Shown here in pieces: positions 1 through 64,000 of a stretch of DNA of 64,000 nucleotides. The stretch spans positions 62,001 through 126,000 of the forward strand of contig CAMAXE010000009.1 of the NCBI GenBank assembly GCA_945862145.1. The letters are read 5' to 3'. Numbering within the stretch: the first letter of the stretch is position 1; each line of letters begins with the position of its first letter. The notes under the pieces were generated by a model. It was given only the letters and a program-made list of their open reading frames with translations, was not told the DNA's origin and made no database searches. Made by a program: the position numbers and the translations under genes. Origin of the DNA: Klebsiella pneumoniae. Lineage in GTDB: Bacteria > Pseudomonadota > Gammaproteobacteria > Pseudomonadales > UBA5518.

Positions 1-645
1 CTCGAGCACCGGCTCGAAGCAAAACAACGCGTGCAGCGCGAGCGCGGTGGATACCTGCGTGCCGTTGATAAGCGCGAGCCCTTCCTTCGCCTGCAGGTTG
101 AGCGGCGTGATGCCGGCTGCCGCCAGTACCGTCGCGGCCGCCTGACGATGACCATCCTGCAGGAACTCACCCTCGCCCATCAGCGCGAGCGTGAGATGCG
201 CGAGCGGGGCGAGGTCGCCCGAGGCGCCCACCGATCCCTGCGAGGGGATGTAGGGCACCAGCCCGGCGTTGTGCACCGCGAGCAGGGTGTCTATCACGTC
301 GACGCGCACGCCAGAGTGTCCGCGCGCGAGCGAGGCGGCCTTCAGCACAAGGATGAGGCGCGTGACGGCCGCGGACAGCGGCTCGCCCACACCCACGCTG
401 TGGGAGCGGATGAGATTGCGCTGCAAGCGGGCCAGATCGGCCTCGCCGATGCGTGTGGACGCGAGCTTGCCGAAGCCCGTGTTCACGCCGTAAACCGGCA
501 ACTGCCCGGCCGCGGCACGCTGCACCAACGCCGCGCTAGCGGCCACTGCCGGCAGCGCGGCGGGATCCACTCGCAGCGGGTTCACACCGGCATGTATGGC
601 CTGCAGGTCCAGGAGACCCAGCGCGCCGGGCTGCAGCAGGATCAT
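1..645 (-). CDS. hutH: Histidine ammonia-lyase, N-terminal part (runs off window)
   Basis: Deaminates L-histidine to urocanate, the first step of cytosolic histidine degradation. The first 215 residues are visible and the frame is open to the window edge. Residues 141-143 are Ala-Ser-Gly inside the context [14 protein letters not shown]. This is the self-cyclising MIO prosthetic-group triad of the HAL/PAL family, almost exactly where it lies in Pseudomonas HutH. The ATG at 645-643 overlaps the hutU stop as ATGA, so the two genes are translationally coupled. The C-terminal half lies outside the window. Confidence 0.97.
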
Positions 646-2357
646 CCGGCACCTCCGCCTGTGATCATCGGCAGGTTGAGTCCGTGTTCGCGTGCGCAGG
701 CAATGGCATCCGGGTAGCCGGCGTCGGCGTGCCGCATCACGCCGGTGGCCGGATCGTTCCACAGCACCCGCTCGATCCGCCGGTCGGCCGCCTCGGTGCC
801 GTCGCAGACGATGACGACGCCCGCGTGCTGCGAGTAGCCCATGCCCACGCCGCCGCCGTGGTGCAGGCTCACCCACGTGGCGCCGCTCGCGGTGTTCAGC
901 AGCGCGTTCAGCAGCGGCCAGTCGGAGACGGCATCGGAGCCGTCGCGCATCGCCTCGGTCTCGCGGTTTGGCGAGGCGACCGAACCGGCATCCAGATGGT
1001 CGCGGCCGATCACGATAGGGGCTTTCAGCTCGCCGGAGCGCACCATCTCGTTGAACGCGAGTCCGGCGCGGTGACGCTCGCCAAGGCCGATCCAGCAGAT
1101 CCTCGCCGGCAGGCCCTGAAAGGCAATGCGCTCCGATGCCATGTCGAGCCAGCGATGCAGCCCGGCGTCCTCCGGAAAGAGCTCTTTCATGCGCGCATCG
1201 GTACGGCGGATGTCTTCCGGGTCGCCCGAAAGAGCGACCCAGCGGAAGGGGCCCTTGCCACGGCAGAACAGCGGCCTGATGTAGGCAGGCACGAAGCCGG
1301 GAACATCGAAGGCGCGCGTGAGGCCCGCATCGAGTGCGACCTGGCGGATGTTGTTGCCGTAATCGACCACGTGAACGCCGAGATCGCGGAAGCCGACCAT
1401 CGCCTCGACGTGCTGTCTGCAACTGCGGGCGGCGGCCTCGCGCAGGGCGCCATGGCGTTGTGCATCGGCCTGCGCCGCGCGCCACTCGGCCACGCTCCAT
1501 CCGAGCGGCAGGTAGCCGTTCACGAGATCGTGGGCGCTGGTCTGGTCGGTGACGAGGTCGGGACGGAGCCCGCCGGCGCGGGCGCGCTCGAGCAGTGCCG
1601 GCAGCAGTTCCGCGGCGTTGCCCAGCAAGCCGATCGAGCGTGCCTCGCCTGCGGCGGTGCAGCGGGCGATGCGGGAGAGCGCATCGTCCAGATCCTGCGC
1701 CTGTTCATCGAGGTAGCGTGAGCGCAGGCGGAAGTCGATGCGGTCCTGCTGGCACTCGATAATCAGGGAGGATGCGCCCGCCAGGCTCGCTGCCAGCGGC
1801 TGCGCACCGCCCATGCCGCCGAGTCCCGCCGTCAGTATCCAGCGCCCGGTGAGATTGCCGCCGTAGTGCTGGCGCCCGGCCTCGATGAAGGTCTCGCAGG
1901 TGCCCTGCACGATGCCCTGGCTGCCGATGTAGATCCAGCTGCCGGCTGTCATCTGGCCGTACATCATCAGGCCCTTGCGGTCGAGCTCGTCGAAGTGTTC
2001 CCAAGTACTCCAGCGCGGCACCAGATTGGAGTTGGCGATGAGCACGCGCGGGGCGTCGATGTGGGTGCGGAACACGCCCGCTGGTTTGCCGCTCTGCACC
2101 AGCAGTGTCTCGTCCTCGCGCAGCTCGCGAAGGCTACGCAGGATCTGCTCCAGGCACGCGTGGTTGCGCGCTGCCTTGCCGATGCCGCCGTACACCACCA
2201 GTGCCGCGGGGTTCTCGGCAACCTCGGGGTCGAGGTTGTTCTGCAGCATCCGGAATGCGGCCTCGATCTGCCAGTTGGCGCAACTGAGTGTCGAGCCACG
2301 CGGGGATCGCAGTACGGGCCTTGGACTGGCAGATGGTTCGGGCTGATTGCTGTTCAT
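642..2357 (-). CDS. hutU: Urocanate hydratase (urocanase)
   Basis: Converts urocanate to 4-imidazolone-5-propionate using tightly bound NAD as electrophile. The 571 residues fit the usual 555-570. An NAD-binding glycine-rich segment lies at about residues 176-189 ([14 protein letters not shown]). The urocanase signature QGLPARICW lies near 415-422, with the conserved cysteine at about 421. The ATG at 2357 follows a good ribosome-binding sequence (GGAGAA about 8 nt upstream). It is first gene of the leftward hutUH transcript, with a promoter and operator candidate just upstream. Confidence 0.97.
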
Positions 2358-2385
2358 GGTGCTGGTTCTCCGGGACGACGACCGA

Positions 2386-2414
2386 ATCGTACTTGACTAG
2401 ACAAGTGGCCGCAA
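2386..2414 (-). promoter_or_regulatory. Candidate hutU promoter
   Basis: On the minus strand TTGCGG (2414-2409) and TACGAT (2391-2386) are separated by exactly 17 bp, a sigma-70-like arrangement 29 bp upstream of the hutU ATG. The palindrome at 2391-2406 fills almost the whole spacer, so repressor binding would block polymerase. The -35 match is poor. Confidence 0.5.
2391..2406. promoter_or_regulatory. Candidate HutC operator
   Basis: ACTTGACTAGACAAGT is a 16-bp inverted repeat with one mismatched pair (arms ACTTG and CAAGT around CTAG). It lies in the hutU-hutC divergent region. Known HutC sites are similar CTTG-CAAG palindromes. On the plus strand it also contains TTGACT at 2393-2398, a possible -35 for hutC. 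The site could therefore let HutC repress both directions. Assignment is inferred from position and symmetry. Confidence 0.6.
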
Positions 2415-2428
2415 ATACCCTCGGTGCC

Positions 2429-3169
2429 ATGCCAACACACCGCAAACCCGCTGCCGGACCGGACGACTCGGGATCCGCTCCCTACGTGCGGGTGCGGCAG
2501 GCGCTGCTCGCGGAGCTCAAGCGTGGTCGCTACCCGCCAGGCAGTCGCATGCCCAGCGAAGCCGATCTCGTTGCGCGCTTCGGCGTGAGCCGTATGACGG
2601 TGGGGCGTGCCTTGAGGGATTTGCAGGAGAGCGGGCTGCTCGAGCGCCGGCAGGGCGCGGGCACTTTCGCCACGCAGCCGCACAAGGTCGCCTCTACGCT
2701 CAGGATCCGCGACATCCACGAGGAGATCAGCAGTCGCGGTCACCGCCATCGCGCGGTGGTTCATCTCTGCCGCGAGGAGCCGGCATCGCGCGAGGTGGCG
2801 ACGCGTCTTGGCCTGCTGAAGGGCGCGCCCGTATTCCATACCGTGATCGTGCATTTCGAGAACGAGACCGCGCTGCAGTGCGAGGACCGCTTCGTCAATC
2901 CGGTTTGTGCACCGGCTTATCTCGGGGTGGACTTCAGCGCCGTAACGCCCACCCATTACCTGCTCGAGGTGGCGCCTTTCTGGAAGGCCGGCTACACCAT
3001 CGAGGCAGCATTGCCGGGCGCGCGCGAGGCGCGGTTACTGGGCATCGACCGTGCGCAGCCCTGCCTGATCCTCACCCGGCTCACGGAGAACCGCAGCATG
3101 CCGATCACCGTGGCGCGACTCACCCATCCGGGCCTTGTCTACCAACTCGAGGGAGCCTTTGAGCCATGA
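2429..3169 (+). CDS. hutC: Histidine utilisation repressor, GntR/HutC family
   Basis: Urocanate-responsive transcriptional repressor. The 246-residue protein has an N-terminal GntR winged helix-turn-helix (about residues 12-80, including [20 protein letters not shown]) and a C-terminal UTRA ligand domain (about 100-235). I chose the ATG at 2429; a longer upstream frame from 2288 would run through the promoter and the hutU start. It stands divergently to hutU and is the first gene of hutCIGF. Its stop overlaps the hutI start as ATGA, so the repressor is co-expressed with the enzymes it controls. Confidence 0.95.
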
Positions 3170-4422
3170 CGGGTGAGGGCAAGCTTAGCCTGTGGCGCAA
3201 CGCGCGAGTTGTGAGCATGGCGCCGGGTGCGCGGTGGGAGGGTGTCGCGGACGGTGCGCTCCTCACGGGCGAGGGGCGCATCGCCTGGGCAGGCGAGGGT
3301 GGCGCCGTGCCGGCGTCTATGCGCGCACGCATCACGGCCGAGCACGACCTTGGCGGCGCGCTCCTTACCCCCGGCCTGATCGATTGCCACACCCATCTCG
3401 TCTATGCGGGTTCGCGTGCGGCGGAGTTCGAGCAGCGGCTCCAGGGCGCAAGCTATGAGGACATCGCGCGTGCCGGCGGCGGCATCCGCCACACGGTGAC
3501 GGCAACACGGGCGGCGAGTGAGTCCGTGCTGCTGGCGCAGGCGCTGCGGCGTGCCGCGTGCCTGATGGCCGAGGGCGTGACCACCCTCGAGATAAAATCC
3601 GGCTACGGGCTGTCTGCGGAGTCTGAGGCGCGCTGCCTGCGCGTGGCGCGGCAGATCGGCGCGCAACTGCCATTGACCGTGCGCACCACCAGCCTTGGCG
3701 CGCACGCGGTAGCGCCCGAGTTTGCCGGTCGGCCCGAGGCCTACATCGATGAAGTCTGCCGCTGGCTCCCGCTGCAGCAGGACGAGGGTCTCGTCGATGC
3801 CGTCGACGTGTTCTGCGACGACATCGGTTTTTCGCCGGCGCAGACACGTCGCGTCCTCGATACGGCGCGATCGCTGGGGCTGCCCGTGAAACTGCACGCC
3901 GAGCAACTGAGCAATCAGGGCGGCGCAGCGCTGGCTGCGGAATACGGGGCACTGTCCTGCGACCACCTTGAATGGCTCGATTCGCAGGGCGTGGCGAGCA
4001 TGGCTGCAGCCGGTACCGCGGCGGTGCTGCTGCCTGGCGCGTTTTACTTTTTGCGCGAGACGCGCCTGCCTCCGGTGGCGGCCCTGCGCGAGGCGGGAGT
4101 GCCGATCGCCATCGCCACTGATCACAACCCGGGCTCCGCGCCGGGGCTGTCGCTCCTCCTCATGCTGAACATGGCGTGCACGCTGTTCCGCCTCACGCCC
4201 GAGGAGGCCCTGCGCGGCGTTACCGAACACGCGGCCCGCGCGCTCGGTCTGCAGCACAGCCACGGGATTTTGGCGCCCGGTTACGTGGCGGACTTTGCGC
4301 TCTGGGATCTCGAGCACCCGCGCGAGCTCGCGAGCAACTTCGGCCACAACCCGTGCCGTCAGGTGGTGCGGGGCGGACGGCCCATTTCCTTCGCCGGAGG
4401 CATGCCTGCATGGGCGGACTAG
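3166..4422 (+). CDS. hutI: Imidazolonepropionase
   Basis: Hydrolyses 4-imidazolone-5-propionate to N-formimino-L-glutamate. A metal-dependent amidohydrolase of 418 residues, typical for the family. Metal-binding His-Thr-His is at residues 75-77 ([13 protein letters not shown]). Further conserved blocks are [19 protein letters not shown] and ATDHNPG, giving the remaining ligands and the catalytic Asp. The start overlaps hutC by 4 nt and the end overlaps hutG by 13 nt. Confidence 0.97.
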
Positions 4423-5207
4423 AGGTGTACACGCTCCATCGCGGACGGGTGCCGCTGCTGGTCAGCCTGCCGCACGCGGGAACGCAGATTCCCGAGTCCG
4501 TGGGCGCGCGCCTGCAGCCCCGGGCGCTGCAGTCAGAAGACACCGACTGGCATCTCGAGCGTCTCTACGGCTTTGTATTGCAGCTCGGCGCCTCGCTGAT
4601 CGTGCCGCGGTACAGCCGCTATCTGATCGACCTCAACCGTCCGCCGGATGATGCACCCCTGTACGCGAATGCCAACACCACCGGTCTGTGCCCCACCCGG
4701 TTCTTTAGCGGGGAGCCTCTGTATCGGGAGGGGCAGGAGCCTGATCAGGCTGCGGTACAGGAACGACTGCTCCACGTCTGGCGTCCTTACCACGATGCGC
4801 TGGAGGCAGAGCTCGCCCGCCTGCGCGCCGCCCATGGACACGTCGTCCTCTTCGATGCGCACAGCATCCGCAGTGAACTGCCGTGGCTCTTTTCGGGCCG
4901 CCTGCCCGACCTCAACCTCGGCACCGTCGATGGCAGCAGTTGCGCGAGCGCGTTGCGCGTTGCGCTCGGCGGTGTTCTGAGCGGGCAGTCGCGTTTCACG
5001 CAGGTGACCGACGGGCGTTTCAAGGGCGGCTACATCACTCGCCGTTACGGCCAGCCTGCAACGGGTGTGCACGCCGTTCAACTGGAGATGTGCCAGTACC
5101 TCTACATAGACGAGGCGCCGCCTTTCGATTGGTGTGAGCAGCGGGCAAGCGAGGTGCAGCCGTTGCTCGGGGATCTGGTTCGCAGCATGCTGGAGTTTCA
5201 GCCGTGA
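4410..5207 (+). CDS. hutG: N-formylglutamate deformylase
   Basis: Releases formate and glutamate from N-formyl-L-glutamate, the last step of the five-step (HutF/HutG) route. The 265-residue protein has the FGase family pattern: [11 protein letters not shown] near the N-terminus, [26 protein letters not shown] and [15 protein letters not shown]. The ATG at 4410 was chosen because homology starts there; the frame is open further upstream inside hutI, and the two genes overlap by 13 nt. Confidence 0.95.
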
Positions 5208-6589
5208 TGACGACACTGTGGGCACCGCTCGCCTGGATCGATGGTCGCTGGCAGAGCGACGTGCTGTTGCGCATTGGGGCCGACGGCTGCTTTGCAGAGC
5301 TGCGCACCCAGGTACCTTGCCCGCCGGCAGCCACTGTGCTGCCGGGCCCGGTGCTGCCGGGCATGGTCGATGCGCACAGCCATGCTTTCCAGCGTGCCTA
5401 TGCGGGCCTCGCAGAGCGTCGCAGTACCGCGCAGGATGATTTCTGGAGCTGGCGCGAGCGCATGTATGCCGTGGCGCTGCGCATCACGCCGCGACAGATG
5501 CGCGTGGTGGCGGCGCAGCTCTATGCCGAACTCCTGCAGGGGGGCTACACGCAGGTCTGCGAGTTCCATTACCTGCACCGCAACGAGGCGGGCGGACACT
5601 ACGCGGATCCCGCCGAGATGGCGCTCGCGCTGGTGCAGGCGGCGCAGGATGCGGGTATCGGTCTCACGCTGCTGCCGGTGCTCTACGAGCGCGGTGGCTT
5701 CTCCAAGCCGCAGTTGCAGCCAGGGCAGCGGCGCTTTGCCAGCACCGTGACCGAGGTGCTGGCGCTGCGTGACCGGGTGCGTGCTCTCGGTTTGCCTTGC
5801 GTCGATGCCGGTACCGCGGTGCATTCGCTGCGCGCGGTGCGACCCGAGTCGATGCGCGAACTGGTTGCCGCCGTGCAGGGAGATCCCGCCCCGCTGCACC
5901 TGCACGCCGCCGAGCAGACGGGCGAGGTCGAAGACTGCCTGCGTGCCACCGGCATGCGTCCGCTCGAGTGGCTGTGCAAGCACATGCCGCTCGATGCGCG
6001 CTGGCATATGGTGCACTCCACGCACGCGGAGCCCGCCGAGATCGAGGCCGTGGCGCGCACGGGCGCTGGGGTGGTGGTCTGTCCGTCGACGGAGGCCAAC
6101 CTCGGTGACGGATTCTTCGACCTGCCGCGCTGGCTCGGGGCGGGCGTTCCACTGGCCATTGGGTCCGATAGCCAGATCGGCCGCGATTGGCCCGCTGAAT
6201 TGCGGCAGCTGGAATACAGCCAACGCCTGCTGAGGCGCGAGCGTAATGTGGCTGCGGCTCCCGCGCAGGGCGAGGACTCCACGGCGGCCAGATTGCTGCA
6301 GTGCAGCCTGCAGGGCGGTGCCGCAGCAGCAGGAAAGCGGCACTGGGGGCTGCTGCAGGGCGCGCGTGCCGACCTGCTGGTTGTCGATGTCGCGGCAGGA
6401 GCGCTCACCGGCATGCCCGCAACGCACCTTCTGGATGCACTGGTGTTCAGCGCCAGCGTGCCCGTCTTCAGTGAGGTGTGGGTGGCCGGACAACGTCTTG
6501 TTGTCGCGGGACGCCATCGCTTGCACGCTGCGCTGGCAGAGGAGTTTGCCGCGGTTATGAAGGATGTCTGGGTCCAGCCGGAGCCCTGA
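5207..6589 (+). CDS. hutF: Formimidoylglutamate deiminase
   Basis: Deiminates N-formimino-L-glutamate to N-formylglutamate plus ammonia, feeding HutG. Amidohydrolase fold of 460 residues. The metal ligands His-Ser-His are at 57-59 (MVDAHSHAFQRA), followed by LHLHAAEQTGE, HMVHSTHAE and the conserved GSDSQIGRDWPAELR block near the C-terminal third. The ATG at 5207 overlaps the hutG stop by one base (TGATG); a GTG immediately before it (5204) is an alternative. HutF plus HutG identifies the Pseudomonas-type pathway rather than the HutG formiminoglutamase variant. Confidence 0.95.
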   Translation: MTTLWAPLAWIDGRWQSDVLLRIGADGCFAELRTQVPCPPAATVLPGPVLPGMVDAHSHAFQRAYAGLAERRSTAQDDFWSWRERMYAVALRITPRQMRVVAAQLYAELLQGGYTQVCEFHYLHRNEAGGHYADPAEMALALVQAAQDAGIGLTLLPVLYERGGFSKPQLQPGQRRFASTVTEVLALRDRVRALGLPCVDAGTAVHSLRAVRPESMRELVAAVQGDPAPLHLHAAEQTGEVEDCLRATGMRPLEWLCKHMPLDARWHMVHSTHAEPAEIEAVARTGAGVVVCPSTEANLGDGFFDLPRWLGAGVPLAIGSDSQIGRDWPAELRQLEYSQRLLRRERNVAAAPAQGEDSTAARLLQCSLQGGAAAAGKRHWGLLQGARADLLVVDVAAGALTGMPATHLLDALVFSASVPVFSEVWVAGQRLVVAGRHRLHAALAEEFAAVMKDVWVQPEP

Positions 6590-6605
6590 CTGCAGCCGCA
6601 TCCTG

Positions 6606-6631
6606 CGCGGGCGGGTCTGTTTGCGCCCGCG
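6606..6631. terminator. Possible terminator hairpin after hutF
   Basis: CGCGGGCG (6606-6613) and CGCCCGCG (6624-6631) form an 8-bp GC stem with a 10-nt loop, 17 bp after the hutF stop. There is no following T-run, so intrinsic termination is uncertain. The rest of the 244-bp gap up to 6833 shows no other clear feature. Confidence 0.35.
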
Positions 6632-6833
6632 GGCAACGCAATCGCGCCTGACGCCCGAGCCAGCGGCAGCTCCCGTACTAGCTGAATGCCCTTGTAGGAA
6701 GGCACCGGTCGGTTGCCGGGCCGCGCTTGGTCCCCTCCTGTTGTGCAGCCATTACCGCGGCGTTGCAACGGGCTGGATCGTGGCCGCGCCTCAGCCTAAG
6801 GTGTGTGCGGGTTCCGCTTGGAGTTACAGCAGC

Positions 6834-8570
6834 ATGATGGCGACAGTTCGCAAGGGCAGTGTGCAATGGGCGGCGGCAGTGCTCTTGCAGCTCGGTGTGT
6901 GCGCGATGGGCGTGTTGGCAAGCCCGGATGGGCCAGTACCGGTTGCCGACACCATCTACGCAGGCGGGCCGGTGATCAGCATGGACCCCCGGGGAACGGT
7001 GCTCGAGGCCGTTGCGGTCCGCGATGGACGCATCCTCGCGAGCGGATCACGCGCCCTGATCGATCAGCTGCGCGGTCCAGAGACCCGCTTGGTGGATCTG
7101 GGCGGCCATGCGCTGCTGCCCGGTTTCATCGACCCTCACAGTCACCTCATGCAGTCGGTGAGCTTCGCTGACTGGGCCAATGTCACACAGCCACCGGTGG
7201 GCAACGTCGACAGCATTCCCTCGGTGCTGCGCGTGCTGCGGGATCACGTAGCAGCAAAGCACATCCCGCCGGGTGCCTGGATTCTCGGCTTCGGCTATGC
7301 GCGTGACGGACTCGCCGAGGGGCGCGAACTCGAACGCAGCGACCTCGATGCGACTTTCCCTGACAACCCCGTGATGTTGCTCCACGTCTCAGGACACGGG
7401 GCCGTGTTCAATTCCCGCGCCTTCGCGCTCGCCGGCGTGGATGCCGCCACGCCCACGCCTGCCGGCGGCGTGATCGTGCGTCGCCCCGGGGGTAACGAGC
7501 CCGCCGGGCTGGTGATGGAAACCGGCTTGGCTCCCTTCTTCCGTGTGCTGCCGGTACCCGGGGAGGAGCAGTCGCGTGCCGGTCTGCGTGCGGCGCTGGA
7601 GCGCTACGCGGCCAACGGCTACACCACGGTGCAGGACGGCGCCACGGATGCGCGCAGTCTCGCGTTGTTGCGCGGCGCGGCGGCGCGGTCCGATCTTTTC
7701 CTCGATGTGATCGCGTTGCCGGTAACCATGCGGCAGGAGGATGCGCGCAAGCTCGCGGAAAACCGCTTCGGTGCCTACGAGGGGCGCTTGAAACTGGGCG
7801 GTATCAAATTGCTGCTGGACGGTTCGCCACAAGGCCGAACAGCCTATTTCACGCGCGCGATGCTGACTGGCGGACCCGGCGGCGAAACAGACTGGCACGG
7901 CAAGCCCCTCGTTGATCCCGCGGAATACACGCGCACCGTGGCGGAGCTCTACCAGCGTGGCATTCAGGTCTGGACCCACGCCAACGGCGACGGCGCCATT
8001 GATATCCTGATCAAGGCGCACGAGGCGCTGGGTGCGAAGGCGGCGGACGATCACCGCGACGTTGCCATCCACTCGCAGTTCGTGCGAGCCGACCAGCTCG
8101 ATGCCTACGCGCGACTCGGCATCGCGCCCTCGTTCTTCAGCAACCATGTGTTTTTCTGGGGCGAAGTGCATCGCCGCAATCTCGGTGACGCGCGTGCCGC
8201 GTTTCTCAGCCCGCTCGCGGCGGCCCGTGCACGGGGCCTTCGATTCAGCAACCACACCGACGCGATGGTGACGCCGCTCGACCCCTTCTTCACGCTGTGG
8301 ACCGCCACCAACCGCGTCACGCGTGATGGTGCCGTGCTGGGTCCGGAGCAGCGCATCGACACGCTGGCCGCGCTGCGGGCGATCACAGTGGACGCTGCGT
8401 GGATCTACCACGAAGAGCAGGACAAGGGTTCCATAGAGAGCGGCAAACTCGCGGACTTCGTGATCGTGGACCGCAACCCGCTCGCACTCCCGCCGGCGGA
8501 GCTGCGCAGCCTCCGTGTGCTGACGACGATCAAGGAAGATCGCGTGGTGTACGGTGCCGAAGCCCGGTGA
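6834..8570 (+). CDS. Exported YtcJ-like amidohydrolase (Amidohydro_3)
   Basis: Metal-dependent hydrolase of unknown substrate, 578 residues. A hydrophobic segment at residues 12-30 ending in VLAS suggests export by Sec. The N-terminal beta-sandwich part precedes FIDPHSHL, whose His-Ser-His at 102-104 should bind metal. IQVWTHANGDGAID, VAIHSQFV and the C-terminal FSNHTDAMVTPLDP supply the other typical blocks. The frame is open for 270 nt upstream, but that part resembles no coding sequence; the tandem ATG at 6834/6837 begins the signal peptide. Family members act on amides, N-acyl amino acids or cyclic ureas, so the true substrate is open. It sits downstream of hut but probably in its own unit. 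Confidence 0.85.
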   Translation: MMATVRKGSVQWAAAVLLQLGVCAMGVLASPDGPVPVADTIYAGGPVISMDPRGTVLEAVAVRDGRILASGSRALIDQLRGPETRLVDLGGHALLPGFIDPHSHLMQSVSFADWANVTQPPVGNVDSIPSVLRVLRDHVAAKHIPPGAWILGFGYARDGLAEGRELERSDLDATFPDNPVMLLHVSGHGAVFNSRAFALAGVDAATPTPAGGVIVRRPGGNEPAGLVMETGLAPFFRVLPVPGEEQSRAGLRAALERYAANGYTTVQDGATDARSLALLRGAAARSDLFLDVIALPVTMRQEDARKLAENRFGAYEGRLKLGGIKLLLDGSPQGRTAYFTRAMLTGGPGGETDWHGKPLVDPAEYTRTVAELYQRGIQVWTHANGDGAIDILIKAHEALGAKAADDHRDVAIHSQFVRADQLDAYARLGIAPSFFSNHVFFWGEVHRRNLGDARAAFLSPLAAARARGLRFSNHTDAMVTPLDPFFTLWTATNRVTRDGAVLGPEQRIDTLAALRAITVDAAWIYHEEQDKGSIESGKLADFVIVDRNPLALPPAELRSLRVLTTIKEDRVVYGAEAR

Positions 8571-8762
8571 CACTGCGTCGTTGCCGCCCCTAAGCACAGC
8601 CGGCCTGCGCAGATCATGTGCCGGGCGCCGTGAAATCCAGAAATCTGGATCGGCCTGCGAGTCACGAATGCAGATTCAATAAACGAATGATCTGGGTCCA
8701 AAAATCTCCCGTATGCTCCAGTGATGGTCCCCTGCGCATAACGATTAACGGAGTATCCCGTC

Positions 8763-10403
8763 ATGCAGTTCATCGCTTCGACGCTCCGGAGATCGGGCTG
8801 TTTTCGTGTCTTGGCAGCCGCGCTCATCTTTTTTTCCGCATCGTTGGTTGCTCACGCCGAGGTGGGTGGTTTCAGGCTCTTGGCCCCCGGCACCGATGGC
8901 CCCCCCGGTGCCGTGGTGAGCGATCCCGCCACAGTGGAGTCCTTTAGCTGGACGCCGTCCTCCGGTGCAGAGAAATACCTTTTTTACATGAGCTCCCCCG
9001 ACGGCAGTTTCGTAGAGTTGCCCGATCTGCTCCCCGCAGACCTCGGCTGTGACACGGGTACCTGCACCCTGTCGGTCGCGGCGCTTCCGGCGCCCGTGGA
9101 ACCCAAGGGCCGCTATGTGTGGTGGGTCCGCGCCTTCGACGCCGAAGGCGTCAATCAGGTCGACGATGGCTATGGCTTCGTGTTCCGGGTGGGCTCGCCG
9201 GATATGCCCGGTGAGTTCAGTCTGGTCTCGCCCGTCTCCCCGCGCGATCAGCTGTTTCTGAGTGGCAACTACGAGCCTGGCCAGATCAAGGAGTTCGTCT
9301 GGACCGTGTCCCCGCGCGCCACGCGTTACCGCTTGCTGCTCGTCTACCCCAGCGGGGTGCCCGGCGACCAGCTCAAGTTTTTCGGCCTGAACGACGGCGA
9401 AGAGATCAACTGTGACCAAAGCACCTGCCGCATGCCGGTGGACGAGACTCTGGTCGGCGGCGCCGGGCTCTACTGGTGGACGGCAGAAGCGCTGAACAGC
9501 GAGGGCAACGCCGAGGGCCCGGGCCAGTACTTCACGATCGCGAGTTCGCTTGGCACCTATGATCTCAAAGGCCCAGAGTACGGTCTGCGTTTCACGGACA
9601 CCTTGCCGGAGACACTCCCCTTCACGTGGGAAGAGTCCACCGGCGCGGCCAACTACCGCCTCTTGCTGCAGCGCATTGATGACAGCAGCAGCACGCGCAG
9701 CACCGTGCTCGATGCCCCCGGACTCGTGAATGGCGACGCCATCGAATGCATCGACGGCACCTGCCGTTTCGATTTCGACACCACGCTCATCACGGAAGAA
9801 GGCCGCTACGCCTGGACCGTGTACGCCATCTCGACGGGTGGGCAGTTCACCCTGCCGGGCAACCGTCAGTGGGAGTTCAACGTCGACTTCAACGCGCTGC
9901 GCAACGAGGGCTTCGAGACGGCCCGCGTGGGCGGCGCGCCGGCGCAGTGGACGGTATCGGGCCTATCCAGCGACCGCGTTATCTGTGTGGAAGGGACGGC
10001 TTTCGACGGCAAGTGCTCCTTCAGCTTCACCGGTTCCGCCGGCGAGAACAGCAGTATCACGCAGGTGATCAGGGACACCGAGGCTCGCGGCTTCCTGCCC
10101 GGAAAGACGCTCACGCTCTCGGCCAACGTCGCTTCCCGTAACCTCTCGACGGGCGCCACCATCCGCGTACGTCTCATGTACACCGATGGCACGGTCGGCG
10201 TCTACCAACTGCCGATCCCGCGCAACACCGGGAGTGCGTATCGCGAGATCGGGTATCAGGGCATCGAGATCACCAAGCCCCTCGACCGCGTGATCATCCG
10301 GATCGGTTACGCCAATCCGGGTGCGACGGGCTCGTTCCGGGTGGATGACGTCTGGCTCGGCGCGAAGGAGTTCGCGCCGGTGGCGCCTGCATTCGGCATG
10401 TGA
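8763..10403 (+). CDS. Secreted three-repeat beta-sandwich protein, unrecognised
   Basis: Not recognised as a named family. The 546-residue product starts with a signal peptide (about residues 1-32, ending AHA). Three similar units of roughly 110 residues follow. Each has a Trp-rich strand pattern (F-W-T/E-S-GA-Y-LLL) and ends with a conserved Cys pair spaced C-x3-T-C (CDTGTC, CDQSTC, CIDGTC), then YxWWV/A-type strands. This resembles fibronectin-III-like repeats with an added disulfide. The last 150 residues look like a jelly-roll, carbohydrate-binding-like domain. An extracellular or cell-surface binding role is likely, but no enzyme motif is visible. Confidence 0.8.
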   Translation: MQFIASTLRRSGCFRVLAAALIFFSASLVAHAEVGGFRLLAPGTDGPPGAVVSDPATVESFSWTPSSGAEKYLFYMSSPDGSFVELPDLLPADLGCDTGTCTLSVAALPAPVEPKGRYVWWVRAFDAEGVNQVDDGYGFVFRVGSPDMPGEFSLVSPVSPRDQLFLSGNYEPGQIKEFVWTVSPRATRYRLLLVYPSGVPGDQLKFFGLNDGEEINCDQSTCRMPVDETLVGGAGLYWWTAEALNSEGNAEGPGQYFTIASSLGTYDLKGPEYGLRFTDTLPETLPFTWEESTGAANYRLLLQRIDDSSSTRSTVLDAPGLVNGDAIECIDGTCRFDFDTTLITEEGRYAWTVYAISTGGQFTLPGNRQWEFNVDFNALRNEGFETARVGGAPAQWTVSGLSSDRVICVEGTAFDGKCSFSFTGSAGENSSITQVIRDTEARGFLPGKTLTLSANVASRNLSTGATIRVRLMYTDGTVGVYQLPIPRNTGSAYREIGYQGIEITKPLDRVIIRIGYANPGATGSFRVDDVWLGAKEFAPVAPAFGM

Positions 10404-10414
10404 TGGACTGCCCA

Positions 10415-10443
10415 GACAGCAGCCCCTCTCCGGGGCTGCTGTC
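10415..10443. terminator. Strong hairpin, probable terminator
   Basis: GACAGCAGCCCC and GGGGCTGCTGTC form a perfect 12-bp stem with a 5-nt loop, starting 12 bp after the stop of the secreted repeat protein. It lacks a T-tract, so it may act with help or as an mRNA-stabilising 3' structure. Confidence 0.6.
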
Positions 10444-10662
10444 GTGGGCATGGCCCGCCTACCGAACCGGCCGTCGCTGCGTGAACGGTCGAAGCGCACG
10501 GGCGTAGCGCGAACTTCCGAGCTGCGGGCATGCAAGCTTCGTGGTGTCAGAGAACACTGCTGGCCCTGCGCCGACCGTGCTAATAGCATGGGGGCGCTGG
10601 CCGTTGGCTGAACGGCGTCTGCAGCGCCTGCCCAGTACGGCATCAACCGAATGGAGTCCACC

Positions 10663-11082
10663 ATGCACCCTATCGTCGGAGGCTGCCTCTGCGGCGCCGT
10701 TCGCTACACCTCGAAGTCTCCGCCGCTGATGACGGCAATCTGCAGTTGCAAGCATTGCCAGCGCCAGAGCGGCACAGCCTTCTCGGTGCTGGTGGCGGTG
10801 ACCAAGGGCTCGCTCGAATTTGTGGGCGACGAACCGAGCACCTATCACGACAGCGGCAGCAGCGGCTCGCCCGTGCTGCGGCGCTTCTGCGCCAAGTGCG
10901 GGTCTCCGATCTTCTCGGAAGTGGCTGTCACGCCGGCAATGGATTGGCTGAAGGCCGGCACGCTAGACGATGCCTCGTGGCTCGAACCGACGGTTGGCAT
11001 TTGGGACGAGTCGGCGCAACCCTGGGTGCCTAAAAGCGATCGGATCGCTTACTTCCCGCAGAGCCCTCCCGCGGCGGGCTGA
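10663..11082 (+). CDS. GFA-family zinc protein, copy 1
   Basis: Member of the glutathione-dependent formaldehyde-activating (GFA/Mss4-like) fold family; the members are varied and most are uncharacterised, so catalysis is not claimed. The 139 residues carry the zinc motifs GGCLCGAVRY, CSCKHCQRQSG and FCAKCGSPIF. An in-frame ATG at 10651 adds four residues, but GGAG lies 9 nt before the ATG at 10663, which I prefer. A second copy at 21369-21788 differs at 13 of 143 aligned positions counted from the upstream ATG. The similarity extends about 100 bp upstream and 35 bp downstream, so this is a DNA-level duplication. Confidence 0.88.
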   Translation: MHPIVGGCLCGAVRYTSKSPPLMTAICSCKHCQRQSGTAFSVLVAVTKGSLEFVGDEPSTYHDSGSSGSPVLRRFCAKCGSPIFSEVAVTPAMDWLKAGTLDDASWLEPTVGIWDESAQPWVPKSDRIAYFPQSPPAAG

Positions 11083-11214
11083 ATGGCGAGGTCACGACGG
11101 CTCGACTGTTTCTGTCGCCCGCCGAACAGCGCGGTCGCATATGTTCGTGCGCAGCGTGTAGCCCCAGCGAACCCCGAAGGCAAATCTTGGTGACTGCATC
11201 GCAGTAATCAAATG

Positions 11215-11507
11215 AACGGAGGTGACGCCGGCCGGAAGGGGCAGGGGGAAGAGGGGAAGCGCTCAGCCCGAGAAGTCCGCGATCGAGCGATCCGCGACCG
11301 TGCAGCGATGACGTAGGCACAGCGGCTGAAGCGCGTGTTCGACATCGACGTGGAGAGCTGCGCGCGCTGCGGTTCTGCGGTCAGGGTGATCGCCAGCATC
11401 GAGGAGCCCGTGCTGATCGAGCGGATCCTGGCGCATATGAGAGGGAGGGGAGAAAACAGTGCAGTCTCACTCGGCCCGCCGCCGACGAGGCCGCCGGTGC
11501 GTGCGTG
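11215..11507 (+). pseudogene. IS91-family transposase, C-terminal remnant
   Basis: From 11308 the frame reads M-T-stop-AQRLKRVFDIDVESC, then ARCGSAVRVIASIEE and a final helix. This is the well-known C-terminal zinc-ribbon region of IS91-like (Y2) transposases, where the stop replaces the usual Trp. The preceding VTPAGRGRGKRG and AQPEKSA lie in a different frame (11221 onward), so there is also a frameshift. The N-terminal catalytic domain is absent. The stretch 11508-11760 after it holds no recognisable gene. Confidence 0.75.
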
Positions 11508-11818
11508 AGCGGCGCACACGGAAGGCGCGCGGTGAGCGGGCAGGGAGGCTGGCGATCGGGGATCGGCAGGGAGTCGTGTTGCGCGCAGGTCAGGTGCGGA
11601 GGGATCCCGGGGACTGTTAAGGCTGCGAAGGGAACTGCGCACCCCCGGAATGACGGGGCAAGCAGGGATACTCGCACGTTGGCCACCCGAGAGAACCCCG
11701 AGGGGCAGAGTCCGGTAGGGCTGAACTGGGTCTGGGAGGGGCTTTATCCTTCCTGTGCTTTCCTGTTGTGGTGTTAGCATCGCCGTTCTCAATCCGTTTC
11801 ATCTGGAGAGGTATCAAA

Positions 11819-12394
11819 ATGGCTGCTCCCGACATCAGTACGTGCGTTTCTGCAGGCATCAACGGTCTGAAGAGAGACCCTGTCACCCATATCGTGGCTT
11901 CCCTGCTGATTGGTATTGTGGGCGGCGTGTCGTTCGGTTTGCTGACTGGGCCGATGATGGTTGGTTATATGCGCATGATCCAACGCGAAGAAGCGGGTAC
12001 CAAGGCCGAGATCGCTGACGTGTTCAAGGGCTTTGACGATTTCGTGCCCGCCTTGTTGGCGGTGCTGGTGTCCAGCATCATCGTGGGTATCGGATTCATG
12101 TTGTGTGTCCTTCCCGGATTGCTGATCATGGCCCTGCTCCCCACCGCGGCCTATCTCGTCGCGGTGGGAGAAAAGGACGGTATCAACGCTATCCAGCGCG
12201 CGTGGGCGGTGGTCAAGGCCAATTTGCTGAGCGCGTTTTTGTGCAGTCTGGTGCTGGTCATCGTCGGCTCTGTCGGCGGCCTGTTGTGCGGTATCGGCAT
12301 GATCCTGACGCTGCCCATCGCCTTTATCGGCATGTACCACATGGCCAAACAATTGACCGATGGCGGTGGCGTGCCCGCGATTACCCTTGGCTGA
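11819..12394 (+). CDS. Polytopic membrane protein, unknown function
   Basis: The 191-residue hydrophobic protein has about four membrane segments (roughly residues 25-50, 75-110, 135-165 and 160-180) separated by short polar loops, including an amphipathic region with RMIQREEAGTKAE. The pattern resembles DUF975-like / glycerophosphodiesterase membrane-domain proteins, but I cannot name a family with confidence. The start at 11819 has the ribosome-binding sequence GGAGAGG. It overlaps the next gene by 35 nt, so the two are likely co-translated. Confidence 0.8.
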   Translation: MAAPDISTCVSAGINGLKRDPVTHIVASLLIGIVGGVSFGLLTGPMMVGYMRMIQREEAGTKAEIADVFKGFDDFVPALLAVLVSSIIVGIGFMLCVLPGLLIMALLPTAAYLVAVGEKDGINAIQRAWAVVKANLLSAFLCSLVLVIVGSVGGLLCGIGMILTLPIAFIGMYHMAKQLTDGGGVPAITLG

Positions 12395-12782
12395 CACCGC
12401 ACTGCTCAGCGAGCCAGAGCGTCAGTGGCGTGCCGCCCTGGTGCTGGGCTGGCCCCTGGCGCTGGTCGGTGCGCCCATGGTGATGTCCCTGGGCGACTTG
12501 CCCCTGTGCGGCTTTCGCCACGTGACGAGTTGGCCCTGCCCCTTGTGCGGCGGCACGCGCGTTTGCGCGGCGCTGGCGGAAGGCAGCGTTCTGGCCGCTT
12601 GGCAGGCCAACCCTGGCCTGCTGCTGCTCCTGGGCCTTGCGGCGGCACATTCGGTGCAGTTCGGAGTTGAAGCTTGGAGCGGGCGGCACTGGCCGCGCTG
12701 GCGCATAGGCATTGGCGCGTGGCGTGTCGGGCTTGTCGTTCTTCTGGCGGGCTGGGTGGTGCGCTTGTTGGGGCTTATGTAG
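12360..12782 (+). CDS. DUF2752 membrane protein
   Basis: The 140-residue protein carries the DUF2752 hallmark LCGFRHVTSWPCPLCGGTR (about residues 50-68), with paired cysteines at the membrane edge, followed by two hydrophobic segments (about 82-100 and 118-138). Function is unknown in this family. Its reading frame starts inside the preceding membrane-protein gene and lacks its own ribosome-binding site, supporting translational coupling. The two may form a small membrane complex. Confidence 0.8.
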   Translation: MAVACPRLPLADTALLSEPERQWRAALVLGWPLALVGAPMVMSLGDLPLCGFRHVTSWPCPLCGGTRVCAALAEGSVLAAWQANPGLLLLLGLAAAHSVQFGVEAWSGRHWPRWRIGIGAWRVGLVVLLAGWVVRLLGLM

Positions 12783-13164
12783 AGCGCCGGGTCGCACTGG
12801 GCGACGATGTTGCCCACGGGTTCTCCCTGCACGCTGGCGTGAGCTGTGAGGTGCACCAGCACGACGTGCGCGAGCGGTTGTGCCCGACGTACAAGGTCAC
12901 AGGGATGCACCGGCGGGGTCAGGTCTTCCATTTTTCATGGCCCCACTAGGTCACTTCTGGTGATCAAGACTCGACGCCTCAATCCCGAGCCGCATCATCG
13001 CCTCTGTGTACAGCGCTCTGCCACGTTCAGGCTTAATTTGAGCCGATGGCTACAGCCTGTTGCAGGGAAACCCGGATCAGCTTCACATGCTGTTGATGTG
13101 CCGGGAACTCCGGAGGCCTCATGCCCTGAAACCAGCCGGCCCCCGAAGCGCGACCCTTCACGCC
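12783..13164. other. Gene-poor stretch with an IS-end-like sequence
   Basis: No convincing gene. At 12915-12934 it contains GGGGTCAGGTCTTCCATTTT, repeated exactly and in the same orientation at 13662-13681, where it forms the end of an IS3-type remnant. The rest shows neither coding bias nor repeats that I can recognise. Confidence 0.5.
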
Positions 13165-13414
13165 ATGACCGAGCTCCGGGCGTGATGTCTTCCGGGAGGA
13201 CGGGTACCGATTCTACTTTTTCTCTCGTGAAGAGCCGCGGATGCACGTACACGTGCATAGCGCAGATGGTGAAGCAAAGTTTTGGCTTGAGCCGCAGATA
13301 GAACTGGCACAGAATCTGGCTCTGAATGATCGGCAGCTTCGCGCAGTGCGCTCCCTTATCGAGGCTCATTACGATGAAATCCTTGCGGCGTGGACAAGAC
13401 ACTTCGGCGGCTGA
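13165..13414 (+). pseudogene. DUF4160 protein, frameshifted
   Basis: The frame ending at 13414 reads VFREDGYRFYFFSREE, RMHVHVH, AEAKFWLEP-like (EAKFWLEP) and AAWTRHFGG, a clear DUF4160 domain. That frame has no ATG, GTG or TTG before residue 20 of the domain. The neighbouring frame starts at ATG 13165 (M-T-E-L-R-A) and meets TGA at 13183. Skipping one T there joins M-T-E-L-R-A directly to D-V-F-R-E-D-G and restores a full-length protein. It overlaps the DUF2442 gene by 41 nt, the usual partner of DUF4160 in toxin-antitoxin-like pairs. Confidence 0.65.
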
Positions 13415-13643
13415 AGTCACGAACGTCTCTGCCCATGGTTTCTGGATACTGCTGGCCGAAGAGGAGCTCTTTGTGCCGTTTGCGGAGTTCCCTTGGTTCC
13501 GGGACGCATCGATCCGCGCCATTACCCACATTGACTGGCCATCCGTGGACCACTTGTATTGGCCAGATCTCGACATTGACTTGGCCGTTGATTCGATTCG
13601 TCATCCTGAAAGCTTCCCGCTCGTGTCCCGCGTTCACGCCTAA
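13374..13643 (+). CDS. DUF2442 protein (partner of DUF4160)
   Basis: The 89-residue protein has the DUF2442 layout: a short N-terminal beta region (TNVSAHGFWIL), the conserved LFVPFAEFPWFRDASIRAI block (about residues 31-49) and the acidic/aromatic LYWPDLDIDLAVDSIR segment. Such proteins usually follow a DUF4160 gene and are thought to belong to type II toxin-antitoxin-like modules. The ATG at 13374 lies inside the DUF4160 frame. Whether the pair is active is doubtful because the upstream gene is frameshifted. Confidence 0.8.
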   Translation: MKSLRRGQDTSAAEVTNVSAHGFWILLAEEELFVPFAEFPWFRDASIRAITHIDWPSVDHLYWPDLDIDLAVDSIRHPESFPLVSRVHA

Positions 13644-13933
13644 GCAGTCGATGGAGTCGATGGGGTCAGGTCTTCCATTTTCACGGCGATCTCCTTCATG
13701 ACCTCGATCTCGAGATCACGCTCGACCACCAGCTTCTTGAGCCGGTTATTCTCCTGCTCAAGTTGGCGCAGACGCTTCACATCGGATGGATCCAACCCCC
13801 CGAAATGCCTGCGCCAGTTGTACAGCGTCTGGTCGCTCACCCCGTGCTTCTTGGCCACATCGGAAACCGACGTCCGGTCGGCCTCCCGCAGCATCTTCAC
13901 CATCTGTTCGTCGGTAAAACGGGTCTTCTTCAT
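13640..13933 (-). mobile_element. IS3-family OrfA remnant fused to an IS end
   Basis: The frame starting at 13933 encodes M-K-K-T-R-F-T-D-E-Q-M-V, a helix-turn-helix (SDVAKKHGVSDQTLYNWRR) and a leucine-zipper segment (RLRQLEQENNRLKKLVVERD), i.e. an IS407-type OrfA. It normally ends in Lys-Lys/Trp and continues to OrfB. Here residue 86 passes straight into the 20-bp sequence at 13662-13681 read as M-E-D-L-T-P and stops. OrfB is missing, so the element is an internal-deletion derivative. Confidence 0.8.
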
Positions 13934-14022
13934 CTCGGGCGCCCCGGATGCCGCTGATCGCGGCGCTTGTTTGCGGCACGCTGCCGTGGTTCCCTGCCGA
14001 CGAATGGATGTGCCATGGAACA

Positions 14023-14048
14023 ATCGCGGGTAAGGCCCGCTCCCACAG
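14023..14048. repeat. REP-like palindrome 1
   Basis: ATCGCGGGTAAGGCCCGCTC, followed by CCACAG, has complementary GCGGG and CCCGC arms around a short loop. The same core recurs at 14748-14773, 14787-14812 and, in the other orientation, near 57.6-57.9 kb. Dispersed copies of this kind are typical REP sequences of pseudomonads and xanthomonads. Confidence 0.75.
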
Positions 14049-14103
14049 AGTATCTGTAACCCTTGGGGTTGCAGCCGGTGCCGGCTAGGGCTACAGTCGG
14101 CAA

Positions 14104-14382
14104 ATGATCAGATCATTCGCACACAAGGGATTGGAGCGATTCTTTGTCACCGGGCGCACGGCAGGGATTCAAGCAATCCATGCAGCGAGGCTTCGGCTCA
14201 TCCTGGCGCTGCTGGATCAGGCCCGGCTGGTTGATGACCTGGACGCGCCGGGTTTGCGGCTGCACCCCCTCAAGGGGAAGCTCAAGGGTCATTGGGCGGT
14301 GACGGTCCAAGCCAACTGGCGGGTGATTTTTCGTTTTGAGAATGGCGACGCCTTCGTTGTTGATTATCTGGATTATCACTGA
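14104..14382 (+). CDS. higB: HigB-type toxin (RelE/ParE superfamily)
   Basis: The 92-residue protein fits the HigB/killer-protein family of ribosome-dependent mRNA interferases: MIRSFAHKGLERFF at the start, RLRLILALLDQA in the middle, and the conserved LKGKLKGHWAVTVQANWRVIFRFE and VDYLDYH end. It lies 6 bp before a HigA-like antitoxin in the toxin-first order typical of higBA. No good ribosome-binding site is visible. REP-like repeats flank the module on both sides. Confidence 0.92.
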   Translation: MIRSFAHKGLERFFVTGRTAGIQAIHAARLRLILALLDQARLVDDLDAPGLRLHPLKGKLKGHWAVTVQANWRVIFRFENGDAFVVDYLDYH

Positions 14383-14388
14383 GGCCTG

Positions 14389-14685
14389 ATGTCGATGCGC
14401 ATGCACAATCCCCCGCACCCGGGAGAACTCCTCCACGAGTTGTGGCTCCAGCCTCTCGGCTTGTCGATTACCGCGGCAGCAGCGCAACTCAAGGTGTCGC
14501 GCAAGACGCTCTCCGAGATCGTCAACGGGCGTGCTTCGGTTAGCGCGGAAATGGCGCTGCGCCTGGAAATGGCCTTCGGCAAGAGTGCCGAGAGCTGGCT
14601 TGCTCACCAGGCAGTGTTTGACCTGTGGCAACTGCATGCGCGCGCGCGCAAGTTGGGCGTGCGACGGATGAAGGTTGCGGCCTGA
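14389..14685 (+). CDS. higA: HigA-type antitoxin
   Basis: The 98-residue XRE-type DNA-binding protein starts [15 protein letters not shown], the HigA N-terminus, then carries a helix-turn-helix (about residues 25-50, [18 protein letters not shown]) and the conserved [14 protein letters not shown] stretch. It should neutralise HigB and repress the shared promoter. The gene follows higB by 6 bp. Confidence 0.92.
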
Positions 14686-14747
14686 ACACGGTGCTGCTGG
14701 CGTAGTGATGCCTGAGCTGTAGGTCGGCCTTTAGACCGAAAGGGAAG

Positions 14748-14812
14748 ATCGCGGGCAAGACCCGCTCCCACAGGAAGAGAAGAGCAATCGCGGGCAAGGT
14801 CCGCTCCCACAG
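14748..14812. repeat. Two REP-like palindromes in tandem
   Basis: Copies at 14748-14773 and 14787-14812 share the core ATCGCGGGCAAG, then an imperfect CCGCTCCCACAG arm, and are 13 bp apart in the same orientation. They match the copy before higB. The surrounding 14686-15014 gap holds no gene. Confidence 0.75.
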
Positions 14813-15014
14813 GATGATGATCCACAGGTCAGCCATAGGGCTGGCCCGCAGATTCAGCGTGTGGCCGGCTCGGGAATCAGTCTGTCCGTTGACGGGCGTC
14901 CGGACCACCGGCTATTTTGCCGCTGCATTAACATAGACGTTACTGCACGCATGCAGCGCGGCTTGGAACCGCGTAGGCGCGCATCATCATCAACGCCCCC
15001 GGCCGCCCGCGCCT

Positions 15015-15743
15015 TCAGTCCCGTTTACGGAACACGACCACATGCTGCCAGGGCAGCGTGCTCACAGTGCGTTCCCACTCCAGCGGGAAGACAGCGGCCT
15101 CGCGTTTGATCTGCGCCACGCTCATCTTATGCAGCGGCTTGATGGGCACGCCGGGATCTTCAGCCTTGTACTCGACGAAGACGACGCGGCCGCCGGGCTT
15201 GATGGCCTTCAGCACGCTGGCCATCACCTCGTAGGGGTTAGCCAGCTCGTGATAGACGTCGACCATGACCGCGAGGTCCACCGAAGCGGCGGGCAGCTTG
15301 ACGTCGTCGACCGAGCTCAGGCGCGCCTCGATCTGCGTCAGGCCGCTGCTCTTGGCGCTGGCCTGAAGCAGGCTGATCATTTCCGGCTGCACATCGACAG
15401 CCCAGACCTTGCCGCCCGGCATCACCGTCGGTGCCATGCGCCGCGACAGGTAACCGGTGCCGGCGCCGATGTCGGCCACCACCATTCCGGGGCGCAGCGC
15501 CAGGGCGGCCAGCAACAGGTCGGTGCGCTCTTCGCGCTCACGTTCCTCCCGCTCGAGCCATGCTGCGCCTTGCCAGCCCATCACCGCAGCGATCTCACGC
15601 GCCATGTAGCGCTTGCCGATGCCGTCGGTGCTCGCCGGCGCGGGAGGGTAACGCTGAGCAAACGCGGCGGGCTGCGCCAGCGCGGCGCTCGTCGCCAGCA
15701 GACAGGCAAGAAAGATCCACCGCGAGCAAGTTACAGCGTTCAT
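15015..15743 (-). CDS. Exported SAM-dependent methyltransferase-like protein
   Basis: The 242-residue protein has a probable signal peptide (residues 1-30, ending ALAQPAAFAQ) followed by a class I methyltransferase domain. Motif I is VADIGAGTGYLSRRM (about residues 89-103), the acidic residue of motif II is in VWAVDVQPEM, and LAVMVDVYHEL forms the post-motif region. Methyltransferases with an export signal of this type are known as a hypothetical periplasmic family; the substrate is unknown and SAM supply in the periplasm is unclear. The frame is open to 15809, but the ATG at 15743 best begins the signal peptide. Confidence 0.82.
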   Translation of the reverse strand: MNAVTCSRWIFLACLLATSAALAQPAAFAQRYPPAPASTDGIGKRYMAREIAAVMGWQGAAWLEREEREREERTDLLLAALALRPGMVVADIGAGTGYLSRRMAPTVMPGGKVWAVDVQPEMISLLQASAKSSGLTQIEARLSSVDDVKLPAASVDLAVMVDVYHELANPYEVMASVLKAIKPGGRVVFVEYKAEDPGVPIKPLHKMSVAQIKREAAVFPLEWERTVSTLPWQHVVVFRKRD

Positions 15744-16031
15744 CGCGGCACCAGCCAAATTTCGTCGGGGTGCATGCACCATGGTGCCACGGGGACGTTG
15801 TCGTCTCATGAAGCTAACTCCTCCAATGACCGCGGCGCTGTCATGAACCGCACCCCACCGACAGCTAGGTCGGCCAAAAAATGCGCGGCCGATAGCGACC
15901 CGTGGGCTGCGGCCGGACCCGTGGACACACGCCCAAGGCTAACGCAAACGCGGACGTCTTTGGATGCAATGTCCGTTTCGGGCCCCCATGCCGACGAATA
16001 CAGAATATGGCAGTCGGGCCTGCAATCACCG
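15744..16031. other. Gap with no recognised gene
   Basis: About 290 bp between the methyltransferase and an IS fragment. I see no coding region, repeat or promoter here that I can support. Confidence 0.4.
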
Positions 16032-16174
16032 ATGTTGACCGACGAGGGGCGAGTCTTGTCGATGGAGTGGTTCCGCACTCGCAACGAGGCGAAGGTGGTT
16101 ATCGAGGAGTGGCGGCGTCACTACAATGAGGTGCGACCGCATTCGAGTCTGGGTCAGCAGACCCCGGCAGCGTT
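16029..16174 (+). mobile_element. IS3-family OrfB, 3' end fragment
   Basis: The frame reads SMEWFRTRNEAKVVIEEWRR, then HYNEVRPHSSLG and TPAAF. This is the C-terminal DDE-adjacent end of an IS407-type OrfB. Only about 50 residues remain and upstream OrfB sequence is absent. Its right edge is fused to the truncated substrate-binding-protein gene at about 16175. Confidence 0.8.
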
Positions 16175-16834
16175 CAACAGATCCTGCGGCGTAGCCGCGA
16201 AACCCGAGGCCAATTTCCAATGATGGAATGGCCCGAGGAAAGCCGGCAGGTCAGTAATGCATGCGGCACCCCCTTGGATCAACAATTGACTTGTACCGTC
16301 TCGCGGCACCTTGACAACGCTTTCCCCCTCTGGAAACAACGCTCGCACCAATTCATCCAGTACCAGAAGGTCACCACCGCCGGCCACTCCGATGGTTTTA
16401 CCCACAATCTCGCGATCAGAGGTCACTCCCAGACTTGGGCGACACATCAGCAATATCGGAGACGACTGGTGAATTTGCGCAATGTTGGTGACTTGTTGGC
16501 CAGTCTGGTCGAAAGCGTGCGCGCCTCTGAGTGTGGCTATCGCCACATCGACGCGACTGTCGCGCAGAAGTTCAAGAGGGTTTTCGCGCGCATTACCCGG
16601 TAACAGAGCAACATCGAGTCCCTCCTTTTCAAAATATCTTCCGCGCTGTGCCATGTAAAACCCAGCGAATTGCGTTTGGTGTGTCCAACTCAGTTGGACA
16701 GTGAGTTTTTGAAGCGGGGGATGCGCTGGAGTGGCGGGCTGTGCTATCGCAGCCGACGTAAACATAAAAAAGATCAGGCACCCAACAGCTCGGTTCAATA
16801 AGCTGGACACAAAAATCAATGCGCTGTGCAGCAT
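16175..16834 (-). pseudogene. NMT1/THI5-type substrate-binding protein, truncated
   Basis: The frame begins at ATG 16834 with a hydrophobic signal segment (ending FTSAAIAQPA). It continues with the NMT1 family pattern: KLTVQLSWTHQTQFAGFYMA, FEKEGLDVALLPG, LLRDSRVDVAIA, and VGKTIGVAGGGDLLVLDEL. The reading frame stops at 16154 within the fused IS fragment after about 225 residues. A full NMT1 domain needs about 300, so its C-terminal lobe is lost. Related domains bind pyrimidine-like ligands in ABC transporters or form sensor inputs of signalling proteins. Confidence 0.7.
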
Positions 16835-16912
16835 GTCATAGCAACCGTTGTGGGCCTCGCACAGTAATGTGCGGCGATCGGGGATTTTCAAGGTAGTTGT
16901 CGCGTGAGCCAT

Positions 16913-17660
16913 TCACGTAGCCTTTCGTTTCTGTCCGCGATCGACCTCGCGTTCCGGGTTGAGCCATACCGCGGCAGGGAAAAACCAGTTCCGGGTTTTG
17001 CCTGGCCAGCGTAGCGGTTGCCTCTCGCGCGCGGCCTCGTACACGGCTATCCGATGCCGCAGTAATCCCTGCGCTTCCCCATGATGTCGCTGTGCCGGCG
17101 TCACGTACCTGATCCCGCTGTGGCGGTGCTCCTCGTTGTACCACTGCACGAAGCGCTGCACCCATGCTCTAACCGCCCCGGGACGTCCATCCTCGGCGCG
17201 GTGAGTCCACCGTTGTACCGTACGCACGCTCACACCCAGTTCCTCACAGGCCTGCTCCCGCCGCGCCCCGGTGGCCACGGCTTGACCAGTCAAGTTAACA
17301 GTCTTGCGGCGATCTGGAGCGCTGCTGCTCACAGGCTACGCGCCACTCCCGCACCTGCTCGACGCACAGCCCCTTGCGACGGCAGTACTCCGCCAACTCC
17401 GACTCGCTCAAGGCTGCGCTCTCCAGCACGACCCGAAACTTCTCCTGACTCGATCACCCTTCCGGGCTCTTCCCATCTCCTGGCACCACGGCAGCTGCTG
17501 CTCTGGCTTGCTTGCTTGCGCCAAGCATAGAGCGTTATCGCCGAGACGCCTGTTTCCTCGGCCAGCTCCGACACCGTCCGGTTCCCCGGAGGCATCAGCT
17601 GCCGCAACCCGCACTCCCTGCGTTCAACTGAATACTGTCCCACTTCGGGCTCTCATCCGC
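16913..17660 (-). mobile_element. IS3-family element with internal deletion
   Basis: From the right, an OrfA start (about 17643) encodes PPGNRTVSELAEETGVSAIT and LYAWRK, then loses frame; the OrfA tail LSESELAEYCRRKGL and EQVREWRVACEQQ appears in another frame. OrfB begins SSSAPDRRKTVNLTGQAVA with its helix-turn-helix (CEELGVSVRTVQRWTH). After residue 52 it jumps to the C-terminal FVQWYNEEHRHSGIRYVTP and YEAARERQPLRW blocks, ending at 16913. The whole DDE core is missing, so the copy cannot transpose itself. Confidence 0.8.
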
Positions 17661-17689
17661 CCGCCGACCTGCTCTTCGACTAAATCAGC

Positions 17690-17996
17690 TGACACGACAA
17701 CTATCCTGACGTGGCGGGTTACGGCGCTCACATATATTCCTGAAGTGTTGATTCAAGCAATTTATTCCCCCAAATATCGTGATGAATTTGTTTCCGCTCG
17801 ATTAACGCTTTCTGAGCTGGAGAGACTCGGGGGCTGCATTGCTGCTGAGGCAAATCACATAAAAAATCAGGAAGCTGCGAAAAGCCTGGATGCCGTATTT
17901 CAGAAAATCAAACAGTTAAATCTGAAGTGTTGCGATGAATATTCATCTATTCAGGAGATATCAATTTCTCAATTGACCAAGAACCTGGATTCGTAA
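17690..17996 (+). pseudogene. C-terminal fragment of an unrecognised gene
   Basis: An open frame of about 100 codons ending at TAA 17996 lies directly after the IS3 remnant. It is AT-richer than its surroundings and encodes a helical segment with ARLTLSELERLGGCIAAEAN and DAVFQKIKQLNLKCCDEYS. There is no ATG; GTG 17745 and TTG 17748 are the only start candidates. Its 5' part was probably removed with the IS insertion. I do not recognise a family. Confidence 0.45.
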
Positions 17997-18162
17997 GCGC
18001 GTGCCCAGACAATTGGGAGCGGTACAAGGGGATCAGTCAACCGATCCAGAGGGTTGTTTCTTGGGTAAGAAGGCTGTACCGTACTCAGAGTAAAAATGCC
18101 AATCTCCATATCTGATAACGGCTCTGTTGCCAGTAACGCTTTCTAACCAAGGGGAACCTAAG

Positions 18163-18561
18163 ATGTCCGAGACGTTTGAGAAACTGATGAATGGATCTGA
18201 TGGTGGGTTAGCGCTGCTCCAGGTTTTGGCAGAGAACTGCTTCGACTCTGTGTTGATCACCGATGCATCGGTGGAAGGCAAGATTATTTACGCCAACAAG
18301 TCGTTCAAAAAACTAACTGGCCACGACCCATCCGAAGTAATCGGCAAGACGCCTCGGATTCTTCAAGGCACGGGAACAGATTCCAAGGTCATAGAAAGGC
18401 TTTCCGTAGCGTTGAAGTCAGGCGGAAAATTTGAAGGCAAGGCGATTAACTATAAGAAAGATGGCACACCCTTCATTATGTATTGGCGTGTGCTGCCTAT
18501 TAAAGTTGGCAAGAAAATCTCTGCTTGGCTTGCTATTCAGCGTGAGGGATCGGTCATCTAA
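18163..18561 (+). CDS. Single PAS-domain protein, LOV-like without the photoactive Cys
   Basis: The 132-residue protein is one PAS fold: CFDSVLITDASVEGKIIYAN, FKKLTGHDPSEVIGKTPRIL, LQGTGTD, and AINYKKDGTPFIMYWRVLPI. This is the pattern of LOV domains, but the segment that reads NCRFLQ in photoactive LOV proteins reads TPRILQ here, so no flavin-adduct cysteine is present. There is no output domain. It may be a stand-alone sensor or partner protein. Its lower GC content differs from neighbours and it sits among IS debris, suggesting acquisition. Confidence 0.85.
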   Translation: MSETFEKLMNGSDGGLALLQVLAENCFDSVLITDASVEGKIIYANKSFKKLTGHDPSEVIGKTPRILQGTGTDSKVIERLSVALKSGGKFEGKAINYKKDGTPFIMYWRVLPIKVGKKISAWLAIQREGSVI

Positions 18562-18749
18562 GATGTGTGGTTTGCACCAGATTTGTATTCTCGCGATTCT
18601 GTAATTCTCAAACGAGTGCAGAAGCAGAGTTAGAGATGCGTCATCTGGTGCCCAACCATGCGTCTACAGCAGACCCCGGGTACGGGTGAGCCTGTCGATC
18701 GCCGCAATCGGCAGCTACATCGCTACCCAGGTGGCGGCATTGACTCTGA

Positions 18750-18950
18750 GATAAAAGGCCCATCACGCGTGTATTGATTGTCGGCGCCAGCAAGGGGATC
18801 GGATTGGAAACGACCCGCCCGTGCAGGAAGCGCCGTGCCGGCAAACACTGCTGGCCATGCGCCCACCCCAAGGTCGGCCTGTGGGACGAATCGGCGCAAC
18901 CGTGGGTGCCTAAGGGCGATCGGAGCGCCTACTTCCCGCAGACTCGGTAA
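18750..18950 (+). pseudogene. Chimeric scrap: SDR start joined to GFA end
   Basis: One open frame reads T-R-V-L-I-V-G-A-S-K-G-I-G-L-E-T-T-R, the Rossmann start of a short-chain dehydrogenase. It then enters sequence matching the upstream flank of the GFA repeat (from about 18830, GTGCCGGCAAACACTGCTGG), and finally the last 28 residues of the GFA protein (PKVGLWDESAQPWVPK) to TAA 18948-18950. The GFA flank joins the GFA 3' end with about 430 bp deleted. There is no ATG (ATC at 18762), so it is probably not expressed. Confidence 0.7.
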
Positions 18951-18959
18951 TCCCCCCTT

Positions 18960-19920
18960 TTTTAACCGTCGTCAAAAGTAGAGGCTACGCGGAGAGCGCC
19001 AGTTTCTGTTTCGGGGTGATTCCTCCAAGGGCCATGTTCGGCCGTTCATGGTTGTAGGTCCATAGCCACTGCGTGGCAAAGTCCTGCACCTCGTCGATGG
19101 ATTCGAAGAGGTAGTGGCTGAGCCAGTCGTATCGCACGGTGCGGTTGTACCGCTCGACATAGGCATTTTGTTGCGGCTTGCCGGGCTGGATGTGCTCGAT
19201 TCGAATGCCATGGCGCTCCGCCCAGCTCGCAAGAGCCGCACTCACATACTCCGGCCCATTGTCGCAACGAATCGCAAGCGGCTTACCACGCCATTCGATG
19301 ATCTGGTCCAGCGTTCGGATCACCGGCTCGGCAGGCAGCGACAGATCAACCTCCATGCCGAGCCCCTCGCGGTTGAAGTCGTCGATGACGTTCAGCAACC
19401 GGTAACTTCTGCCGTCGGCCAAGGAATCGTGCATGAAGTCTGTCGACCAGGTTTGGTTGATCGCCGCTGGTACGGCCAGTACCTCGGGCCGCTCGCGGAC
19501 GAGGCGCTTCTTCGGCTTGATCCGCAGATTCAGCTCGAGCTCGCGATAGATCCGATACACCCGTTTGTGGTTCCACACGTAGCCCCTGACGTTGCGCAAG
19601 TACAGGAAACACAGGCCAAAGCCCCAGTTGCGCTGATTATGGGTGAGGCGCAGCAGGTGATCGGCTATTTCCTCGTTCTCGCTCGAGAGCCGCGGGCTGT
19701 ACCGGTAGCAGGCCTCACTGATGCCGAACGCCGCACAGCCCACCCGGATCGGAATCCCTCTGTCCTTCACCGCTTCCTTCGCTATCTCGCGCCGACGAGA
19801 TGGCTTCACCACTTTTTGCGAGGGCTTCCGAAACGATCTCGGCCTTCAGACGCTCCTCGGCGTACATCTTCTTCAGGCGACGGTTCTCCTCCTCGAGCTC
19901 CTTCATCCGAGCCATCAGCG
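18960..19920 (-). mobile_element. IS3-family element, 5' truncated
   Basis: Contains a complete OrfB (18985-19812) and only the C-terminal coil of OrfA (19915-19800, ARMKELEEENRRLKKMY and [14 protein letters not shown]) in the overlapping frame typical of the frameshifted IS3 transposase. Sequence left of OrfA residue about 1 of this coil is replaced at 19920 by an alpha/beta-hydrolase tail repeat. The left end is thus lost. Confidence 0.85.
18985..19812 (-). CDS. IS3-family transposase OrfB
   Basis: The 275-residue DDE transposase subunit starts with [15 protein letters not shown], an HTH_21-type region follows ([36 protein letters not shown]), then the integrase core. Catalytic residues are Asp in TWSTDFMHD, Asp in [10 protein letters not shown] and Glu in [10 protein letters not shown]. 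The C-terminus [17 protein letters not shown] is typical. It would normally be made as an OrfAB fusion by frameshifting; OrfA is truncated here. Confidence 0.9.
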
Positions 19921-19921
19921 A

Positions 19922-20010
19922 GGCCCCTCACCACCGACGCCGACGCCAACAACCCCGGCTGCGAGTTCATGATCATGAGGCTCGGGCTCCGCACGCTTAC
20001 CATCGCGTCC
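19922..20010 (-). pseudogene. Alpha/beta-hydrolase tail fragment, copy B
   Basis: On the minus strand the region reads LMIMNSQPGLLASASVV, closely matching the tail at 20991-21060 (HMIMNSQPALLAAALTEVV). The shared DNA core includes GGCTGCGAGTTCATGATCAT. It is only the last 20 to 25 residues of a gene and directly abuts the truncated IS3 copy. The remainder up to 20093 is unassigned. Confidence 0.5.
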
Positions 20011-20093
20011 AAAAGCGTGGACATGCGCTCTCTGCTTTGGCGCGTTGAGCCTGTCTGCAATCGCAGTTCTTCGGTCATATAGCAAAATCTCGA

Positions 20094-20756
20094 TCAGGGA
20101 CTACTTATGAGCAGTTCCAATCTGGAGGTGTCACAGTCCTGATTGCCGTTTCCGTTGACCACAAAGTACAAGGGAGTCCCGATCGATACCGGAATGTTCT
20201 GTTGCACGAAGCTAGCTCCGTTGTTTCCGTTCAGGACGACTCCCGACATGAGAATGAAATTGCCTTTATCCAGCGACCATTTGATTCCGTTTCCGCACCG
20301 GGCATCAAAGTCGGATATCACGCCTGACACCGTGACTTTTCCGGCGATGGGGCTCGTCCACTTCACAATCGCGGCGCTGGCCGTGCTGGGGTGTACAACC
20401 GCATCTCCCTGCTTGTATTGAAACTCGGATCCCCCCCCTGTGAAGTTGCCATCCCGAGTGGTGACCCCAATCAAGATGTTCGTAGAGTTCTCAACGGTCC
20501 AGTTGAATAGAGGATCTGGATACGTGTACCAAGTAGATGAAAACAGCGGCAGGACCCGATAGTTAGCCTGGTTGTGTGTCGTCCCGACACTGTCATACAG
20601 AAGACTCCAAATGCCTCCTGGGAGAGGGTTTGTGGAGTTGCCTTTTGCTGACAAGTCCTTCGCCAAGTTCCAAGAGTATGCGGGCGCTGCAATAACGGAT
20701 CCGGCGTGGCCGACCAAAGCCAAAACGAACCCTGCGCACATCAAAAGGTTTTTCAT
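20094..20756 (-). CDS. Secreted protein of unknown function
   Basis: The 220-residue product has a clear signal peptide (MKNLLMCAGFVLALVGHAG, cleavage after SVIAA). The mature part is Trp/Asn/Gly-rich and strand-like: YSWNLAKDLSAKGNSTNPLP, VLPLFSSTWYTYPDP, TGGGSEFQYKQGDAVVHPST. It ends with VISDFDARCGNGIKWSLDKG and a final Cys near CDTSRLELLI. This resembles Gly-rich exported proteins with a jelly-roll, lectin-like fold, but I cannot name a family. The start at 20756 was chosen for the signal peptide; the longer open frame upstream runs through a G16 homopolymer. Neighbours are all remnants, so it may be cargo. Confidence 0.75.
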   Translation of the reverse strand: MKNLLMCAGFVLALVGHAGSVIAAPAYSWNLAKDLSAKGNSTNPLPGGIWSLLYDSVGTTHNQANYRVLPLFSSTWYTYPDPLFNWTVENSTNILIGVTTRDGNFTGGGSEFQYKQGDAVVHPSTASAAIVKWTSPIAGKVTVSGVISDFDARCGNGIKWSLDKGNFILMSGVVLNGNNGASFVQQNIPVSIGTPLYFVVNGNGNQDCDTSRLELLISSP

Positions 20757-20850
20757 AGGTTTCTCTCCGATAACTAGCCAAGAAGCGTGGCTAGACGCGG
20801 TAGCTCCCGAATCGTCTGCGCTCGATGAAATCGTCTGCTCTCGGACGCTA

Positions 20851-20944
20851 CCCCCCCCCCCCCCCCTGTCAAACCATTTTTGCTTCAAGCTCAAAGGAGT
20901 GCGAAGCTTCAGGTGGGGTAGTGTTGCAACGCGGGGGGGGGGGG
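20851..20944. repeat. C16 and G12 homopolymer tracts, mutually complementary
   Basis: Sixteen consecutive C (20851-20866) and twelve consecutive G (20933-20944) are separated by 66 bp and could pair as an inverted repeat. They lie 95-188 bp upstream of the start of the leftward secreted-protein gene. Such tracts are unstable and could vary in length or be an assembly artefact. Confidence 0.8.
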
Positions 20945-20990
20945 CGTTCGACGTCACAGTCGGCGTAAGCGCCACTTCAGATCGGGTCTC

Positions 20991-21215
20991 TCACCAAACC
21001 CTCACCACCTCCGTCAACGCCGCCGCCAGCAACGCCGGCTGCGAGTTCATGATCATGTGGCCCGTGTCCAGTGTGCGCCGGTCTAGATCCGTGCCCAGCA
21101 CGCCGACCATTGCATCCACCAGCGCGGGCGGCACGGGAATATCAATGTACACGCGGTGGCAGTGGAGCGGGTGGCTGCTCACAGTTGCGTTGATGATGGC
21201 GTGGGTATTGTCCAC
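20991..21215 (-). pseudogene. Alpha/beta-hydrolase, C-terminal fragment, copy A
   Basis: The frame ending at 20991 reads VYIDIPVPPALVDAMVGVLG, then RRTLDTGHMIMNSQPALLA and AALTEVVRVW. The Thr-Gly-His part supplies the usual catalytic-His region of alpha/beta hydrolases (esterase type). Upstream the frame continues into the flank of the second GFA copy, with no catalytic Ser or Asp region, so about three quarters of the gene are gone. Confidence 0.65.
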
Positions 21216-21368
21216 CTCTCGTGCCGCGACGGATGCCCACTGAGCATCCGTGCCGGCAAACACTGCTGGCCATGCGCCCAACGCGCTAATAGCATGAGGA
21301 CGCTGGCCGTTGCCTGAACGCCGTCTGCAGTCCCGGCCCAGCGCGGCATCAACCGAATGGAGTCCACC

Positions 21369-21788
21369 ATGAACCCTATCGTTGGAGGCTGCCTCTGCGG
21401 CGCCGTTCGCTATAGCTCGACGTCTCTGCCGTTGATGACGGCAATCTGCAGTTGCAAGCATTGCCAGCGCCAGAGCGGCACATCCTTCTCGGTGCTGGTG
21501 GCGGTGACCAAGGGCTCGCTCGAATTCTCGGGCGAGGAACCAAGCACCTATCACGACCGTGGCAGCAGCGGCTTGCCCGTACTGCGGCGCTTCTGCGCCA
21601 AGTGCGGCTCTCCCATCTTCTCGGAAGTGGCTGTCACGCCAGCAATGGATTGGCTCAAGGCCGGCACGCTTGATGATGCCTCGTGGCTCGACCCCAAGGT
21701 CGGCCTGTGGGACGAGTCAGCGCAACCGTGGGTGCCTAAGAGCGATCGGATCGCCTACTTCCCACAGACTCCTCCCGCGGCGGGCTGA
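21369..21788 (+). CDS. GFA-family zinc protein, copy 2
   Basis: Second copy of the GFA/Mss4-like protein, 139 residues, with GGCLCGAVRY, CSCKHCQRQSG and FCAKCGSPIF zinc motifs intact. It differs from copy 1 (10663-11082) mainly at surface-like positions. As in copy 1, GGAG precedes the second in-frame ATG. Its 3' end overlaps the minus-strand hydroxylase frame (21736-22803) by 53 bp, and that C-terminus is read through this repeat, pointing to insertion of the GFA unit there. Confidence 0.88.
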   Translation: MNPIVGGCLCGAVRYSSTSLPLMTAICSCKHCQRQSGTSFSVLVAVTKGSLEFSGEEPSTYHDRGSSGLPVLRRFCAKCGSPIFSEVAVTPAMDWLKAGTLDDASWLDPKVGLWDESAQPWVPKSDRIAYFPQTPPAAG

Positions 21789-22803
21789 CCGGCGGTGCGA
21801 CGACGGCTCGACCGTTTCTGGAGCCCCCGAGCAGTCGCCCCCAATCCCTGAACGGTGCCATCAGGTTCTGCCGGAAGTCGCGGCAGTTGTCCTGCTCACC
21901 CGGGCCCAGCCCCCACGGCGTGAACTCGTCCCGGACCGGCACGTAGAGCGTGCCGAAGGCCCGGTCCCACAGGCTGGTGACGGCCGCCATGTTCTTGTCC
22001 CGGTGCTGCGGCAGGTAGCTGTGGTGCACGTGGTGCATCACGGGGCTGTGCAGCCAGCGGGACAGCCACGCCGGGTAGTGGAATGCCACATGGTAGTGGC
22101 GGAACGCGCCGTTGAAGCCCAGCACCACACCGAAAAATCCCGCGCCAAACAAGGTTGCCTGCGTGATGCCCGCGGGGAACAACCAGCCGAAGATGCCGCC
22201 CGCGAAGCCCGCACTGAGCGCGGCGCCCGCCGCGTACAACGGCCCTTCGAGCACGTGTTCCCGGTATCGGGTGAGGGGCGTCAGCACCTCGGCTGAATGG
22301 TGGATCTTGTGGATCGCCCAGAGCGCGGGGATGCGGTGCTCGGCGAGATGGATGCAATAGAACACGAGGTCGTAGGCCAGCAGCCCGACGAGGCTGACCA
22401 GCAGCATCCACGCCAGATTCGGCTCCAGCGCAGGACTTGCTCCAACGCTGCTCTGCAACGCAGCCATCACCGCCTGCTCGGTTGCGGGGCTCAGCATCAG
22501 CAGCGCGCCCCCGGCCCACAGCGGGCGCAGGCATCGCTCGAATAGGTACAGCCATACATCCACCCGGGCGGAAGGGTGCGTGTAGATGTCGCGCGGCAAG
22601 AGAAAGGCCAGCAAACCGGACGCACGCTCCCGGCCGTCGGCTCCCTTGGCACCGTGCCCGCCGCGCAGCAGCCATATGCAGGCGGCAAGTGCGAGCATGG
22701 TGAGCAGCATGGACCAGCGCAGGTCTTTGGGCAGGTTTTCGACGAACAGCGCGCTCGCTCTGGCGGCGAGTTCGGTCATTGGGCCTGCGGTTGCGTCTGT
22801 CAT
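21736..22803 (-). CDS. Sterol desaturase / fatty acid hydroxylase family membrane protein
   Basis: Di-iron integral membrane oxygenase-type protein of 355 residues. Histidine boxes are visible at HLAEH, HKIHHS and HHVHHS, with four to five hydrophobic helices around them (from WSMLLTMLALAACIWLL on). ATG 22803 was chosen; an upstream in-frame ATG lies inside the preceding gene. The last 25 to 35 residues (from about NGRAVVAPP) are antisense to the GFA repeat and are probably not native, so the true C-terminus may have been replaced. It is the last gene of the five-gene operon and follows the dehydrogenase by 29 bp. Confidence 0.85.
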   Translation of the reverse strand: MTDATAGPMTELAARASALFVENLPKDLRWSMLLTMLALAACIWLLRGGHGAKGADGRERASGLLAFLLPRDIYTHPSARVDVWLYLFERCLRPLWAGGALLMLSPATEQAVMAALQSSVGASPALEPNLAWMLLVSLVGLLAYDLVFYCIHLAEHRIPALWAIHKIHHSAEVLTPLTRYREHVLEGPLYAAGAALSAGFAGGIFGWLFPAGITQATLFGAGFFGVVLGFNGAFRHYHVAFHYPAWLSRWLHSPVMHHVHHSYLPQHRDKNMAAVTSLWDRAFGTLYVPVRDEFTPWGLGPGEQDNCRDFRQNLMAPFRDWGRLLGGSRNGRAVVAPPVSPPREESVGSRRSDRS

Positions 22804-22832
22804 GACGTGTGTCTTGTGATTTGGCGTGTACT

Positions 22833-25250
22833 TCAGCTTGCGACAGGCAAGCCAAGCCTGCAGGGCAGCCGCGTTGATGCCACTTCCAGTTCGTAGCTCC
22901 CGGCGCGCAGCCACTCCTCGCTCAGGCCGCCTGCGTGGCGCACATAGCCCATGCCGATGTTCGTGCGCAGCGTGTAGCCCCAGCCTGCACTGGCCAGCCA
23001 GCCCACACGCTCGCCGTTGCGGTAGAGCGTCTCGCGTCCGAGCAGCACCACGTCTTCGTTGTCCACGCTGAAGGTGGCGAGGCGTTTCCCGAGCGGGCTG
23101 GCGGCTTGTCGCAGCAAGGCCTCGCGGCCGAGGAAGGGGATGTCCCGTTTGAGCTTCACGGCCCAGCCTAGCCCCGCTTCCAGCGGCGTGTGATCGGGCC
23201 CGATATCGCTGCCCCAGGCGCGCATGCCTTTTTCAAGGCGCAGCGATTCGATGGCGCGGTAACCCGCGTTGGCGATGCCTGCCGCCTTGCCGGCATCCAT
23301 CAGCGCCGTGTACACGGTGCGCGTGTCTGCCACCGGCACGTGCAATTCCCAGCCGAGTTCGCCCACGTAGCTGATGCGTATCGCGCGCAGGCTGCAGCCT
23401 GCTACGTGTATCTCGCGATAACGTGCGAAGGGGAATGCGGCATCGGACACATCCTCGGCTGTCACGCTGGCCAGTACCTCGCGCGAGCGCGGCCCCATCA
23501 AGGCGAGTACGGCGAAGTTCGCCGTCACATCCCTGAGTGCGGCAGTGCAGCCATCGGGCAGATGGCGCGCTATCCAGTCGAGATCATGCGTGGCGAAGCC
23601 GGTGCCGGTGACGATGTAGAAATGCTCCGGCGAGAGACACGTGATGCTGAGATCGCATTCGATGCCGCCTTTCGCGTTCAGCATCTGCGTGTAGCTCACG
23701 GCGCCCGGGGGCTTGCTGACGTCATTCGCGCACAGCCACTGCAGCGCGGCTTCGGCGCCGGGGCCTTGCAGTTCGTACTTGGCGAAGGATGTCTGGTCGA
23801 AGAGCGCCACGCGCTCGCGGCAGGCGCGGTGTTCCTCGCCCACCTGTGCGAACCAGTTCTGGCGTCCGTAACTGTAGATGTCACGCGGCTCGGTGCCGGC
23901 GGGTGCAAACCAGTTGGGTCGCTCCCAGCCGAGTTTCTCGCCGAAACAGGCGCCTTGCTCTGCCAGCAGCGGGTAGAGCGGCGAGACGCGCCGCGGGCGG
24001 CCGCTCTGGTGTTCCTCGAAGGGCCAGGCCATGGTGTAGTGCTTGGCGTAGGCCTCGCGCGTGCGGGTGCGTACCCAGTCGGTGTCGCGGTGCGGGTGGC
24101 CGAAGCGGCGGATATCCACGGGCCAGAGATCCATGGGTGCGGCATCGCCCGCGATCCACTCCGCGAGCGCGCGTCCTGCCCCACCCGCTGCAGCAATCCC
24201 GAAGGCGTTGAAGCCCGCGCCCACGTAGAAGCGCCGCAGTTCGGGCGCCTCGCCGAGGATGAAATTCCCGTCGGGTGTGAAGGATTCAGGCCCGTTCACC
24301 ATCTGCTTGACACCCGCCTCGGCCAGCGCGGGCACGCGGGCGAGCGCTTGCTGCATCAGGGGTTCGAAATGATCCCAGTCTTCGTCTAGCAGGCGGAAGG
24401 CGAAGTCCTCTGGCACGCCGCCCTCGGCCCAGGATTTGGGGTTGGGCTCGTAGCCGCCCATCACGAGCCCGCCCAGCTCTTCCTTGAAGTAGGTGAGGCG
24501 GTCCGGGTCACGCAGCGTCGGGAGATTGCGCGGCACGCCGGGAATGACATCGGTCACGATGTACTGGTGTTGCATGGAAACCAGCGGTACGCACACACCC
24601 GCCAGCGCGCCGACCTGCCGCGCCCACTGCCCGGCGCAGTTCACCACCACATCGGCGCGTATATCGCCCAGCGAGGTCCTGAGCCCCGTCACGCGCCCGC
24701 GTTCCTGCAGCACCGCCGTGACGGCGCATTGCTCCACGATGCGTACCCCGCCCGTGCGTGCGCCGCGGGCCAGGGCCATGGCGATATCGGCGGGATTTGC
24801 TTGGCCATCGGTCGGCAGGAAAGCCGCGCCCACGAGGTCTGCGATATCCATCACGGGCCAGAGATCGCGCGCCTCGGCGGGCGTGAGGAGATGCATCTCG
24901 AGGCCGAAGCTGTGCGCGGTGGTGGCCTGGCGGCGTATCTCGGTGAGGCGTGCGGCGTTGCAGGCGAGACGCAGCCCGCCGTTGCGTTTCCAGCCGGTGG
25001 CGAGCCCTGTCTCGGCCTCGAGGCGTTCGTAGAGTTCCACGCTGTACTTCAGCAGTTGCGTGATGTTTGCGGAGGTGCGCAGTTGTCCGACCAATCCTGC
25101 GGCGTGCCAGGTAGAGCCGCTGGTGAGACGGTCCCGCTCGATCAGCAGCACATCCTTTTTGCCCAGCTTCGCGAGGTGATAAGCCACGCTGCAGCCGATG
25201 ATGCCGCCGCCGATGATCACGATCTCGGCGCTGTCGGGTAGTGCGCTCAT
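22833..25250 (-). CDS. Dimethylglycine/sarcosine dehydrogenase-like flavoprotein
   Basis: FAD- and folate-dependent N-demethylase type, 805 residues. The N-terminal DAO domain has the dinucleotide motif VIIGGGIIGCSVAYHL (about residues 11-26) and SGSTWHAAGLVGQL, the region of covalent FAD attachment in relatives. FAO_M and GCV_T folate-binding domains follow (about residues 420-800, including GPRSREVLASVT and SYVGELGWELHVP). The usual role is oxidative demethylation of dimethylglycine or sarcosine, giving methylene-folate. It lies between a choline-kinase-like gene (4 bp upstream) and the hydroxylase, so another N-methylated amine is also possible. Confidence 0.88.
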   Translation of the reverse strand: MSALPDSAEIVIIGGGIIGCSVAYHLAKLGKKDVLLIERDRLTSGSTWHAAGLVGQLRTSANITQLLKYSVELYERLEAETGLATGWKRNGGLRLACNAARLTEIRRQATTAHSFGLEMHLLTPAEARDLWPVMDIADLVGAAFLPTDGQANPADIAMALARGARTGGVRIVEQCAVTAVLQERGRVTGLRTSLGDIRADVVVNCAGQWARQVGALAGVCVPLVSMQHQYIVTDVIPGVPRNLPTLRDPDRLTYFKEELGGLVMGGYEPNPKSWAEGGVPEDFAFRLLDEDWDHFEPLMQQALARVPALAEAGVKQMVNGPESFTPDGNFILGEAPELRRFYVGAGFNAFGIAAAGGAGRALAEWIAGDAAPMDLWPVDIRRFGHPHRDTDWVRTRTREAYAKHYTMAWPFEEHQSGRPRRVSPLYPLLAEQGACFGEKLGWERPNWFAPAGTEPRDIYSYGRQNWFAQVGEEHRACRERVALFDQTSFAKYELQGPGAEAALQWLCANDVSKPPGAVSYTQMLNAKGGIECDLSITCLSPEHFYIVTGTGFATHDLDWIARHLPDGCTAALRDVTANFAVLALMGPRSREVLASVTAEDVSDAAFPFARYREIHVAGCSLRAIRISYVGELGWELHVPVADTRTVYTALMDAGKAAGIANAGYRAIESLRLEKGMRAWGSDIGPDHTPLEAGLGWAVKLKRDIPFLGREALLRQAASPLGKRLATFSVDNEDVVLLGRETLYRNGERVGWLASAGWGYTLRTNIGMGYVRHAGGLSEEWLRAGSYELEVASTRLPCRLGLPVAS

Positions 25251-25254
25251 GGTG

Positions 25255-26139
25255 TCAGCCGTAATCCCTGCGATGGTCCTGCCAAGCGGACTCGGCGCGC
25301 TGCAGGTTGGTGGCGGTGTAGGCGGCGTAATCGAAATCCAGCGTGGAGTGAATCTCCGAGACCATGCTCCACAGCGTCTCGCGGATCAGCGAGGCGCAGC
25401 GCATGGCGGAGAAGCGACGCAGCAGCGTGGTGTCCACGGTGCCGTAGTAGGCCTCGAGCAGGCTCTGCGTCTGTGTCGCGTCGAGATCGTTGTTGGAGGC
25501 CACGCCGCCGAGGTCGAACAGCGGGCTGTTGAAGCCCGCGTAGTCCCAGTCGATCAGCCACAGCCGCGTGCCGTCGTCGATCAGGTTGGCGGCCAGCAGG
25601 TCGTTGTGGGAGAAGACGATGTCCACCGGTCCCACGTCGCGTTCGAGTTGCTCGCCCCGCGCGAGCAGGGTGGTCAGCACGGGTGCGTGCGGGCTGCGCT
25701 GCTGCTGCAGTTCGATGGCGTAATCGCGCAGCACCTGGAATACCCAGAACGCAAGCACTGGCCCGCGCAAGTGCGACACCACCTCGGTGTGCACGCGTCG
25801 CAGCAGTGCGGCGATCCGCGGCAGGCGTGCGGCATCGCGGACATCCTCCGGGCGCAGCGTCTGGCCGTGGATGAAATCGAGCACCAGCACGCCGGGCTCC
25901 GCATGCAGCACCGCCGGTGATATGCCGGCCGCGGCCGCGGCACGACTCGCCGCAAGCTCGTTGAACCGCAGGATGCCGTGCACCGGGATGTCATCGCCCA
26001 AGCGCACCACGCGTGTCCCGTGCGTGTCGCGCAGGCGGTAGTTGCGGTTGGTAATGCCGCCGGTCAGGGGTTCCGGGTCTACCGGTCCCGACCAGCAGGG
26101 CAGGGCACGGATGCGGACAATATCCTCGGCAACACTCAT
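25255..26139 (-). CDS. Choline/ethanolamine kinase-like phosphotransferase
   Basis: The 294-residue protein has the eukaryotic-like kinase/APH fold. Key blocks are the G-loop-like LTGGITNRNYRLR (about 25-37), the catalytic HND at 178-180 (VFSHNDLLAANLI), and the metal-binding Asp of LIDWDYAG at about 197. This is closest to choline kinase (LicA/CotS-like) sequences. It probably phosphorylates a small alcohol such as choline, ethanolamine or a related amino alcohol. The gene is 14 bp after the Fe-alcohol dehydrogenase and 4 bp before the flavoprotein. Confidence 0.85.
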   Translation of the reverse strand: MSVAEDIVRIRALPCWSGPVDPEPLTGGITNRNYRLRDTHGTRVVRLGDDIPVHGILRFNELAASRAAAAAGISPAVLHAEPGVLVLDFIHGQTLRPEDVRDAARLPRIAALLRRVHTEVVSHLRGPVLAFWVFQVLRDYAIELQQQRSPHAPVLTTLLARGEQLERDVGPVDIVFSHNDLLAANLIDDGTRLWLIDWDYAGFNSPLFDLGGVASNNDLDATQTQSLLEAYYGTVDTTLLRRFSAMRCASLIRETLWSMVSEIHSTLDFDYAAYTATNLQRAESAWQDHRRDYG

Positions 26140-26153
26140 GTGCTTGTCGGACC

Positions 26154-27299
26154 TCAGAGCGCTGCGCCGAACATGGTCAGAAAGTCCTCGCGGGTGCAGG
26201 GGCGCGGGTTGGTCTGGTGGCAGCCATCGGCCGTGGCTACGTCGACCAAGCGCTCCAGGTGGCTCGCGTTCACGCCCTGGCTGCCAAGGCCGGCGGGAAT
26301 GCCAAGCGCCGCCTTGAGTTCAGTGAGCCAGGCGATGAAGGCGTCGGCGCTTGCAGCGGCGCTTGCCTGTGCCACGCCCACCGCCTGCGCCAGCACATGG
26401 AATTTATCGAGGGCGGCGTCGCGATTGAAGCGCATCACATGGTCGATCATGATCCCGTTGGCAAGGCCGTGGTGCATGTCCGCTACGGTGCCCAGGGCGT
26501 GCGCGCAGCTGTGGGTTGCGCCGAGGTCTTTCTGGAAGGCGATGGCGCCCATCATCGAGGCCATCATCATGTCGGCGCGCGCCTGCAGGTTGCGCGGCTC
26601 GCGCACCGCGGTGAGAAGTGCCCGCGCGGCGATGCGCGTGCCCTCCACCGCCACGCCCTCGCAGATGGGGTGGTAGGCCGGCGAGAGATAGGACTCCACG
26701 TTGTGCGTCAGCGCGTCCATGCCGGTGGCGGCGGTGACGCCGGCGGGCAGGTCGAGCGTGAGTTCCGGATCGGCAAAAACAGTTTTTGCGAGCAGCTTGG
26801 GCGAGAACACGGATTTCTTGATGTGCGTGGTGTCATCCGAAATCACACTGGAGCGGCCCACCTCGCTGCCGGTGCCCGAGGTGGTGGGCAGCGTGATCAG
26901 GTACGGCAGTTCCTTGTCGATGGGGCGCATCCCCGGGCCCCAGGCGTAGTCGAGGATGGTGCCGGGATGCACTGCCATTACCGCCACTACCTTGGCTACG
27001 TCGAGTGCCGCGCCGCCGCCGAAACCGATCACACAATCAGCGCCGTGCGCCTTGAAGGCTGCGGCACCCGCCATCACTTGCGCCCCGGTGGGATTGCCAA
27101 TTACACCGCTGAATACCGCAGCCTCCAGCCCGGCGAGCCCCGCGACAAAGGACGCGAGGATGGGCAATGGTGCGATGCCGCGGTCGGTGACGATCAACGG
27201 ACGGCAAAGCCCGCGTTCGCGCAGGTGCTCAGCCACCCCATGACGCGCCCCGGCGCCGAAGACGATGGCGGTGGGAAAGCCGAAGGTGCTGATGCTCAC
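26154..27299 (-). CDS. Iron-containing alcohol dehydrogenase
   Basis: Group III NAD(P)-dependent alcohol dehydrogenase, 381 residues. Recognisable are GGGAALDVAKVVAV and PTTSGTGSEVGRSSVI (NAD-binding), DALTHNVESYLSP, and HSCAHALGTVADMHHGLANG, which contains the metal-binding histidines. The start is GTG at 27299, preceded by AGGAGAAACATCAC, a good ribosome-binding site. The gene follows the permease by 17 bp. A likely role is oxidation of an alcohol carried in by the permease. Confidence 0.9.
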   Translation of the reverse strand: MSISTFGFPTAIVFGAGARHGVAEHLRERGLCRPLIVTDRGIAPLPILASFVAGLAGLEAAVFSGVIGNPTGAQVMAGAAAFKAHGADCVIGFGGGAALDVAKVVAVMAVHPGTILDYAWGPGMRPIDKELPYLITLPTTSGTGSEVGRSSVISDDTTHIKKSVFSPKLLAKTVFADPELTLDLPAGVTAATGMDALTHNVESYLSPAYHPICEGVAVEGTRIAARALLTAVREPRNLQARADMMMASMMGAIAFQKDLGATHSCAHALGTVADMHHGLANGIMIDHVMRFNRDAALDKFHVLAQAVGVAQASAAASADAFIAWLTELKAALGIPAGLGSQGVNASHLERLVDVATADGCHQTNPRPCTREDFLTMFGAAL

Positions 27300-27316
27300 G
27301 TGATGTTTCTCCTGCC

Positions 27317-28906
27317 TCAGCCGGTTTCGCCGACCGCTTTCTCGGCGGCGGCAATTGCGACCTGCCTTGCCCGGATGGATTCGGCGGAGGTTGGTGGTCC
27401 CATGAAGCGCTGGCGTTCCACCGTCCACCAGATCACTGTCATCGCGGCGAGGCCCGCAGCCAGCAGATAACCTACTTTCTCGTTCGGGGGCTGCAAGCCC
27501 ACCACCACCAGTGCCACAGAGCCGAGCAGCGCCAGCGCCGAGACGGGGCGTGACCAGCCGCCGAGGCTGAACGGGCCCTTACGTGTCCAGCTGCGACCTT
27601 CCGAAAACAATCCGGCCGCGATCGGCATGGCGTAGCTTGCGTAGATGAACACCGCTGAGCCCGTGGACAGCACCACGAAGACATTGCCGTAGAGCGTGGC
27701 GACGATGGCCAACACCGCGCTCGCCCAGATCGCGTGCGCGGGCGAACGGTGCGAGGGGCTTATCTTGCGCAGGTACGTGGACAGCCACGGCACGCCGTCA
27801 TCACGCGAGAACGCAAAGAGCATCCGCGAGGTAGAGGTGAGCGCCGACAGCGCGCAGAGATAGTTTGCCAGTACGATGATGCCGATCAGGGCCACCCGCA
27901 GCCACTCGGGTCTCACCTGCGCCATCACCAGGTTGAACGAGGTCCAGCCCATGGCCGCGCCCTCTTCCACCGTGGGCAGTGCGAGCACAAAAGCGCAGAC
28001 CATGACCCAGCCGAACACCCCCGACCACACCACGGAGTGGATCATGCCCTTGGGCACTTGTTGCGCGGCGTTGCGGGTTTCTTCGGCGGTGTGACCGGAG
28101 GCATCGAAGCCCGTCACGGTGTACACGCCCTGCAAGAGGCCGAGGTACAGCGCCACGGCCACCGGGGGCATCAGGGCCGCCAGCCAGCGCTCGCTTGCCG
28201 GCGCCCACACATCGCCACCGGCGGCGCCCGTGAAATCGGTGAAAGTCCAGAGCCGGCTGAACTCCAGGCTCGGTGCGCCTGCCAGCAGTGCTGCCGTGAG
28301 CACGATGGCGCCAAGGAAAATCAGGTAACCCGAGATATCGGTGAGCTTTGATGTGAGGCCGATGCCGTAGTGGTTGATCGCCGCCTGCGACAGCGTGACG
28401 ACGGTGAGGAACACCGTCTGCACCCACCAGCCGTGGTCGAATATCGCCTCGGACTTCCAGCCCGAGACATCCACGCCGAGCGCGAACTCGAGCAGCAGGT
28501 CCCGGAACAGCAGGAACAAACCGAAGTTGACCGACGAGACCACGAACAGCAGTCCGAGCAGGTTCAGCCAGGCGGCAGTCCAGCCGAAGCCGCGGTTCCC
28601 CAGCGTCGAGGCCCAGTGGTAAATGCCACCTGCCGTGGGATAGGCCGAGGCGATCTGCCCCAGCGCCATCGCCACCATCAGTGCAAAAATGCAGGCGATT
28701 GGCCAACCTATGCCGAGCGAGGCACCGCCTGCGCCAGAGAGCGAGAGCGGGAATGCCGTGATGCCGCCGGCGAGGATGCAGATGATGCTGAAGGAGATGG
28801 CGAAGTTCTGGAACAGCCCCATGTGACGGTGCAGTTCCTGAGCGTAGCCCATGCCGTGCAGGATACGGGTGTCTTCCGAATGCTCGTGGTCGGTGGGCGT
28901 ATTCAT
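27317..28906 (-). CDS. APC-superfamily amino acid/amine permease
   Basis: The 529-residue protein has about twelve membrane segments. It starts with a polar region and the typical QNFAISFSIICILAGGITAF and GIYHWASTLGNRGFGW patterns of amino acid/polyamine/organocation transporters, with the later FDASGHTAEETRNAAQQVPK loop. It is the first gene of the operon. The neighbours suggest that an N-methylated amine or amino alcohol is the cargo. The 28907-29534 region upstream holds its presumed promoter but is filled with repeats. Confidence 0.9.
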   Translation of the reverse strand: MNTPTDHEHSEDTRILHGMGYAQELHRHMGLFQNFAISFSIICILAGGITAFPLSLSGAGGASLGIGWPIACIFALMVAMALGQIASAYPTAGGIYHWASTLGNRGFGWTAAWLNLLGLLFVVSSVNFGLFLLFRDLLLEFALGVDVSGWKSEAIFDHGWWVQTVFLTVVTLSQAAINHYGIGLTSKLTDISGYLIFLGAIVLTAALLAGAPSLEFSRLWTFTDFTGAAGGDVWAPASERWLAALMPPVAVALYLGLLQGVYTVTGFDASGHTAEETRNAAQQVPKGMIHSVVWSGVFGWVMVCAFVLALPTVEEGAAMGWTSFNLVMAQVRPEWLRVALIGIIVLANYLCALSALTSTSRMLFAFSRDDGVPWLSTYLRKISPSHRSPAHAIWASAVLAIVATLYGNVFVVLSTGSAVFIYASYAMPIAAGLFSEGRSWTRKGPFSLGGWSRPVSALALLGSVALVVVGLQPPNEKVGYLLAAGLAAMTVIWWTVERQRFMGPPTSAESIRARQVAIAAAEKAVGETG

Positions 28907-29047
28907 GGGTGCGCCGTCTTATTTTGGACGTTCGTCCATGATGAATGAGCGCGTGGGATTGCGCAAAGGAACCGGCGCCCTGGACGCAGAAATCGTGGCG
29001 TGAATCGGCGTGGCAGACTGAGGGTTTGGCTTAGCCCGTCGCGCTTC

Positions 29048-29133
29048 GCGCTTTGCGCAGATGGCAGTGCACGCGCTTCGCGCAGATTGCAGTGCACGCG
29101 CTTTGCGCAGGTGGCAGTGCACGCGCTTCGCCC
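29048..29133 (+). repeat. 25-bp tandem repeat, three full units
   Basis: Units at 29048-29072, 29073-29097 and 29098-29122 share the pattern GCGCTTYGCGCAGRT, then GCAGTGCAC, each with one to three differences. A partial fourth unit (29123-29133) opens the left arm of the structured element. The GCGC parts can pair within each unit. Confidence 0.8.
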
Positions 29134-29260
29134 CGTGGACTCCCGCGTCTCGCTCACGCCGCTGCACATCCCTGTGCAGCGACTGCCGCATCCGCGAGAT
29201 CGTTCCCGACGATCTCACGGATGAAGGCCGCTCCCCGCGGGAATCCACGGGGCGAAGCGC
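29123..29260 (+). repeat. Structured two-hairpin repeat element, copy A
   Basis: The outer arms 29123-29147 and 29236-29260 are complementary over 25 bp with one mismatch. Inside, CGCTGCACA/TGTGCAGCG (29160-29168 and 29173-29181) form a 9-bp stem with a TCCC loop, and 29190-29203 with 29209-29222 form a 14-bp stem with one mismatch. Copy B at 57684-57821 has the same order, loop and linker sequences but different stem bases that still pair. Confidence 0.85.
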
Positions 29261-29298
29261 TCGATCGGATGCTCTGCCTGCGGTGAAGAGGCCACGCT

Positions 29299-29452
29299 CG
29301 ATGGGGGGCGGGGCCATGCCTGATGTAAGGCGAGGCCACGTCCGATGCGGGACGCGGCTAGGCCTGATGTAGGGCGAGGCTATGCCCGATGAGGGACGTT
29401 GCTGCGCCCGAGGCAGGGCGGTGTTATGCCTGATGGGGGAGGGGGCCATGTC
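29299..29452 (+). repeat. 22-bp minisatellite, seven units
   Basis: Seven units of exactly 22 bp run without gaps from 29299, each beginning YGATG or a close variant and ending in a form of GGCYAYGCC. The units differ at several positions, so the array is old or fast-drifting. It lies downstream of the structured element and upstream of the convergent secreted gene's end (29535). The remaining gap holds no gene. Confidence 0.85.
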
Positions 29453-29534
29453 GCCGACGGCACACGGGCTGATAAAGCCCGGGCGCCGTCGTCGTGGGTG
29501 AGGTGCGAGGGGTTGGCGTCGCGCTGCGCGATGG

Positions 29535-30929
29535 TTACTGGGCAACGACCCGCACGTTATCGACAAAGCAGCCCTCGGATACTGCGCCTGCATCGCACCT
29601 AAAGCGGATGCGCGTGGCGGTGGTGGGTAGGGAAAAGGACTTGGCGACGAAGCCGCCGTTCTCGCTGCCGGTGCCGAGCAGCTCGAGGCTTCTCCAGCTC
29701 CCGTCGAAATACGCCACGCTGAACTCATCGCCCGGGTCCATACCCATCAGGCGGCGTGCGTAACTCACGGTGGCGCTGGCGTAACCGGCCAGGCTGATGG
29801 TCCGCTCCATGTAGGTGGGTATTCCGGCTCCGGTCCTGATCACGCCTGCGCTGTAAGAGCCGTCGTAGACCTCGCCCGCGCCGGTGCGCAGCGTCCAGGG
29901 CGCGCCGGCACCCGAGACCGTCCACACAAAGCCGCTCTCGAAGGTGTCGAACAGGACGTCCTGTGGCCCGGTGGTGTTGTCGCGTTCGTCGTTGTCGGTG
30001 GCGCCCGTACAGCCGGGATCGAGCATGTCGATCAGCGCGTCGCTGTCGTTGTCCGTGCCGTCGGAGCAGGCGGGCAGCGTGGGTTGCGGCTCTGCGGGTA
30101 CCGTGAAGCTGCTGCCTGCGGTCTGGTTCACCAGGCGGGCGAGATAGCGGTAATTCGATTCGCGCTCGCTGGTGCTGAGTCCGGAGAAGCCGTCGTTTTC
30201 GAAGGCCTCGAGATGCACGCTGGTGAGCAGCATGTTGTTGTAGGTGACCACCGCGGGCAGGTTCCTGTAGCTGAATCGCGCCTGCACCGTGCCTGCAACG
30301 GTGCTCGGTTGTTTGTAACCCAGGGTGGGGCCGCCCCAGTAGAGCGCCCGGCGCCCTGTATCCAGGGTGGTGACGGCATTGCCGGTGCCCACATCGTAGT
30401 CCGCGACTTCGCGGATGCTGCCCTCGACCCGGGCGGGGTAGGCGCCCAGCAGGTCCGGGTGGGCGTAGAGCACGTCCTGCCACACGTAGGTGCCGGCGGC
30501 GAAATACCAGCCCGCGCAGGCGCCGAAATAGCTGCCCCCGTTGGCAAGGAATGAATTGATCTGGGTTTTGCCGCTGCTGCCGATCCAGCGCTGCGCGAGA
30601 TACGCATCGCCACCGGGCTGGATGTACATGCGCAGATCGCGATAGCTCGCGCGGTCGGCGAGGTTGCAGGCGCCAACCTGGGCTGCACTCAATTTCACGT
30701 ATTCAGGTTTGAGCGCCGCGTTGGGTTCCTGCGCGCGCCACCAGTTCAGAAAGTGAAACATCCACGATTGGCTGAGGCTGGAGGCGCCGCTGCCCGTGTA
30801 GACCACGAAGTCGGTGGTGGAGGTGATGGGGCAGGAGACGGTGGTCTTGGCGGCGTGGGCGTCGAGACTGAAAACGGCCCCTGACAGGAGCAAAGCCGAT
30901 GCAATCGTGGAGGTGGCGGGCCGTGTCAT
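29535..30929 (-). CDS. Secreted BPL_N-type (glutamine-amidotransferase-like) protein
   Basis: The 464-residue protein has a signal peptide (residues 1-27, ending DAHAA) and a domain resembling biotin-protein-ligase N-terminal GATase folds. It reads VVYTGSGAS at about 43-50, IQPGGD at 103-108, and FGACAGWYFAAG near 136-146, with Cys138 at the nucleophile-elbow position. A short Asp-rich segment CSDGTDNDSDALIDMLDPGC looks calcium-binding. A C-terminal jelly-roll (about 330-464) follows, with DTFESGFVWTVSG at its start. It may be an exported hydrolase or binding protein; substrate unknown. It is transcribed with no close partner. Confidence 0.75.
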   Translation of the reverse strand: MTRPATSTIASALLLSGAVFSLDAHAAKTTVSCPITSTTDFVVYTGSGASSLSQSWMFHFLNWWRAQEPNAALKPEYVKLSAAQVGACNLADRASYRDLRMYIQPGGDAYLAQRWIGSSGKTQINSFLANGGSYFGACAGWYFAAGTYVWQDVLYAHPDLLGAYPARVEGSIREVADYDVGTGNAVTTLDTGRRALYWGGPTLGYKQPSTVAGTVQARFSYRNLPAVVTYNNMLLTSVHLEAFENDGFSGLSTSERESNYRYLARLVNQTAGSSFTVPAEPQPTLPACSDGTDNDSDALIDMLDPGCTGATDNDERDNTTGPQDVLFDTFESGFVWTVSGAGAPWTLRTGAGEVYDGSYSAGVIRTGAGIPTYMERTISLAGYASATVSYARRLMGMDPGDEFSVAYFDGSWRSLELLGTGSENGGFVAKSFSLPTTATRIRFRCDAGAVSEGCFVDNVRVVAQ

Positions 30930-30983
30930 TGCGTTGTCCTGTGCGGTGGTCGTTCATCCGGAAATCGGCAGCCGAATCGGGGT

Positions 30984-31832
30984 CTACCGCGGGGGCGGGC
31001 GTGGAACGGGGGCGTCGGGCGGCAGCGCCATTACCAGTTCCTCGCTTATCCCGAAATCGTCGATCAACTGGCTCAGCTGCTCGTCCCGGGTGAGTGGTGT
31101 CTCCTCGATACTGCCGTCGGCGCGGATCTCCACCCGCTTGCCGAGCGCGGTACCAACTACCCGGTCGTCGCGGTTGCGCCGCAGTGTGACGGCGTAGTTG
31201 AAGGGGCTCCATGGACGGGTCATTTCATGGCGACGGCGGAAGTCATCGCGCGAGGCTCCCAGGTATTCGATGCGGCAGTCGAAGCCTGCGGGCCGGTGCA
31301 GCGGATGCCAGAAAATATGCCACCGCCCGTCGCGCTGGCTGCAGGTCACACCCCACGCGGGATGAGCTACGGCCGTGGGTTCATGACTGAGTAGCAATGG
31401 TTCGCCGTGAAGGATCGAGGCATCCACCATGTGGCGGCGTCCGTCCAGGTGGACAATTACGGTGGCGTGTCCGGGTGGTGGATTGGCCGAGGCCATCATG
31501 GTCCCCACGCCCCGCTCGGTATCGAAGCCCAGTTCGCAGAGCAGGCTGTGCAGCGCGCCGTGCGCCGGCCAACAGGTGCCGCCGGTGCCGTGGGCGAGCC
31601 AGGCCTCGAAGAACGCGCTCGCCTCATCGCCCGCCAGCGGGCCGGTGTCGCCGCTGCGCAGGTGAAGCAGTTTGCGGATGTTGTCGAAGGGCACGCGCAG
31701 GCACCACTGCGCGTAGAGCGTGCGCAGCCCCGCCAGATCGGGCTCCGGCTTGTCGCGCAGGCCGAGTCCCTCGAGCACACGCTCGATCAGTGCAGGCGCC
31801 AACGGGTCATGCGTTACGGGCTTGGACTCCAT
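30984..31832 (-). CDS. Arylamine N-acetyltransferase
   Basis: Transfers acetyl from acetyl-CoA to arylamines, arylhydrazines and similar acceptors. The 282-residue protein carries the full catalytic triad: Cys87 (GTGGTCWPAHGAL), His122 (PPPGHATVIVHLD) and Asp137 (RRHMVDASI). The ATG at 31832 begins homology; the open frame further upstream lacks it. It ends 55 bp before the start of the next secreted-protein gene. Confidence 0.9.
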   Translation of the reverse strand: MESKPVTHDPLAPALIERVLEGLGLRDKPEPDLAGLRTLYAQWCLRVPFDNIRKLLHLRSGDTGPLAGDEASAFFEAWLAHGTGGTCWPAHGALHSLLCELGFDTERGVGTMMASANPPPGHATVIVHLDGRRHMVDASILHGEPLLLSHEPTAVAHPAWGVTCSQRDGRWHIFWHPLHRPAGFDCRIEYLGASRDDFRRRHEMTRPWSPFNYAVTLRRNRDDRVVGTALGKRVEIRADGSIEETPLTRDEQLSQLIDDFGISEELVMALPPDAPVPRPPPR

Positions 31833-31887
31833 GCGGTACCTCAGCGCAGACAGCAGTTGCACCGAGTATGGGTGAGCTGGGCGTGAC

Positions 31888-31901
31888 GGTACAGTCGTAC
31901 C
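31888..31901. promoter_or_regulatory. Small inverted repeat upstream of the acetyltransferase
   Basis: GGTACAGTCGTACC has 5-bp complementary arms (GGTAC/GTACC) around a 4-bp centre, 56 bp upstream of the acetyltransferase start in the divergent region shared with the SPFH cluster. A repressor site is possible but unsupported by other copies. Confidence 0.3.
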
Positions 31902-32087
31902 AGACCGATATGACAAACGGCAGGCCTGCCCCTTGTCGCTTTGGCCAAAAATTGACGACCTGCCGTCCTTTCCCCTTCCCGCACCACCCCCTAAACTAGA
32001 GAGAGCATGCGTCTGATTGCTTCCGCCCGCCCGCACTGCTACTTCCGCCGCAAGAATCGCTCAAACCTCATGTCACAGGGAACGACC

Positions 32088-33368
32088 ATGACGATCAAAT
32101 CCGGAGTCGACACGGCTCAATCCTCCTCTGAAACGTCAGCTGCCCCCGGGGTTTCGGCCTCGACTGAACCGACTGCGGATGCGTGGCCCGCAGCCGAAGT
32201 GCTCGAGGTCATACCCACCCCACGCCGCCTCAGTGCGGGCGCGCGCCTGCGCCAGCGCCTGCAACCGGCTGGCGCGCTGCTCGCCGACGCGGCCGGAGAC
32301 CTGAAATCGAGGCTCTCGGCCATCGACTTCAAGCAGGTCAAGAGCGTGATTCCGGGGTTCGGCGGCAATCCGGAACTGCCCGTGGACGAGGACGGCGCGG
32401 CAGCGAACGAATCGACCCCGGGCGAGGCCGCAGCGGAACAACCCGCGCCGGACGCGGAGCGCTCGAACGGGCGTTTGCGCGAGCTGGCGGTGGTGTCGCG
32501 AAGCAAGTTGAACTCCTCGTTGGCGCAGATCGCCGTTGGTTCAGCTCCGATAATCAACAAGGGGCAGCAGGTTGCTGAAAGAATCGCCGCGCGGCTCGCA
32601 ATCCGTGCGGACTTAGCATTTTTACCCAAGGCGAGCAAGATCAAGGGCGCTTTCCGTGACGTGCAAGGGTTCGTACAAAGGATAGTCATCGACGAACCCT
32701 TGGCGGCTGGAGCCCAAGCGGCTGCGTGGGTCGATAGTCACGACCCCAAGGGGAGATTTGCAGCAGTCACCACCCGGATGACCGCCTGGAACGAGGAAAG
32801 GGCCGGGGACGTTCCCGCAGATGAGCCTGTGACGGACGCCGCGACCGCCCCAACCGTGGAGGTCGCGCCGCGCAGGCGCTCGCGTGCGACAAAGCCAACG
32901 GATGCACTGAAACCCTCAGCAAGGAAGCCCGCAGCAAGGAAGCCCGCGGTAAAGGAACCCGCGGCAAAGGAACCCGCGGCAAAGGAGCCCGCGGTAAAGA
33001 AACCCGCGGCAAAGAAACCCGCAGCAAGGAAACCCGCAGCAAAAAAGCTGCGCTCGGCGCCGGAAGTCGAGCCAGACGCGCAGGTCAGTGCAGCCGAAAA
33101 CAAGGCACCAGCTGCGGGCAATAAAGCCAAACCCGCGGCAACACCCAAGAAGAAGCCGCAGATTGCATCGGCGGAGTCGGTTGCGGAGTCGCCCACCCCC
33201 GTCAAGCGTGTACGGGCGCGGACGCCTGGCAAGGCGACCGAAGCCAGACCCGGGGCCGCAAAAAGAACCAAAAAGCCGCAGTCCTTATCGGCAGAGGCTG
33301 CAGGTGAGTCAACAACCATGGCCAGCCCTGCAGACGCGCAAAGCATTCGCGCAACGATCGAAGACTGA
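32088..33368 (+). CDS. Lys/Ala/Pro-rich protein with histone-H1-like tail
   Basis: The 426-residue protein starts with a polar Ser/Glu-rich region, then a helical segment (about residues 90-220, including SRSKLNSSLAQIAVGSAPII, QQVAERIAARLAIRADLAFL). From about residue 278 on it becomes a K-P-A repeat tail rich in AAKEPA/AAKKPA units, like PhaF/AlgP and histone H1. This suggests nucleic acid or polyanion binding, not an enzyme. A start at 32070 (MSQGTT) is also possible; I prefer 32088 because GGGA lies about 8 nt before it. It is first in the SPFH cluster and 88 bp from the next gene. Confidence 0.7.
   Translation: MTIKSGVDTAQSSSETSAAPGVSASTEPTADAWPAAEVLEVIPTPRRLSAGARLRQRLQPAGALLADAAGDLKSRLSAIDFKQVKSVIPGFGGNPELPVDEDGAAANESTPGEAAAEQPAPDAERSNGRLRELAVVSRSKLNSSLAQIAVGSAPIINKGQQVAERIAARLAIRADLAFLPKASKIKGAFRDVQGFVQRIVIDEPLAAGAQAAAWVDSHDPKGRFAAVTTRMTAWNEERAGDVPADEPVTDAATAPTVEVAPRRRSRATKPTDALKPSARKPAARKPAVKEPAAKEPAAKEPAVKKPAAKKPAARKPAAKKLRSAPEVEPDAQVSAAENKAPAAGNKAKPAATPKKKPQIASAESVAESPTPVKRVRARTPGKATEARPGAAKRTKKPQSLSAEAAGESTTMASPADAQSIRATIED
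32922..33050 (+). repeat. 15-bp coding minisatellite (K-P-A units)
   Basis: Eight to nine near-copies of a 15-bp unit (for example GCAAAGGAACCCGCG) encode the pentapeptide A-K-E/K-P-A. Unit differences are mostly AAG/AAA and GAA/AAG swaps. Copy number could vary. Confidence 0.7.
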
Positions 33369-33456
33369 GCCGCGCCACCATCCACTACCCTGCCAGCGGC
33401 GGGGTCCAACCCAGAACAATGTCCACGGAGCCGCATTCGGGGCGGAGTAACCAGCG

Positions 33457-34275
33457 ATGAACGGCATTTTGAAGGGCTTCAAGCGTAAGGATAGCGCGGT
33501 GACAGGGCTGAATGGGCTCGGCCGGGTTTCTTCTCAGCCAAGCGGCGGGCCATCCGCTGCGGCCTCAGCCAATGCGCCCGTCAATCCGGCATTGCATTTC
33601 GGCGCATCGGGCCTAAAGGCTCTGTACGTCCGAGGGTTTGCCGGTGCAGTGGAAATAGAGGCCCATGACACTCCAGAGGTCCTCGTCGAGGTACTCGGTT
33701 ATGAGCCTCGCAGCACGAAGCTCACGGTCAACCTTCAGGGGGAAAGCCTCCAGATCGGGCTCAAGTCGCTTTTCAATCCTGCCAGGCCCTGGCGCTTCAT
33801 CCTGCCATTGCGATGCATGCTGCGGCTCACGGTGCCGCGATCATTGAGCCTGCGATGCGCGACGACATCCGGAAATATCCGGGTGCAGGGAGTCAGGGGA
33901 GACCTGGTACTGGAAACCGAGAGTGGGAAGGTAGAGGTCGATGCGCCGTGTCGTTCCCTGGCGATCGTCGCTGAAACCGGTGACGCCGATCTTCGCGGCC
34001 TGGTGGGCCCGCTGTCTTATAAGGCGGCGTCGGGCTGGCTTAAAGCTGCGTGGGTCGAGGTCCCGGACAGCGGCATCATTGAAATCAGGAAGAGCAAGGG
34101 CGTGACCGAACTGGCGCTCCCTGAGAACGCCTGCATGCGACAGCGTTTCACGCTGGGCCCCGTCGGATTTATGAATGAGTTTGAGAGCGATGCCAAGGCG
34201 CTGCTCGCACTGACGATCGCGAGTCGGACCGGTAATGTGGCAATTCGAAAGGTTCGCTCGCGAAGCATCGAGTGA
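33457..34275 (+). CDS. DUF4097-like beta-solenoid protein
   Basis: The 272-residue protein has a short polar N-terminus (residues 1-45) then repeating strand patterns of the DUF4097/putative-adhesin type: LKALYVRGFAGAVEIEAHDT, LTVPRSLSLRCATTSGNIRV, LVLETESGKVEVDAPCRSLA, IVAETGDADLRGLVG, and a last IASRTGNVAIRKV. No signal peptide is visible, so it may act inside the cell or at the inner membrane. It sits 43 bp upstream of the binding-protein gene. Confidence 0.75.
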   Translation: MNGILKGFKRKDSAVTGLNGLGRVSSQPSGGPSAAASANAPVNPALHFGASGLKALYVRGFAGAVEIEAHDTPEVLVEVLGYEPRSTKLTVNLQGESLQIGLKSLFNPARPWRFILPLRCMLRLTVPRSLSLRCATTSGNIRVQGVRGDLVLETESGKVEVDAPCRSLAIVAETGDADLRGLVGPLSYKAASGWLKAAWVEVPDSGIIEIRKSKGVTELALPENACMRQRFTLGPVGFMNEFESDAKALLALTIASRTGNVAIRKVRSRSIE

Positions 34276-34318
34276 AGCGAAGCTCTATCTCCGGTTTGCT
34301 CCGAGGCATCTGAATTCA

Positions 34319-35791
34319 ATGGCAAAAAAAAGAGGGTTCTTCTCGCGACTTCTGCTGTTGTACAGGATCTTCATCCGGGCAGCCGTGCTCGGAACCCTCG
34401 CCTACGTGGCCTACCTGTGGGTGGGGACCATGGCAAAACCCATCACTGTCGGCCTGATCTTCCCCTTGACGGGAGCGATGGGGGCAGATGGCACTGAGGC
34501 CAGCCAGGGCGTTCGATTCGCAATCGATGAAATCAACGCGCGTGGAGGTCTTCTGCACCACACGATAGATGTCGTCGAGGTGGACCTGGCTGCGTCCGAT
34601 GACAAGCCGTCTCTTGTCGAGAAGCTCATGGTCGAGGGCGGCGCGGACGTCATTTTCGGCTGCGTGATCCCGGGATGTAGACGCGAGCTGCGCGAAATCC
34701 TCACCCATTACCAAGGGCTTCTCGTTTACCCGTTTCACCTCGAGGGCCTTGAGGGAATCGCGGAACATCTTGGCGGGGTCACGGTGGATGATAGAAACGG
34801 ACAGACCTCAGGAACTGCGCGGGGGGTGAATTTTGTCCGTTCGCTTTACTCGCAGTTCATTTCCACAAAGACAAAGGTTGGGGCTCCAGGCGAACTGGTG
34901 CCGGTAGTCGAGCCAGAGGAGCCGGAGCCCGAGCCCGTCACGCAGAAGCCGGGCGGTGACCGGCGCGTGCTGGCGACAGGCCCAATGCCCAATCAGGATC
35001 TCCTCCCCGGGATCCGTTGGGCCATGGAGCGCTTCGGTCCCCGGGTGTTTCTGGTATTTAACGAATCCCTTTACGGTAGGGTTGCCGAGCAGATTGCGGA
35101 AAACGCTGTTATTGCGGGCAAAGGCAGCGTGGTTGGCAAAGCCGTCCTGGACGCGACTCGCGATGGCCTCGGAGAGGCGGCTGCCGAGCAGATCGCACGG
35201 CTCCGGCCAGACGTCATCATCAATATGGCGTTTGGCAGCGAGAATGTTTCCTTGTACAAGACGCTGGACGTTCTGGTCCCGCGTGACAGGCGTATCCCCA
35301 ATCTCATAGTGCACGCGGGAAACGTGGACCTGAAGGAAATCGGCTGGGAAACCATTGCGAGCGGCTATGTGATGGGTTTCTACGACGCAGAGTCCGAGAC
35401 GAAGGAAAACTCGGCATTCAAGGCCCGGTTCGCTCGCGTGTATGGCGACGCAAAAGAGCCTGACACTGAATTCTATCTTGCCTATTCGAGTTTCATGGTG
35501 TGGGCGACCGCGGTCAATAAAGCCAAGTCCGCCGAGCCCGATGCAGTGATCGAAGCGCTACCGGGGGTCATGCTTGATCTTCCATCCGGCCCCGAGCGGA
35601 TCTCACACAAAAGCCTCCATCCGATACTCAGGCCGTTAATCCTGCAGATCGACGATCTTGGCAAGCTCAGGCTTGTCTGGTCAGCGTCCAAGCCCATCGA
35701 ACCGGTGGCGTTGTACCCAGTCAAGGACAGGGAAAGCTGGGAAAAGTTCCTGGTTGGATTGCATCGCCAATGGGGTGGTTCGTGGCGATGA
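34319..35791 (+). CDS. Membrane-anchored urea/amide-type periplasmic binding protein
   Basis: Peripla_BP_5-like protein of 490 residues. The first 37 residues hold a hydrophobic helix (LYRIFIRAAVLGTLAYVAYL) with no clear cleavage site, so it is probably a membrane anchor. Then comes TVGLIFPLTGAMGADGTEAS, a pattern of UrtA/AmiC-type sensors, LVEKLMVEGGADVIFGCVIP and PDVIINMAFGSENVSLYKTL. An insert rich in Glu/Pro (VVEPEEPEPEPVTQKPGG, about residues 200-217) interrupts the domain. There is no permease or ATPase nearby, so it may act as a sensor feeding the SPFH pair. It overlaps the HflK-like gene as ATGA. Confidence 0.8.
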   Translation: MAKKRGFFSRLLLLYRIFIRAAVLGTLAYVAYLWVGTMAKPITVGLIFPLTGAMGADGTEASQGVRFAIDEINARGGLLHHTIDVVEVDLAASDDKPSLVEKLMVEGGADVIFGCVIPGCRRELREILTHYQGLLVYPFHLEGLEGIAEHLGGVTVDDRNGQTSGTARGVNFVRSLYSQFISTKTKVGAPGELVPVVEPEEPEPEPVTQKPGGDRRVLATGPMPNQDLLPGIRWAMERFGPRVFLVFNESLYGRVAEQIAENAVIAGKGSVVGKAVLDATRDGLGEAAAEQIARLRPDVIINMAFGSENVSLYKTLDVLVPRDRRIPNLIVHAGNVDLKEIGWETIASGYVMGFYDAESETKENSAFKARFARVYGDAKEPDTEFYLAYSSFMVWATAVNKAKSAEPDAVIEALPGVMLDLPSGPERISHKSLHPILRPLILQIDDLGKLRLVWSASKPIEPVALYPVKDRESWEKFLVGLHRQWGGSWR

Positions 35792-37521
35792 ACTCCTCGA
35801 CAGGCCCGTCCGATGCCGAAGCGCAGCGCATCAGACGCCAGCTTCGCCGACGCGGGTTCGCGGAATCCGCGCGCAGGTTTGCAAGGTGGCTTGCCAGCCC
35901 CTTTGTCGCCCTCGGTAACGTCATTGGCAGGATTGCGGCGTATCTTGCTCAAGCCTCCGAGCGTTCGTTGCGTCGATTGCTCGCCGCAGTGGCGGCGAAC
36001 CCATTGCTGCAATTCCTCTTTGGGAGGGGACTTCGCCGGGCCGTGATGGTCGTTGCCGGGTTCGCGGGTCTGGTTGCCCTGGTTATCGACAACGTTTTCA
36101 TTGTTCCGGTCGCAGACAATGCAGTGATTCTCCGGCTTGGCGGACTGGCCCGAACCGTAGGCCCCGGGCTGGCCTTCAAGGCTCCCTTCGTTGAGCAAAA
36201 ATACTTCGTCAACACGCAGACGCGGCTGCAGGAGAACTTCGGTTTTCTCCAGTACACGCCGCCCCTGAAGCCACGGCCGGAACGTCAGGTCGATGCGATT
36301 GAGTATGGCGCGGAGGCTGCGGAACAAGCGCTAGGGGGCTATCGGAAAGGGCTTGACAGTGGCCTGATCACCGACCAACTTCAGCGCACCCCACTGCTGC
36401 CGCGCGATTACCTGGTATCGATTAACCCCCTGCCGCCTGAAGCGCCCGACCCGCAGGCGGAAACCAAGGAGGTTGCGGAGCACATCGAGATGCAGCACGA
36501 GGCGCTGGAAAACATCATTCCCCCGGACGGGAAGGTGCCCGTTCCCGATGAAATGCAGATGCTGACCGGGGACCTGAATATCGTTTATGTCACCTGGTCG
36601 GTTCAGTACGAGATTGTCGACGCGAGGCAGTACCTGTTCGGGGGCGCTGACGTCACGGAAATCCTGCGCAGCACAGCGATCGTGGCGATGAGAACGGCCA
36701 TAGGCGACAGGCTCGATTCCGAGCTCCTTTCCCGGGGCCGACAGAAAATCGAGGAAGAAGTAAAACGCTTCCTGGAGGAAGCGCTGGAAGGCTACCAGCT
36801 GGGGCTGAGCATCAAGGAAGTCATCATCCTGGATGCAAACCCGCCTGACGAAGTGCAGGCGGCATTCCATATGGTCAACCAGGCCAAACAGGAGATGGAG
36901 CGGGAAATCAACCGCGCGCAAACCGAATACAACAGCATCGTGCCGCAGTCATACGGCCAGGCAAAGCGCCTGCTTTCCGAGGCGCGGGCCTACTCGATGG
37001 AACTGCGTAACCGGTCGGTCGGCGAGGCAGCGCGGTTCTCAGCGATACTCAAGGAATATCGGTCTGCGCCCGATGTCACGCGGGACCGCTATTACATCGA
37101 GGCAATGGAGGACGTGTATTCGCGCACGTCGGTCACCTTGATCGATACCGACCTCAAGGGAATCCTGCCTGTGTTTGAGGGGCGCGGATCATCCGCCCTC
37201 GCCAACCCGGCGGAGGCTGAAATGGCAGCCCTGCAGGCGCAGGCCGCCAAATTCGCTCCCGCGGTGCCGCCGGTGGAACCGATCGAACCTGTCGAGCAAC
37301 CCGCGCGGCTGCCACACTCGACAGCCGTCAGAAAGCTTCCGTGGGAGCCACAACCGACGCCGGCTCTGGCCCCCGTACCCACTGTCCCCTTGACCGAGCA
37401 AAACCGGCCGCAGGACGCAGCGCCGGTGGCCAAGAAAGTGACGCCTGTCGGGCAGACATTCGAAGCGCCACCCGGCGCGACGAATTCAAACCGTGCGGCG
37501 CGCGGCCCGAGTGCGCCCTGA
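35788..37521 (+). CDS. HflK-like SPFH/band 7 protein
   Basis: The 577-residue protein has an N-terminal cytoplasmic Arg-rich region, one membrane segment (about residues 84-104, MVVAGFAGLVALVI), and an SPFH domain beginning FIVPVADNAVILRLGGLART. This is followed by EGYQLGLSIKEVIILDANPP (an SPFH/HflK hallmark) and a coiled-coil (HMVNQAKQEMEREINRAQTE). A Pro/Ala-rich C-terminus extends beyond HflK length (about 420). The start at 35788 overlaps the previous stop as ATGA and it couples to the HflC-like gene by one base. Classical HflK regulates FtsH; no ftsH is nearby. Confidence 0.88.
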   Translation: MNSSTGPSDAEAQRIRRQLRRRGFAESARRFARWLASPFVALGNVIGRIAAYLAQASERSLRRLLAAVAANPLLQFLFGRGLRRAVMVVAGFAGLVALVIDNVFIVPVADNAVILRLGGLARTVGPGLAFKAPFVEQKYFVNTQTRLQENFGFLQYTPPLKPRPERQVDAIEYGAEAAEQALGGYRKGLDSGLITDQLQRTPLLPRDYLVSINPLPPEAPDPQAETKEVAEHIEMQHEALENIIPPDGKVPVPDEMQMLTGDLNIVYVTWSVQYEIVDARQYLFGGADVTEILRSTAIVAMRTAIGDRLDSELLSRGRQKIEEEVKRFLEEALEGYQLGLSIKEVIILDANPPDEVQAAFHMVNQAKQEMEREINRAQTEYNSIVPQSYGQAKRLLSEARAYSMELRNRSVGEAARFSAILKEYRSAPDVTRDRYYIEAMEDVYSRTSVTLIDTDLKGILPVFEGRGSSALANPAEAEMAALQAQAAKFAPAVPPVEPIEPVEQPARLPHSTAVRKLPWEPQPTPALAPVPTVPLTEQNRPQDAAPVAKKVTPVGQTFEAPPGATNSNRAARGPSAP

Positions 37522-38633
37522 TGTGGAACCTCGCTTTCTATGCCATCGTTGCGATATTGGTGATCCTGTTGAGGTTCGGGACGTTCATCGTCTTCGAGGG
37601 ATCTAACGTCATCATCACCCAGTTCGGCGAGATCGTCGGACCTCGCTATGACAAACCCGGTGTGTATGTCCGCATCCCGCTGATCCATCACGCCAACTAT
37701 TTCGACGTTCGACTGCAGGTCTGGGAGGGTTACCAGAATTACGTCCCCACGAGCGACAAACTGTATGTGGGCGTGGAATCTGTCGTTGTCTGGAAAATTG
37801 CTGACCCCGCGTTGTTTCTCGAGTCACTGGGCACCGAAGAGAAAGCCCGGGACAGGATCGAGAGCATTCTCCAGGGCGCGATCAAGGATGTGGTGTCATC
37901 ACACGCTCTTGTGGACACGGTGCGGAGCACCAACAACGTGCTTGCCGCGAGGGGCACGGCCGATAAAATCGATCATGCGGATATCACCGACGGCATGTCG
38001 GCCAAGGTTGAAGATGACATTCTGTCGGACCTGGAATCCGTGTCGGTCGGTCGGGTACACCTGACGAACCAGATGCTGGAGATGGCCGCCACCGACGCCG
38101 CACCGCTGGGGATCAAGATTTATTCAGTTCTCATAAAAAAATTGAGTTATCTCCGGCCCGTAGAATTGATGGTGTACGAGCGCATGATTTCCGAGCGGCT
38201 GCGCGTTGCCGAGCGCCTGCGCTCCCTCGGTCGCAGTGAAAGCGAACGGATCCGTGGAGAGGCTGCGCAGCGAGTCCAGGAAATCATCTCTCCCGCGGTC
38301 AGGGAGGCAGAAGCCATCAAGGGTCAGGCGGATGCGGAAGCTACCGCAACCTACGGAAAAGCCTTTGGTCAGGATCCGGATTTCTACCGTTTCTGGCGCA
38401 CCCTCGCCGCCTACCGCAAAGCACTTCCGGAGCAGGCGGCAATCATCGATTCGCTGGATTCCAATTTCTTTCGCATGATGCGCGGGCGGTCTGATTCGGA
38501 ATCTACCGCGTCAGCTGCCGTGAAACAGGCCCAACCGCCGGTCCCGGACGTGGAAGCGGCGGTTGCCAGCGAGGCTGCGAATCACGCCTCGGGTGACTCT
38601 GTCCCGCTGCCGATTCCCGATGTCGAGAGGTGA
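37521..38633 (+). CDS. HflC-like SPFH/band 7 protein
   Basis: The 370-residue protein has an N-terminal membrane helix (LAFYAIVAILVILLRFGTFI) and SPFH domain with VFEGSNVIITQFGEIVGPRY, LESVSVGRVHLTNQMLEMAA and IYSVLIKKLSYLRPVELMVY. A coiled coil follows (ERLRVAERLRSLGRSESERI) with the HflC-type ending YRFWRTLAAYRKALP. HflC is usually about 330 residues, so the C-terminus is extended. Its ATG overlaps the HflK-like stop (TGATG). The pair likely forms a hetero-oligomeric cage in the inner membrane. Confidence 0.88.
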   Translation: MWNLAFYAIVAILVILLRFGTFIVFEGSNVIITQFGEIVGPRYDKPGVYVRIPLIHHANYFDVRLQVWEGYQNYVPTSDKLYVGVESVVVWKIADPALFLESLGTEEKARDRIESILQGAIKDVVSSHALVDTVRSTNNVLAARGTADKIDHADITDGMSAKVEDDILSDLESVSVGRVHLTNQMLEMAATDAAPLGIKIYSVLIKKLSYLRPVELMVYERMISERLRVAERLRSLGRSESERIRGEAAQRVQEIISPAVREAEAIKGQADAEATATYGKAFGQDPDFYRFWRTLAAYRKALPEQAAIIDSLDSNFFRMMRGRSDSESTASAAVKQAQPPVPDVEAAVASEAANHASGDSVPLPIPDVER

Positions 38634-38642
38634 GTTGTCCTC

Positions 38643-39422
38643 ATGTTTGACGCTATCACCCTTGCCTATGTCGTCCTCGGGGCTGCATCGGGCTTCTTGT
38701 CTGGCTTGATCGGTGGTGGCGCCGGCATCCTGATCGTTCCGGTATTGAGCCTTTTCGGGCAACACCCGATAGCGGGTCCGGCGTCCGCCGTTGCGGTTGC
38801 GATGTGTTCCGTCACCGCGGCGCTGCAGATCCGCAGGCGGTTCGTGGGCGCCGACGCCATTGCTCCGCGCCCGGGCCTGATCCTGTGCGGTTCCGCATTC
38901 CTGACCGCTCATCTAGGCGTCGGCATGAACCAATTTGCGCCGATTTTTGCGATACCTCTGACGCTCGCGCTGTTCGTGTTCCTGAGTCTCGATCTCACCG
39001 CTCGTGTTCATCACGGTCTGGTCGGCCGCACCGTCATCGGAGACCGGAGTCCGAACGATTTCTTCGGGCGCTATGTGCTGTTCGGGTCGGTGACGGCGAT
39101 GTTCGGAGGCATCGTGGGTAGCGGGGGAGGGCTGTTGCTGTTCCCGTTACTGCACGCCTACTGCGGAATGACGACCCGGGAGGCGGTGTATTCGTGTCTG
39201 CTCATGATGCTTGGCTCCTCGCTGTCCTCCGTGAGCACGCAGATCTACCTTGGCACGCCTGATTACACCGTGGCGTTGCCGCTGGGCATCGGAGCGATCC
39301 TCGGTGGCTACTTCGGGGTGCTGGCCATAGAAATGGTGTCCGAGGATGCAATCCGGACGATAGCGCGGGCAATGTTGCTCGAACTCGGCCTCTTCCTGCT
39401 GATCGCATCTTTCTTGCTCTGA
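38643..39422 (+). CDS. TauE/SafE-type permease
   Basis: The 259-residue protein has about eight hydrophobic helices. The paired motif GFLSGLIGGGAGILIVPVLS (residues 17-36) and FGGIVGSGGGLLLFPLLHAY (later half) are typical of the TauE/SafE family of sulfite or small-anion exporters. The gene is 9 bp after the HflC-like gene, so it is in the same operon. The anion it moves is unknown. Confidence 0.88.
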   Translation: MFDAITLAYVVLGAASGFLSGLIGGGAGILIVPVLSLFGQHPIAGPASAVAVAMCSVTAALQIRRRFVGADAIAPRPGLILCGSAFLTAHLGVGMNQFAPIFAIPLTLALFVFLSLDLTARVHHGLVGRTVIGDRSPNDFFGRYVLFGSVTAMFGGIVGSGGGLLLFPLLHAYCGMTTREAVYSCLLMMLGSSLSSVSTQIYLGTPDYTVALPLGIGAILGGYFGVLAIEMVSEDAIRTIARAMLLELGLFLLIASFLL

Positions 39423-39432
39423 CCCCCTCGCA

Positions 39433-40197
39433 GTGCCACGCGTGGATTACGAAACCAACGCGTTGCATGAGCTCCTGGCCTGGCAGAAAAAGATGCAGCG
39501 CCCGCCGGGGCTCTCGACTGGACTGATACGCGGCGTCCAGCAGCGTTTGAGTCGGCTAGTCCCAGACGTAGTTCACGCGGCCCTTGCTGTCTCGGTCAGG
39601 GAGGTTGCACGCGGGGTGCTGGCGGGCTCTCGATTGGTTGTCAGTCCACCGCTGCTGCAGGGCTCGCTGGAAGACCGTGAAGCCGGGGTTCGATCCGACA
39701 TCGACCGCTACAGTCGCAGCGCTGCGATCGAAGGCGGTCTCACCGGGGCGGGTGGCCTGCTCCTGGGGCTTGCTGACTTTCCGCTCTTGCTGGGCATAAA
39801 ACTCAACTTTCTGGTCCAGGTGGCTGCTCACTATGGTTTCTCCAGCGAGGAATTCAGTGAGCGCCTGTACATGCTCTATGTTCTCCAGCTCGCGTTTTCC
39901 AGCGATCAGCATCGCGGACTCGCTTACGGGCGACTTACCGACTGGGCATCGCGCACGGAGAGCCTCCCGTGCTCCATCGACGCGTTCGACTGGCAGACCT
40001 TCCAGCAGGAGTACCGTGATTACATGGACGTGGCCAAACTCGCTCAGCTCGTACCGGTCATCGGGGCGCCGGTTGGCATCGTGGTGAACGGCCGGTTGAT
40101 GCGCAGGCTCGGCTCCACAGCCATCCACGCGTACAGGATGCGTTGGTTCTCCGACGCTGCGCCGGCACCGGCCTCCCGGGAGCGGAAAATTCCCTGA
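39433..40197 (+). CDS. EcsC family protein
   Basis: The 254-residue protein has the EcsC domain: AAIEGGLTGAGGLLLGLADF, PLLLGIKLNFLVQVAAHYGF, and KLAQLVPVIGAPVGIVVNGR in the C-terminal third. EcsC proteins accompany ABC transporters and other membrane systems, with unknown biochemical role. It ends the cluster, 10 bp after the TauE/SafE gene. It may associate with the membrane through the amphipathic helices; no signal peptide is visible. Confidence 0.85.
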   Translation: MPRVDYETNALHELLAWQKKMQRPPGLSTGLIRGVQQRLSRLVPDVVHAALAVSVREVARGVLAGSRLVVSPPLLQGSLEDREAGVRSDIDRYSRSAAIEGGLTGAGGLLLGLADFPLLLGIKLNFLVQVAAHYGFSSEEFSERLYMLYVLQLAFSSDQHRGLAYGRLTDWASRTESLPCSIDAFDWQTFQQEYRDYMDVAKLAQLVPVIGAPVGIVVNGRLMRRLGSTAIHAYRMRWFSDAAPAPASRERKIP

Positions 40198-40296
40198 TGC
40201 GGCGAGCGTGCCACTCAGCAGTGACCATTCATCTTCGGTAAGCCCGATCTGATCTCCCGTGCGGAGCCGGGTCTGGTGGGTGCTGACGACAAAATG

Positions 40297-41733
40297 TTAC
40301 TTGGCTCCGGCGTCTTGCAAGAGCGCGTTGAAGCGTTGCGATGCGGCCAAATCGTGGATGCGCGGCAGGCGTGCTGAACTCAGCGTGAGACCGGGCAGGC
40401 GCGCCAACAGCGCGGCCATTTGCTGCTGCGCTGCTTTTATGTCGCCGCTCGCGGCCTGTAGCGCGATCAGCACTAACACGTTGCGCGGCACCTCCGGGGC
40501 CTCTTCACAGAGGCTCGTCGCTAGCTGTTTTCCTGCCGCAATATCGCCAATCAACCAATAAGCTACCGCCAGTTCTCGGCGCCAGCGCGGGTGGCTTGCG
40601 TCCTCCGCGCCGGCAGCCATGGCGTTGCGTAACAGCCTTAGGCCGATATCTGCTGGTCCCAGCTGAATATCGCAAATGGCCAGCAGCGCCAAGGCCGGTG
40701 CAAAGTGACCGTTTTGCACCAGTGCCTCGCTTGCCAGTTGCCGGGCGAGGTGAAAATCGCCCTGTACATCCTGCGCCACGAGCGCTTTCACCGTGCGTGC
40801 AACATAACTACGCGGATCCAGTGCCACCCCACGATTCGCCTGTACCAGCATTTCTGTGATGGCGTGCGGGGCCAAGGCCAGGGGCTCGTATTCCGCCACC
40901 CGAAACAACGCAAAGCCCAACAGGCTGTGGGCCATTGCGTTATCAGAGTCGCGCGCGACCGCGGCGCGCAAGCTTGCCACCGCCACTCCGCTGCGCTCCA
41001 AGGTGGCCATATGGAAAATGCCGGCGGCCTTGTTCAAGAGTTCCGGCACGCTGAGGTTGGCATCCTCGGTGTCGCGCAGTTGGCTGAACAACGCCGCTTT
41101 GATGCGGCTGCGAACGGCTCCAGTGACGGACAACACGATGGCGTCTTCGAGACCAAACAAGTCTTCCAGTTGGCGGTCGAACCGTTCGGCCCAGAGCTTG
41201 GTCGAGGAGCTGCATTCCACGAGAGTGAAAGATAGCCACAGCCGGTTGCCGGCAGACTGAATAGTGCCTTGTATGACAAAGTCGGCATTTCCGGCATCTG
41301 CAGACAGGACCGTGATGGCCGAATTTCGCACTAGCGCGCCGTCGATCTCCGCTCTTATTCCTTCGGCAATGGCGTTAACGTTGTCATTGTCGCTGAGTAC
41401 TCGAAAAGGCTCGACGTGAATACAGGGTGGGTTCCGATGGCCGGTCCGCGGTGCGCCTGCGACATAGCCAAGTGGAGTCTGGCTGGGCATGGATGCAGGT
41501 TTTGGCGGGGTGCGGCGTAGGCCTTCCGGGGTTATTTTGAGCGTCCAAGCCACCAGCAACATGATCGGAAAACCTGCCGCAAGACTCAGAAACAGACCAA
41601 CGTTCAGCCATTTTGGTAAGTCGAATGCATCGACCAGCGGTGGAAAAACCTGAACTGAGGCGAACGCCACAGCGCAGTAAATGCTCCCTGTTTTAATGAC
41701 CTTGCGTCGTTTTAACTCTTCAATGAAGCTCAC
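40297..41733 (-). CDS. TPR protein with cyclase-type N-terminus (FlgO/TolB-like)
   Basis: The 478-residue protein begins SFIEELKRRKVIKTGSIYCA and a hydrophobic pair (AFASVQVFPPLVDAFDLP, FLSLAAGFPIMLLVAW), the pattern found in front of adenylate cyclase and TolB-like proteins. No catalytic cyclase domain follows. Residues 100-190 resemble the FlgO/TolB-like nucleotide domain (IHVEPFRVLSDND, FVIQGTIQSAGNRLWLSFTL, WAERFDRQLEDLFGLEDAIV). The rest is TPR-like helices. The start is GTG 41733, with GGAGGG six nt upstream; an upstream ATG (41811) would remove it from that site. Confidence 0.75.
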   Translation of the reverse strand: MSFIEELKRRKVIKTGSIYCAVAFASVQVFPPLVDAFDLPKWLNVGLFLSLAAGFPIMLLVAWTLKITPEGLRRTPPKPASMPSQTPLGYVAGAPRTGHRNPPCIHVEPFRVLSDNDNVNAIAEGIRAEIDGALVRNSAITVLSADAGNADFVIQGTIQSAGNRLWLSFTLVECSSSTKLWAERFDRQLEDLFGLEDAIVLSVTGAVRSRIKAALFSQLRDTEDANLSVPELLNKAAGIFHMATLERSGVAVASLRAAVARDSDNAMAHSLLGFALFRVAEYEPLALAPHAITEMLVQANRGVALDPRSYVARTVKALVAQDVQGDFHLARQLASEALVQNGHFAPALALLAICDIQLGPADIGLRLLRNAMAAGAEDASHPRWRRELAVAYWLIGDIAAGKQLATSLCEEAPEVPRNVLVLIALQAASGDIKAAQQQMAALLARLPGLTLSSARLPRIHDLAASQRFNALLQDAGAK

Positions 41734-41841
41734 CAATCCCTCCGTTGGGAAAATCGTAGTCTGAGCGACTGCAGTATAGGCTTCGGAGACGCTGCGTCTC
41801 GTCGTCTGCATGCTAGTGCGCAGGGGTAGCGTTGATCGCTT

Positions 41842-42258
41842 TCACCCATTTGCTGGCAGGGTTTGCTCGTCGAAGGCCGGTTCGAAATCCGCGCCAGTAG
41901 CGTTGAACAGTCGCGGTCCAGTAGATACAGGGCAGCGGTGTCATCCCACAAGCGCGTGCCGAGCCACTGCGACGGATCGGCGTTAAGCGCTGTCTGCAAC
42001 ACCCCCGGCATACCTGCGCCGGCGAGCCGATCGACCATCTCCTGGGTGAGCGGATAAGACGTCACGGCTGCCGGCAAATCGACCCACACCGCACTTCGAA
42101 TCGTGCGCAGAAATTCATCTGCCTTGCCGCATTCAGGTTGATCGTAGACGCAGTTGAAGTTGTCCGGATTGTTCTCAGCCAGCGGTCGGCCCGACGCCAC
42201 GACGCGACGCATCAATGGTCGAAGCATCGGCGCGTACTGAACAAAATTGTTATCCGCC
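41842..42258 (-). pseudogene. Nucleoside hydrolase-like gene, truncated and frameshifted
   Basis: The frame begins without a start at about 42258 (ADNNFVQYAPMLRPLMRR), continues with PLTQEMVDRLAGAGMPGVLQ and RLWDDTAALYLLDRD, the C-terminal part of inosine/uridine nucleoside hydrolase-like proteins. A single-base shift near 41908 moves the coding from DRD to LFNATGADFEPAFDEQ. The catalytic N-terminal Asp cluster is absent. The next gene's stop is directly upstream. Confidence 0.55.
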
Positions 42259-42263
42259 AGTGC

Positions 42264-44192
42264 TCAACGATTCCAGATACCGCGCAATGCTTCAATCGCC
42301 CGATGCGCCTCGTCAATCGCGGTGTCGAGAGTCGCCTCGGCACCGGCATCGGAGTTGGCAATCGCTATCCGGCCCAGTCGCGCCCGGCCCACCACATGCG
42401 GGTAGTCGCTTTCCAGATAATCCGGATCGAATTTTGAATTGTACCCACTCGCATAGCCATGACCCCATCGATTCACGGTAATCGCGGCAATGTCGTTTGC
42501 CGGATCGAAGCCACCGCCGGCCAATGCACCGGCAAGCTGGCTTCGCGTTTCGCGCTCGATGGTTTCAAACGATGTGGCGTAAAGCTCGCGCCGGCCAGCC
42601 CTGTATTGATCACGGGGTGCCGCGTTCATGTCATCGCCTTTCGGGAAGCGCTCCATGTGCACGATAATCGGTTCGTCCGGATTGTGCGAAAACTCGTAGC
42701 CGCCAATACTTACCGGGAAATCGAGCATGCTGACGGCATAATACGAGTTGGGTGCACAGAAAAATCCGATGCCGAGTTGTTTCCAGGCACGCCAGTTATT
42801 CAGCAACACGCTGGTATAGACGATCGGGGATTTCACCGCAAAGGCCAGTGCCGCGCTCTGCTTTTCCGGAAGCTCAGGACAGATGCGGGGAATCATCGCG
42901 TTGTACCCTGCCATCACGCAGCTGCGCGCGCTAAGCTTGAACGCCTGCTCGCCGCGGACATAGGTGATTGCAAGATCTTTTGCCGAACGAGGATTCCCGT
43001 TGTGCACCGCACGCACGACAGTGCTGTTCAGTCGAATGCGGATGTTCGAGGATTTTTCATCGAGTCTGGAATAGTCGAATGGCGCCAGGACGATATCATC
43101 CATCGTCGATCCCGGCGCGACGCGTGGGATCATCTTGCGCACGAGCAGACGAGCGATTGACGCGTTGCCGTCTGGAAAATGATGAATGTAGGGCTCTCGC
43201 GTCGCGTTGATATCGGCCAGTGCCGTGGCGTTGAGCCCTGGCAACCCGAGGTACGTCATGATGTCCAGCGCAGGAACCGCCTCAATGCTCACCGCCTCGT
43301 CGCAGGTCAGCCCCTGCAGTACGGATAACAACTCCGTGTCATGCACGCCAAGGTGCTGCGTAAGAAAGTCTTTGTAACTTATGCCTGATAGATATTCCTC
43401 CTGCTTGGCCGCAGGCACCTCACTCAGGTGATCGCCTTTCAATCGCAGCAGTATCAGCAATTCACGCCGCGCGTTCTCGCTCAGCGGCATTTGTTGCACG
43501 GCGTCTTCAACGGACAACGAAGGCCGTGCCAATGGCAGAAACTTGGTGTAATCCATCAGGGGGTAGCATACGAGGCGGTTTTCCGCGAAACGAGGTGTAG
43601 CGAAGAAAGTTGCTCCGCCAAGCGCATTTCGGCGAAAGAACTCCTGGTCAAATGCGGTATTGAATCGGGATAGATTTATGCCGAGGTCGGACAGGAGCTG
43701 CTTGGCGAAGTCACTGTAGTGGCCTGGATTTTCCAGCGACTGGCCGCCGCCGTAACCGAGCAGTGTTTTGCCGTTGATCTGGAACTCGTTGCGCTTCGCG
43801 TGGCCCCCGAAATCATCATGGTTGTCGAGAATCAGTATGCGTGCCCCGGGATTTTGCTTGCTGAACGTGTAGGCGCTGGTCAAACCGCTGATGCCGGCGC
43901 CGACCACAACGAGGTCATAGACAACAGTGTCGGAGGTATCGAGGCTGCCCCAGTCCTCTCTGCCGGCCCACGCGAGTTGGTGCGCGATCTCGTAGGACCC
44001 GGGATGACTGCCACGCAGACCGCTTCGAAGTGGCGGGTAATCGCCCGTGACAGCGGTGCTTGCCGTTCCGGGCGTGTTGGCAAACGCCAGCGCCGGGACG
44101 AGTCCGCTTGCGGTAGCGGCGGCCACACCGTTCATGAACGCACGCCTGGATATGGCTCGATCCATGCCGAGCCTGGCATCGTCTTTGTCCAT
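42264..44192 (-). CDS. Tat-exported spermidine dehydrogenase-like flavoenzyme
   Basis: The 642-residue protein carries a twin-arginine signal (SRRAFMNGVAAATASGL, about residues 15-31) and a FAD-binding Rossmann motif VVVGAGISGLTSAYTFSKQN (about 93-112). It continues with DNHDDFGGHAKRNEFQI and GYGGGQSLENPG, the pattern of the SpdH-like periplasmic polyamine dehydrogenases. The usual length of about 620-650 fits. It may oxidise polyamines. There is no obvious electron acceptor gene next to it. Confidence 0.85.
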   Translation of the reverse strand: MDKDDARLGMDRAISRRAFMNGVAAATASGLVPALAFANTPGTASTAVTGDYPPLRSGLRGSHPGSYEIAHQLAWAGREDWGSLDTSDTVVYDLVVVGAGISGLTSAYTFSKQNPGARILILDNHDDFGGHAKRNEFQINGKTLLGYGGGQSLENPGHYSDFAKQLLSDLGINLSRFNTAFDQEFFRRNALGGATFFATPRFAENRLVCYPLMDYTKFLPLARPSLSVEDAVQQMPLSENARRELLILLRLKGDHLSEVPAAKQEEYLSGISYKDFLTQHLGVHDTELLSVLQGLTCDEAVSIEAVPALDIMTYLGLPGLNATALADINATREPYIHHFPDGNASIARLLVRKMIPRVAPGSTMDDIVLAPFDYSRLDEKSSNIRIRLNSTVVRAVHNGNPRSAKDLAITYVRGEQAFKLSARSCVMAGYNAMIPRICPELPEKQSAALAFAVKSPIVYTSVLLNNWRAWKQLGIGFFCAPNSYYAVSMLDFPVSIGGYEFSHNPDEPIIVHMERFPKGDDMNAAPRDQYRAGRRELYATSFETIERETRSQLAGALAGGGFDPANDIAAITVNRWGHGYASGYNSKFDPDYLESDYPHVVGRARLGRIAIANSDAGAEATLDTAIDEAHRAIEALRGIWNR

Positions 44193-44360
44193 TTGTCCCC
44201 CGAGTCAGTGCAATCGTTGATGTTACAGGTTCTTATCGAGTACCCGTGGCGCTGACGGGCCTCATGACGGGTCTATAGGCATTCTGCTTCAGTACGGCGA
44301 CGATCTGTGTAACCCCAAACCGCATGGCGGCTCACTCACAGATCGCACTCACGCAGCTGT

Positions 44361-44389
44361 TTGACATAATTTTGGGTGGTAGTTATCGT
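44361..44389 (+). promoter_or_regulatory. Sigma-70-like promoter
   Basis: TTGACA (44361-44366), a 17-bp spacer and TATCGT (44384-44389) form a good match to sigma-70 consensus. It is 122 bp before the small membrane protein start and is the only strong promoter in the 44193-44510 gap. Confidence 0.5.
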
Positions 44390-44510
44390 CCGGGGCTACC
44401 TCTGGTGGTGCTTGGCTATCTGCTTGGGGTTGTCCGCTCCAGGCAGCCGCCGCGTTGGTGCGGCATGTTCGGGGTCGGGGTGGACACACCAACTGTTGAA
44501 GCGAGGGTTT

Positions 44511-44762
44511 GTGTTGAGTCGGCTACTGATTCTGATGGGAAGCCTCTGGTTGGTGCTGCTCGCCGTGGTGGCTGCAGCGGTCGCTGCCGTGGTGTTGCGC
44601 CCCTTCATTCAGATGCCCGAAGGCTTCGCAAGGCTGCTCGTTGCTTGGGGCGTGGCGGTTGCCCTGGTTCTCGCTCCCGTCGGCGTCTGGATGATCCGCT
44701 TGGCGCTTCGCTGGCGCCGCAGGCATAAAAAGCGAGTCGTCAGCTCGCGGGCCTCGCCCTGA
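44511..44762 (+). CDS. Small membrane protein
   Basis: The frame from GTG 44511 (83 residues) has two hydrophobic segments (LLILMGSLWLVLLAVVAAAV and FARLLVAWGVAVALVLAPVG) and a basic tail (LRWRRRHKKRVV). An AGGG sequence lies 7 nt upstream. I know no family. The frame also extends to 44376, where a less likely ATG lies. Confidence 0.55.
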   Translation: MLSRLLILMGSLWLVLLAVVAAAVAAVVLRPFIQMPEGFARLLVAWGVAVALVLAPVGVWMIRLALRWRRRHKKRVVSSRASP

Positions 44763-45042
44763 AATAGCTGTCCACCAATCTGCGCCCCGTTGGGCTGAGG
44801 GGATCGCGGAACCGCAGTGGTCTGCCCACCTGCTGCTCCACCAGTGCGAGCAATCGCATGGCCAGTCCCTTGCGGCGTCGGGCTGATTGCACGAAGAGGT
44901 ACTCGACCTCGCCGTCATCGCCGTACCGGCAGTAGCCCAGCGTGGTGTTGGCGTCGGTGACGGTGATGATGCCGCTGGCGTGGGACACTGCGAATTCGGA
45001 CGAGTCCCAGTCGACAGAAGTAGCGTTCGTTTCCACGTTCAC
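44740..45042 (-). CDS. GNAT-family acetyltransferase
   Basis: The 100-residue protein reads SGIITVTDANTTLGYCRYGD, EVEYLFVQSARRRKGLAMRL and LLALVEQQVG, i.e. the short GNAT core with the acetyl-CoA-binding RRRKG-L pattern. The start is GTG 45042, whose sequence GTGA overlaps the stop of the DUF3429 gene. Substrate unknown. Confidence 0.75.
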   Translation of the reverse strand: MNVETNATSVDWDSSEFAVSHASGIITVTDANTTLGYCRYGDDGEVEYLFVQSARRRKGLAMRLLALVEQQVGRPLRFRDPLSPTGRRLVDSYFRARPAS

Positions 45043-45479
45043 GAGAGAAGTCCGGCGGCGAGCAGGCTGGTGGCACTGCCAGCGGTGAGCAGGCGACGCA
45101 GTGGCATGAACCACGCGGGCGGTCGGTCGTTGCGCGCGAAAGCCTCGTCGACCAGCAGGCAGAGCACCAGCGCGCCGGCGAGCCCCAGTACGCCCGCCGC
45201 GGGCTCGAGGAGCAGACAGATCCAGCCGATCAGCGCGGGCACCACGCTCCAGCCAAAGCGCCACCATGCCGCCGCACCCGTGGGTGCATCACGAACGGCA
45301 AAGCCCCAATGCACCGCCCCCACAAACGACAGGATGACCGCCCCATAGCCTGCCAGTGCCGGGAGCCAGCGCGGATCGTGGGTGAGGACGTGAAGCAGGG
45401 CGCCGCCAATGAAGGGAATCAACCCCGCCAGGCCGAGCAGCAGTGCTGGCGCGGGGGTGCGTGAGGTTGACGGTGGCAT
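45039..45479 (-). CDS. DUF3429 membrane protein
   Basis: The 146-residue protein has four hydrophobic helices and the family pattern: LLLGLAGLIPFIGGALLHVL, LAGYGAVILSFVGAVHWGFA, and RFGWSVVPALIGWICLLLEP. Unknown function. It follows the POT transporter by 75 bp and is coupled to the GNAT gene by GTGA. Confidence 0.8.
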   Translation of the reverse strand: MPPSTSRTPAPALLLGLAGLIPFIGGALLHVLTHDPRWLPALAGYGAVILSFVGAVHWGFAVRDAPTGAAAWWRFGWSVVPALIGWICLLLEPAAGVLGLAGALVLCLLVDEAFARNDRPPAWFMPLRRLLTAGSATSLLAAGLLS

Positions 45480-45554
45480 CAGGGGCTGGCTCCACGGTTA
45501 TAGGCGGGTTGTACGTGGCGAAGGGGGGGCGGGGATTGCCCGCCGCGAGTGCAT

Positions 45555-47096
45555 TCAGTGCGCGACGATCCGGTAGGTCCATCGCCCGTACACCCACAGC
45601 CCGAATGCCGTGATGAGCCCCACGCTGCCCATCAGGTACCAGAGCGAGCCCACGTCATTGGCGGCGTAGAGCTGTGCCTGCAGGGCGGCGGCGGGCTGAC
45701 CACTCAGCTCCACCAGTCGCCTGAAAGCCTCGCCGTTCGGGATGGCGGCGATGTCGGCAGGGCCGAGCCCGTGTTCGCCGAGTGCGACGCGCGAAATGGT
45801 CTCGCGTGAGGCGTACTTGCCGTAGAGCGTGGGGCCGAGGTAGCTCTCGAGCGTCCAGCCAACGCCGATCGGCAACTGCGAGAAACCGAGGTACATCGCC
45901 TTGCAGTCCTCGGGGGCTATGTTGGCGGCGTATTCGCTGCTCTTGGGGCTGGAGAGCATCTCCCCCACGCTGAAGACCGCGAGCGCTGCCACGATCACCC
46001 AGGCGGCGTTGAAGCCGCCGAAAACCAGCAGCGATGCGGACGCGAGGAAGGTGCCGAGCGCCATGGCGTTGGCTGCACGCAGTCGGGCCCCGAGGCCTGC
46101 CACCAGAAAACAGGTGGTCATGATCAGCATGGCGTTCAGGTTCACCAGCCCCTCGGGCAGCATGCGGGTGCCGCCGTTGTCGAGGCCGAAGAAAAAGATC
46201 AGGGCCCGGCTGCGGGTGCCCTCGGGCCCGAAAACATCGCTCACCAGAGAACTGGTATCGACCCAGTCGCGGAAGTAGAGCGGTGCCACGTCCCAGAGGA
46301 TCATCAACATAAACCAGAAGCCGCAGAACAGCGCGATATACCAGAGCAGCACGGGATTGCGCAGTTCGCGCAGGCTCGCGCGCCAGAGCGGCTCTTCAGC
46401 CATCCCGCTGGCCGCCAGTGCCTGCTGGCGTGCCAGACGCTCGGCCTTGCCCGGCTCGGTGTAACAGAGAAGCAGCAGGAAATTCAGCGCGATGATGGCG
46501 GCGCAGGCGTAGAACACGTTCGCCCAGGCGAGTTGGCGCAGGTGCGCGGCAAGAATGGGACCGATGAACCCACCGATGTTCACCGTCTGGTAGAAGACTC
46601 CCCAGGCCACGGAGCTGTTCTCGCGGCTGCAGCTTCGCGCAATAGTGCCCTGAAGGCCCGGCTTGAATATCCCGGTGCCGCAGGCCACTACCACCGCTCC
46701 TGCAAGAAACCCCCAGAAGCTGGGCAGCGTGGCCATCAACAGGTAGCCCACGATCTTCAGCACGGTGGACAGTGCGATAGTTTCCTTGTAGCCGATGCGG
46801 TCGGAGATGCCCCCCGTGAACACCGGGACGAATGTCTGCGTTACGGCCCATGCAGCGAAGATCAGACCCAGATCCGATTCCACCAGCCCGAGTCCGCCGT
46901 TCGAGACGGCGTCGGTGGCGTACAGCCCCGAAACCTGCCGCGCGCCGTACCACGCGAGGCGCTCGACCATCTCCATTGCCCCGCAAACCCAGAACACGTA
47001 GCCGAGGCTCGCCACCGCGGCAAAGGTGCCGAGCTGCTTCACGTCGAGCGCGGCCGCGGCCGAGGGGTGCGTGCTCATGGCGGCGGGCCTCGTCAT
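45555..47096 (-). CDS. POT-family transporter (peptide-type MFS)
   Basis: The 513-residue polytopic protein has the POT signature MEMVERLAWYGARQ in helix 1 (compare ExxERFxYY), GGISDRIGYKETIALS, and FYQTVNIGGFIGPILA. These are the marks of proton-coupled oligopeptide transporters, but cargo in this branch is uncertain. Start options are ATG 47096 and ATG 47078; neither has a strong ribosome-binding site. It follows the Fe-alcohol dehydrogenase by 32 bp in the leftward operon. Confidence 0.82.
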   Translation of the reverse strand: MTRPAAMSTHPSAAAALDVKQLGTFAAVASLGYVFWVCGAMEMVERLAWYGARQVSGLYATDAVSNGGLGLVESDLGLIFAAWAVTQTFVPVFTGGISDRIGYKETIALSTVLKIVGYLLMATLPSFWGFLAGAVVVACGTGIFKPGLQGTIARSCSRENSSVAWGVFYQTVNIGGFIGPILAAHLRQLAWANVFYACAAIIALNFLLLLCYTEPGKAERLARQQALAASGMAEEPLWRASLRELRNPVLLWYIALFCGFWFMLMILWDVAPLYFRDWVDTSSLVSDVFGPEGTRSRALIFFFGLDNGGTRMLPEGLVNLNAMLIMTTCFLVAGLGARLRAANAMALGTFLASASLLVFGGFNAAWVIVAALAVFSVGEMLSSPKSSEYAANIAPEDCKAMYLGFSQLPIGVGWTLESYLGPTLYGKYASRETISRVALGEHGLGPADIAAIPNGEAFRRLVELSGQPAAALQAQLYAANDVGSLWYLMGSVGLITAFGLWVYGRWTYRIVAH

Positions 47097-47128
47097 GACA
47101 GGCCGCGGCGGTGGCCGGTGTGGGTGAC

Positions 47129-48262
47129 TCAGAGCGATTGCTGCAGCATGGCAGCGAACTGCTCTGCCGTGGGGCGCACTGGATTGGTCAGGGCGTTGAT
47201 GTCGCGCAGCGCCGCCGCGGCTACAGCCGGAATGAGCGTCTCGCCAACGCCCATCGCCGCGAGTCCCGCGGGAACGCCGAGATCGCGGTTCAGCGCGCGT
47301 ATCGCGTCGACCACATCCACGCCCGTCGCTAGACCCAGGGCTGCGTGAAGGCGCGCGAAATGCGCCTTGCAGTGTGGCCGGTTGAACTCCATCACGGCGG
47401 GCAGGAGCACTGCGTTCACGGTGCCGTGGTGGAGTTGCGGCGCGGGCAGTCCGCCCAGCGCGTGCGAGAGCGCGTGCACCGCGCCCAAGCCATTGGCCAT
47501 TGTCATGCCGGCTTCCACGGCCCCCATCAGCAGTTCGCTGCGCGCCTCGCGGTTGCCGGGTTCTGCCACGGCTGTGCGGATGTGGGCATAGACACGCGTC
47601 GCGGCGTCGATCGCCACCGCCTTGACCGGTGGGTTCTCGTTCACACAGCACAGGCTTTCGATGGCGTGCGAGAGCGCGTCCATGCCGGTGCCCGCGGTGA
47701 GCGCGCGTGGCAGGCTGAGCGTCAACTCCGGGTCCGCGATGGCGAGCCTCGGCAGCAGGTGGTTGTGGCTCAGCAGGATCTTCTCGCCGGGGCCCACGAT
47801 GATCAGCGCGGAATTTGCGACTTCGGAGCCCGTGCCGGCGGTGGTGGGAATGGCGATCATCGGGGCGACCTGCGGGCCGATCGGGAGGCCTTGCTTGCGG
47901 ATCACCTTCATGGTGTCGTAGTCGCGCAGTTCGCCGGGATGGGTGGCCATCAGCGCCACGCCCTTGGCGAGATCCAGCGCCGAGCCCCCGCCCAGCGCCA
48001 CGATGCTGTCGCAGCCGTTGTCGCGAAAGCAGGCCGCGGCGGCCGCGACGTGCGCGGTGGCGGGGTTGGCCGGCAAATCGCTGAAGACCGGGCTGTTTGC
48101 GGGCAGCAGTGCGAGCACGCGCGCTGCAAGGCCGGCGGCAACCAGCCCGGGGTCTGTAATCAGCAGCGGGCGCGCGAGGCCGAGGATTTTCAGCTCCTTC
48201 GGCAGTTGCTCGATCACGCCGAAACCAAAACGCACCTGGGTGTTGAAATACATGCGGATCAT
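47129..48262 (-). CDS. Iron-containing alcohol dehydrogenase, second copy
   Basis: The 377-residue protein has the group III layout: GLARPLLITDPGLV, ALGGGSALDLAKGVALMA, PTTAGTGSEVANSALI, DALSHAIESLCCVN and ALSHALGGLPAPQLHHG, including metal-binding residues. Only moderately similar to the copy at 26154-27299, so it is probably a distinct enzyme. It follows the LLM oxidoreductase by 17 bp. Confidence 0.88.
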   Translation of the reverse strand: MIRMYFNTQVRFGFGVIEQLPKELKILGLARPLLITDPGLVAAGLAARVLALLPANSPVFSDLPANPATAHVAAAAACFRDNGCDSIVALGGGSALDLAKGVALMATHPGELRDYDTMKVIRKQGLPIGPQVAPMIAIPTTAGTGSEVANSALIIVGPGEKILLSHNHLLPRLAIADPELTLSLPRALTAGTGMDALSHAIESLCCVNENPPVKAVAIDAATRVYAHIRTAVAEPGNREARSELLMGAVEAGMTMANGLGAVHALSHALGGLPAPQLHHGTVNAVLLPAVMEFNRPHCKAHFARLHAALGLATGVDVVDAIRALNRDLGVPAGLAAMGVGETLIPAVAAAALRDINALTNPVRPTAEQFAAMLQQSL

Positions 48263-48279
48263 GGTGGGTGCCTGCGGCG

Positions 48280-49137
48280 TCAGAGATAGGTGTCGGCGAA
48301 GCGCTGCATGGCCTCGAGCTTGGCGTCCAGCGTAGCGCACTCCGGGTTCTCGACGCCCCAGGGCATCACGACCGTGCCATCGACGCCCCAGCCGGCGAGT
48401 TCCTCGTACACGGCCTTCGAGGGCATGGCCAGCGGGATCACGAAGCGGCGGAAGTTGCCGTGGTCGGTGCCGCCGGCGTCCAGATGACGCTGACGTTCTT
48501 CCGCCAGCGTGGCGAGCAGGCCGCGGATTTCGTCCATGGGGTAGTTCATGCCGAGCCAGCCGTCGTGGCGCGCCGCCCGGGCGAGTGCCGCACGTGATTT
48601 GCCGCCAATCCACACGGGTACCCGTTGCGAGGGTCGTGGCTCCATGCCCACGGTCGGGAAGTCGAAAAAGCGGCCTTGGTGGGCGAGCTCGCCGTGTTCC
48701 CAGAATCCGCGCATGACCTCGAGCATCTCGTCCAGGCGCGCGCCGCGGCTGCGAAAGTCCTGGCCCATGATGCGGAACTCGTCCTCGCACCAGCCCGCGC
48801 CCACGCCAAAATCAAAGCGGTGCGCGGATTGCTCGCAGAGCGTCCCCACCTGGCGGGCCGCGCTGAAGGGCTCGCGCATGGGCAGCACGTAGATGTAGCT
48901 CATCACGCGCAGCCGCTCGGTCACCGCGAGCAGGGTGGCCGCTGTTATGAGCGTGTCGGGGAAGCAGGTGTCGTGCTCGATATGGCGCTCGCCCGAGGGG
49001 TGCATCGTGGTGTAGCCCTTCGGCATGGCCACGTGATCGGGCAGACCGATGCCGGTGAAGCCCATCTGCTCAGCAGCCCGCGCGATGGCTTTGAGTTGCG
49101 CGTTGTCCTCGTGGAAGATCCCCAGCCAGTATTCCAT
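48280..49137 (-). CDS. LLM-class flavin oxidoreductase (TIGR03619-like)
   Basis: The 285-residue TIM-barrel protein shows GFTGIGLPDHVAMPKG near the N-terminus, VLPMREPFSAARQVGTLCEQ, RFDFGVGAGWCEDEF and PVWIGGKSRAALARAARHDG near the C-terminal half. This is the luciferase-like monooxygenase pattern with F420- or FMN-dependence. Partner is the SDR 52 bp upstream and the dehydrogenase downstream. Substrate unknown. Confidence 0.85.
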   Translation of the reverse strand: MEYWLGIFHEDNAQLKAIARAAEQMGFTGIGLPDHVAMPKGYTTMHPSGERHIEHDTCFPDTLITAATLLAVTERLRVMSYIYVLPMREPFSAARQVGTLCEQSAHRFDFGVGAGWCEDEFRIMGQDFRSRGARLDEMLEVMRGFWEHGELAHQGRFFDFPTVGMEPRPSQRVPVWIGGKSRAALARAARHDGWLGMNYPMDEIRGLLATLAEERQRHLDAGGTDHGNFRRFVIPLAMPSKAVYEELAGWGVDGTVVMPWGVENPECATLDAKLEAMQRFADTYL

Positions 49138-49189
49138 CGCGCGACTCCCCGAAAGCCCCTGTCACCGCCGCATGGTAGAACGCCCCGAC

Positions 49190-49945
49190 TCAGCCGAGAT
49201 AGGCCTGCCCGCCGTCGAGTGCGATGCTCTGGCCGTTCACGTAGTGGCATGCCGGCGAGCAGAGCATCGCCACGAAACGCCCGATATCAGTTTCGCAGTC
49301 GCCCACCTGGCGCATCGGGATGGTGGCAAAGAAGGCCTGGGCCTCTGCCGGGTTGGCGTCGATCCAGCCTTTCAGGCCCGGTGAGGTCGCATGGGGCAGG
49401 ATCACGTTGGTGCGGATATTGTCGACGCCCCACTCGCAGGCCGCGGCGCGGGTGAACTGACGGATCGCGTCTTTCACCGCCGCGTAGGCGCCGTAGCCGC
49501 TCATGTCCCAGCGCATCGCCGCCGAACTCGCGAGGTTCACGATGGAGCCATCGCCCTTCAGGTGGGGATGGCAGAGTTTCATCAGGCGGAAGGTGGCCAT
49601 CGGTCCCGACTCCCAGCCCGCCTCGACCTGCGCGTCCGTGAGGTCCTGCAATTTGCCGAGCGGCACCTCCTGCGCGTTGTTCACGAGGATGTTCAGGCCG
49701 CCGAAACGTGCCACCGTGGCATCTACTACATGCGCCAGCGCGGCCGGATCTTTCACGTTGCAGGCAAGCGCCAGCGCCTCGCCACCGCGTGCAGCGATCA
49801 GGGCCGCACTGTGCTCTACCTTGGCGAGCGTGCGTCCGGTCACTGCCACCCGCGCGCCCTCGGCGGCGAGTGCGAGCGCGATGCCTTGTCCGACGCCCTG
49901 TCCCGCGCCCGTTACCAGAGCCACCTTGCCGTCGAGCATGCCCAT
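49190..49945 (-). CDS. Short-chain dehydrogenase/reductase
   Basis: Classical SDR of 251 residues: VALVTGAGQGVGQGIALALA (TGxxxGxG, about residues 8-27), LNILVNNAQEV, NLASSAAMRW with the catalytic Ser, and YGAYAAVKDAIR with Tyr-x3-Lys. The C-terminal VNGQSIALDGGQAYLG is typical. The ATG at 49945 begins homology. It is the first gene of the leftward SDR-LLM-Fe-ADH-POT operon and diverges from the hydroxysteroid-dehydrogenase-like gene. Confidence 0.88.
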   Translation of the reverse strand: MGMLDGKVALVTGAGQGVGQGIALALAAEGARVAVTGRTLAKVEHSAALIAARGGEALALACNVKDPAALAHVVDATVARFGGLNILVNNAQEVPLGKLQDLTDAQVEAGWESGPMATFRLMKLCHPHLKGDGSIVNLASSAAMRWDMSGYGAYAAVKDAIRQFTRAAACEWGVDNIRTNVILPHATSPGLKGWIDANPAEAQAFFATIPMRQVGDCETDIGRFVAMLCSPACHYVNGQSIALDGGQAYLG

Positions 49946-50123
49946 CGTGCCGTTCTCCAATTGCCTGTGAGGTTGATCCGCGCACTGTAGGGCCACACCC
50001 GCATGCCTGCATCCGCCGTGCGGACGAGGTCAGGTTCCGGCCTCCGGGCGATTCCACTGCGGGGGCCGCTGCGCATAAGCTTGGCGCCGGACACTCAGCA
50101 CTACTTTGCCGGAGCATGAAGTA

Positions 50124-50885
50124 ATGGGCATCTACGCGCTGACAGGTGGTGCGACGGGCATCGGTGCCGCGATCCGCGCGATGCTGCTGGCCGACGGGCA
50201 CCGCGTGATCGTGGTGGATATCAAGGACTCAGACGTCATCGCCGATCTGGGCACGCCGGCGGGACGTCAGACCGCTCTGGCCGCACTGCGCGCGCTCGCG
50301 CTGGAGGGCCTTGACGGTTTCGTGCCCTGCGCGGGCGTGGCGAGCCACATTCCCGATCGCGCGCTGATTCCCAGCGTCAATTATTTCGGCAGCGTTGAGT
50401 TGCTCGAAGGGCTTCGCGACCTGCTGGTGGCGCGCCGGGGTGCGGTGGTGCTGATTTCCTCGAACTCCGCGCCCGGGCCGAGCGACGATAACTACCTCGA
50501 GGCGATGCTTGCCAATGACGAGCCACGCGCCCGCGAACTCGCCGCAGGGATCGCCGGGCAGTGGGCCTACGCCGGCTCCAAGCGGGCCCTGACGCGCTGG
50601 ATGCGTCGCCACACCGCGGATTGGGCCCGCGAGGGTGTGCGTTTGAACGCGATCGCCCCGGGCTACACCCAGACACCCATGACCGCGGCGGTGGAGAACG
50701 ACCCCACCTACGGTGCGGCCATCCGCAAGTTCATGGCGAGCATTCCCATCGGCCGGCCCGGGCAGCCCGGCGACATGGCCGATGCAGTGGCGTTCCTGCT
50801 CTCGCCCGAGGCCGGTTTTGTGTGCGGCTCGGTGCTGTTCGTCGATGGCGGCCACGACGCCATGCAGCGGCCGGATCTGTTCTAG
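50124..50885 (+). CDS. 3-alpha-hydroxysteroid dehydrogenase/carbonyl reductase-like SDR
   Basis: The 253-residue SDR begins MGIYALTGGATGIGAAIRAM, and has VVDIKDSDVIADLGTPAGRQ, the region that in 3-alpha-HSD (HsdA) family proteins follows the cofactor site. The active-site Ser lies in VVLISSNSA (about 112-113) and Tyr149/Lys153 in WAYAGSKRAL. The ending GSVLFVDGGHDAMQRPDLF is close to HsdA. It probably reduces a ketone on a steroid-like or aromatic substrate. The ATG at 50124 has GGAG about 9 nt upstream. It heads a rightward cluster with MFS and PhzF. Confidence 0.85.
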   Translation: MGIYALTGGATGIGAAIRAMLLADGHRVIVVDIKDSDVIADLGTPAGRQTALAALRALALEGLDGFVPCAGVASHIPDRALIPSVNYFGSVELLEGLRDLLVARRGAVVLISSNSAPGPSDDNYLEAMLANDEPRARELAAGIAGQWAYAGSKRALTRWMRRHTADWAREGVRLNAIAPGYTQTPMTAAVENDPTYGAAIRKFMASIPIGRPGQPGDMADAVAFLLSPEAGFVCGSVLFVDGGHDAMQRPDLF

Positions 50886-51004
50886 GGTCCGCTTTAGCAT
50901 CGAGCGAAAACAGGAGTGTCCATGGGCGTAGATCGGGGGCTGCACTTAGAGATCTGAGCGCCGCTCGCGTATGCTCCGATCCGTCCCTCAATCGGCCTGT
51001 CTTC

Positions 51005-52243
51005 ATGGCGAGCGCGCGCTCCACACTCGTGACCGTGATGCTGGTGAGTTTTCTCGCCACGGCGGGCGTGGCGCTGCCATTTCCCATGCTGGCGCCGTAC
51101 TACCTGGCCGGTGACGGCGATCCGCAACTGGTGGCTTTTCTCGGCATCCACCCCAAGCTCCTGCTCGGAGCGTTGCTTGCGGTCTATCCGCTGGGCATTC
51201 TGCTGGGGAGTTCCTTTCTCGGCGCGCTCTCGGATCACTTCGGCCGCAAGCGGGTGCTGGTTGTCACGCTGTGTCTGGGCGGTGTGGGCTATGCGGCCAC
51301 GGCTGCGGCGGTGGCGGCCGGCAGCTTTCCGTTCTTTCTGCTGGCCCGATTCCTCACCGGCGTTTGTGAGGGCAACGATGCGGTCGCCCGTACCATCGCC
51401 CTCGACCTGCATCCGCAGATCAGCCGTTCGCAGGCGATAGCGATGGTATTCGCCGCCACCTATGCGGGCTGGCTTACTGGCCCGCTGATCGGCGGGTACC
51501 TGATGTTCCTCGGGATGGGCACGGTGTTTCTGCTGGCGGGCGCAGCCCTGCTTTTTTGCGCGGTGGTGGCCTACTTCACCTTGCTCGACACCGCACAGCC
51601 GCGGTCCAAGGCTACGGCCCTATCGCTCTGGCGCACCGCCAACACGCACAACTCGCTGCACCTGTGGCGCGACGCACCCATTCGCCAGATGCTGATCTTC
51701 CACCTGCTCTACACCCTCGGCCTGAACGCCTGCTACGAGTTCTACCCGGTGTGGATCGTGGAGTATTTCGGCAGCGGTCCGCAGGAGATCGCCTGGCTCA
51801 CGGTGTTCATGACCGCCGCCATGATCCTGAACAGCGCCTTCGTGGTGACGCGGTTGCGCTCGCGCTTCGGCAGCGTGGCACTGTTGAACGTCGGCACGGC
51901 CTCTTTCGCGGTGTTGTTGGGGCTCTTGGTGCTCACGCCGCTGCCGCTGGTGCCGCTCGTGTTCGCGGCCCTTGGCGTCATGATCAGCCTGAACAACACC
52001 AGCTTCCCGGAGTACATGATCGAGCGTTTCACCGCGGAGGGTTCGGGCCGCGTCATGGGCCTGATCAGTACCAATTTCTACGTGGCCAACGTGGGGATCG
52101 CGGTGTTTGGCAGCGTGCTCGCGCTGGCGGGCAGCCGCTGGTCATTGTTGGCCGGCTCGGTGCTGTGCACGGTGGCATGGTTATGGCTGCGACGGGTGGT
52201 GGGCGCACCGGTGGCAGTGAGGCCCGCAGCGCAGGCATCATAG
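51005..52243 (+). CDS. MFS transporter
   Basis: The 412-residue protein has about twelve hydrophobic helices. The typical loop motif LSDHFGRKRVLVVTL lies near residues 78-92, and ARFLTGVCEGNDAVARTIAL and ATYAGWLTGPLIGGYLMFLG follow, as in MFS drug and metabolite transporters. The ATG at 51005 begins homology. It is 119 bp after the HSD-like gene. Confidence 0.88.
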   Translation: MASARSTLVTVMLVSFLATAGVALPFPMLAPYYLAGDGDPQLVAFLGIHPKLLLGALLAVYPLGILLGSSFLGALSDHFGRKRVLVVTLCLGGVGYAATAAAVAAGSFPFFLLARFLTGVCEGNDAVARTIALDLHPQISRSQAIAMVFAATYAGWLTGPLIGGYLMFLGMGTVFLLAGAALLFCAVVAYFTLLDTAQPRSKATALSLWRTANTHNSLHLWRDAPIRQMLIFHLLYTLGLNACYEFYPVWIVEYFGSGPQEIAWLTVFMTAAMILNSAFVVTRLRSRFGSVALLNVGTASFAVLLGLLVLTPLPLVPLVFAALGVMISLNNTSFPEYMIERFTAEGSGRVMGLISTNFYVANVGIAVFGSVLALAGSRWSLLAGSVLCTVAWLWLRRVVGAPVAVRPAAQAS

Positions 52244-52269
52244 CGGCCTTGCAGTACCGGGGCCCCGCC

Positions 52270-53136
52270 ATGAAAGTTCATTTCCACCTGCTCGATGTCT
52301 TCGCCGATGCGCCCTTCCGGGGCAACCAGCTCTGCGTGGTTTCGGAGACACCCGCTGGCCTCGATGCGGCGATGATGCAGACCCTCGCCCGCGAGATAAA
52401 TTTCTCCGAAACCACCTTCGTCACCGCGCGCGATGCCACCGGCTACACGCTGCGTATTTTCACGGCGGCCAGCGAACTTCCTTTCGCCGGGCATCCCACG
52501 CTCGGCACCGCCTTTGCGCTCGCCTCGCAGGGGCTCGTGCCCGCGGAACTCACACAGCATTGCACCGCGGGCGAGATCCCGGTGCGCGTGGACCTCGCTG
52601 CTGGCATGGCCTCGATGCGCCAACTTGCTCCGGTGTTCGGCGCGCCGGTGAATTATCGCGCTGCGGTGGCACGCGCAGCGGGGTTGGAGCCAGAGGATCT
52701 GATCGAGGAACTACCCGTGATGTCCGGCAGTTCCGGTATCGCGCACCTGATGGTGCCGGTGCGCGATGAGGAAACGTTGCGCCGCGCGCAGCGCCGGGGT
52801 GCTGCCTGCAGCTCGGTGTGTGGCGCGGCCGAGGTGGAGTCGCTGTATCTCTTCGCGGTGCAGGGCGAGGGCCGCGTGATGGCGCGTATGTTCGACCGCT
52901 GGGACTCGGTGGGCGAAGATCCTGCCACGGGCTCGGCCGCGGGCCCGCTTGGCGCTTATCTTGCGCAACACGCCTTGGCCGGTATGCCCGGACGCGTGGT
53001 GGTGTCCCAGGGCGAGTTCGTAGGGCGACCCAGCTCGCTGGTGGTCGATGTTGCCGTCGATGGCGACCGCTGGCGCGTCGACGTGGGCGGCGGCGTTCAC
53101 ATCGTGGGTGAGGGGTTCTTCACGGTGCCGGGCTGA
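52270..53136 (+). CDS. PhzF family isomerase/epimerase-like protein
   Basis: The 288-residue protein starts with FHLLDVFADAPFRGNQLCVV and has the catalytic Glu47 in NFSETTFV, the GHPTLGTAFAL block, and GEDPATGSAAGPLGAYLAQH in the C-terminal domain. These are typical of PhzF-like isomerases; the substrate in most is unknown. It is 26 bp after the MFS gene. The start ATG 52270 begins homology. Confidence 0.9.
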   Translation: MKVHFHLLDVFADAPFRGNQLCVVSETPAGLDAAMMQTLAREINFSETTFVTARDATGYTLRIFTAASELPFAGHPTLGTAFALASQGLVPAELTQHCTAGEIPVRVDLAAGMASMRQLAPVFGAPVNYRAAVARAAGLEPEDLIEELPVMSGSSGIAHLMVPVRDEETLRRAQRRGAACSSVCGAAEVESLYLFAVQGEGRVMARMFDRWDSVGEDPATGSAAGPLGAYLAQHALAGMPGRVVVSQGEFVGRPSSLVVDVAVDGDRWRVDVGGGVHIVGEGFFTVPG

Positions 53137-53164
53137 ATTCAACACACTATTTTGGGGGGCGCGC

Positions 53165-53440
53165 ATGCGCAAGTACCGGATCGTGCAGTGGGCCATGGGC
53201 AACGTCGGCCACCGTGCCGTGATCGCCATCCACGCGAATCCGCATCTGGAGCCTTCGAGCGCGGCATCAATACCGTCACCACCGCGGCATCTGTGACCGT
53301 ATCGACAACATTTGCCTGCTGGAGAGCGTGGATGCCACCCGCTACGCCTCGAAGGAAACCTGGGACAGCTGCGGCTTCGGGCATCCGCACGTACGCAGAT
53401 CTGCCGTTGATCTCCGGGGCGGGGTTTGTGAGGGCCTGAG
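53165..53440 (+). pseudogene. Dihydrodipicolinate-reductase-like gene, deleted
   Basis: ATG 53165 begins RKYRIVQWAMGNVGHRAVIA, the N-terminal Rossmann motif of dapB-like dehydrogenases. After about 30 residues the frame is lost. FERGINTVTTAA and NICLLESVDATRYASKETWD appear in different frames. Several internal deletions remove most of the gene. No active enzyme is possible. Confidence 0.65.
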
Positions 53441-53521
53441 GGCCGCGCCGGCAGCAGTTGTATTGGATTTCCTTCATCTCCCCGGGCTAGCATGCCCCGA
53501 ACCCCTCCCAAGGCATGCCTG

Positions 53522-54673
53522 ATGAAACTCCGAGCACTGGCCATCGCCCTGCTTCTTAGCACCTGCGCGCAGGCTGCAGAGCCCCTCAGTCCTATCCGCC
53601 GCCTCGAGTTCGCGCCGCTGCCCGATGGCCGTCAGGTGCTGGCAGTGGATCTGCACACCCACTCGGTGTTCTCCGACGGCGAGGTCTGGCCCAGCATCCG
53701 CGTGCAGGAAGCGCAGCGCGACGGCCTCTATGGCTACGCGCCCACCGAACACATCGAGTACCAGCCGCACCTCGCCGACATCCCGCACAAGGATCGCAAC
53801 CGCTCCTTCGAGATCGCCACGCAGGAGGTGACCGACCCCTACCACAGCCCGCGGGTACCGGGCGAGCCGCTGGTGGTGATCAATGGCGCCGAGATCACGC
53901 GCGAGATGCCGCCCGGGCACTGCAACGCCGTGTTCCTCGCGGACGCCAACAAGCTACTCAAAAAAGATCCGATGGACGCCTTCCGCGAGGCGAAGCGCCA
54001 GGGCGCATTCACGTTCTGGAATCACCCGTACTGGAGTGACCAGACGCCCGACGGTGTGGCGCGCCTCACGCCCATGCACGAGAAACTGATCGCCGACGGC
54101 CTGCTGCAGGGCATCGAAGTGGCAAACATGGCGGATGTCTCGCCCGAGGCATTCCGCATCGCCGAGCAGAAGGACCTCACCATCCTCGGCACCTCCGATG
54201 TGCACGGGCTGCTCGACTGGGAAGCCGGACTGAGTGCGGGCGGGCACCGCACCGCAACGCTGGTGCTGGCGCGCGAACGCAGCACGCCGGCGGTGCGGGA
54301 AGCGCTGTTCAAGGGCGACACCGTGGCCGTGTACAAAGACACCTACGTGGGCCTGACGCGCAACGTGGAGCCGCTGCTGCGCAGCGTGCTGCACGTCGAG
54401 GCCGCCCCCTACGACCCCGAGACCACGCTGCTGCCGGTGACGCTGCGCAACACCGGCGCCCTGCACATCACCCTGCAGGAGATCGGCCCGGAAGGTTTTT
54501 ACGATGGCCCCGCGGTGATCCGCGTTCCTGCCCACGGCAGCGTCGTGCTGCGGGTGCGTGATGTGGCCGATCCCGCAAAGCTCAGTCTGCGCTTTCGCGT
54601 GCTGAGCAGCATGGTGGGCCCCGATGCAATGCTCGAGATGGCGTTCGGGCCGGGGCTGGCGGCCTCGAAGTAG
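53522..54673 (+). CDS. Exported PHP-domain phosphoesterase-like protein
   Basis: The 383-residue protein has a signal peptide (residues 1-18, ending CAQA) and a PHP fold. The metal-binding motif DLHTHSVFSDGEVWP lies near residues 41-55, with PTEHIEYQPH, WNHPYW and GTSDVHGLLDWE giving further His and Asp ligands. It probably cleaves a phosphoester, as in related histidinol-phosphatase-like enzymes. The C-terminal part resembles a beta-sandwich. ATG 53522 was preferred over 53492 for the signal peptide. Confidence 0.82.
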   Translation: MKLRALAIALLLSTCAQAAEPLSPIRRLEFAPLPDGRQVLAVDLHTHSVFSDGEVWPSIRVQEAQRDGLYGYAPTEHIEYQPHLADIPHKDRNRSFEIATQEVTDPYHSPRVPGEPLVVINGAEITREMPPGHCNAVFLADANKLLKKDPMDAFREAKRQGAFTFWNHPYWSDQTPDGVARLTPMHEKLIADGLLQGIEVANMADVSPEAFRIAEQKDLTILGTSDVHGLLDWEAGLSAGGHRTATLVLARERSTPAVREALFKGDTVAVYKDTYVGLTRNVEPLLRSVLHVEAAPYDPETTLLPVTLRNTGALHITLQEIGPEGFYDGPAVIRVPAHGSVVLRVRDVADPAKLSLRFRVLSSMVGPDAMLEMAFGPGLAASK

Positions 54674-54678
54674 GGGCC

Positions 54679-55098
54679 TCAATCCCCCCCATCCACCCGC
54701 CCGCGTAGGGACTTCACCCGCCCCCGCCGGCTCTTGTCATCCACGCGCCTTGCGCGCGCCGAGCGGCCGGGGCGTGTGGCGATGCGCGGGGGCTGCTTGT
54801 GCGCGGCGCGCGCCACCAGTTCCTGCAGCCGTTTCAGCGCGTCGTCGCGGTTTTTCTCCAGGCTCCTGAAGCGCTGCGCCTTGATCACCACCACGCCTGC
54901 GGCGCTCACGCGGTGATCGCGCAGCCCGAGCAGGGCATCTTTCAGTTCCGGCGGCAGGGAGGAGGCACCCACGTCGAAGCGCAGGTGCACGGCGTTCGAC
55001 ACCTTGTTCACGTTCTGCCCGCCCGCGCCCTGCGCGCGGATCGCGCTCCAGTCGAGTTCGTTGTCTTGCACCTGGATGCCGGGGGCGAGTTCGATCAT
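54679..55098 (-). CDS. arfB: ArfB-type peptidyl-tRNA hydrolase (ribosome rescue)
   Basis: The 139-residue protein has the release-factor-like GGQ motif in AQGAGGQNVNKVSNAVHLRF (about residues 23-42), which hydrolyses peptidyl-tRNA on stalled ribosomes. The C-terminal basic tail (RPGRSARARR, KSRRGRVKSLRGR) fits ArfB, which inserts into the empty mRNA channel. It ends within 5 bp of the PHP gene's end, in convergent orientation. Confidence 0.9.
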   Translation of the reverse strand: MIELAPGIQVQDNELDWSAIRAQGAGGQNVNKVSNAVHLRFDVGASSLPPELKDALLGLRDHRVSAAGVVVIKAQRFRSLEKNRDDALKRLQELVARAAHKQPPRIATRPGRSARARRVDDKSRRGRVKSLRGRVDGGD

Positions 55099-55216
55099 GA
55101 GCGGCGTCCGTGGGGCGTGCGTTGCGGCACAGCATAACGCCTTGCGCCACGTGCATTGGCCAAGCCCCCACCCCCCGGCCTACCATAGCCCACAACACCA
55201 GCAGGGGGAGTCCACC

Positions 55217-56971
55217 ATGGGCGAAGCGATCGACGATCCGCGCGAGCGCGCGGCAGGTGCAGCACTCGATACCGACGCCGCCCGCCGGGAGGAACTCCGC
55301 GAGGCCCGCGCACGCTGGGAGTCCGGCACCCGCGGGCCTTCTGTAGCTGCCGAGGGTGAGCGCAAGCCCGCCTTCCGCACGCAGGCGCTCGATTGGGAGG
55401 TCGCGCCGCTCTACACGCCGCTCGATCTGGCCGAGGCCGGCTTCGATTACCAGAAAGATCTCAACTTCCCCGGCCAGTACCCCTTCACGCGCGGCACCGA
55501 GCCCAATGGCAAGCGCACGCGGCTCTGGACCATGGCGCAGGTGACGGGCTTCGGGCGCGGCCTGGCCTGGGCCGAGCGCGCGCGCTACATGCTGGACCAG
55601 GGCCTGCAGGGCCTGATTTTGGAGTACGACCTGCCCACCACCAACGGCTACGACAGCGACAACCCGCTGGTTGCGGGCGAGGTGGGGCGCGCGGGCATGG
55701 CGCTCGACAGCCTTGAGGACATGGTCGAGGCCTTCGATTTGCCCTTCGACAAACTGAAATACCTGATGAGCGTGTGCAACGCGCCGCAGCCCGTGAACCT
55801 CGCGATGATCATCGCCGCACTCGAGGCCCGCGGCGTGGATCCGAAGGACTTCGTGCTGCATATCGTGAACGGCATCCTGATCGAGTACACCTGCGTGGGG
55901 CGCTACATCTATCCGCCCGAGCACGGACTGCGCGTCGCCACCGATTGCTTCGAGTGGATCGTGCGCCACCAACCCCACTGGGCGCCGATCTCTATCATCG
56001 CCGCGCAACTGCAGCCGGCGCGCGCGAACCCCGTGCAGGAGATCGCCTTCGCGATCACCATCGCCATGGCCTACATCGATGCCATGCTCGAACGCGGCTT
56101 CGATATCGATACCGTCGCCCCGTATTTCCATTTCGTGATCAACGTCGATATGGATTTCTTCGAGGGTATCTGCAAGCTGCGCGCGTTCCGCAAGCTCTGG
56201 GCTCGGACCATGAAGGAGCGTTACGGCGCCACCGCACCGGCGGCCATGAAGCTCCGCGTGATGACCTCGCCCAGCACCACCTCGCTCACGCTGCAGCAGC
56301 CGCTGAACAACATCGGGCGTCTCGCCATCATGGCCACCGCCTGCGCGCTGGCCGGAGCCGGTGAGGCCATGACCACGCCACTGCACGACGAGGCACACGC
56401 GCTGCCTTCGGGCGACGCGATCCGCGTGGGCGCGGCCATCCAGCATCTGGTGGCCCATGAAACGGGCGTGGCCGACACCACCGATCCGCTCGCCGGCTCC
56501 TATTACGTCGAATCGCTGACCAAGAAGATCGAGGACGGTGCCCACGCTGAGATCGAGCGCGTGCTCGCCATGGGTGGCGCGCGCAAGGCGATCGAGCAGG
56601 GTTATTTCCAGCGCGAACTCGGGCGTGAGCAATACCGTCGGCAACGCGAGATGGAATCGGGCCGCCGCAAGCTCGTGGGTGTGAACCATCTGGTGGCCGA
56701 AGAGCCCAAGCGCGAGTTGGAGATCTGGCGCCTTGCCGATGACATGGAAACCCAGCAGATCGCCAAGCTCGCGGCGCTGCGTGCTCGCCGTGATCAGGCT
56801 GCCGTAGACGCAGCGCTTGCTGCCGTGCGCGATGCCGCACGCTCGGGCGCCAATCTTGTCGATCCCTGTCTGGTGGCCGTGAAGGCGCTCGCCACGCACG
56901 GCGAGATCTGCAACGCCATGCGCGATGTCTTCGGCGAACACCACCCCGACAGCCAGACGGCCGGGGTCTGA
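55217..56971 (+). CDS. B12-dependent acyl-CoA mutase, large subunit-like
   Basis: The 584-residue protein shows FPGQYPFTRGTEPNGKR, GYDSDNPLVAGEVGRAGMAL, SPSTTSLTLQQPLNNIG, and DEAHALPSGDAIRVGAAIQH, which together place it in the methylmalonyl-CoA mutase family (catalytic TIM barrel). There is no C-terminal cobalamin-binding domain, so a separate small subunit is needed. The segment that reads SISISGYHMQEAGA in canonical mutases reads PISIIAAQLQPARA here, so the conserved Tyr-His pair is Ala-Gln (Gln at about 264). A strong ribosome-binding site (AGGGGGAG) precedes ATG 55217. The neighbouring SGNH gene starts inside its stop. Confidence 0.85.
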   Translation: MGEAIDDPRERAAGAALDTDAARREELREARARWESGTRGPSVAAEGERKPAFRTQALDWEVAPLYTPLDLAEAGFDYQKDLNFPGQYPFTRGTEPNGKRTRLWTMAQVTGFGRGLAWAERARYMLDQGLQGLILEYDLPTTNGYDSDNPLVAGEVGRAGMALDSLEDMVEAFDLPFDKLKYLMSVCNAPQPVNLAMIIAALEARGVDPKDFVLHIVNGILIEYTCVGRYIYPPEHGLRVATDCFEWIVRHQPHWAPISIIAAQLQPARANPVQEIAFAITIAMAYIDAMLERGFDIDTVAPYFHFVINVDMDFFEGICKLRAFRKLWARTMKERYGATAPAAMKLRVMTSPSTTSLTLQQPLNNIGRLAIMATACALAGAGEAMTTPLHDEAHALPSGDAIRVGAAIQHLVAHETGVADTTDPLAGSYYVESLTKKIEDGAHAEIERVLAMGGARKAIEQGYFQRELGREQYRRQREMESGRRKLVGVNHLVAEEPKRELEIWRLADDMETQQIAKLAALRARRDQAAVDAALAAVRDAARSGANLVDPCLVAVKALATHGEICNAMRDVFGEHHPDSQTAGV

Positions 56972-57600
56972 TGCGCCGCGCCTGCCTGCTCTTTCTTGCG
57001 CTGCTGCTGGGTGCCTGCGGGGGTGACCCGCCCACGAGCAGTTGCCGCCTCGGCGCTGATGCCAAGGTGCTCGCGATCGGGGATTCCATCACGCGAGGCT
57101 ACGGGGCCGATGGCCGGGGTTATCCCGAGCAGTTGCAGGATTTGTTGCGGGTATCGCCGGGGCGCGCTGCCGTGCAAGTGCTGAACATGGGCGTGGACGG
57201 CGAGCGCAGCGACGGGCTGCTCGCGCGCATCGATGCGGCCATCGCGGCGAATGCGCCGGCCGTGGTGCTCATCACCACCGGTGGCAACGACCTGCTGCGG
57301 CGTGTCGATGAGGCGGCGGTGCGCTCCAACCTCGGCGCAATCCTAAGGCAAGTGCGGATGGCGGGCGCCTGGCCCGTGGTGTTCGCCGTGCCCAAGCCGA
57401 CACTCTCCGCTGCGGTGGGCTTTGCGTCTGATCACGAGATCTATCAGGAACTGGCCGATGGTGGCACGCGCGTCATCCCGGAGGTGGTGGGGGATGTCCT
57501 CGCCGAGGACACCTTGCGCTCCGACACCATCCACCCCAACGCGAGCGGTTATGCGCGAATGGCGCAAGCGGCGTTCGACGTGCTCTCGGAGTGCCGCTGA
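56971..57600 (+). CDS. SGNH-hydrolase lipoprotein (TesA/GDSL-like)
   Basis: The 209-residue protein has a lipobox LLGAC, with Cys16 as the likely lipidation site. The SGNH motifs are VLAIGDSITRGYGADG (Ser39), NMGVDGERSDG, TTGGNDLLRR and the DTIHPNASGYARMA block near the C-terminus (Asp/His pair). It hydrolyses esters or thioesters in the periplasm. ATG 56971 is contained in the mutase stop (TGATG), pointing to translational coupling. Confidence 0.88.
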   Translation: MRRACLLFLALLLGACGGDPPTSSCRLGADAKVLAIGDSITRGYGADGRGYPEQLQDLLRVSPGRAAVQVLNMGVDGERSDGLLARIDAAIAANAPAVVLITTGGNDLLRRVDEAAVRSNLGAILRQVRMAGAWPVVFAVPKPTLSAAVGFASDHEIYQELADGGTRVIPEVVGDVLAEDTLRSDTIHPNASGYARMAQAAFDVLSECR

Positions 57601-57640
57601 TGCGTGCAGCAGTTTTCACGCAGCCGCCAAGCCGCTTCCC

Positions 57641-57665
57641 GTAGGAGCGGGCCATGCCCGCGATT
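57641..57665. repeat. REP-like palindrome
   Basis: GTAGGAGCGGGCCATGCCCG plus CGATT has the GCGGGC/GCCCGC arms of the REP family seen at 14.0 and 14.7 kb. It lies 20 bp before the structured element copy B. Confidence 0.75.
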
Positions 57666-57683
57666 GGTCCTGACGCAGCACCC

Positions 57684-57821
57684 GCGATTCCGCCCGAGGC
57701 CTCTCCCCGCTCGCTCACGCCTCGGCACATCCCTGTGCCGAGGCTGCCGCTTCCGTGAAATCGTTACCGACGATTTCACGGAAGAAAGCCGCTCTCGGGA
57801 AGAGGCCCCGGGCGGAATCGC
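57684..57821 (+). repeat. Structured two-hairpin repeat element, copy B
   Basis: Outer arms 57684-57704 and 57801-57821 pair over 21 bp with one mismatch. The first inner stem (57720-57729 and 57734-57743) has 10 bp and the same TCCC loop as copy A, and the second (57750-57764 and 57770-57784) has 15 perfect pairs. Linkers (CTCGCTCACG, GCTGCCGC) match copy A. Confidence 0.85.
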
Positions 57822-57844
57822 TCGATTGATTCCAGTGCCGTCCT

Positions 57845-57909
57845 CCCGTACGAGCCGGCCATGCCCGCGACTCTGACGTCTTCCCGTACGAGCGGGCCAT
57901 GCCCGCGAC
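57845..57909. repeat. Two REP-like palindromes
   Basis: At 57845-57871 and 57883-57909 CCCGTACGAGCSGGCCATGC and CCGCGAC recur with one change. These are the same family as the 57641 copy. The whole 57601-57929 gap is repeats only, with no gene. Confidence 0.75.
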
Positions 57910-57929
57910 AACCCGGCACACCTGATCGC

Positions 57930-58385
57930 CTACGCGCCGAAGCCGATCACTGAGGGATCCCCGCTCATGCTTGCCCAGATCGCGCGCCGGTGCACCATGC
58001 GCCAGCCTTCTGCCCGGCGCTCCCAGCGGTCCACGTACTCGCCATTGCTGTCGAAGAGTCGCGGATCCGCAGGATCCGTGCAGCGATGGCGCGCCTGCAC
58101 GTAGCAGCGCGATACGGCGTGGTCGCCATCCACCTCCACGATCAGGCTGCCGAGCAGGTGCTGGCTTGGCCCGCAGATGTCGAGATAGCGGCGGAAATTC
58201 GCGAGCAAGGCCTCGCGCCCCTGCACATCGCTTCCGCTGTCGGTGTAGTCGAAGCTCACATCGCTCGCCACCACCTCGGGCACACGCTCCCACGCACGGG
58301 TGTCGAGGATGCGGGCGAGGGTGGCGAGCTGCACGGAGATCGCGCGCTCGTCGAGTAATCGTTGCAGGGTCGTCGACGGATCCAT
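57930..58385 (-). CDS. SnoaL-like (NTF2 fold) protein
   Basis: The 151-residue protein reads QLATLARILDTRAWERVPEV, DVSFDYTDSGSDVQGREALL, HLLGSLIVEVDGDHAVSRCY, and VDRWERRAEGWRMVHRRAIW, the standard SnoaL-like pattern with a hydrophobic pocket. Such proteins include ring cyclases, dehydratases and steroid isomerases. ATG 58385 has a strong AGGAGG upstream. It is divergent to the TetR gene, which might regulate it. Confidence 0.85.
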   Translation of the reverse strand: MDPSTTLQRLLDERAISVQLATLARILDTRAWERVPEVVASDVSFDYTDSGSDVQGREALLANFRRYLDICGPSQHLLGSLIVEVDGDHAVSRCYVQARHRCTDPADPRLFDSNGEYVDRWERRAEGWRMVHRRAIWASMSGDPSVIGFGA

Positions 58386-58612
58386 CGCATGTGTCCTCCT
58401 GCGGGATGGGTGAACGATACACCCGAGCGCCGCGATGCCCGTAACGATTTCCGCGCGAGCGATCAGGTCTCCTGCATCTGCGGCATGGAACGTGTGGGCC
58501 CGGGCTGATCCTGCGGCCGCGGGCAAGGCCGGATACCGGTGTGTGTGCGATACCTGCAGCCCTTGCTGTTGCTACTATCCCGGCTGCCCTGATCCAGCAT
58601 GAGTACCTGACG

Positions 58613-59383
58613 ATGGCACGCCCCGTGAAATCCGCAGCCGGTGCCAATCGCCCCGCCAGGACGGCGCCGGCGGTGCCGGAGACCGCGTCACAACGTCAGC
58701 CGAGGCGTGGTGCCGGGCGTCCGCGTCGGCTCTCGCCCGAGATGATCATCGACGCGTCTATCGTGTTGTTGCGGGAGGTGTCCGCAGAGGGATTCACGCT
58801 GGCCCGGGTCGCAGAGCGGCTCGACACCGTTTCGATGGCGCTCTACACCTATTTTCCCAGCCGGGAAGCCTTGCTCGCGGAACTGGCCAACCACATCGCC
58901 AAGCAGTTCCGCATGCCGCAGCCCAAGCCCGGGCAGGACTGGAAGAAAACTCTCCGTGACTGGCTCTGGACGCTGCGGGAACTGGGTGGCAAGTACCCGG
59001 TGATGTTCAAGATCACCGGTGTTGACGGCAAGACCTCCGCCGGCTGGCTGCGCATCACGCGCGTGCCGGGTGTGGTGTTCCAGGAGCTTGGCTTCCGGGG
59101 TAAGGATCTCGCGCTGAATACCTGGCTCTTCTGTTGCCAGGCACACGCCCTGGTGCAGGCTGAGGTCACCGACGCGGGTTTCCACTCCGAGTCCTCGCTA
59201 TCTCGCCTTGACGAGCTGGATGCAGAAGAACAGACTCATTTCCTGAGCATGCGCAAGCATCAGGGCCAAATCAGCGGCACTGATGTGATGGACGCAGGCT
59301 TCGAAGATCTGGTGGCCAATATCGAGCGAAAGCTGCCGAAATCCCGCGCGGTGCCGCGCCGCCCGATGCGTCGCAGCAGGTAG
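58613..59383 (+). CDS. TetR-family transcriptional regulator
   Basis: The 256-residue protein has a long basic leader (residues 1-40), then a TetR helix-turn-helix (about residues 43-88: SPEMIIDASIVLLREVSAEG, FTLARVAERLDTVSMALYTY) and a long ligand domain. ATG 58613 begins homology. The 227-bp divergent region to the SnoaL gene probably holds its operator, though I see no clear palindrome. The ligand is unknown. Confidence 0.88.
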   Translation: MARPVKSAAGANRPARTAPAVPETASQRQPRRGAGRPRRLSPEMIIDASIVLLREVSAEGFTLARVAERLDTVSMALYTYFPSREALLAELANHIAKQFRMPQPKPGQDWKKTLRDWLWTLRELGGKYPVMFKITGVDGKTSAGWLRITRVPGVVFQELGFRGKDLALNTWLFCCQAHALVQAEVTDAGFHSESSLSRLDELDAEEQTHFLSMRKHQGQISGTDVMDAGFEDLVANIERKLPKSRAVPRRPMRRSR

Positions 59384-59622
59384 CGGTCCGGGAGCCAAGG
59401 CCGGTCGGACTTTCCTTCGCGCGAGTGCACCCTCCCACCTATCGCGCAAGGCCCTCTCTCGTTCGTCGTGAAACACCGGCGCCGGCAGGTCCGGCTCGCC
59501 GCGCGGATGTATGTCCGGCATGAATACTTTTGTGATAAGTTAATGCCGCAGTCCGGCTTCTGGCGGGGTATCACCCGGCCGTGCCACCACCATCCATCGT
59601 GTACGTCCAGGAGCAGTTCCGC

Positions 59623-60678
59623 ATGAACATTGATCGTGCCCGGGCATTCAGACCGGTGGCCGCGCCCCGGATCGTCGATGACGCATACACTCCCGAACAG
59701 CACAGTCGGATGCTCGACGTGGTGCGGCGTGAAGGGCCCTGGACGCTGATCATCTCCCAGCATTTCAAGTCGGCCGAAGAACTCGTGGCCACGACCGCTG
59801 GCATGGTGCCGGAGGGCGTGACGCCCACGCTCGACATGTTTCTCTCTCCCACATTCCGGGGCTACTTCTCGTACGGAGGCGCCTGCATCCGGCCTGAAAT
59901 CGAGGATTGTTTTCACAACCCCCGGTTCCTCCGCCTGGTGCGTGATTACTGGGGCGCGAGCTATGCCGAACCGGAGGGCATGCTGTTCAATATCCAGGGC
60001 CCCTGCTCGGGAGCTGGTGCGCCGCACGTCGATGCCACCCGTTTCCGCGGCCTCGGTCTGGACAACACGCCGATCTGGCTCATGAATGTCATGGTGAAGA
60101 CAGGGCTGTTCAGGCGCTGGCAGGCTCGACGGGCTCAGGTGATAGCGTGGTACTACCGGGGAGCGGTAGGTGGGGGCTTCGTGTATTGGCCGGATGGTCC
60201 CCACGAGAAGCCCAGCGTGCTCGCGGCACCGATGTGGGGGCGTGCAGCAGTCGTTGAAAACGAGATGATGTACCACACCGCGCAGACTAACGGCCCGGCG
60301 AATATGCGCCGGCCCGCGGGGCTGACGTTCGACTCCGTCATGGAGGCTGATCCGGGCGAGCCCGGAGGTTGGCGCATCCGCACGGGTGATGTCGTCATAC
60401 AGCGGGTGCCCGAAGCGGAATTCCGGTTCCTCGTACACTGGGGCGCGAACGTGTACATGGACATGGAGGAATTGCGCCGCACGCGGGACCACACCGACGA
60501 CATCACGCACGAGCAGGCCATCGGGATGATCATCGACGATCTTCGTGCGCGGGGAGAGGTGTTCGAGATGCCCGTCGATCCGATCACGGATCCGGCGTTC
60601 ATCGCTCTGCTTACACGCGTCTATGACGTCGGGATTCCGCTTCATTTCCCGCCCGAACCCGAGGCATCTGCTGCGTGA
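59623..60678 (+). CDS. Phytanoyl-CoA-dioxygenase-like protein
   Basis: The 351-residue protein shows a possible Fe(II)/2-oxoglutarate facial triad: His135-x-Asp137 in GAPHVDATRFRG and His218 in MMYHTAQTNGPANMRR. The WYYRGAVGGGFVYWPDGPHE region between them is typical of PhyH-type folds. This assignment is from motif spacing and is moderate. ATG 59623 was chosen because AGGAG lies about 8 nt before it; a GTG at 59581 is an alternative. Confidence 0.65.
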   Translation: MNIDRARAFRPVAAPRIVDDAYTPEQHSRMLDVVRREGPWTLIISQHFKSAEELVATTAGMVPEGVTPTLDMFLSPTFRGYFSYGGACIRPEIEDCFHNPRFLRLVRDYWGASYAEPEGMLFNIQGPCSGAGAPHVDATRFRGLGLDNTPIWLMNVMVKTGLFRRWQARRAQVIAWYYRGAVGGGFVYWPDGPHEKPSVLAAPMWGRAAVVENEMMYHTAQTNGPANMRRPAGLTFDSVMEADPGEPGGWRIRTGDVVIQRVPEAEFRFLVHWGANVYMDMEELRRTRDHTDDITHEQAIGMIIDDLRARGEVFEMPVDPITDPAFIALLTRVYDVGIPLHFPPEPEASAA

Positions 60679-60689
60679 GTCAGGCGCGC

Positions 60690-61097
60690 TCAGGCGGGCA
60701 GCGGTCTGGAAAAACCCAGCTCGATCTTGATGCCGTTCGGGTCGTGCACCACCAGTTGGAATATCCCGAACTGCGGGTAGCTCACCCGCTGGAACGCAAC
60801 GGCGTTCCGCGCGAAGAGTTCCGCGTAGCTCTCCGGATCCTCGCAGGCGATGGCGAAGTGATCGAGCCTTGCGGGAATGCTCGCATCGGGCGTGTGGGCG
60901 CTGCTGCGTATCAGGTGCAGCATCGGGTGCCCGCCCGCGTCGTAGAGCCACGCCCCGCGTGGAGCTTCCCCCGCAGGCGCGGCCAGCGCGCCGGGGATGG
61001 GTCCGTTCGCCAGCCCGATCATCTCCGTGTAGAAGCGAAGGCTCTCGTCGAAGCGCTCGGTGTGGATGTTCACGTGATCGAGGCGGATGACGCGCAC
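60690..61097 (-). CDS. VOC-family (glyoxalase/dioxygenase fold) protein
   Basis: The 135-residue protein starts MRVIRLDHVNIHTERFDESL and has HLIRSSAHTPDASIPARLDH with a metal His, and the Glu ligand in the end (GIKIELGFSRP). It is a single VOC module, so it may be an isomerase, lyase or a resistance-type binding protein. It is convergent with the dioxygenase gene. Confidence 0.8.
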   Translation of the reverse strand: MRVIRLDHVNIHTERFDESLRFYTEMIGLANGPIPGALAAPAGEAPRGAWLYDAGGHPMLHLIRSSAHTPDASIPARLDHFAIACEDPESYAELFARNAVAFQRVSYPQFGIFQLVVHDPNGIKIELGFSRPLPA

Positions 61098-61189
61098 GGG
61101 TTAAAATCCTCATCCGGATGGAGCAGGCGCCGAGCCTGCCGCTGTGCAAGTCTGGCTGAAGAGTAATCGTTTTGCAGAGGAAGAGTCGC

Positions 61190-62044
61190 ATGGATCAGGA
61201 ACGCGCTGCATTCGAAGGCGGTGTCGCGGTCATCACGGGTGCCGGCTCCGGCATCGGCGAGGGGCTGGCGCTGCACGCGGCCTCCCTCGGTATGAAGGTG
61301 GTGCTGGCGGATATCTCTGTCCCGCGCATGGAAGCCGTGGCGGCGGCCATCCGCGCCATGGGTGGTGAGGCGATGACGGTGCACACGGACGTCTCCAGCC
61401 CCGAGTCCATCGATCGCCTCGCCGCCACTGTCCACGAGACGTGGGGCGATGTGCGCCTGCTCGTCAACAATGCGGGCGTGGAAACGCTTGGCTTCATCTG
61501 GGAGATTCCCGCTGCGCTCTGGGAGAAGACCCTCAACATCAACATCCACGGCGTGATCCACGGCGTGCGTGCCTTCGTGCCGCGGATGCTCGCGGCCGGC
61601 AAGCCCGCGTGGATCGCCAACACCTCCTCGGTGGGCGGGCTGGGGATGATGCCTGTGCAGGCCGCCTACATCCTCTCGAAGCATGCCGTGTTGTCCTTCA
61701 CCGAGTGCCTGCGCCTCGAGATGCTCGTGAAAAAAGCTCCCATCATCGTCTCGGCCATCCTGCCGGGGCCGGTGGCGACGAAGATCTTCGAAGACACGCA
61801 GCCCGTGAAGGAGCCCATGGCCCTGCACCATCGCGAAGTGATGCGCGCGATGCTGGAGAGCGATGGCATCACGGGCGTGGAGGCCGCGCGGCGCATCTTC
61901 GGTCAGTTGGCGGCGGGGGAGTTCTGGGTGACTACGCACCGGGAGATGACGCAGGGCATGGCGCAGCAGCGCGCGGCCTATCTTGCCGCACTTGCCACGC
62001 CGGAGCTGCCGCCGGGCGCGGAGCAGATGCTGGGTTCGTTCTAG
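61190..62044 (+). CDS. Short-chain dehydrogenase/reductase
   Basis: The 284-residue SDR has VAVITGAGSGIGEGLAL (about residues 12-28), LLVNNAGVETLGF, NTSSVGGLGMM with the Ser, and AAYILSKHAVLSF with Tyr-x3-Lys. The GGA-rich ribosome-binding site is AGAGGAAG before ATG 61190. It may act on a ketone or alcohol in the same pathway as the neighbouring genes. Confidence 0.88.
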   Translation: MDQERAAFEGGVAVITGAGSGIGEGLALHAASLGMKVVLADISVPRMEAVAAAIRAMGGEAMTVHTDVSSPESIDRLAATVHETWGDVRLLVNNAGVETLGFIWEIPAALWEKTLNINIHGVIHGVRAFVPRMLAAGKPAWIANTSSVGGLGMMPVQAAYILSKHAVLSFTECLRLEMLVKKAPIIVSAILPGPVATKIFEDTQPVKEPMALHHREVMRAMLESDGITGVEAARRIFGQLAAGEFWVTTHREMTQGMAQQRAAYLAALATPELPPGAEQMLGSF

Positions 62045-62095
62045 CCCGTTGGCGTTCCGTCACTCGACCTCCAGCACCATTCCCGAGGCACCCGC

Positions 62096-63130
62096 GTGAT
62101 CACCGTACTCGACCGTATCGATGTTGCTCCCACCCAACTCCCGCGTCTGCGCGCCCTGCTGCGCGAGAGCTATGTGCCCGGCGCGTTGGCGCGTGGCCTG
62201 CGCTTGGAGGAAGAGCTCGTCTCGCCGCCGCTTGCGCTCGCCGATCAGTGCAACACGCTGTGGCTGCGTTGGTCGCTGCCGGATGCCGGCGCCTTCTGGG
62301 CGATGCGTTTCCGTTCCGGCGATCCCGCCGTGGCGGCCTTCTGGCGGGAGGTGGATGCCTTCGTCATTGCGCGCGAGCGCCGCTTTCTGGTGTCTGCAGA
62401 TGCGCATCTGCAGGGCCCGCAGGATGTATCGAGCTTTCTCGCATCCCCCGCGCAGTGGCGTGAGACCGCGCAGCTGTATCTGCGCGAGGCCTGCACTGCG
62501 GAAGACATCAACGCCTTCGCAACCGCACTCGCCGATGCCTGCGCCGCCTTGCCGGGCCTTGCCACCATGCGTATCGGACAGAACATGGTGCCGGAGTATG
62601 GCGCGGGGCATTTCACGCTGGATCTGGTCTATCCCGATCCTGCGACTGCGGAGGCGGCGCGTGCGGCCGGTGTGTGGGTCGAGCGGGTGTTGCCTTTGAT
62701 CGGCTCGCAGTGCCGCGCGGTGAGCGCACTGGGCTTGGGAACTATCGGCGCGGGAGCACGCGCACCTGATCTCGCCAATGGCATCAAGCGCACGGCGCTG
62801 TTCCGCTTGCTGCCGGATGTGTCACCCGAAGCGCAGGACCGTTTCGAGCGCGACACGCTGGAGATGGCTGCGCAAATTCCCGCTATCCGTAACTGGCGGC
62901 TGAGCCGCGCAATTACGCTCGACTGGGACGCTTCGGGTGTTGCCCCGTGGAGCTATGTGTGGGAGCAGGAATACGCGACGCTCGACGGGCTCACCGTCGA
63001 TTACATGGTCCACCCGCACCACTGGGCGCACGTGGACCGCTCCTTTGATCCGGAATCCGGCGTGCAGATCATCGACACCGCGCTGTGTCATGCCTTTTGT
63101 CCGCTCGAGGCCTCGGTCATCACGCATTGA
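62096..63130 (+). CDS. Hypothetical protein with Dabb-like features
   Basis: The 344-residue protein starts at GTG 62096 (ITVLDRIDVAPTQLPRLRAL). It has two related halves: residues 1-110 and 150-340, each with a ferredoxin-like pattern; the C-terminal one (RTALFRLLPDVSPEAQDRFE to HPHHWAHVDRSFDPES) resembles Dabb (stress-responsive A/B barrel) domains. It is 51 bp after the SDR and 47 bp before the next SDR, in the same orientation. Function unknown. Confidence 0.65.
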   Translation: MITVLDRIDVAPTQLPRLRALLRESYVPGALARGLRLEEELVSPPLALADQCNTLWLRWSLPDAGAFWAMRFRSGDPAVAAFWREVDAFVIARERRFLVSADAHLQGPQDVSSFLASPAQWRETAQLYLREACTAEDINAFATALADACAALPGLATMRIGQNMVPEYGAGHFTLDLVYPDPATAEAARAAGVWVERVLPLIGSQCRAVSALGLGTIGAGARAPDLANGIKRTALFRLLPDVSPEAQDRFERDTLEMAAQIPAIRNWRLSRAITLDWDASGVAPWSYVWEQEYATLDGLTVDYMVHPHHWAHVDRSFDPESGVQIIDTALCHAFCPLEASVITH

Positions 63131-63177
63131 CCGGCCGCATTCGCCAATCATCAACCGCTGCAACGGGAAACACTCAC

Positions 63178-64000
63178 ATGGGCAAGATACTCGACGGCAA
63201 AATCGCACTGGTCACCGGTGCGAGCCGCGGCATTGGCCGCGCGTTGGCGCAACGCTTGGCCGCCGAGGGCGCCACGGTGGTGGTGAGTGCACGCAGCCTG
63301 GATACCGCAGGTCAGTACGCGGGCACGCTGCGCGAGACGGTCGCGTTGATCGAAGCGGCAGGCGGGCGGGCGATGCCGCTGGTGGCGGACATCGAGAACG
63401 ACGCAGATGTGGAATCGCTGGTGCCCCGCGCGGTGGCGCTTGCCGGTGGCCTGGATATCCTGGTGCACAGCGGCGGCAAGGCCGAGTACGCGCCGGTGGC
63501 AAGCATGCCACTCGACATGTTCGACCACACCATCGGGCACTACCTGCGCACGCCCTTCCGGCTGATACAGGCCGCCGTGCCGGAAATGAAAAAACGCGGT
63601 GCGGGCTGGATCGTGGTGCTGGGTTCGGTCACGGCGCAGCCCCCCGGCAGGCCCTATGACGACTGGGCCATCCACGGCGGCGCCACTGTGTATGCGGCTA
63701 CCAAGGCCGCGGTGCATCGCATGACGCAAGGTCTTGCCGCCGAACTCCTGCCGCACAACATCGCCGTCAACATGCTGGCGCCCAGCACCGCCATCCGCAC
63801 GCCGGGTGCGAGTGACCTGATCCCCGAGCAATACCCGACGGAGCGCATCGAATACATCGTCGAGACGGGGCTCGCGCTCTGCCACCTGCCGGCGAGCGAG
63901 CGCACGGGTCTGTGTGCCTACAGCCTGCATTTCCCGCTTGCGCACGGACTCCCTGTGCACACCCTCGATGGCCGCGAGCGCATCGAGGACCCCGTCATCC
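63178..64000 (+). CDS. Short-chain dehydrogenase/reductase, runs off window
   Basis: The SDR start ILDGKIALVTGASRGIGRAL (about residues 4-23) and the active-site block GATVYAATKAAVHRM (Tyr-x3-Lys) are visible, with 274 residues before the window edge. SDRs are normally about 250 residues, so this one has a C-terminal extension. The ATG at 63178 follows the Dabb-like gene by 47 bp. Confidence 0.88.
   Translation, partial: MGKILDGKIALVTGASRGIGRALAQRLAAEGATVVVSARSLDTAGQYAGTLRETVALIEAAGGRAMPLVADIENDADVESLVPRAVALAGGLDILVHSGGKAEYAPVASMPLDMFDHTIGHYLRTPFRLIQAAVPEMKKRGAGWIVVLGSVTAQPPGRPYDDWAIHGGATVYAATKAAVHRMTQGLAAELLPHNIAVNMLAPSTAIRTPGASDLIPEQYPTERIEYIVETGLALCHLPASERTGLCAYSLHFPLAHGLPVHTLDGRERIEDPVI

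Follow-up and report, generated by a model that had tools for sequence, protein, structure and literature searches.

HflKC is a heteromeric complex whose subunits are encoded as an adjacent gene pair and, to our knowledge, the contents of bacterial SPFH cages other than FtsH are largely unknown. The Toastrack domain, as defined previously (PMC11237479), has been reported together with Band-7 proteins as a partner of Psp systems, the Band-7 partner named being flotillin-like, and also occurs in PspA-free contexts (PMC11237479). For the urea-binding protein UrtA, structure determination and mutagenesis have identified eight urea-site residues: Trp120, Ser122, Tyr141, Gln144, Glu146, Tyr190, Asn246 and Ser274 (PMC10392092). 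In the literature library searched, no description was found of the gene set analysed here, in agreement with a preliminary description of this DNA that knew of no such system.

The window, meaning the whole 64,000-nucleotide stretch of DNA that was analysed, holds seven genes at 32088-40197, all on the + strand, as identified from the list of open reading frames and Pfam/NCBIfam profile searches (Table 1). The gene order, the domains, the ATGA overlap between the binding-protein and HflK-like genes, the TGATG overlap between the HflK-like and HflC-like genes and the close spacing of the TauE/SafE and EcsC genes (preceded by gaps of 9 and 10 nt, respectively) are as given in the preliminary description. 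The run was there called tight, which holds for its last five genes but less so for its upstream end, where gaps of 88 nt and 43 nt follow the Lys/Pro/Ala-rich and Toastrack genes. Order, overlap lengths and gap lengths are all the same in a sister species (G005, locus L099; MAG contig CAJADV010000047.1, labelled uncultured Gammaproteobacteria). The cluster DNA is ~92% identical between these two uncultured, closely related gammaproteobacteria and the proteins are 78-95% identical across the seven genes; that ORF order, overlaps and gap lengths have been kept although ~8% of bases differ indicates that the run is more than a chance arrangement. In the two-species comparison dN/dS was 0.19-0.47, so that each of the seven genes appears to be under purifying selection, the highest value belonging to the binding protein. 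A promoter scan gave matches no better than those in shuffled sequence, and terminator-like sites (17 versus 7.7 in shuffles) were mostly intragenic and were not counted as evidence. GC content is ~59-62% over most of the cluster compared with ~64-70% in most other parts of the examined 22-52 kb stretch, and is lower still in the genes immediately downstream; the cluster was possibly acquired from elsewhere.

Table 1. Genes of the seven-gene run, with positions in the window.
Product	Coordinates	Strand	Length (aa)	Features
Lys/Pro/Ala-rich protein	32088..33368	+	426	No TM segment
Toastrack (DUF4097/LiaG-like) protein	33457..34275	+	272	No TM segment or signal; predicted cytosolic
Anchored UrtA-like binding protein	34319..35791	+	490	N-terminal TM 12-30
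Divergent HflK-like SPFH protein	35788..37521	+	577	TM ~88-106
HflC-like SPFH protein	37521..38633	+	370	N-terminal TM 6-24; C-terminal extension
TauE/SafE-family permease	38643..39422	+	259	~7 TM-like segments by hydropathy
EcsC-family protein	39433..40197	+	254	GTG start; two hydrophobic stretches

Both SPFH proteins score over the cut-offs of their own families (HflK-like, TIGR01933, 236 bits, cut-off 159; HflC-like, TIGR01932, 220 bits, cut-off 134) but come far short of PRK10930 and PRK11029, the narrower models of enterobacterial type. Features of the HflK-like protein are a ~85-aa Arg-rich N-terminus, a Pro-rich C-terminal tail and a ~100-aa loop insertion within the SPFH domain (~153-255), where free-standing HflK proteins have ~20 residues. 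In a maximum-likelihood tree the HflC-like protein joins the free-standing second HflC of the same order, apart from the HflC of E. coli and the one encoded elsewhere in this genome (100/100 support). The HflK-like protein stands alone on a long branch; exact placements in the tree are unsure owing to long branches. An EFGF-type motif and a Trp within the VxWxVQY strand, neither of them present in canonical HflK, are shared by this protein and free-standing HflK. Identity with canonical HflKC, the regulator of FtsH, was rejected on the basis of this phylogeny and of a separate HflKC pair on contig 29 of the same genome. None of the free-standing pairs (L067-L082, L089-L096) has a homologue of the binding protein, the Toastrack protein or EcsC nearby. 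In one other genus a TauE gene adjoins a free-standing HflK/HflC pair in divergent orientation, and in another a gene for a stomatin-type SPFH protein shares 4 nt with the beginning of a sensor-type UrtA-like gene. Both cases hint, independently of this run, at SPFH proteins associating with these two types of partner.

The binding protein matches Peripla_BP_5 (E 2e-56) but does not reach the curated UrtA cut-off (156 versus 493 bits); sequence matches to structure chains of UrtA (E ~1e-22) and AmiC (E 5e-20) cover both lobes, and a ~67-aa insertion, partly Glu/Pro-rich, lies at the lobe junction (146-214). Its urea-site equivalents were mapped in a 49-sequence alignment, with the counterparts of Tyr190, Asn246 and Ser274 placed by alignment and motif (SDY, NGD and SxS) using sequence only. 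Two of the eight residues are kept, Tyr141 (Y137) and Glu146 (E142), and the other six, including all four hydrogen-bonding ones, are replaced: Trp120 by Val (V116), Ser122 by Pro (P118), Gln144 by His (H140), Tyr190 by Ser (S250), Asn246 by Phe (F305) and Ser274 by His (H332). The sister-species protein carries the same six changes, whereas 47 relatives (25 sensor-type and 22 other) mostly retain the urea-site residues. Judged from these identical replacements in two species, urea binding by the window protein is unlikely. The urea or amide link proposed in the preliminary description was therefore rejected, there being also no canonical UrtA detected in this genome, and the rationale for examining ammonia or urea stress that depended on it is likewise unsupported.

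The closest relatives of the binding protein (L035-L058), one of which is a sensor-type paralogue on contig 19 of this genome (L035), are anchored proteins and not ABC-transporter subunits, and the genes that follow them, where examined, encode an MCP, a dCache/PAS protein or a cyclase. No urtBCDE permease or ATPase genes were found in the seven-gene run or directly beside it, and the run encodes no ATPase, protease or signalling domain (kinase, MCP or cyclase). The claim that the run lacks a transporter is thus correct with regard to an ABC permease and ATPase, but TauE/SafE is itself a permease. These observations also bear on whether the anchored protein detects a small periplasmic ligand other than urea and in response shifts the state of an SPFH dome or causes the TauE/SafE exporter to open. 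Such a role would fit its nearest relatives, anchored proteins that partner MCPs, dCache kinases and a cyclase, as well as the retained alignment to UrtA/AmiC structures across both lobes, and the same pocket substitutions in two species are what a new specificity would predict. We nonetheless consider it rather unlikely, as the run is without an output domain, dN/dS is higher for the binding protein (0.47) than for the other six genes and all four hydrogen-bonding pocket residues have gone with no sign of a replacement ligand. The sensor-and-scaffold interpretation offered earlier stands as to a tight, operon-like run in which an anchored binding protein, related to sensor partners, is encoded beside two SPFH genes and no ABC transporter; with no kinase, MCP or cyclase in the run, a sensor role can only be inferred.

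Among the remaining products, the TauE/SafE permease (E 1e-25, 91 bits versus a Pfam cut-off of 33) and the EcsC protein (E 7e-72, 242 bits versus a Pfam cut-off of 30) both exceed their family cut-offs. The Toastrack protein matches LiaG (E 1.3e-9, 38 bits versus a cut-off of 285) and falls just short of the Pfam DUF4097 cut-off (20.8 versus 22.9). The Lys/Pro/Ala-rich protein, with tandem KPAAKEPA-type repeats in its C-terminal half, gave a weak, composition-driven HC2 match under the cut-off (E 2e-4), and its gene is not equally long in the two species, the comparison showing 26 gapped positions. Anti-phage defence was considered and rejected, PADLOC having returned just a weak, partial match between EcsC and the candidate PDC-S29 family (E 5e-6, over 35 aa).

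The samples searched for the binding protein comprised 56 relatives plus 369 genomes drawn from the class and 398 from the phylum; those searched for the HflK-like protein comprised 6 genomes from the family, 391 from the order and 335 from the class, and the samples overlap. Within them, full-length orthologues of the two proteins occur in this genome and the sister species only; four other congeners have no orthologue of either, so that the cluster is present in one of five congeners. The co-occurrence in other genomes that had been proposed as a check was consequently found in one sister species and in no other genome searched. No clean empty site was found in the congeners, in which orthologues of the flanking genes lie in differing contexts. 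Among the plasmid matches listed there were only HflK-type and UrtA-type relatives lacking full-length coverage, and scanning contigs species-wide for the HflK-like protein recovered nothing beyond the sister MAG, although this is weak evidence since just two peptide patterns were used. EcsC within the genus was detected in exactly the two cluster-bearing genomes and in none of the other four congeners; its nearest homologues in the phylum sample are 44-50% identical, belong to one distant, unrelated family, and stand alone with no SPFH, TauE or binding-protein neighbours.

This distribution can be read as an operon of convenience, in which one transcript would cover the TauE/SafE exporter, EcsC, the SPFH pair and its neighbours, with each product acting separately and no single complex formed. 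The gene set does not recur, spacing is looser around the first two genes, and both EcsC homologues and free-standing HflK/HflC pairs exist alone elsewhere, but the conserved stop/start overlaps linking the binding-protein gene to the HflK-like gene and that gene to the HflC-like one argue against it, as does the restriction of EcsC within this genus to the cluster-bearing genomes, and we give it a low, though not negligible, probability. Confinement to one genus also counts against the reading that we prefer, a lineage-specific scaffold. SPFH genes of P. aeruginosa are patchy and context-specific (PMC13086221), which makes a lineage-restricted SPFH operon by itself no surprise.

Our tentative preference, held at somewhat less than an even chance, is that the run is a lineage-specific inner-membrane SPFH scaffold operon, a reading supported by an HflK-like and an HflC-like protein that each exceed their family cut-off and are encoded as an adjacent pair. 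The two proteins would together form a periplasmic dome resembling that of HflKC but separate from the dome bound to FtsH. By hydropathy and analogy with HflKC, the N-terminal TM anchors would place the SPFH domains of the pair and the binding domain of the anchored UrtA-fold protein together in the periplasm. The cargo of the scaffold most likely includes this pseudo-binding protein, which most likely either belongs to the assembly as a fixed structural part or client, or binds a non-urea ligand through its rewritten cleft and the insertion at the lobe junction. The TauE/SafE permease is probably also among the cargo; together with EcsC it would represent membrane cargo or partners that the dome encloses or organises, and the Toastrack and Lys/Pro/Ala-rich proteins may serve as cytosolic adaptors. 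A bolder version, a new type of SPFH assembly in which a former solute-binding protein whose pocket was rewritten has become a permanent anchored component or gate of an HflKC-like periplasmic cage housing the TauE/SafE exporter instead of FtsH, we regard as speculative and unlikely. Gene adjacency alone is insufficient to prove a complex, and the models obtained with AlphaFold, for which only two sequences were available, were too poor to use (pLDDT 36 and 34). The operon would package a divergent SPFH pair with candidate clients, namely an anchored binding-fold protein, a TauE/SafE permease and EcsC, and a urea-binding fold has apparently been detached from both transport and its ligand and set in a scaffold context. 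Unusually, an anchored UrtA-fold protein with an altered pocket is here coupled to an HflKC-type pair.

Compared with described systems, the run resembles Psp/Lia operons in combining a Toastrack-like protein with SPFH/Band-7 domains, and might by extension be a membrane-stress module of the PspA-free kind, its Toastrack and SPFH proteins stabilising the membrane under envelope stress. The reported association of Toastrack and Band-7 with Psp, and of Toastrack with PspA-free contexts, is consistent with this. The run nevertheless differs in being without PspA, PspC, LiaI/LiaF, a two-component system, PadR or another regulator, and the text of the study concerned, in which the Band-7 partner is flotillin-like, contains no EcsC, no term SPFH and no HflKC-type pair with a UrtA-like protein (PMC11237479); we hold a stress module to be quite improbable. 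The binding protein is like UrtA and AmiC in family and overall alignment, but is membrane-anchored, carries the lobe-junction insertion, has largely lost the urea site and has no adjacent urtBCDE. With sensor-partner UrtA-like proteins it shares an N-terminal hydrophobic anchor and alignment to the same C-terminal end, whereas most of those proteins retain the pocket residues that it has lost and it precedes SPFH genes. As in HflK-HflC, an hflK-like gene is directly followed by an hflC-like one, each product having an N-terminal TM and an SPFH domain with a following helical region, but the window pair has the SPFH loop insertion and long termini and is without FtsH or hfq/hflX context. The nearest likeness in kind is to the free-standing HflK/HflC pairs, which are also two-gene SPFH pairs distinct from canonical HflKC; the window pair differs from them in its long-branched HflK-like member and in having a binding protein, a Toastrack protein and EcsC encoded beside it.

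Downstream of EcsC, the last gene of the SPFH cluster, about 1.8 kb of the window, including the gene for a TPR-type protein, is missing from the sister-species MAG that carries the same cluster (G005), in which EcsC is instead followed, after ~230 bp, by an FAD oxidoreductase gene. Elsewhere in the window lie a transposase-like ORF, assigned to the IS3 OrfB type solely by the appearance of its sequence, and two copies of an imperfect palindrome of ~150 bp, the first with a predicted hairpin energy of -99 kcal/mol. The palindrome is part of a repeat family whose numerous dispersed copies, mostly 76-86% identical, occur in this genome and three other members of the genus; it resembles a MITE or an element of the REP type.

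Coordinates of features in the window
Feature	Position	Strand
Transposase-like ORF	18985-19812	minus
Palindrome	29114-29265	
Palindrome, further copy	57675-57826	
Region 3' of EcsC, ~1.8 kb missing from G005	40198-42261	
TPR-type protein gene	40297-41811	

At two loci of another genus, L050 (G652:C49) and L054 (G564:C103), a stomatin-type SPFH gene and a UrtA-like gene overlap by 4 nt and are followed by a dCache-PAS protein, which makes an independent SPFH/binding-protein/sensor run. Free-standing second HflK/HflC pairs (L067-L082, L089-L096) recur across many families of the order, adjoined in one genus by a TauE gene. We found no description of their function; they differ from canonical HflKC, the FtsH-regulator pair.
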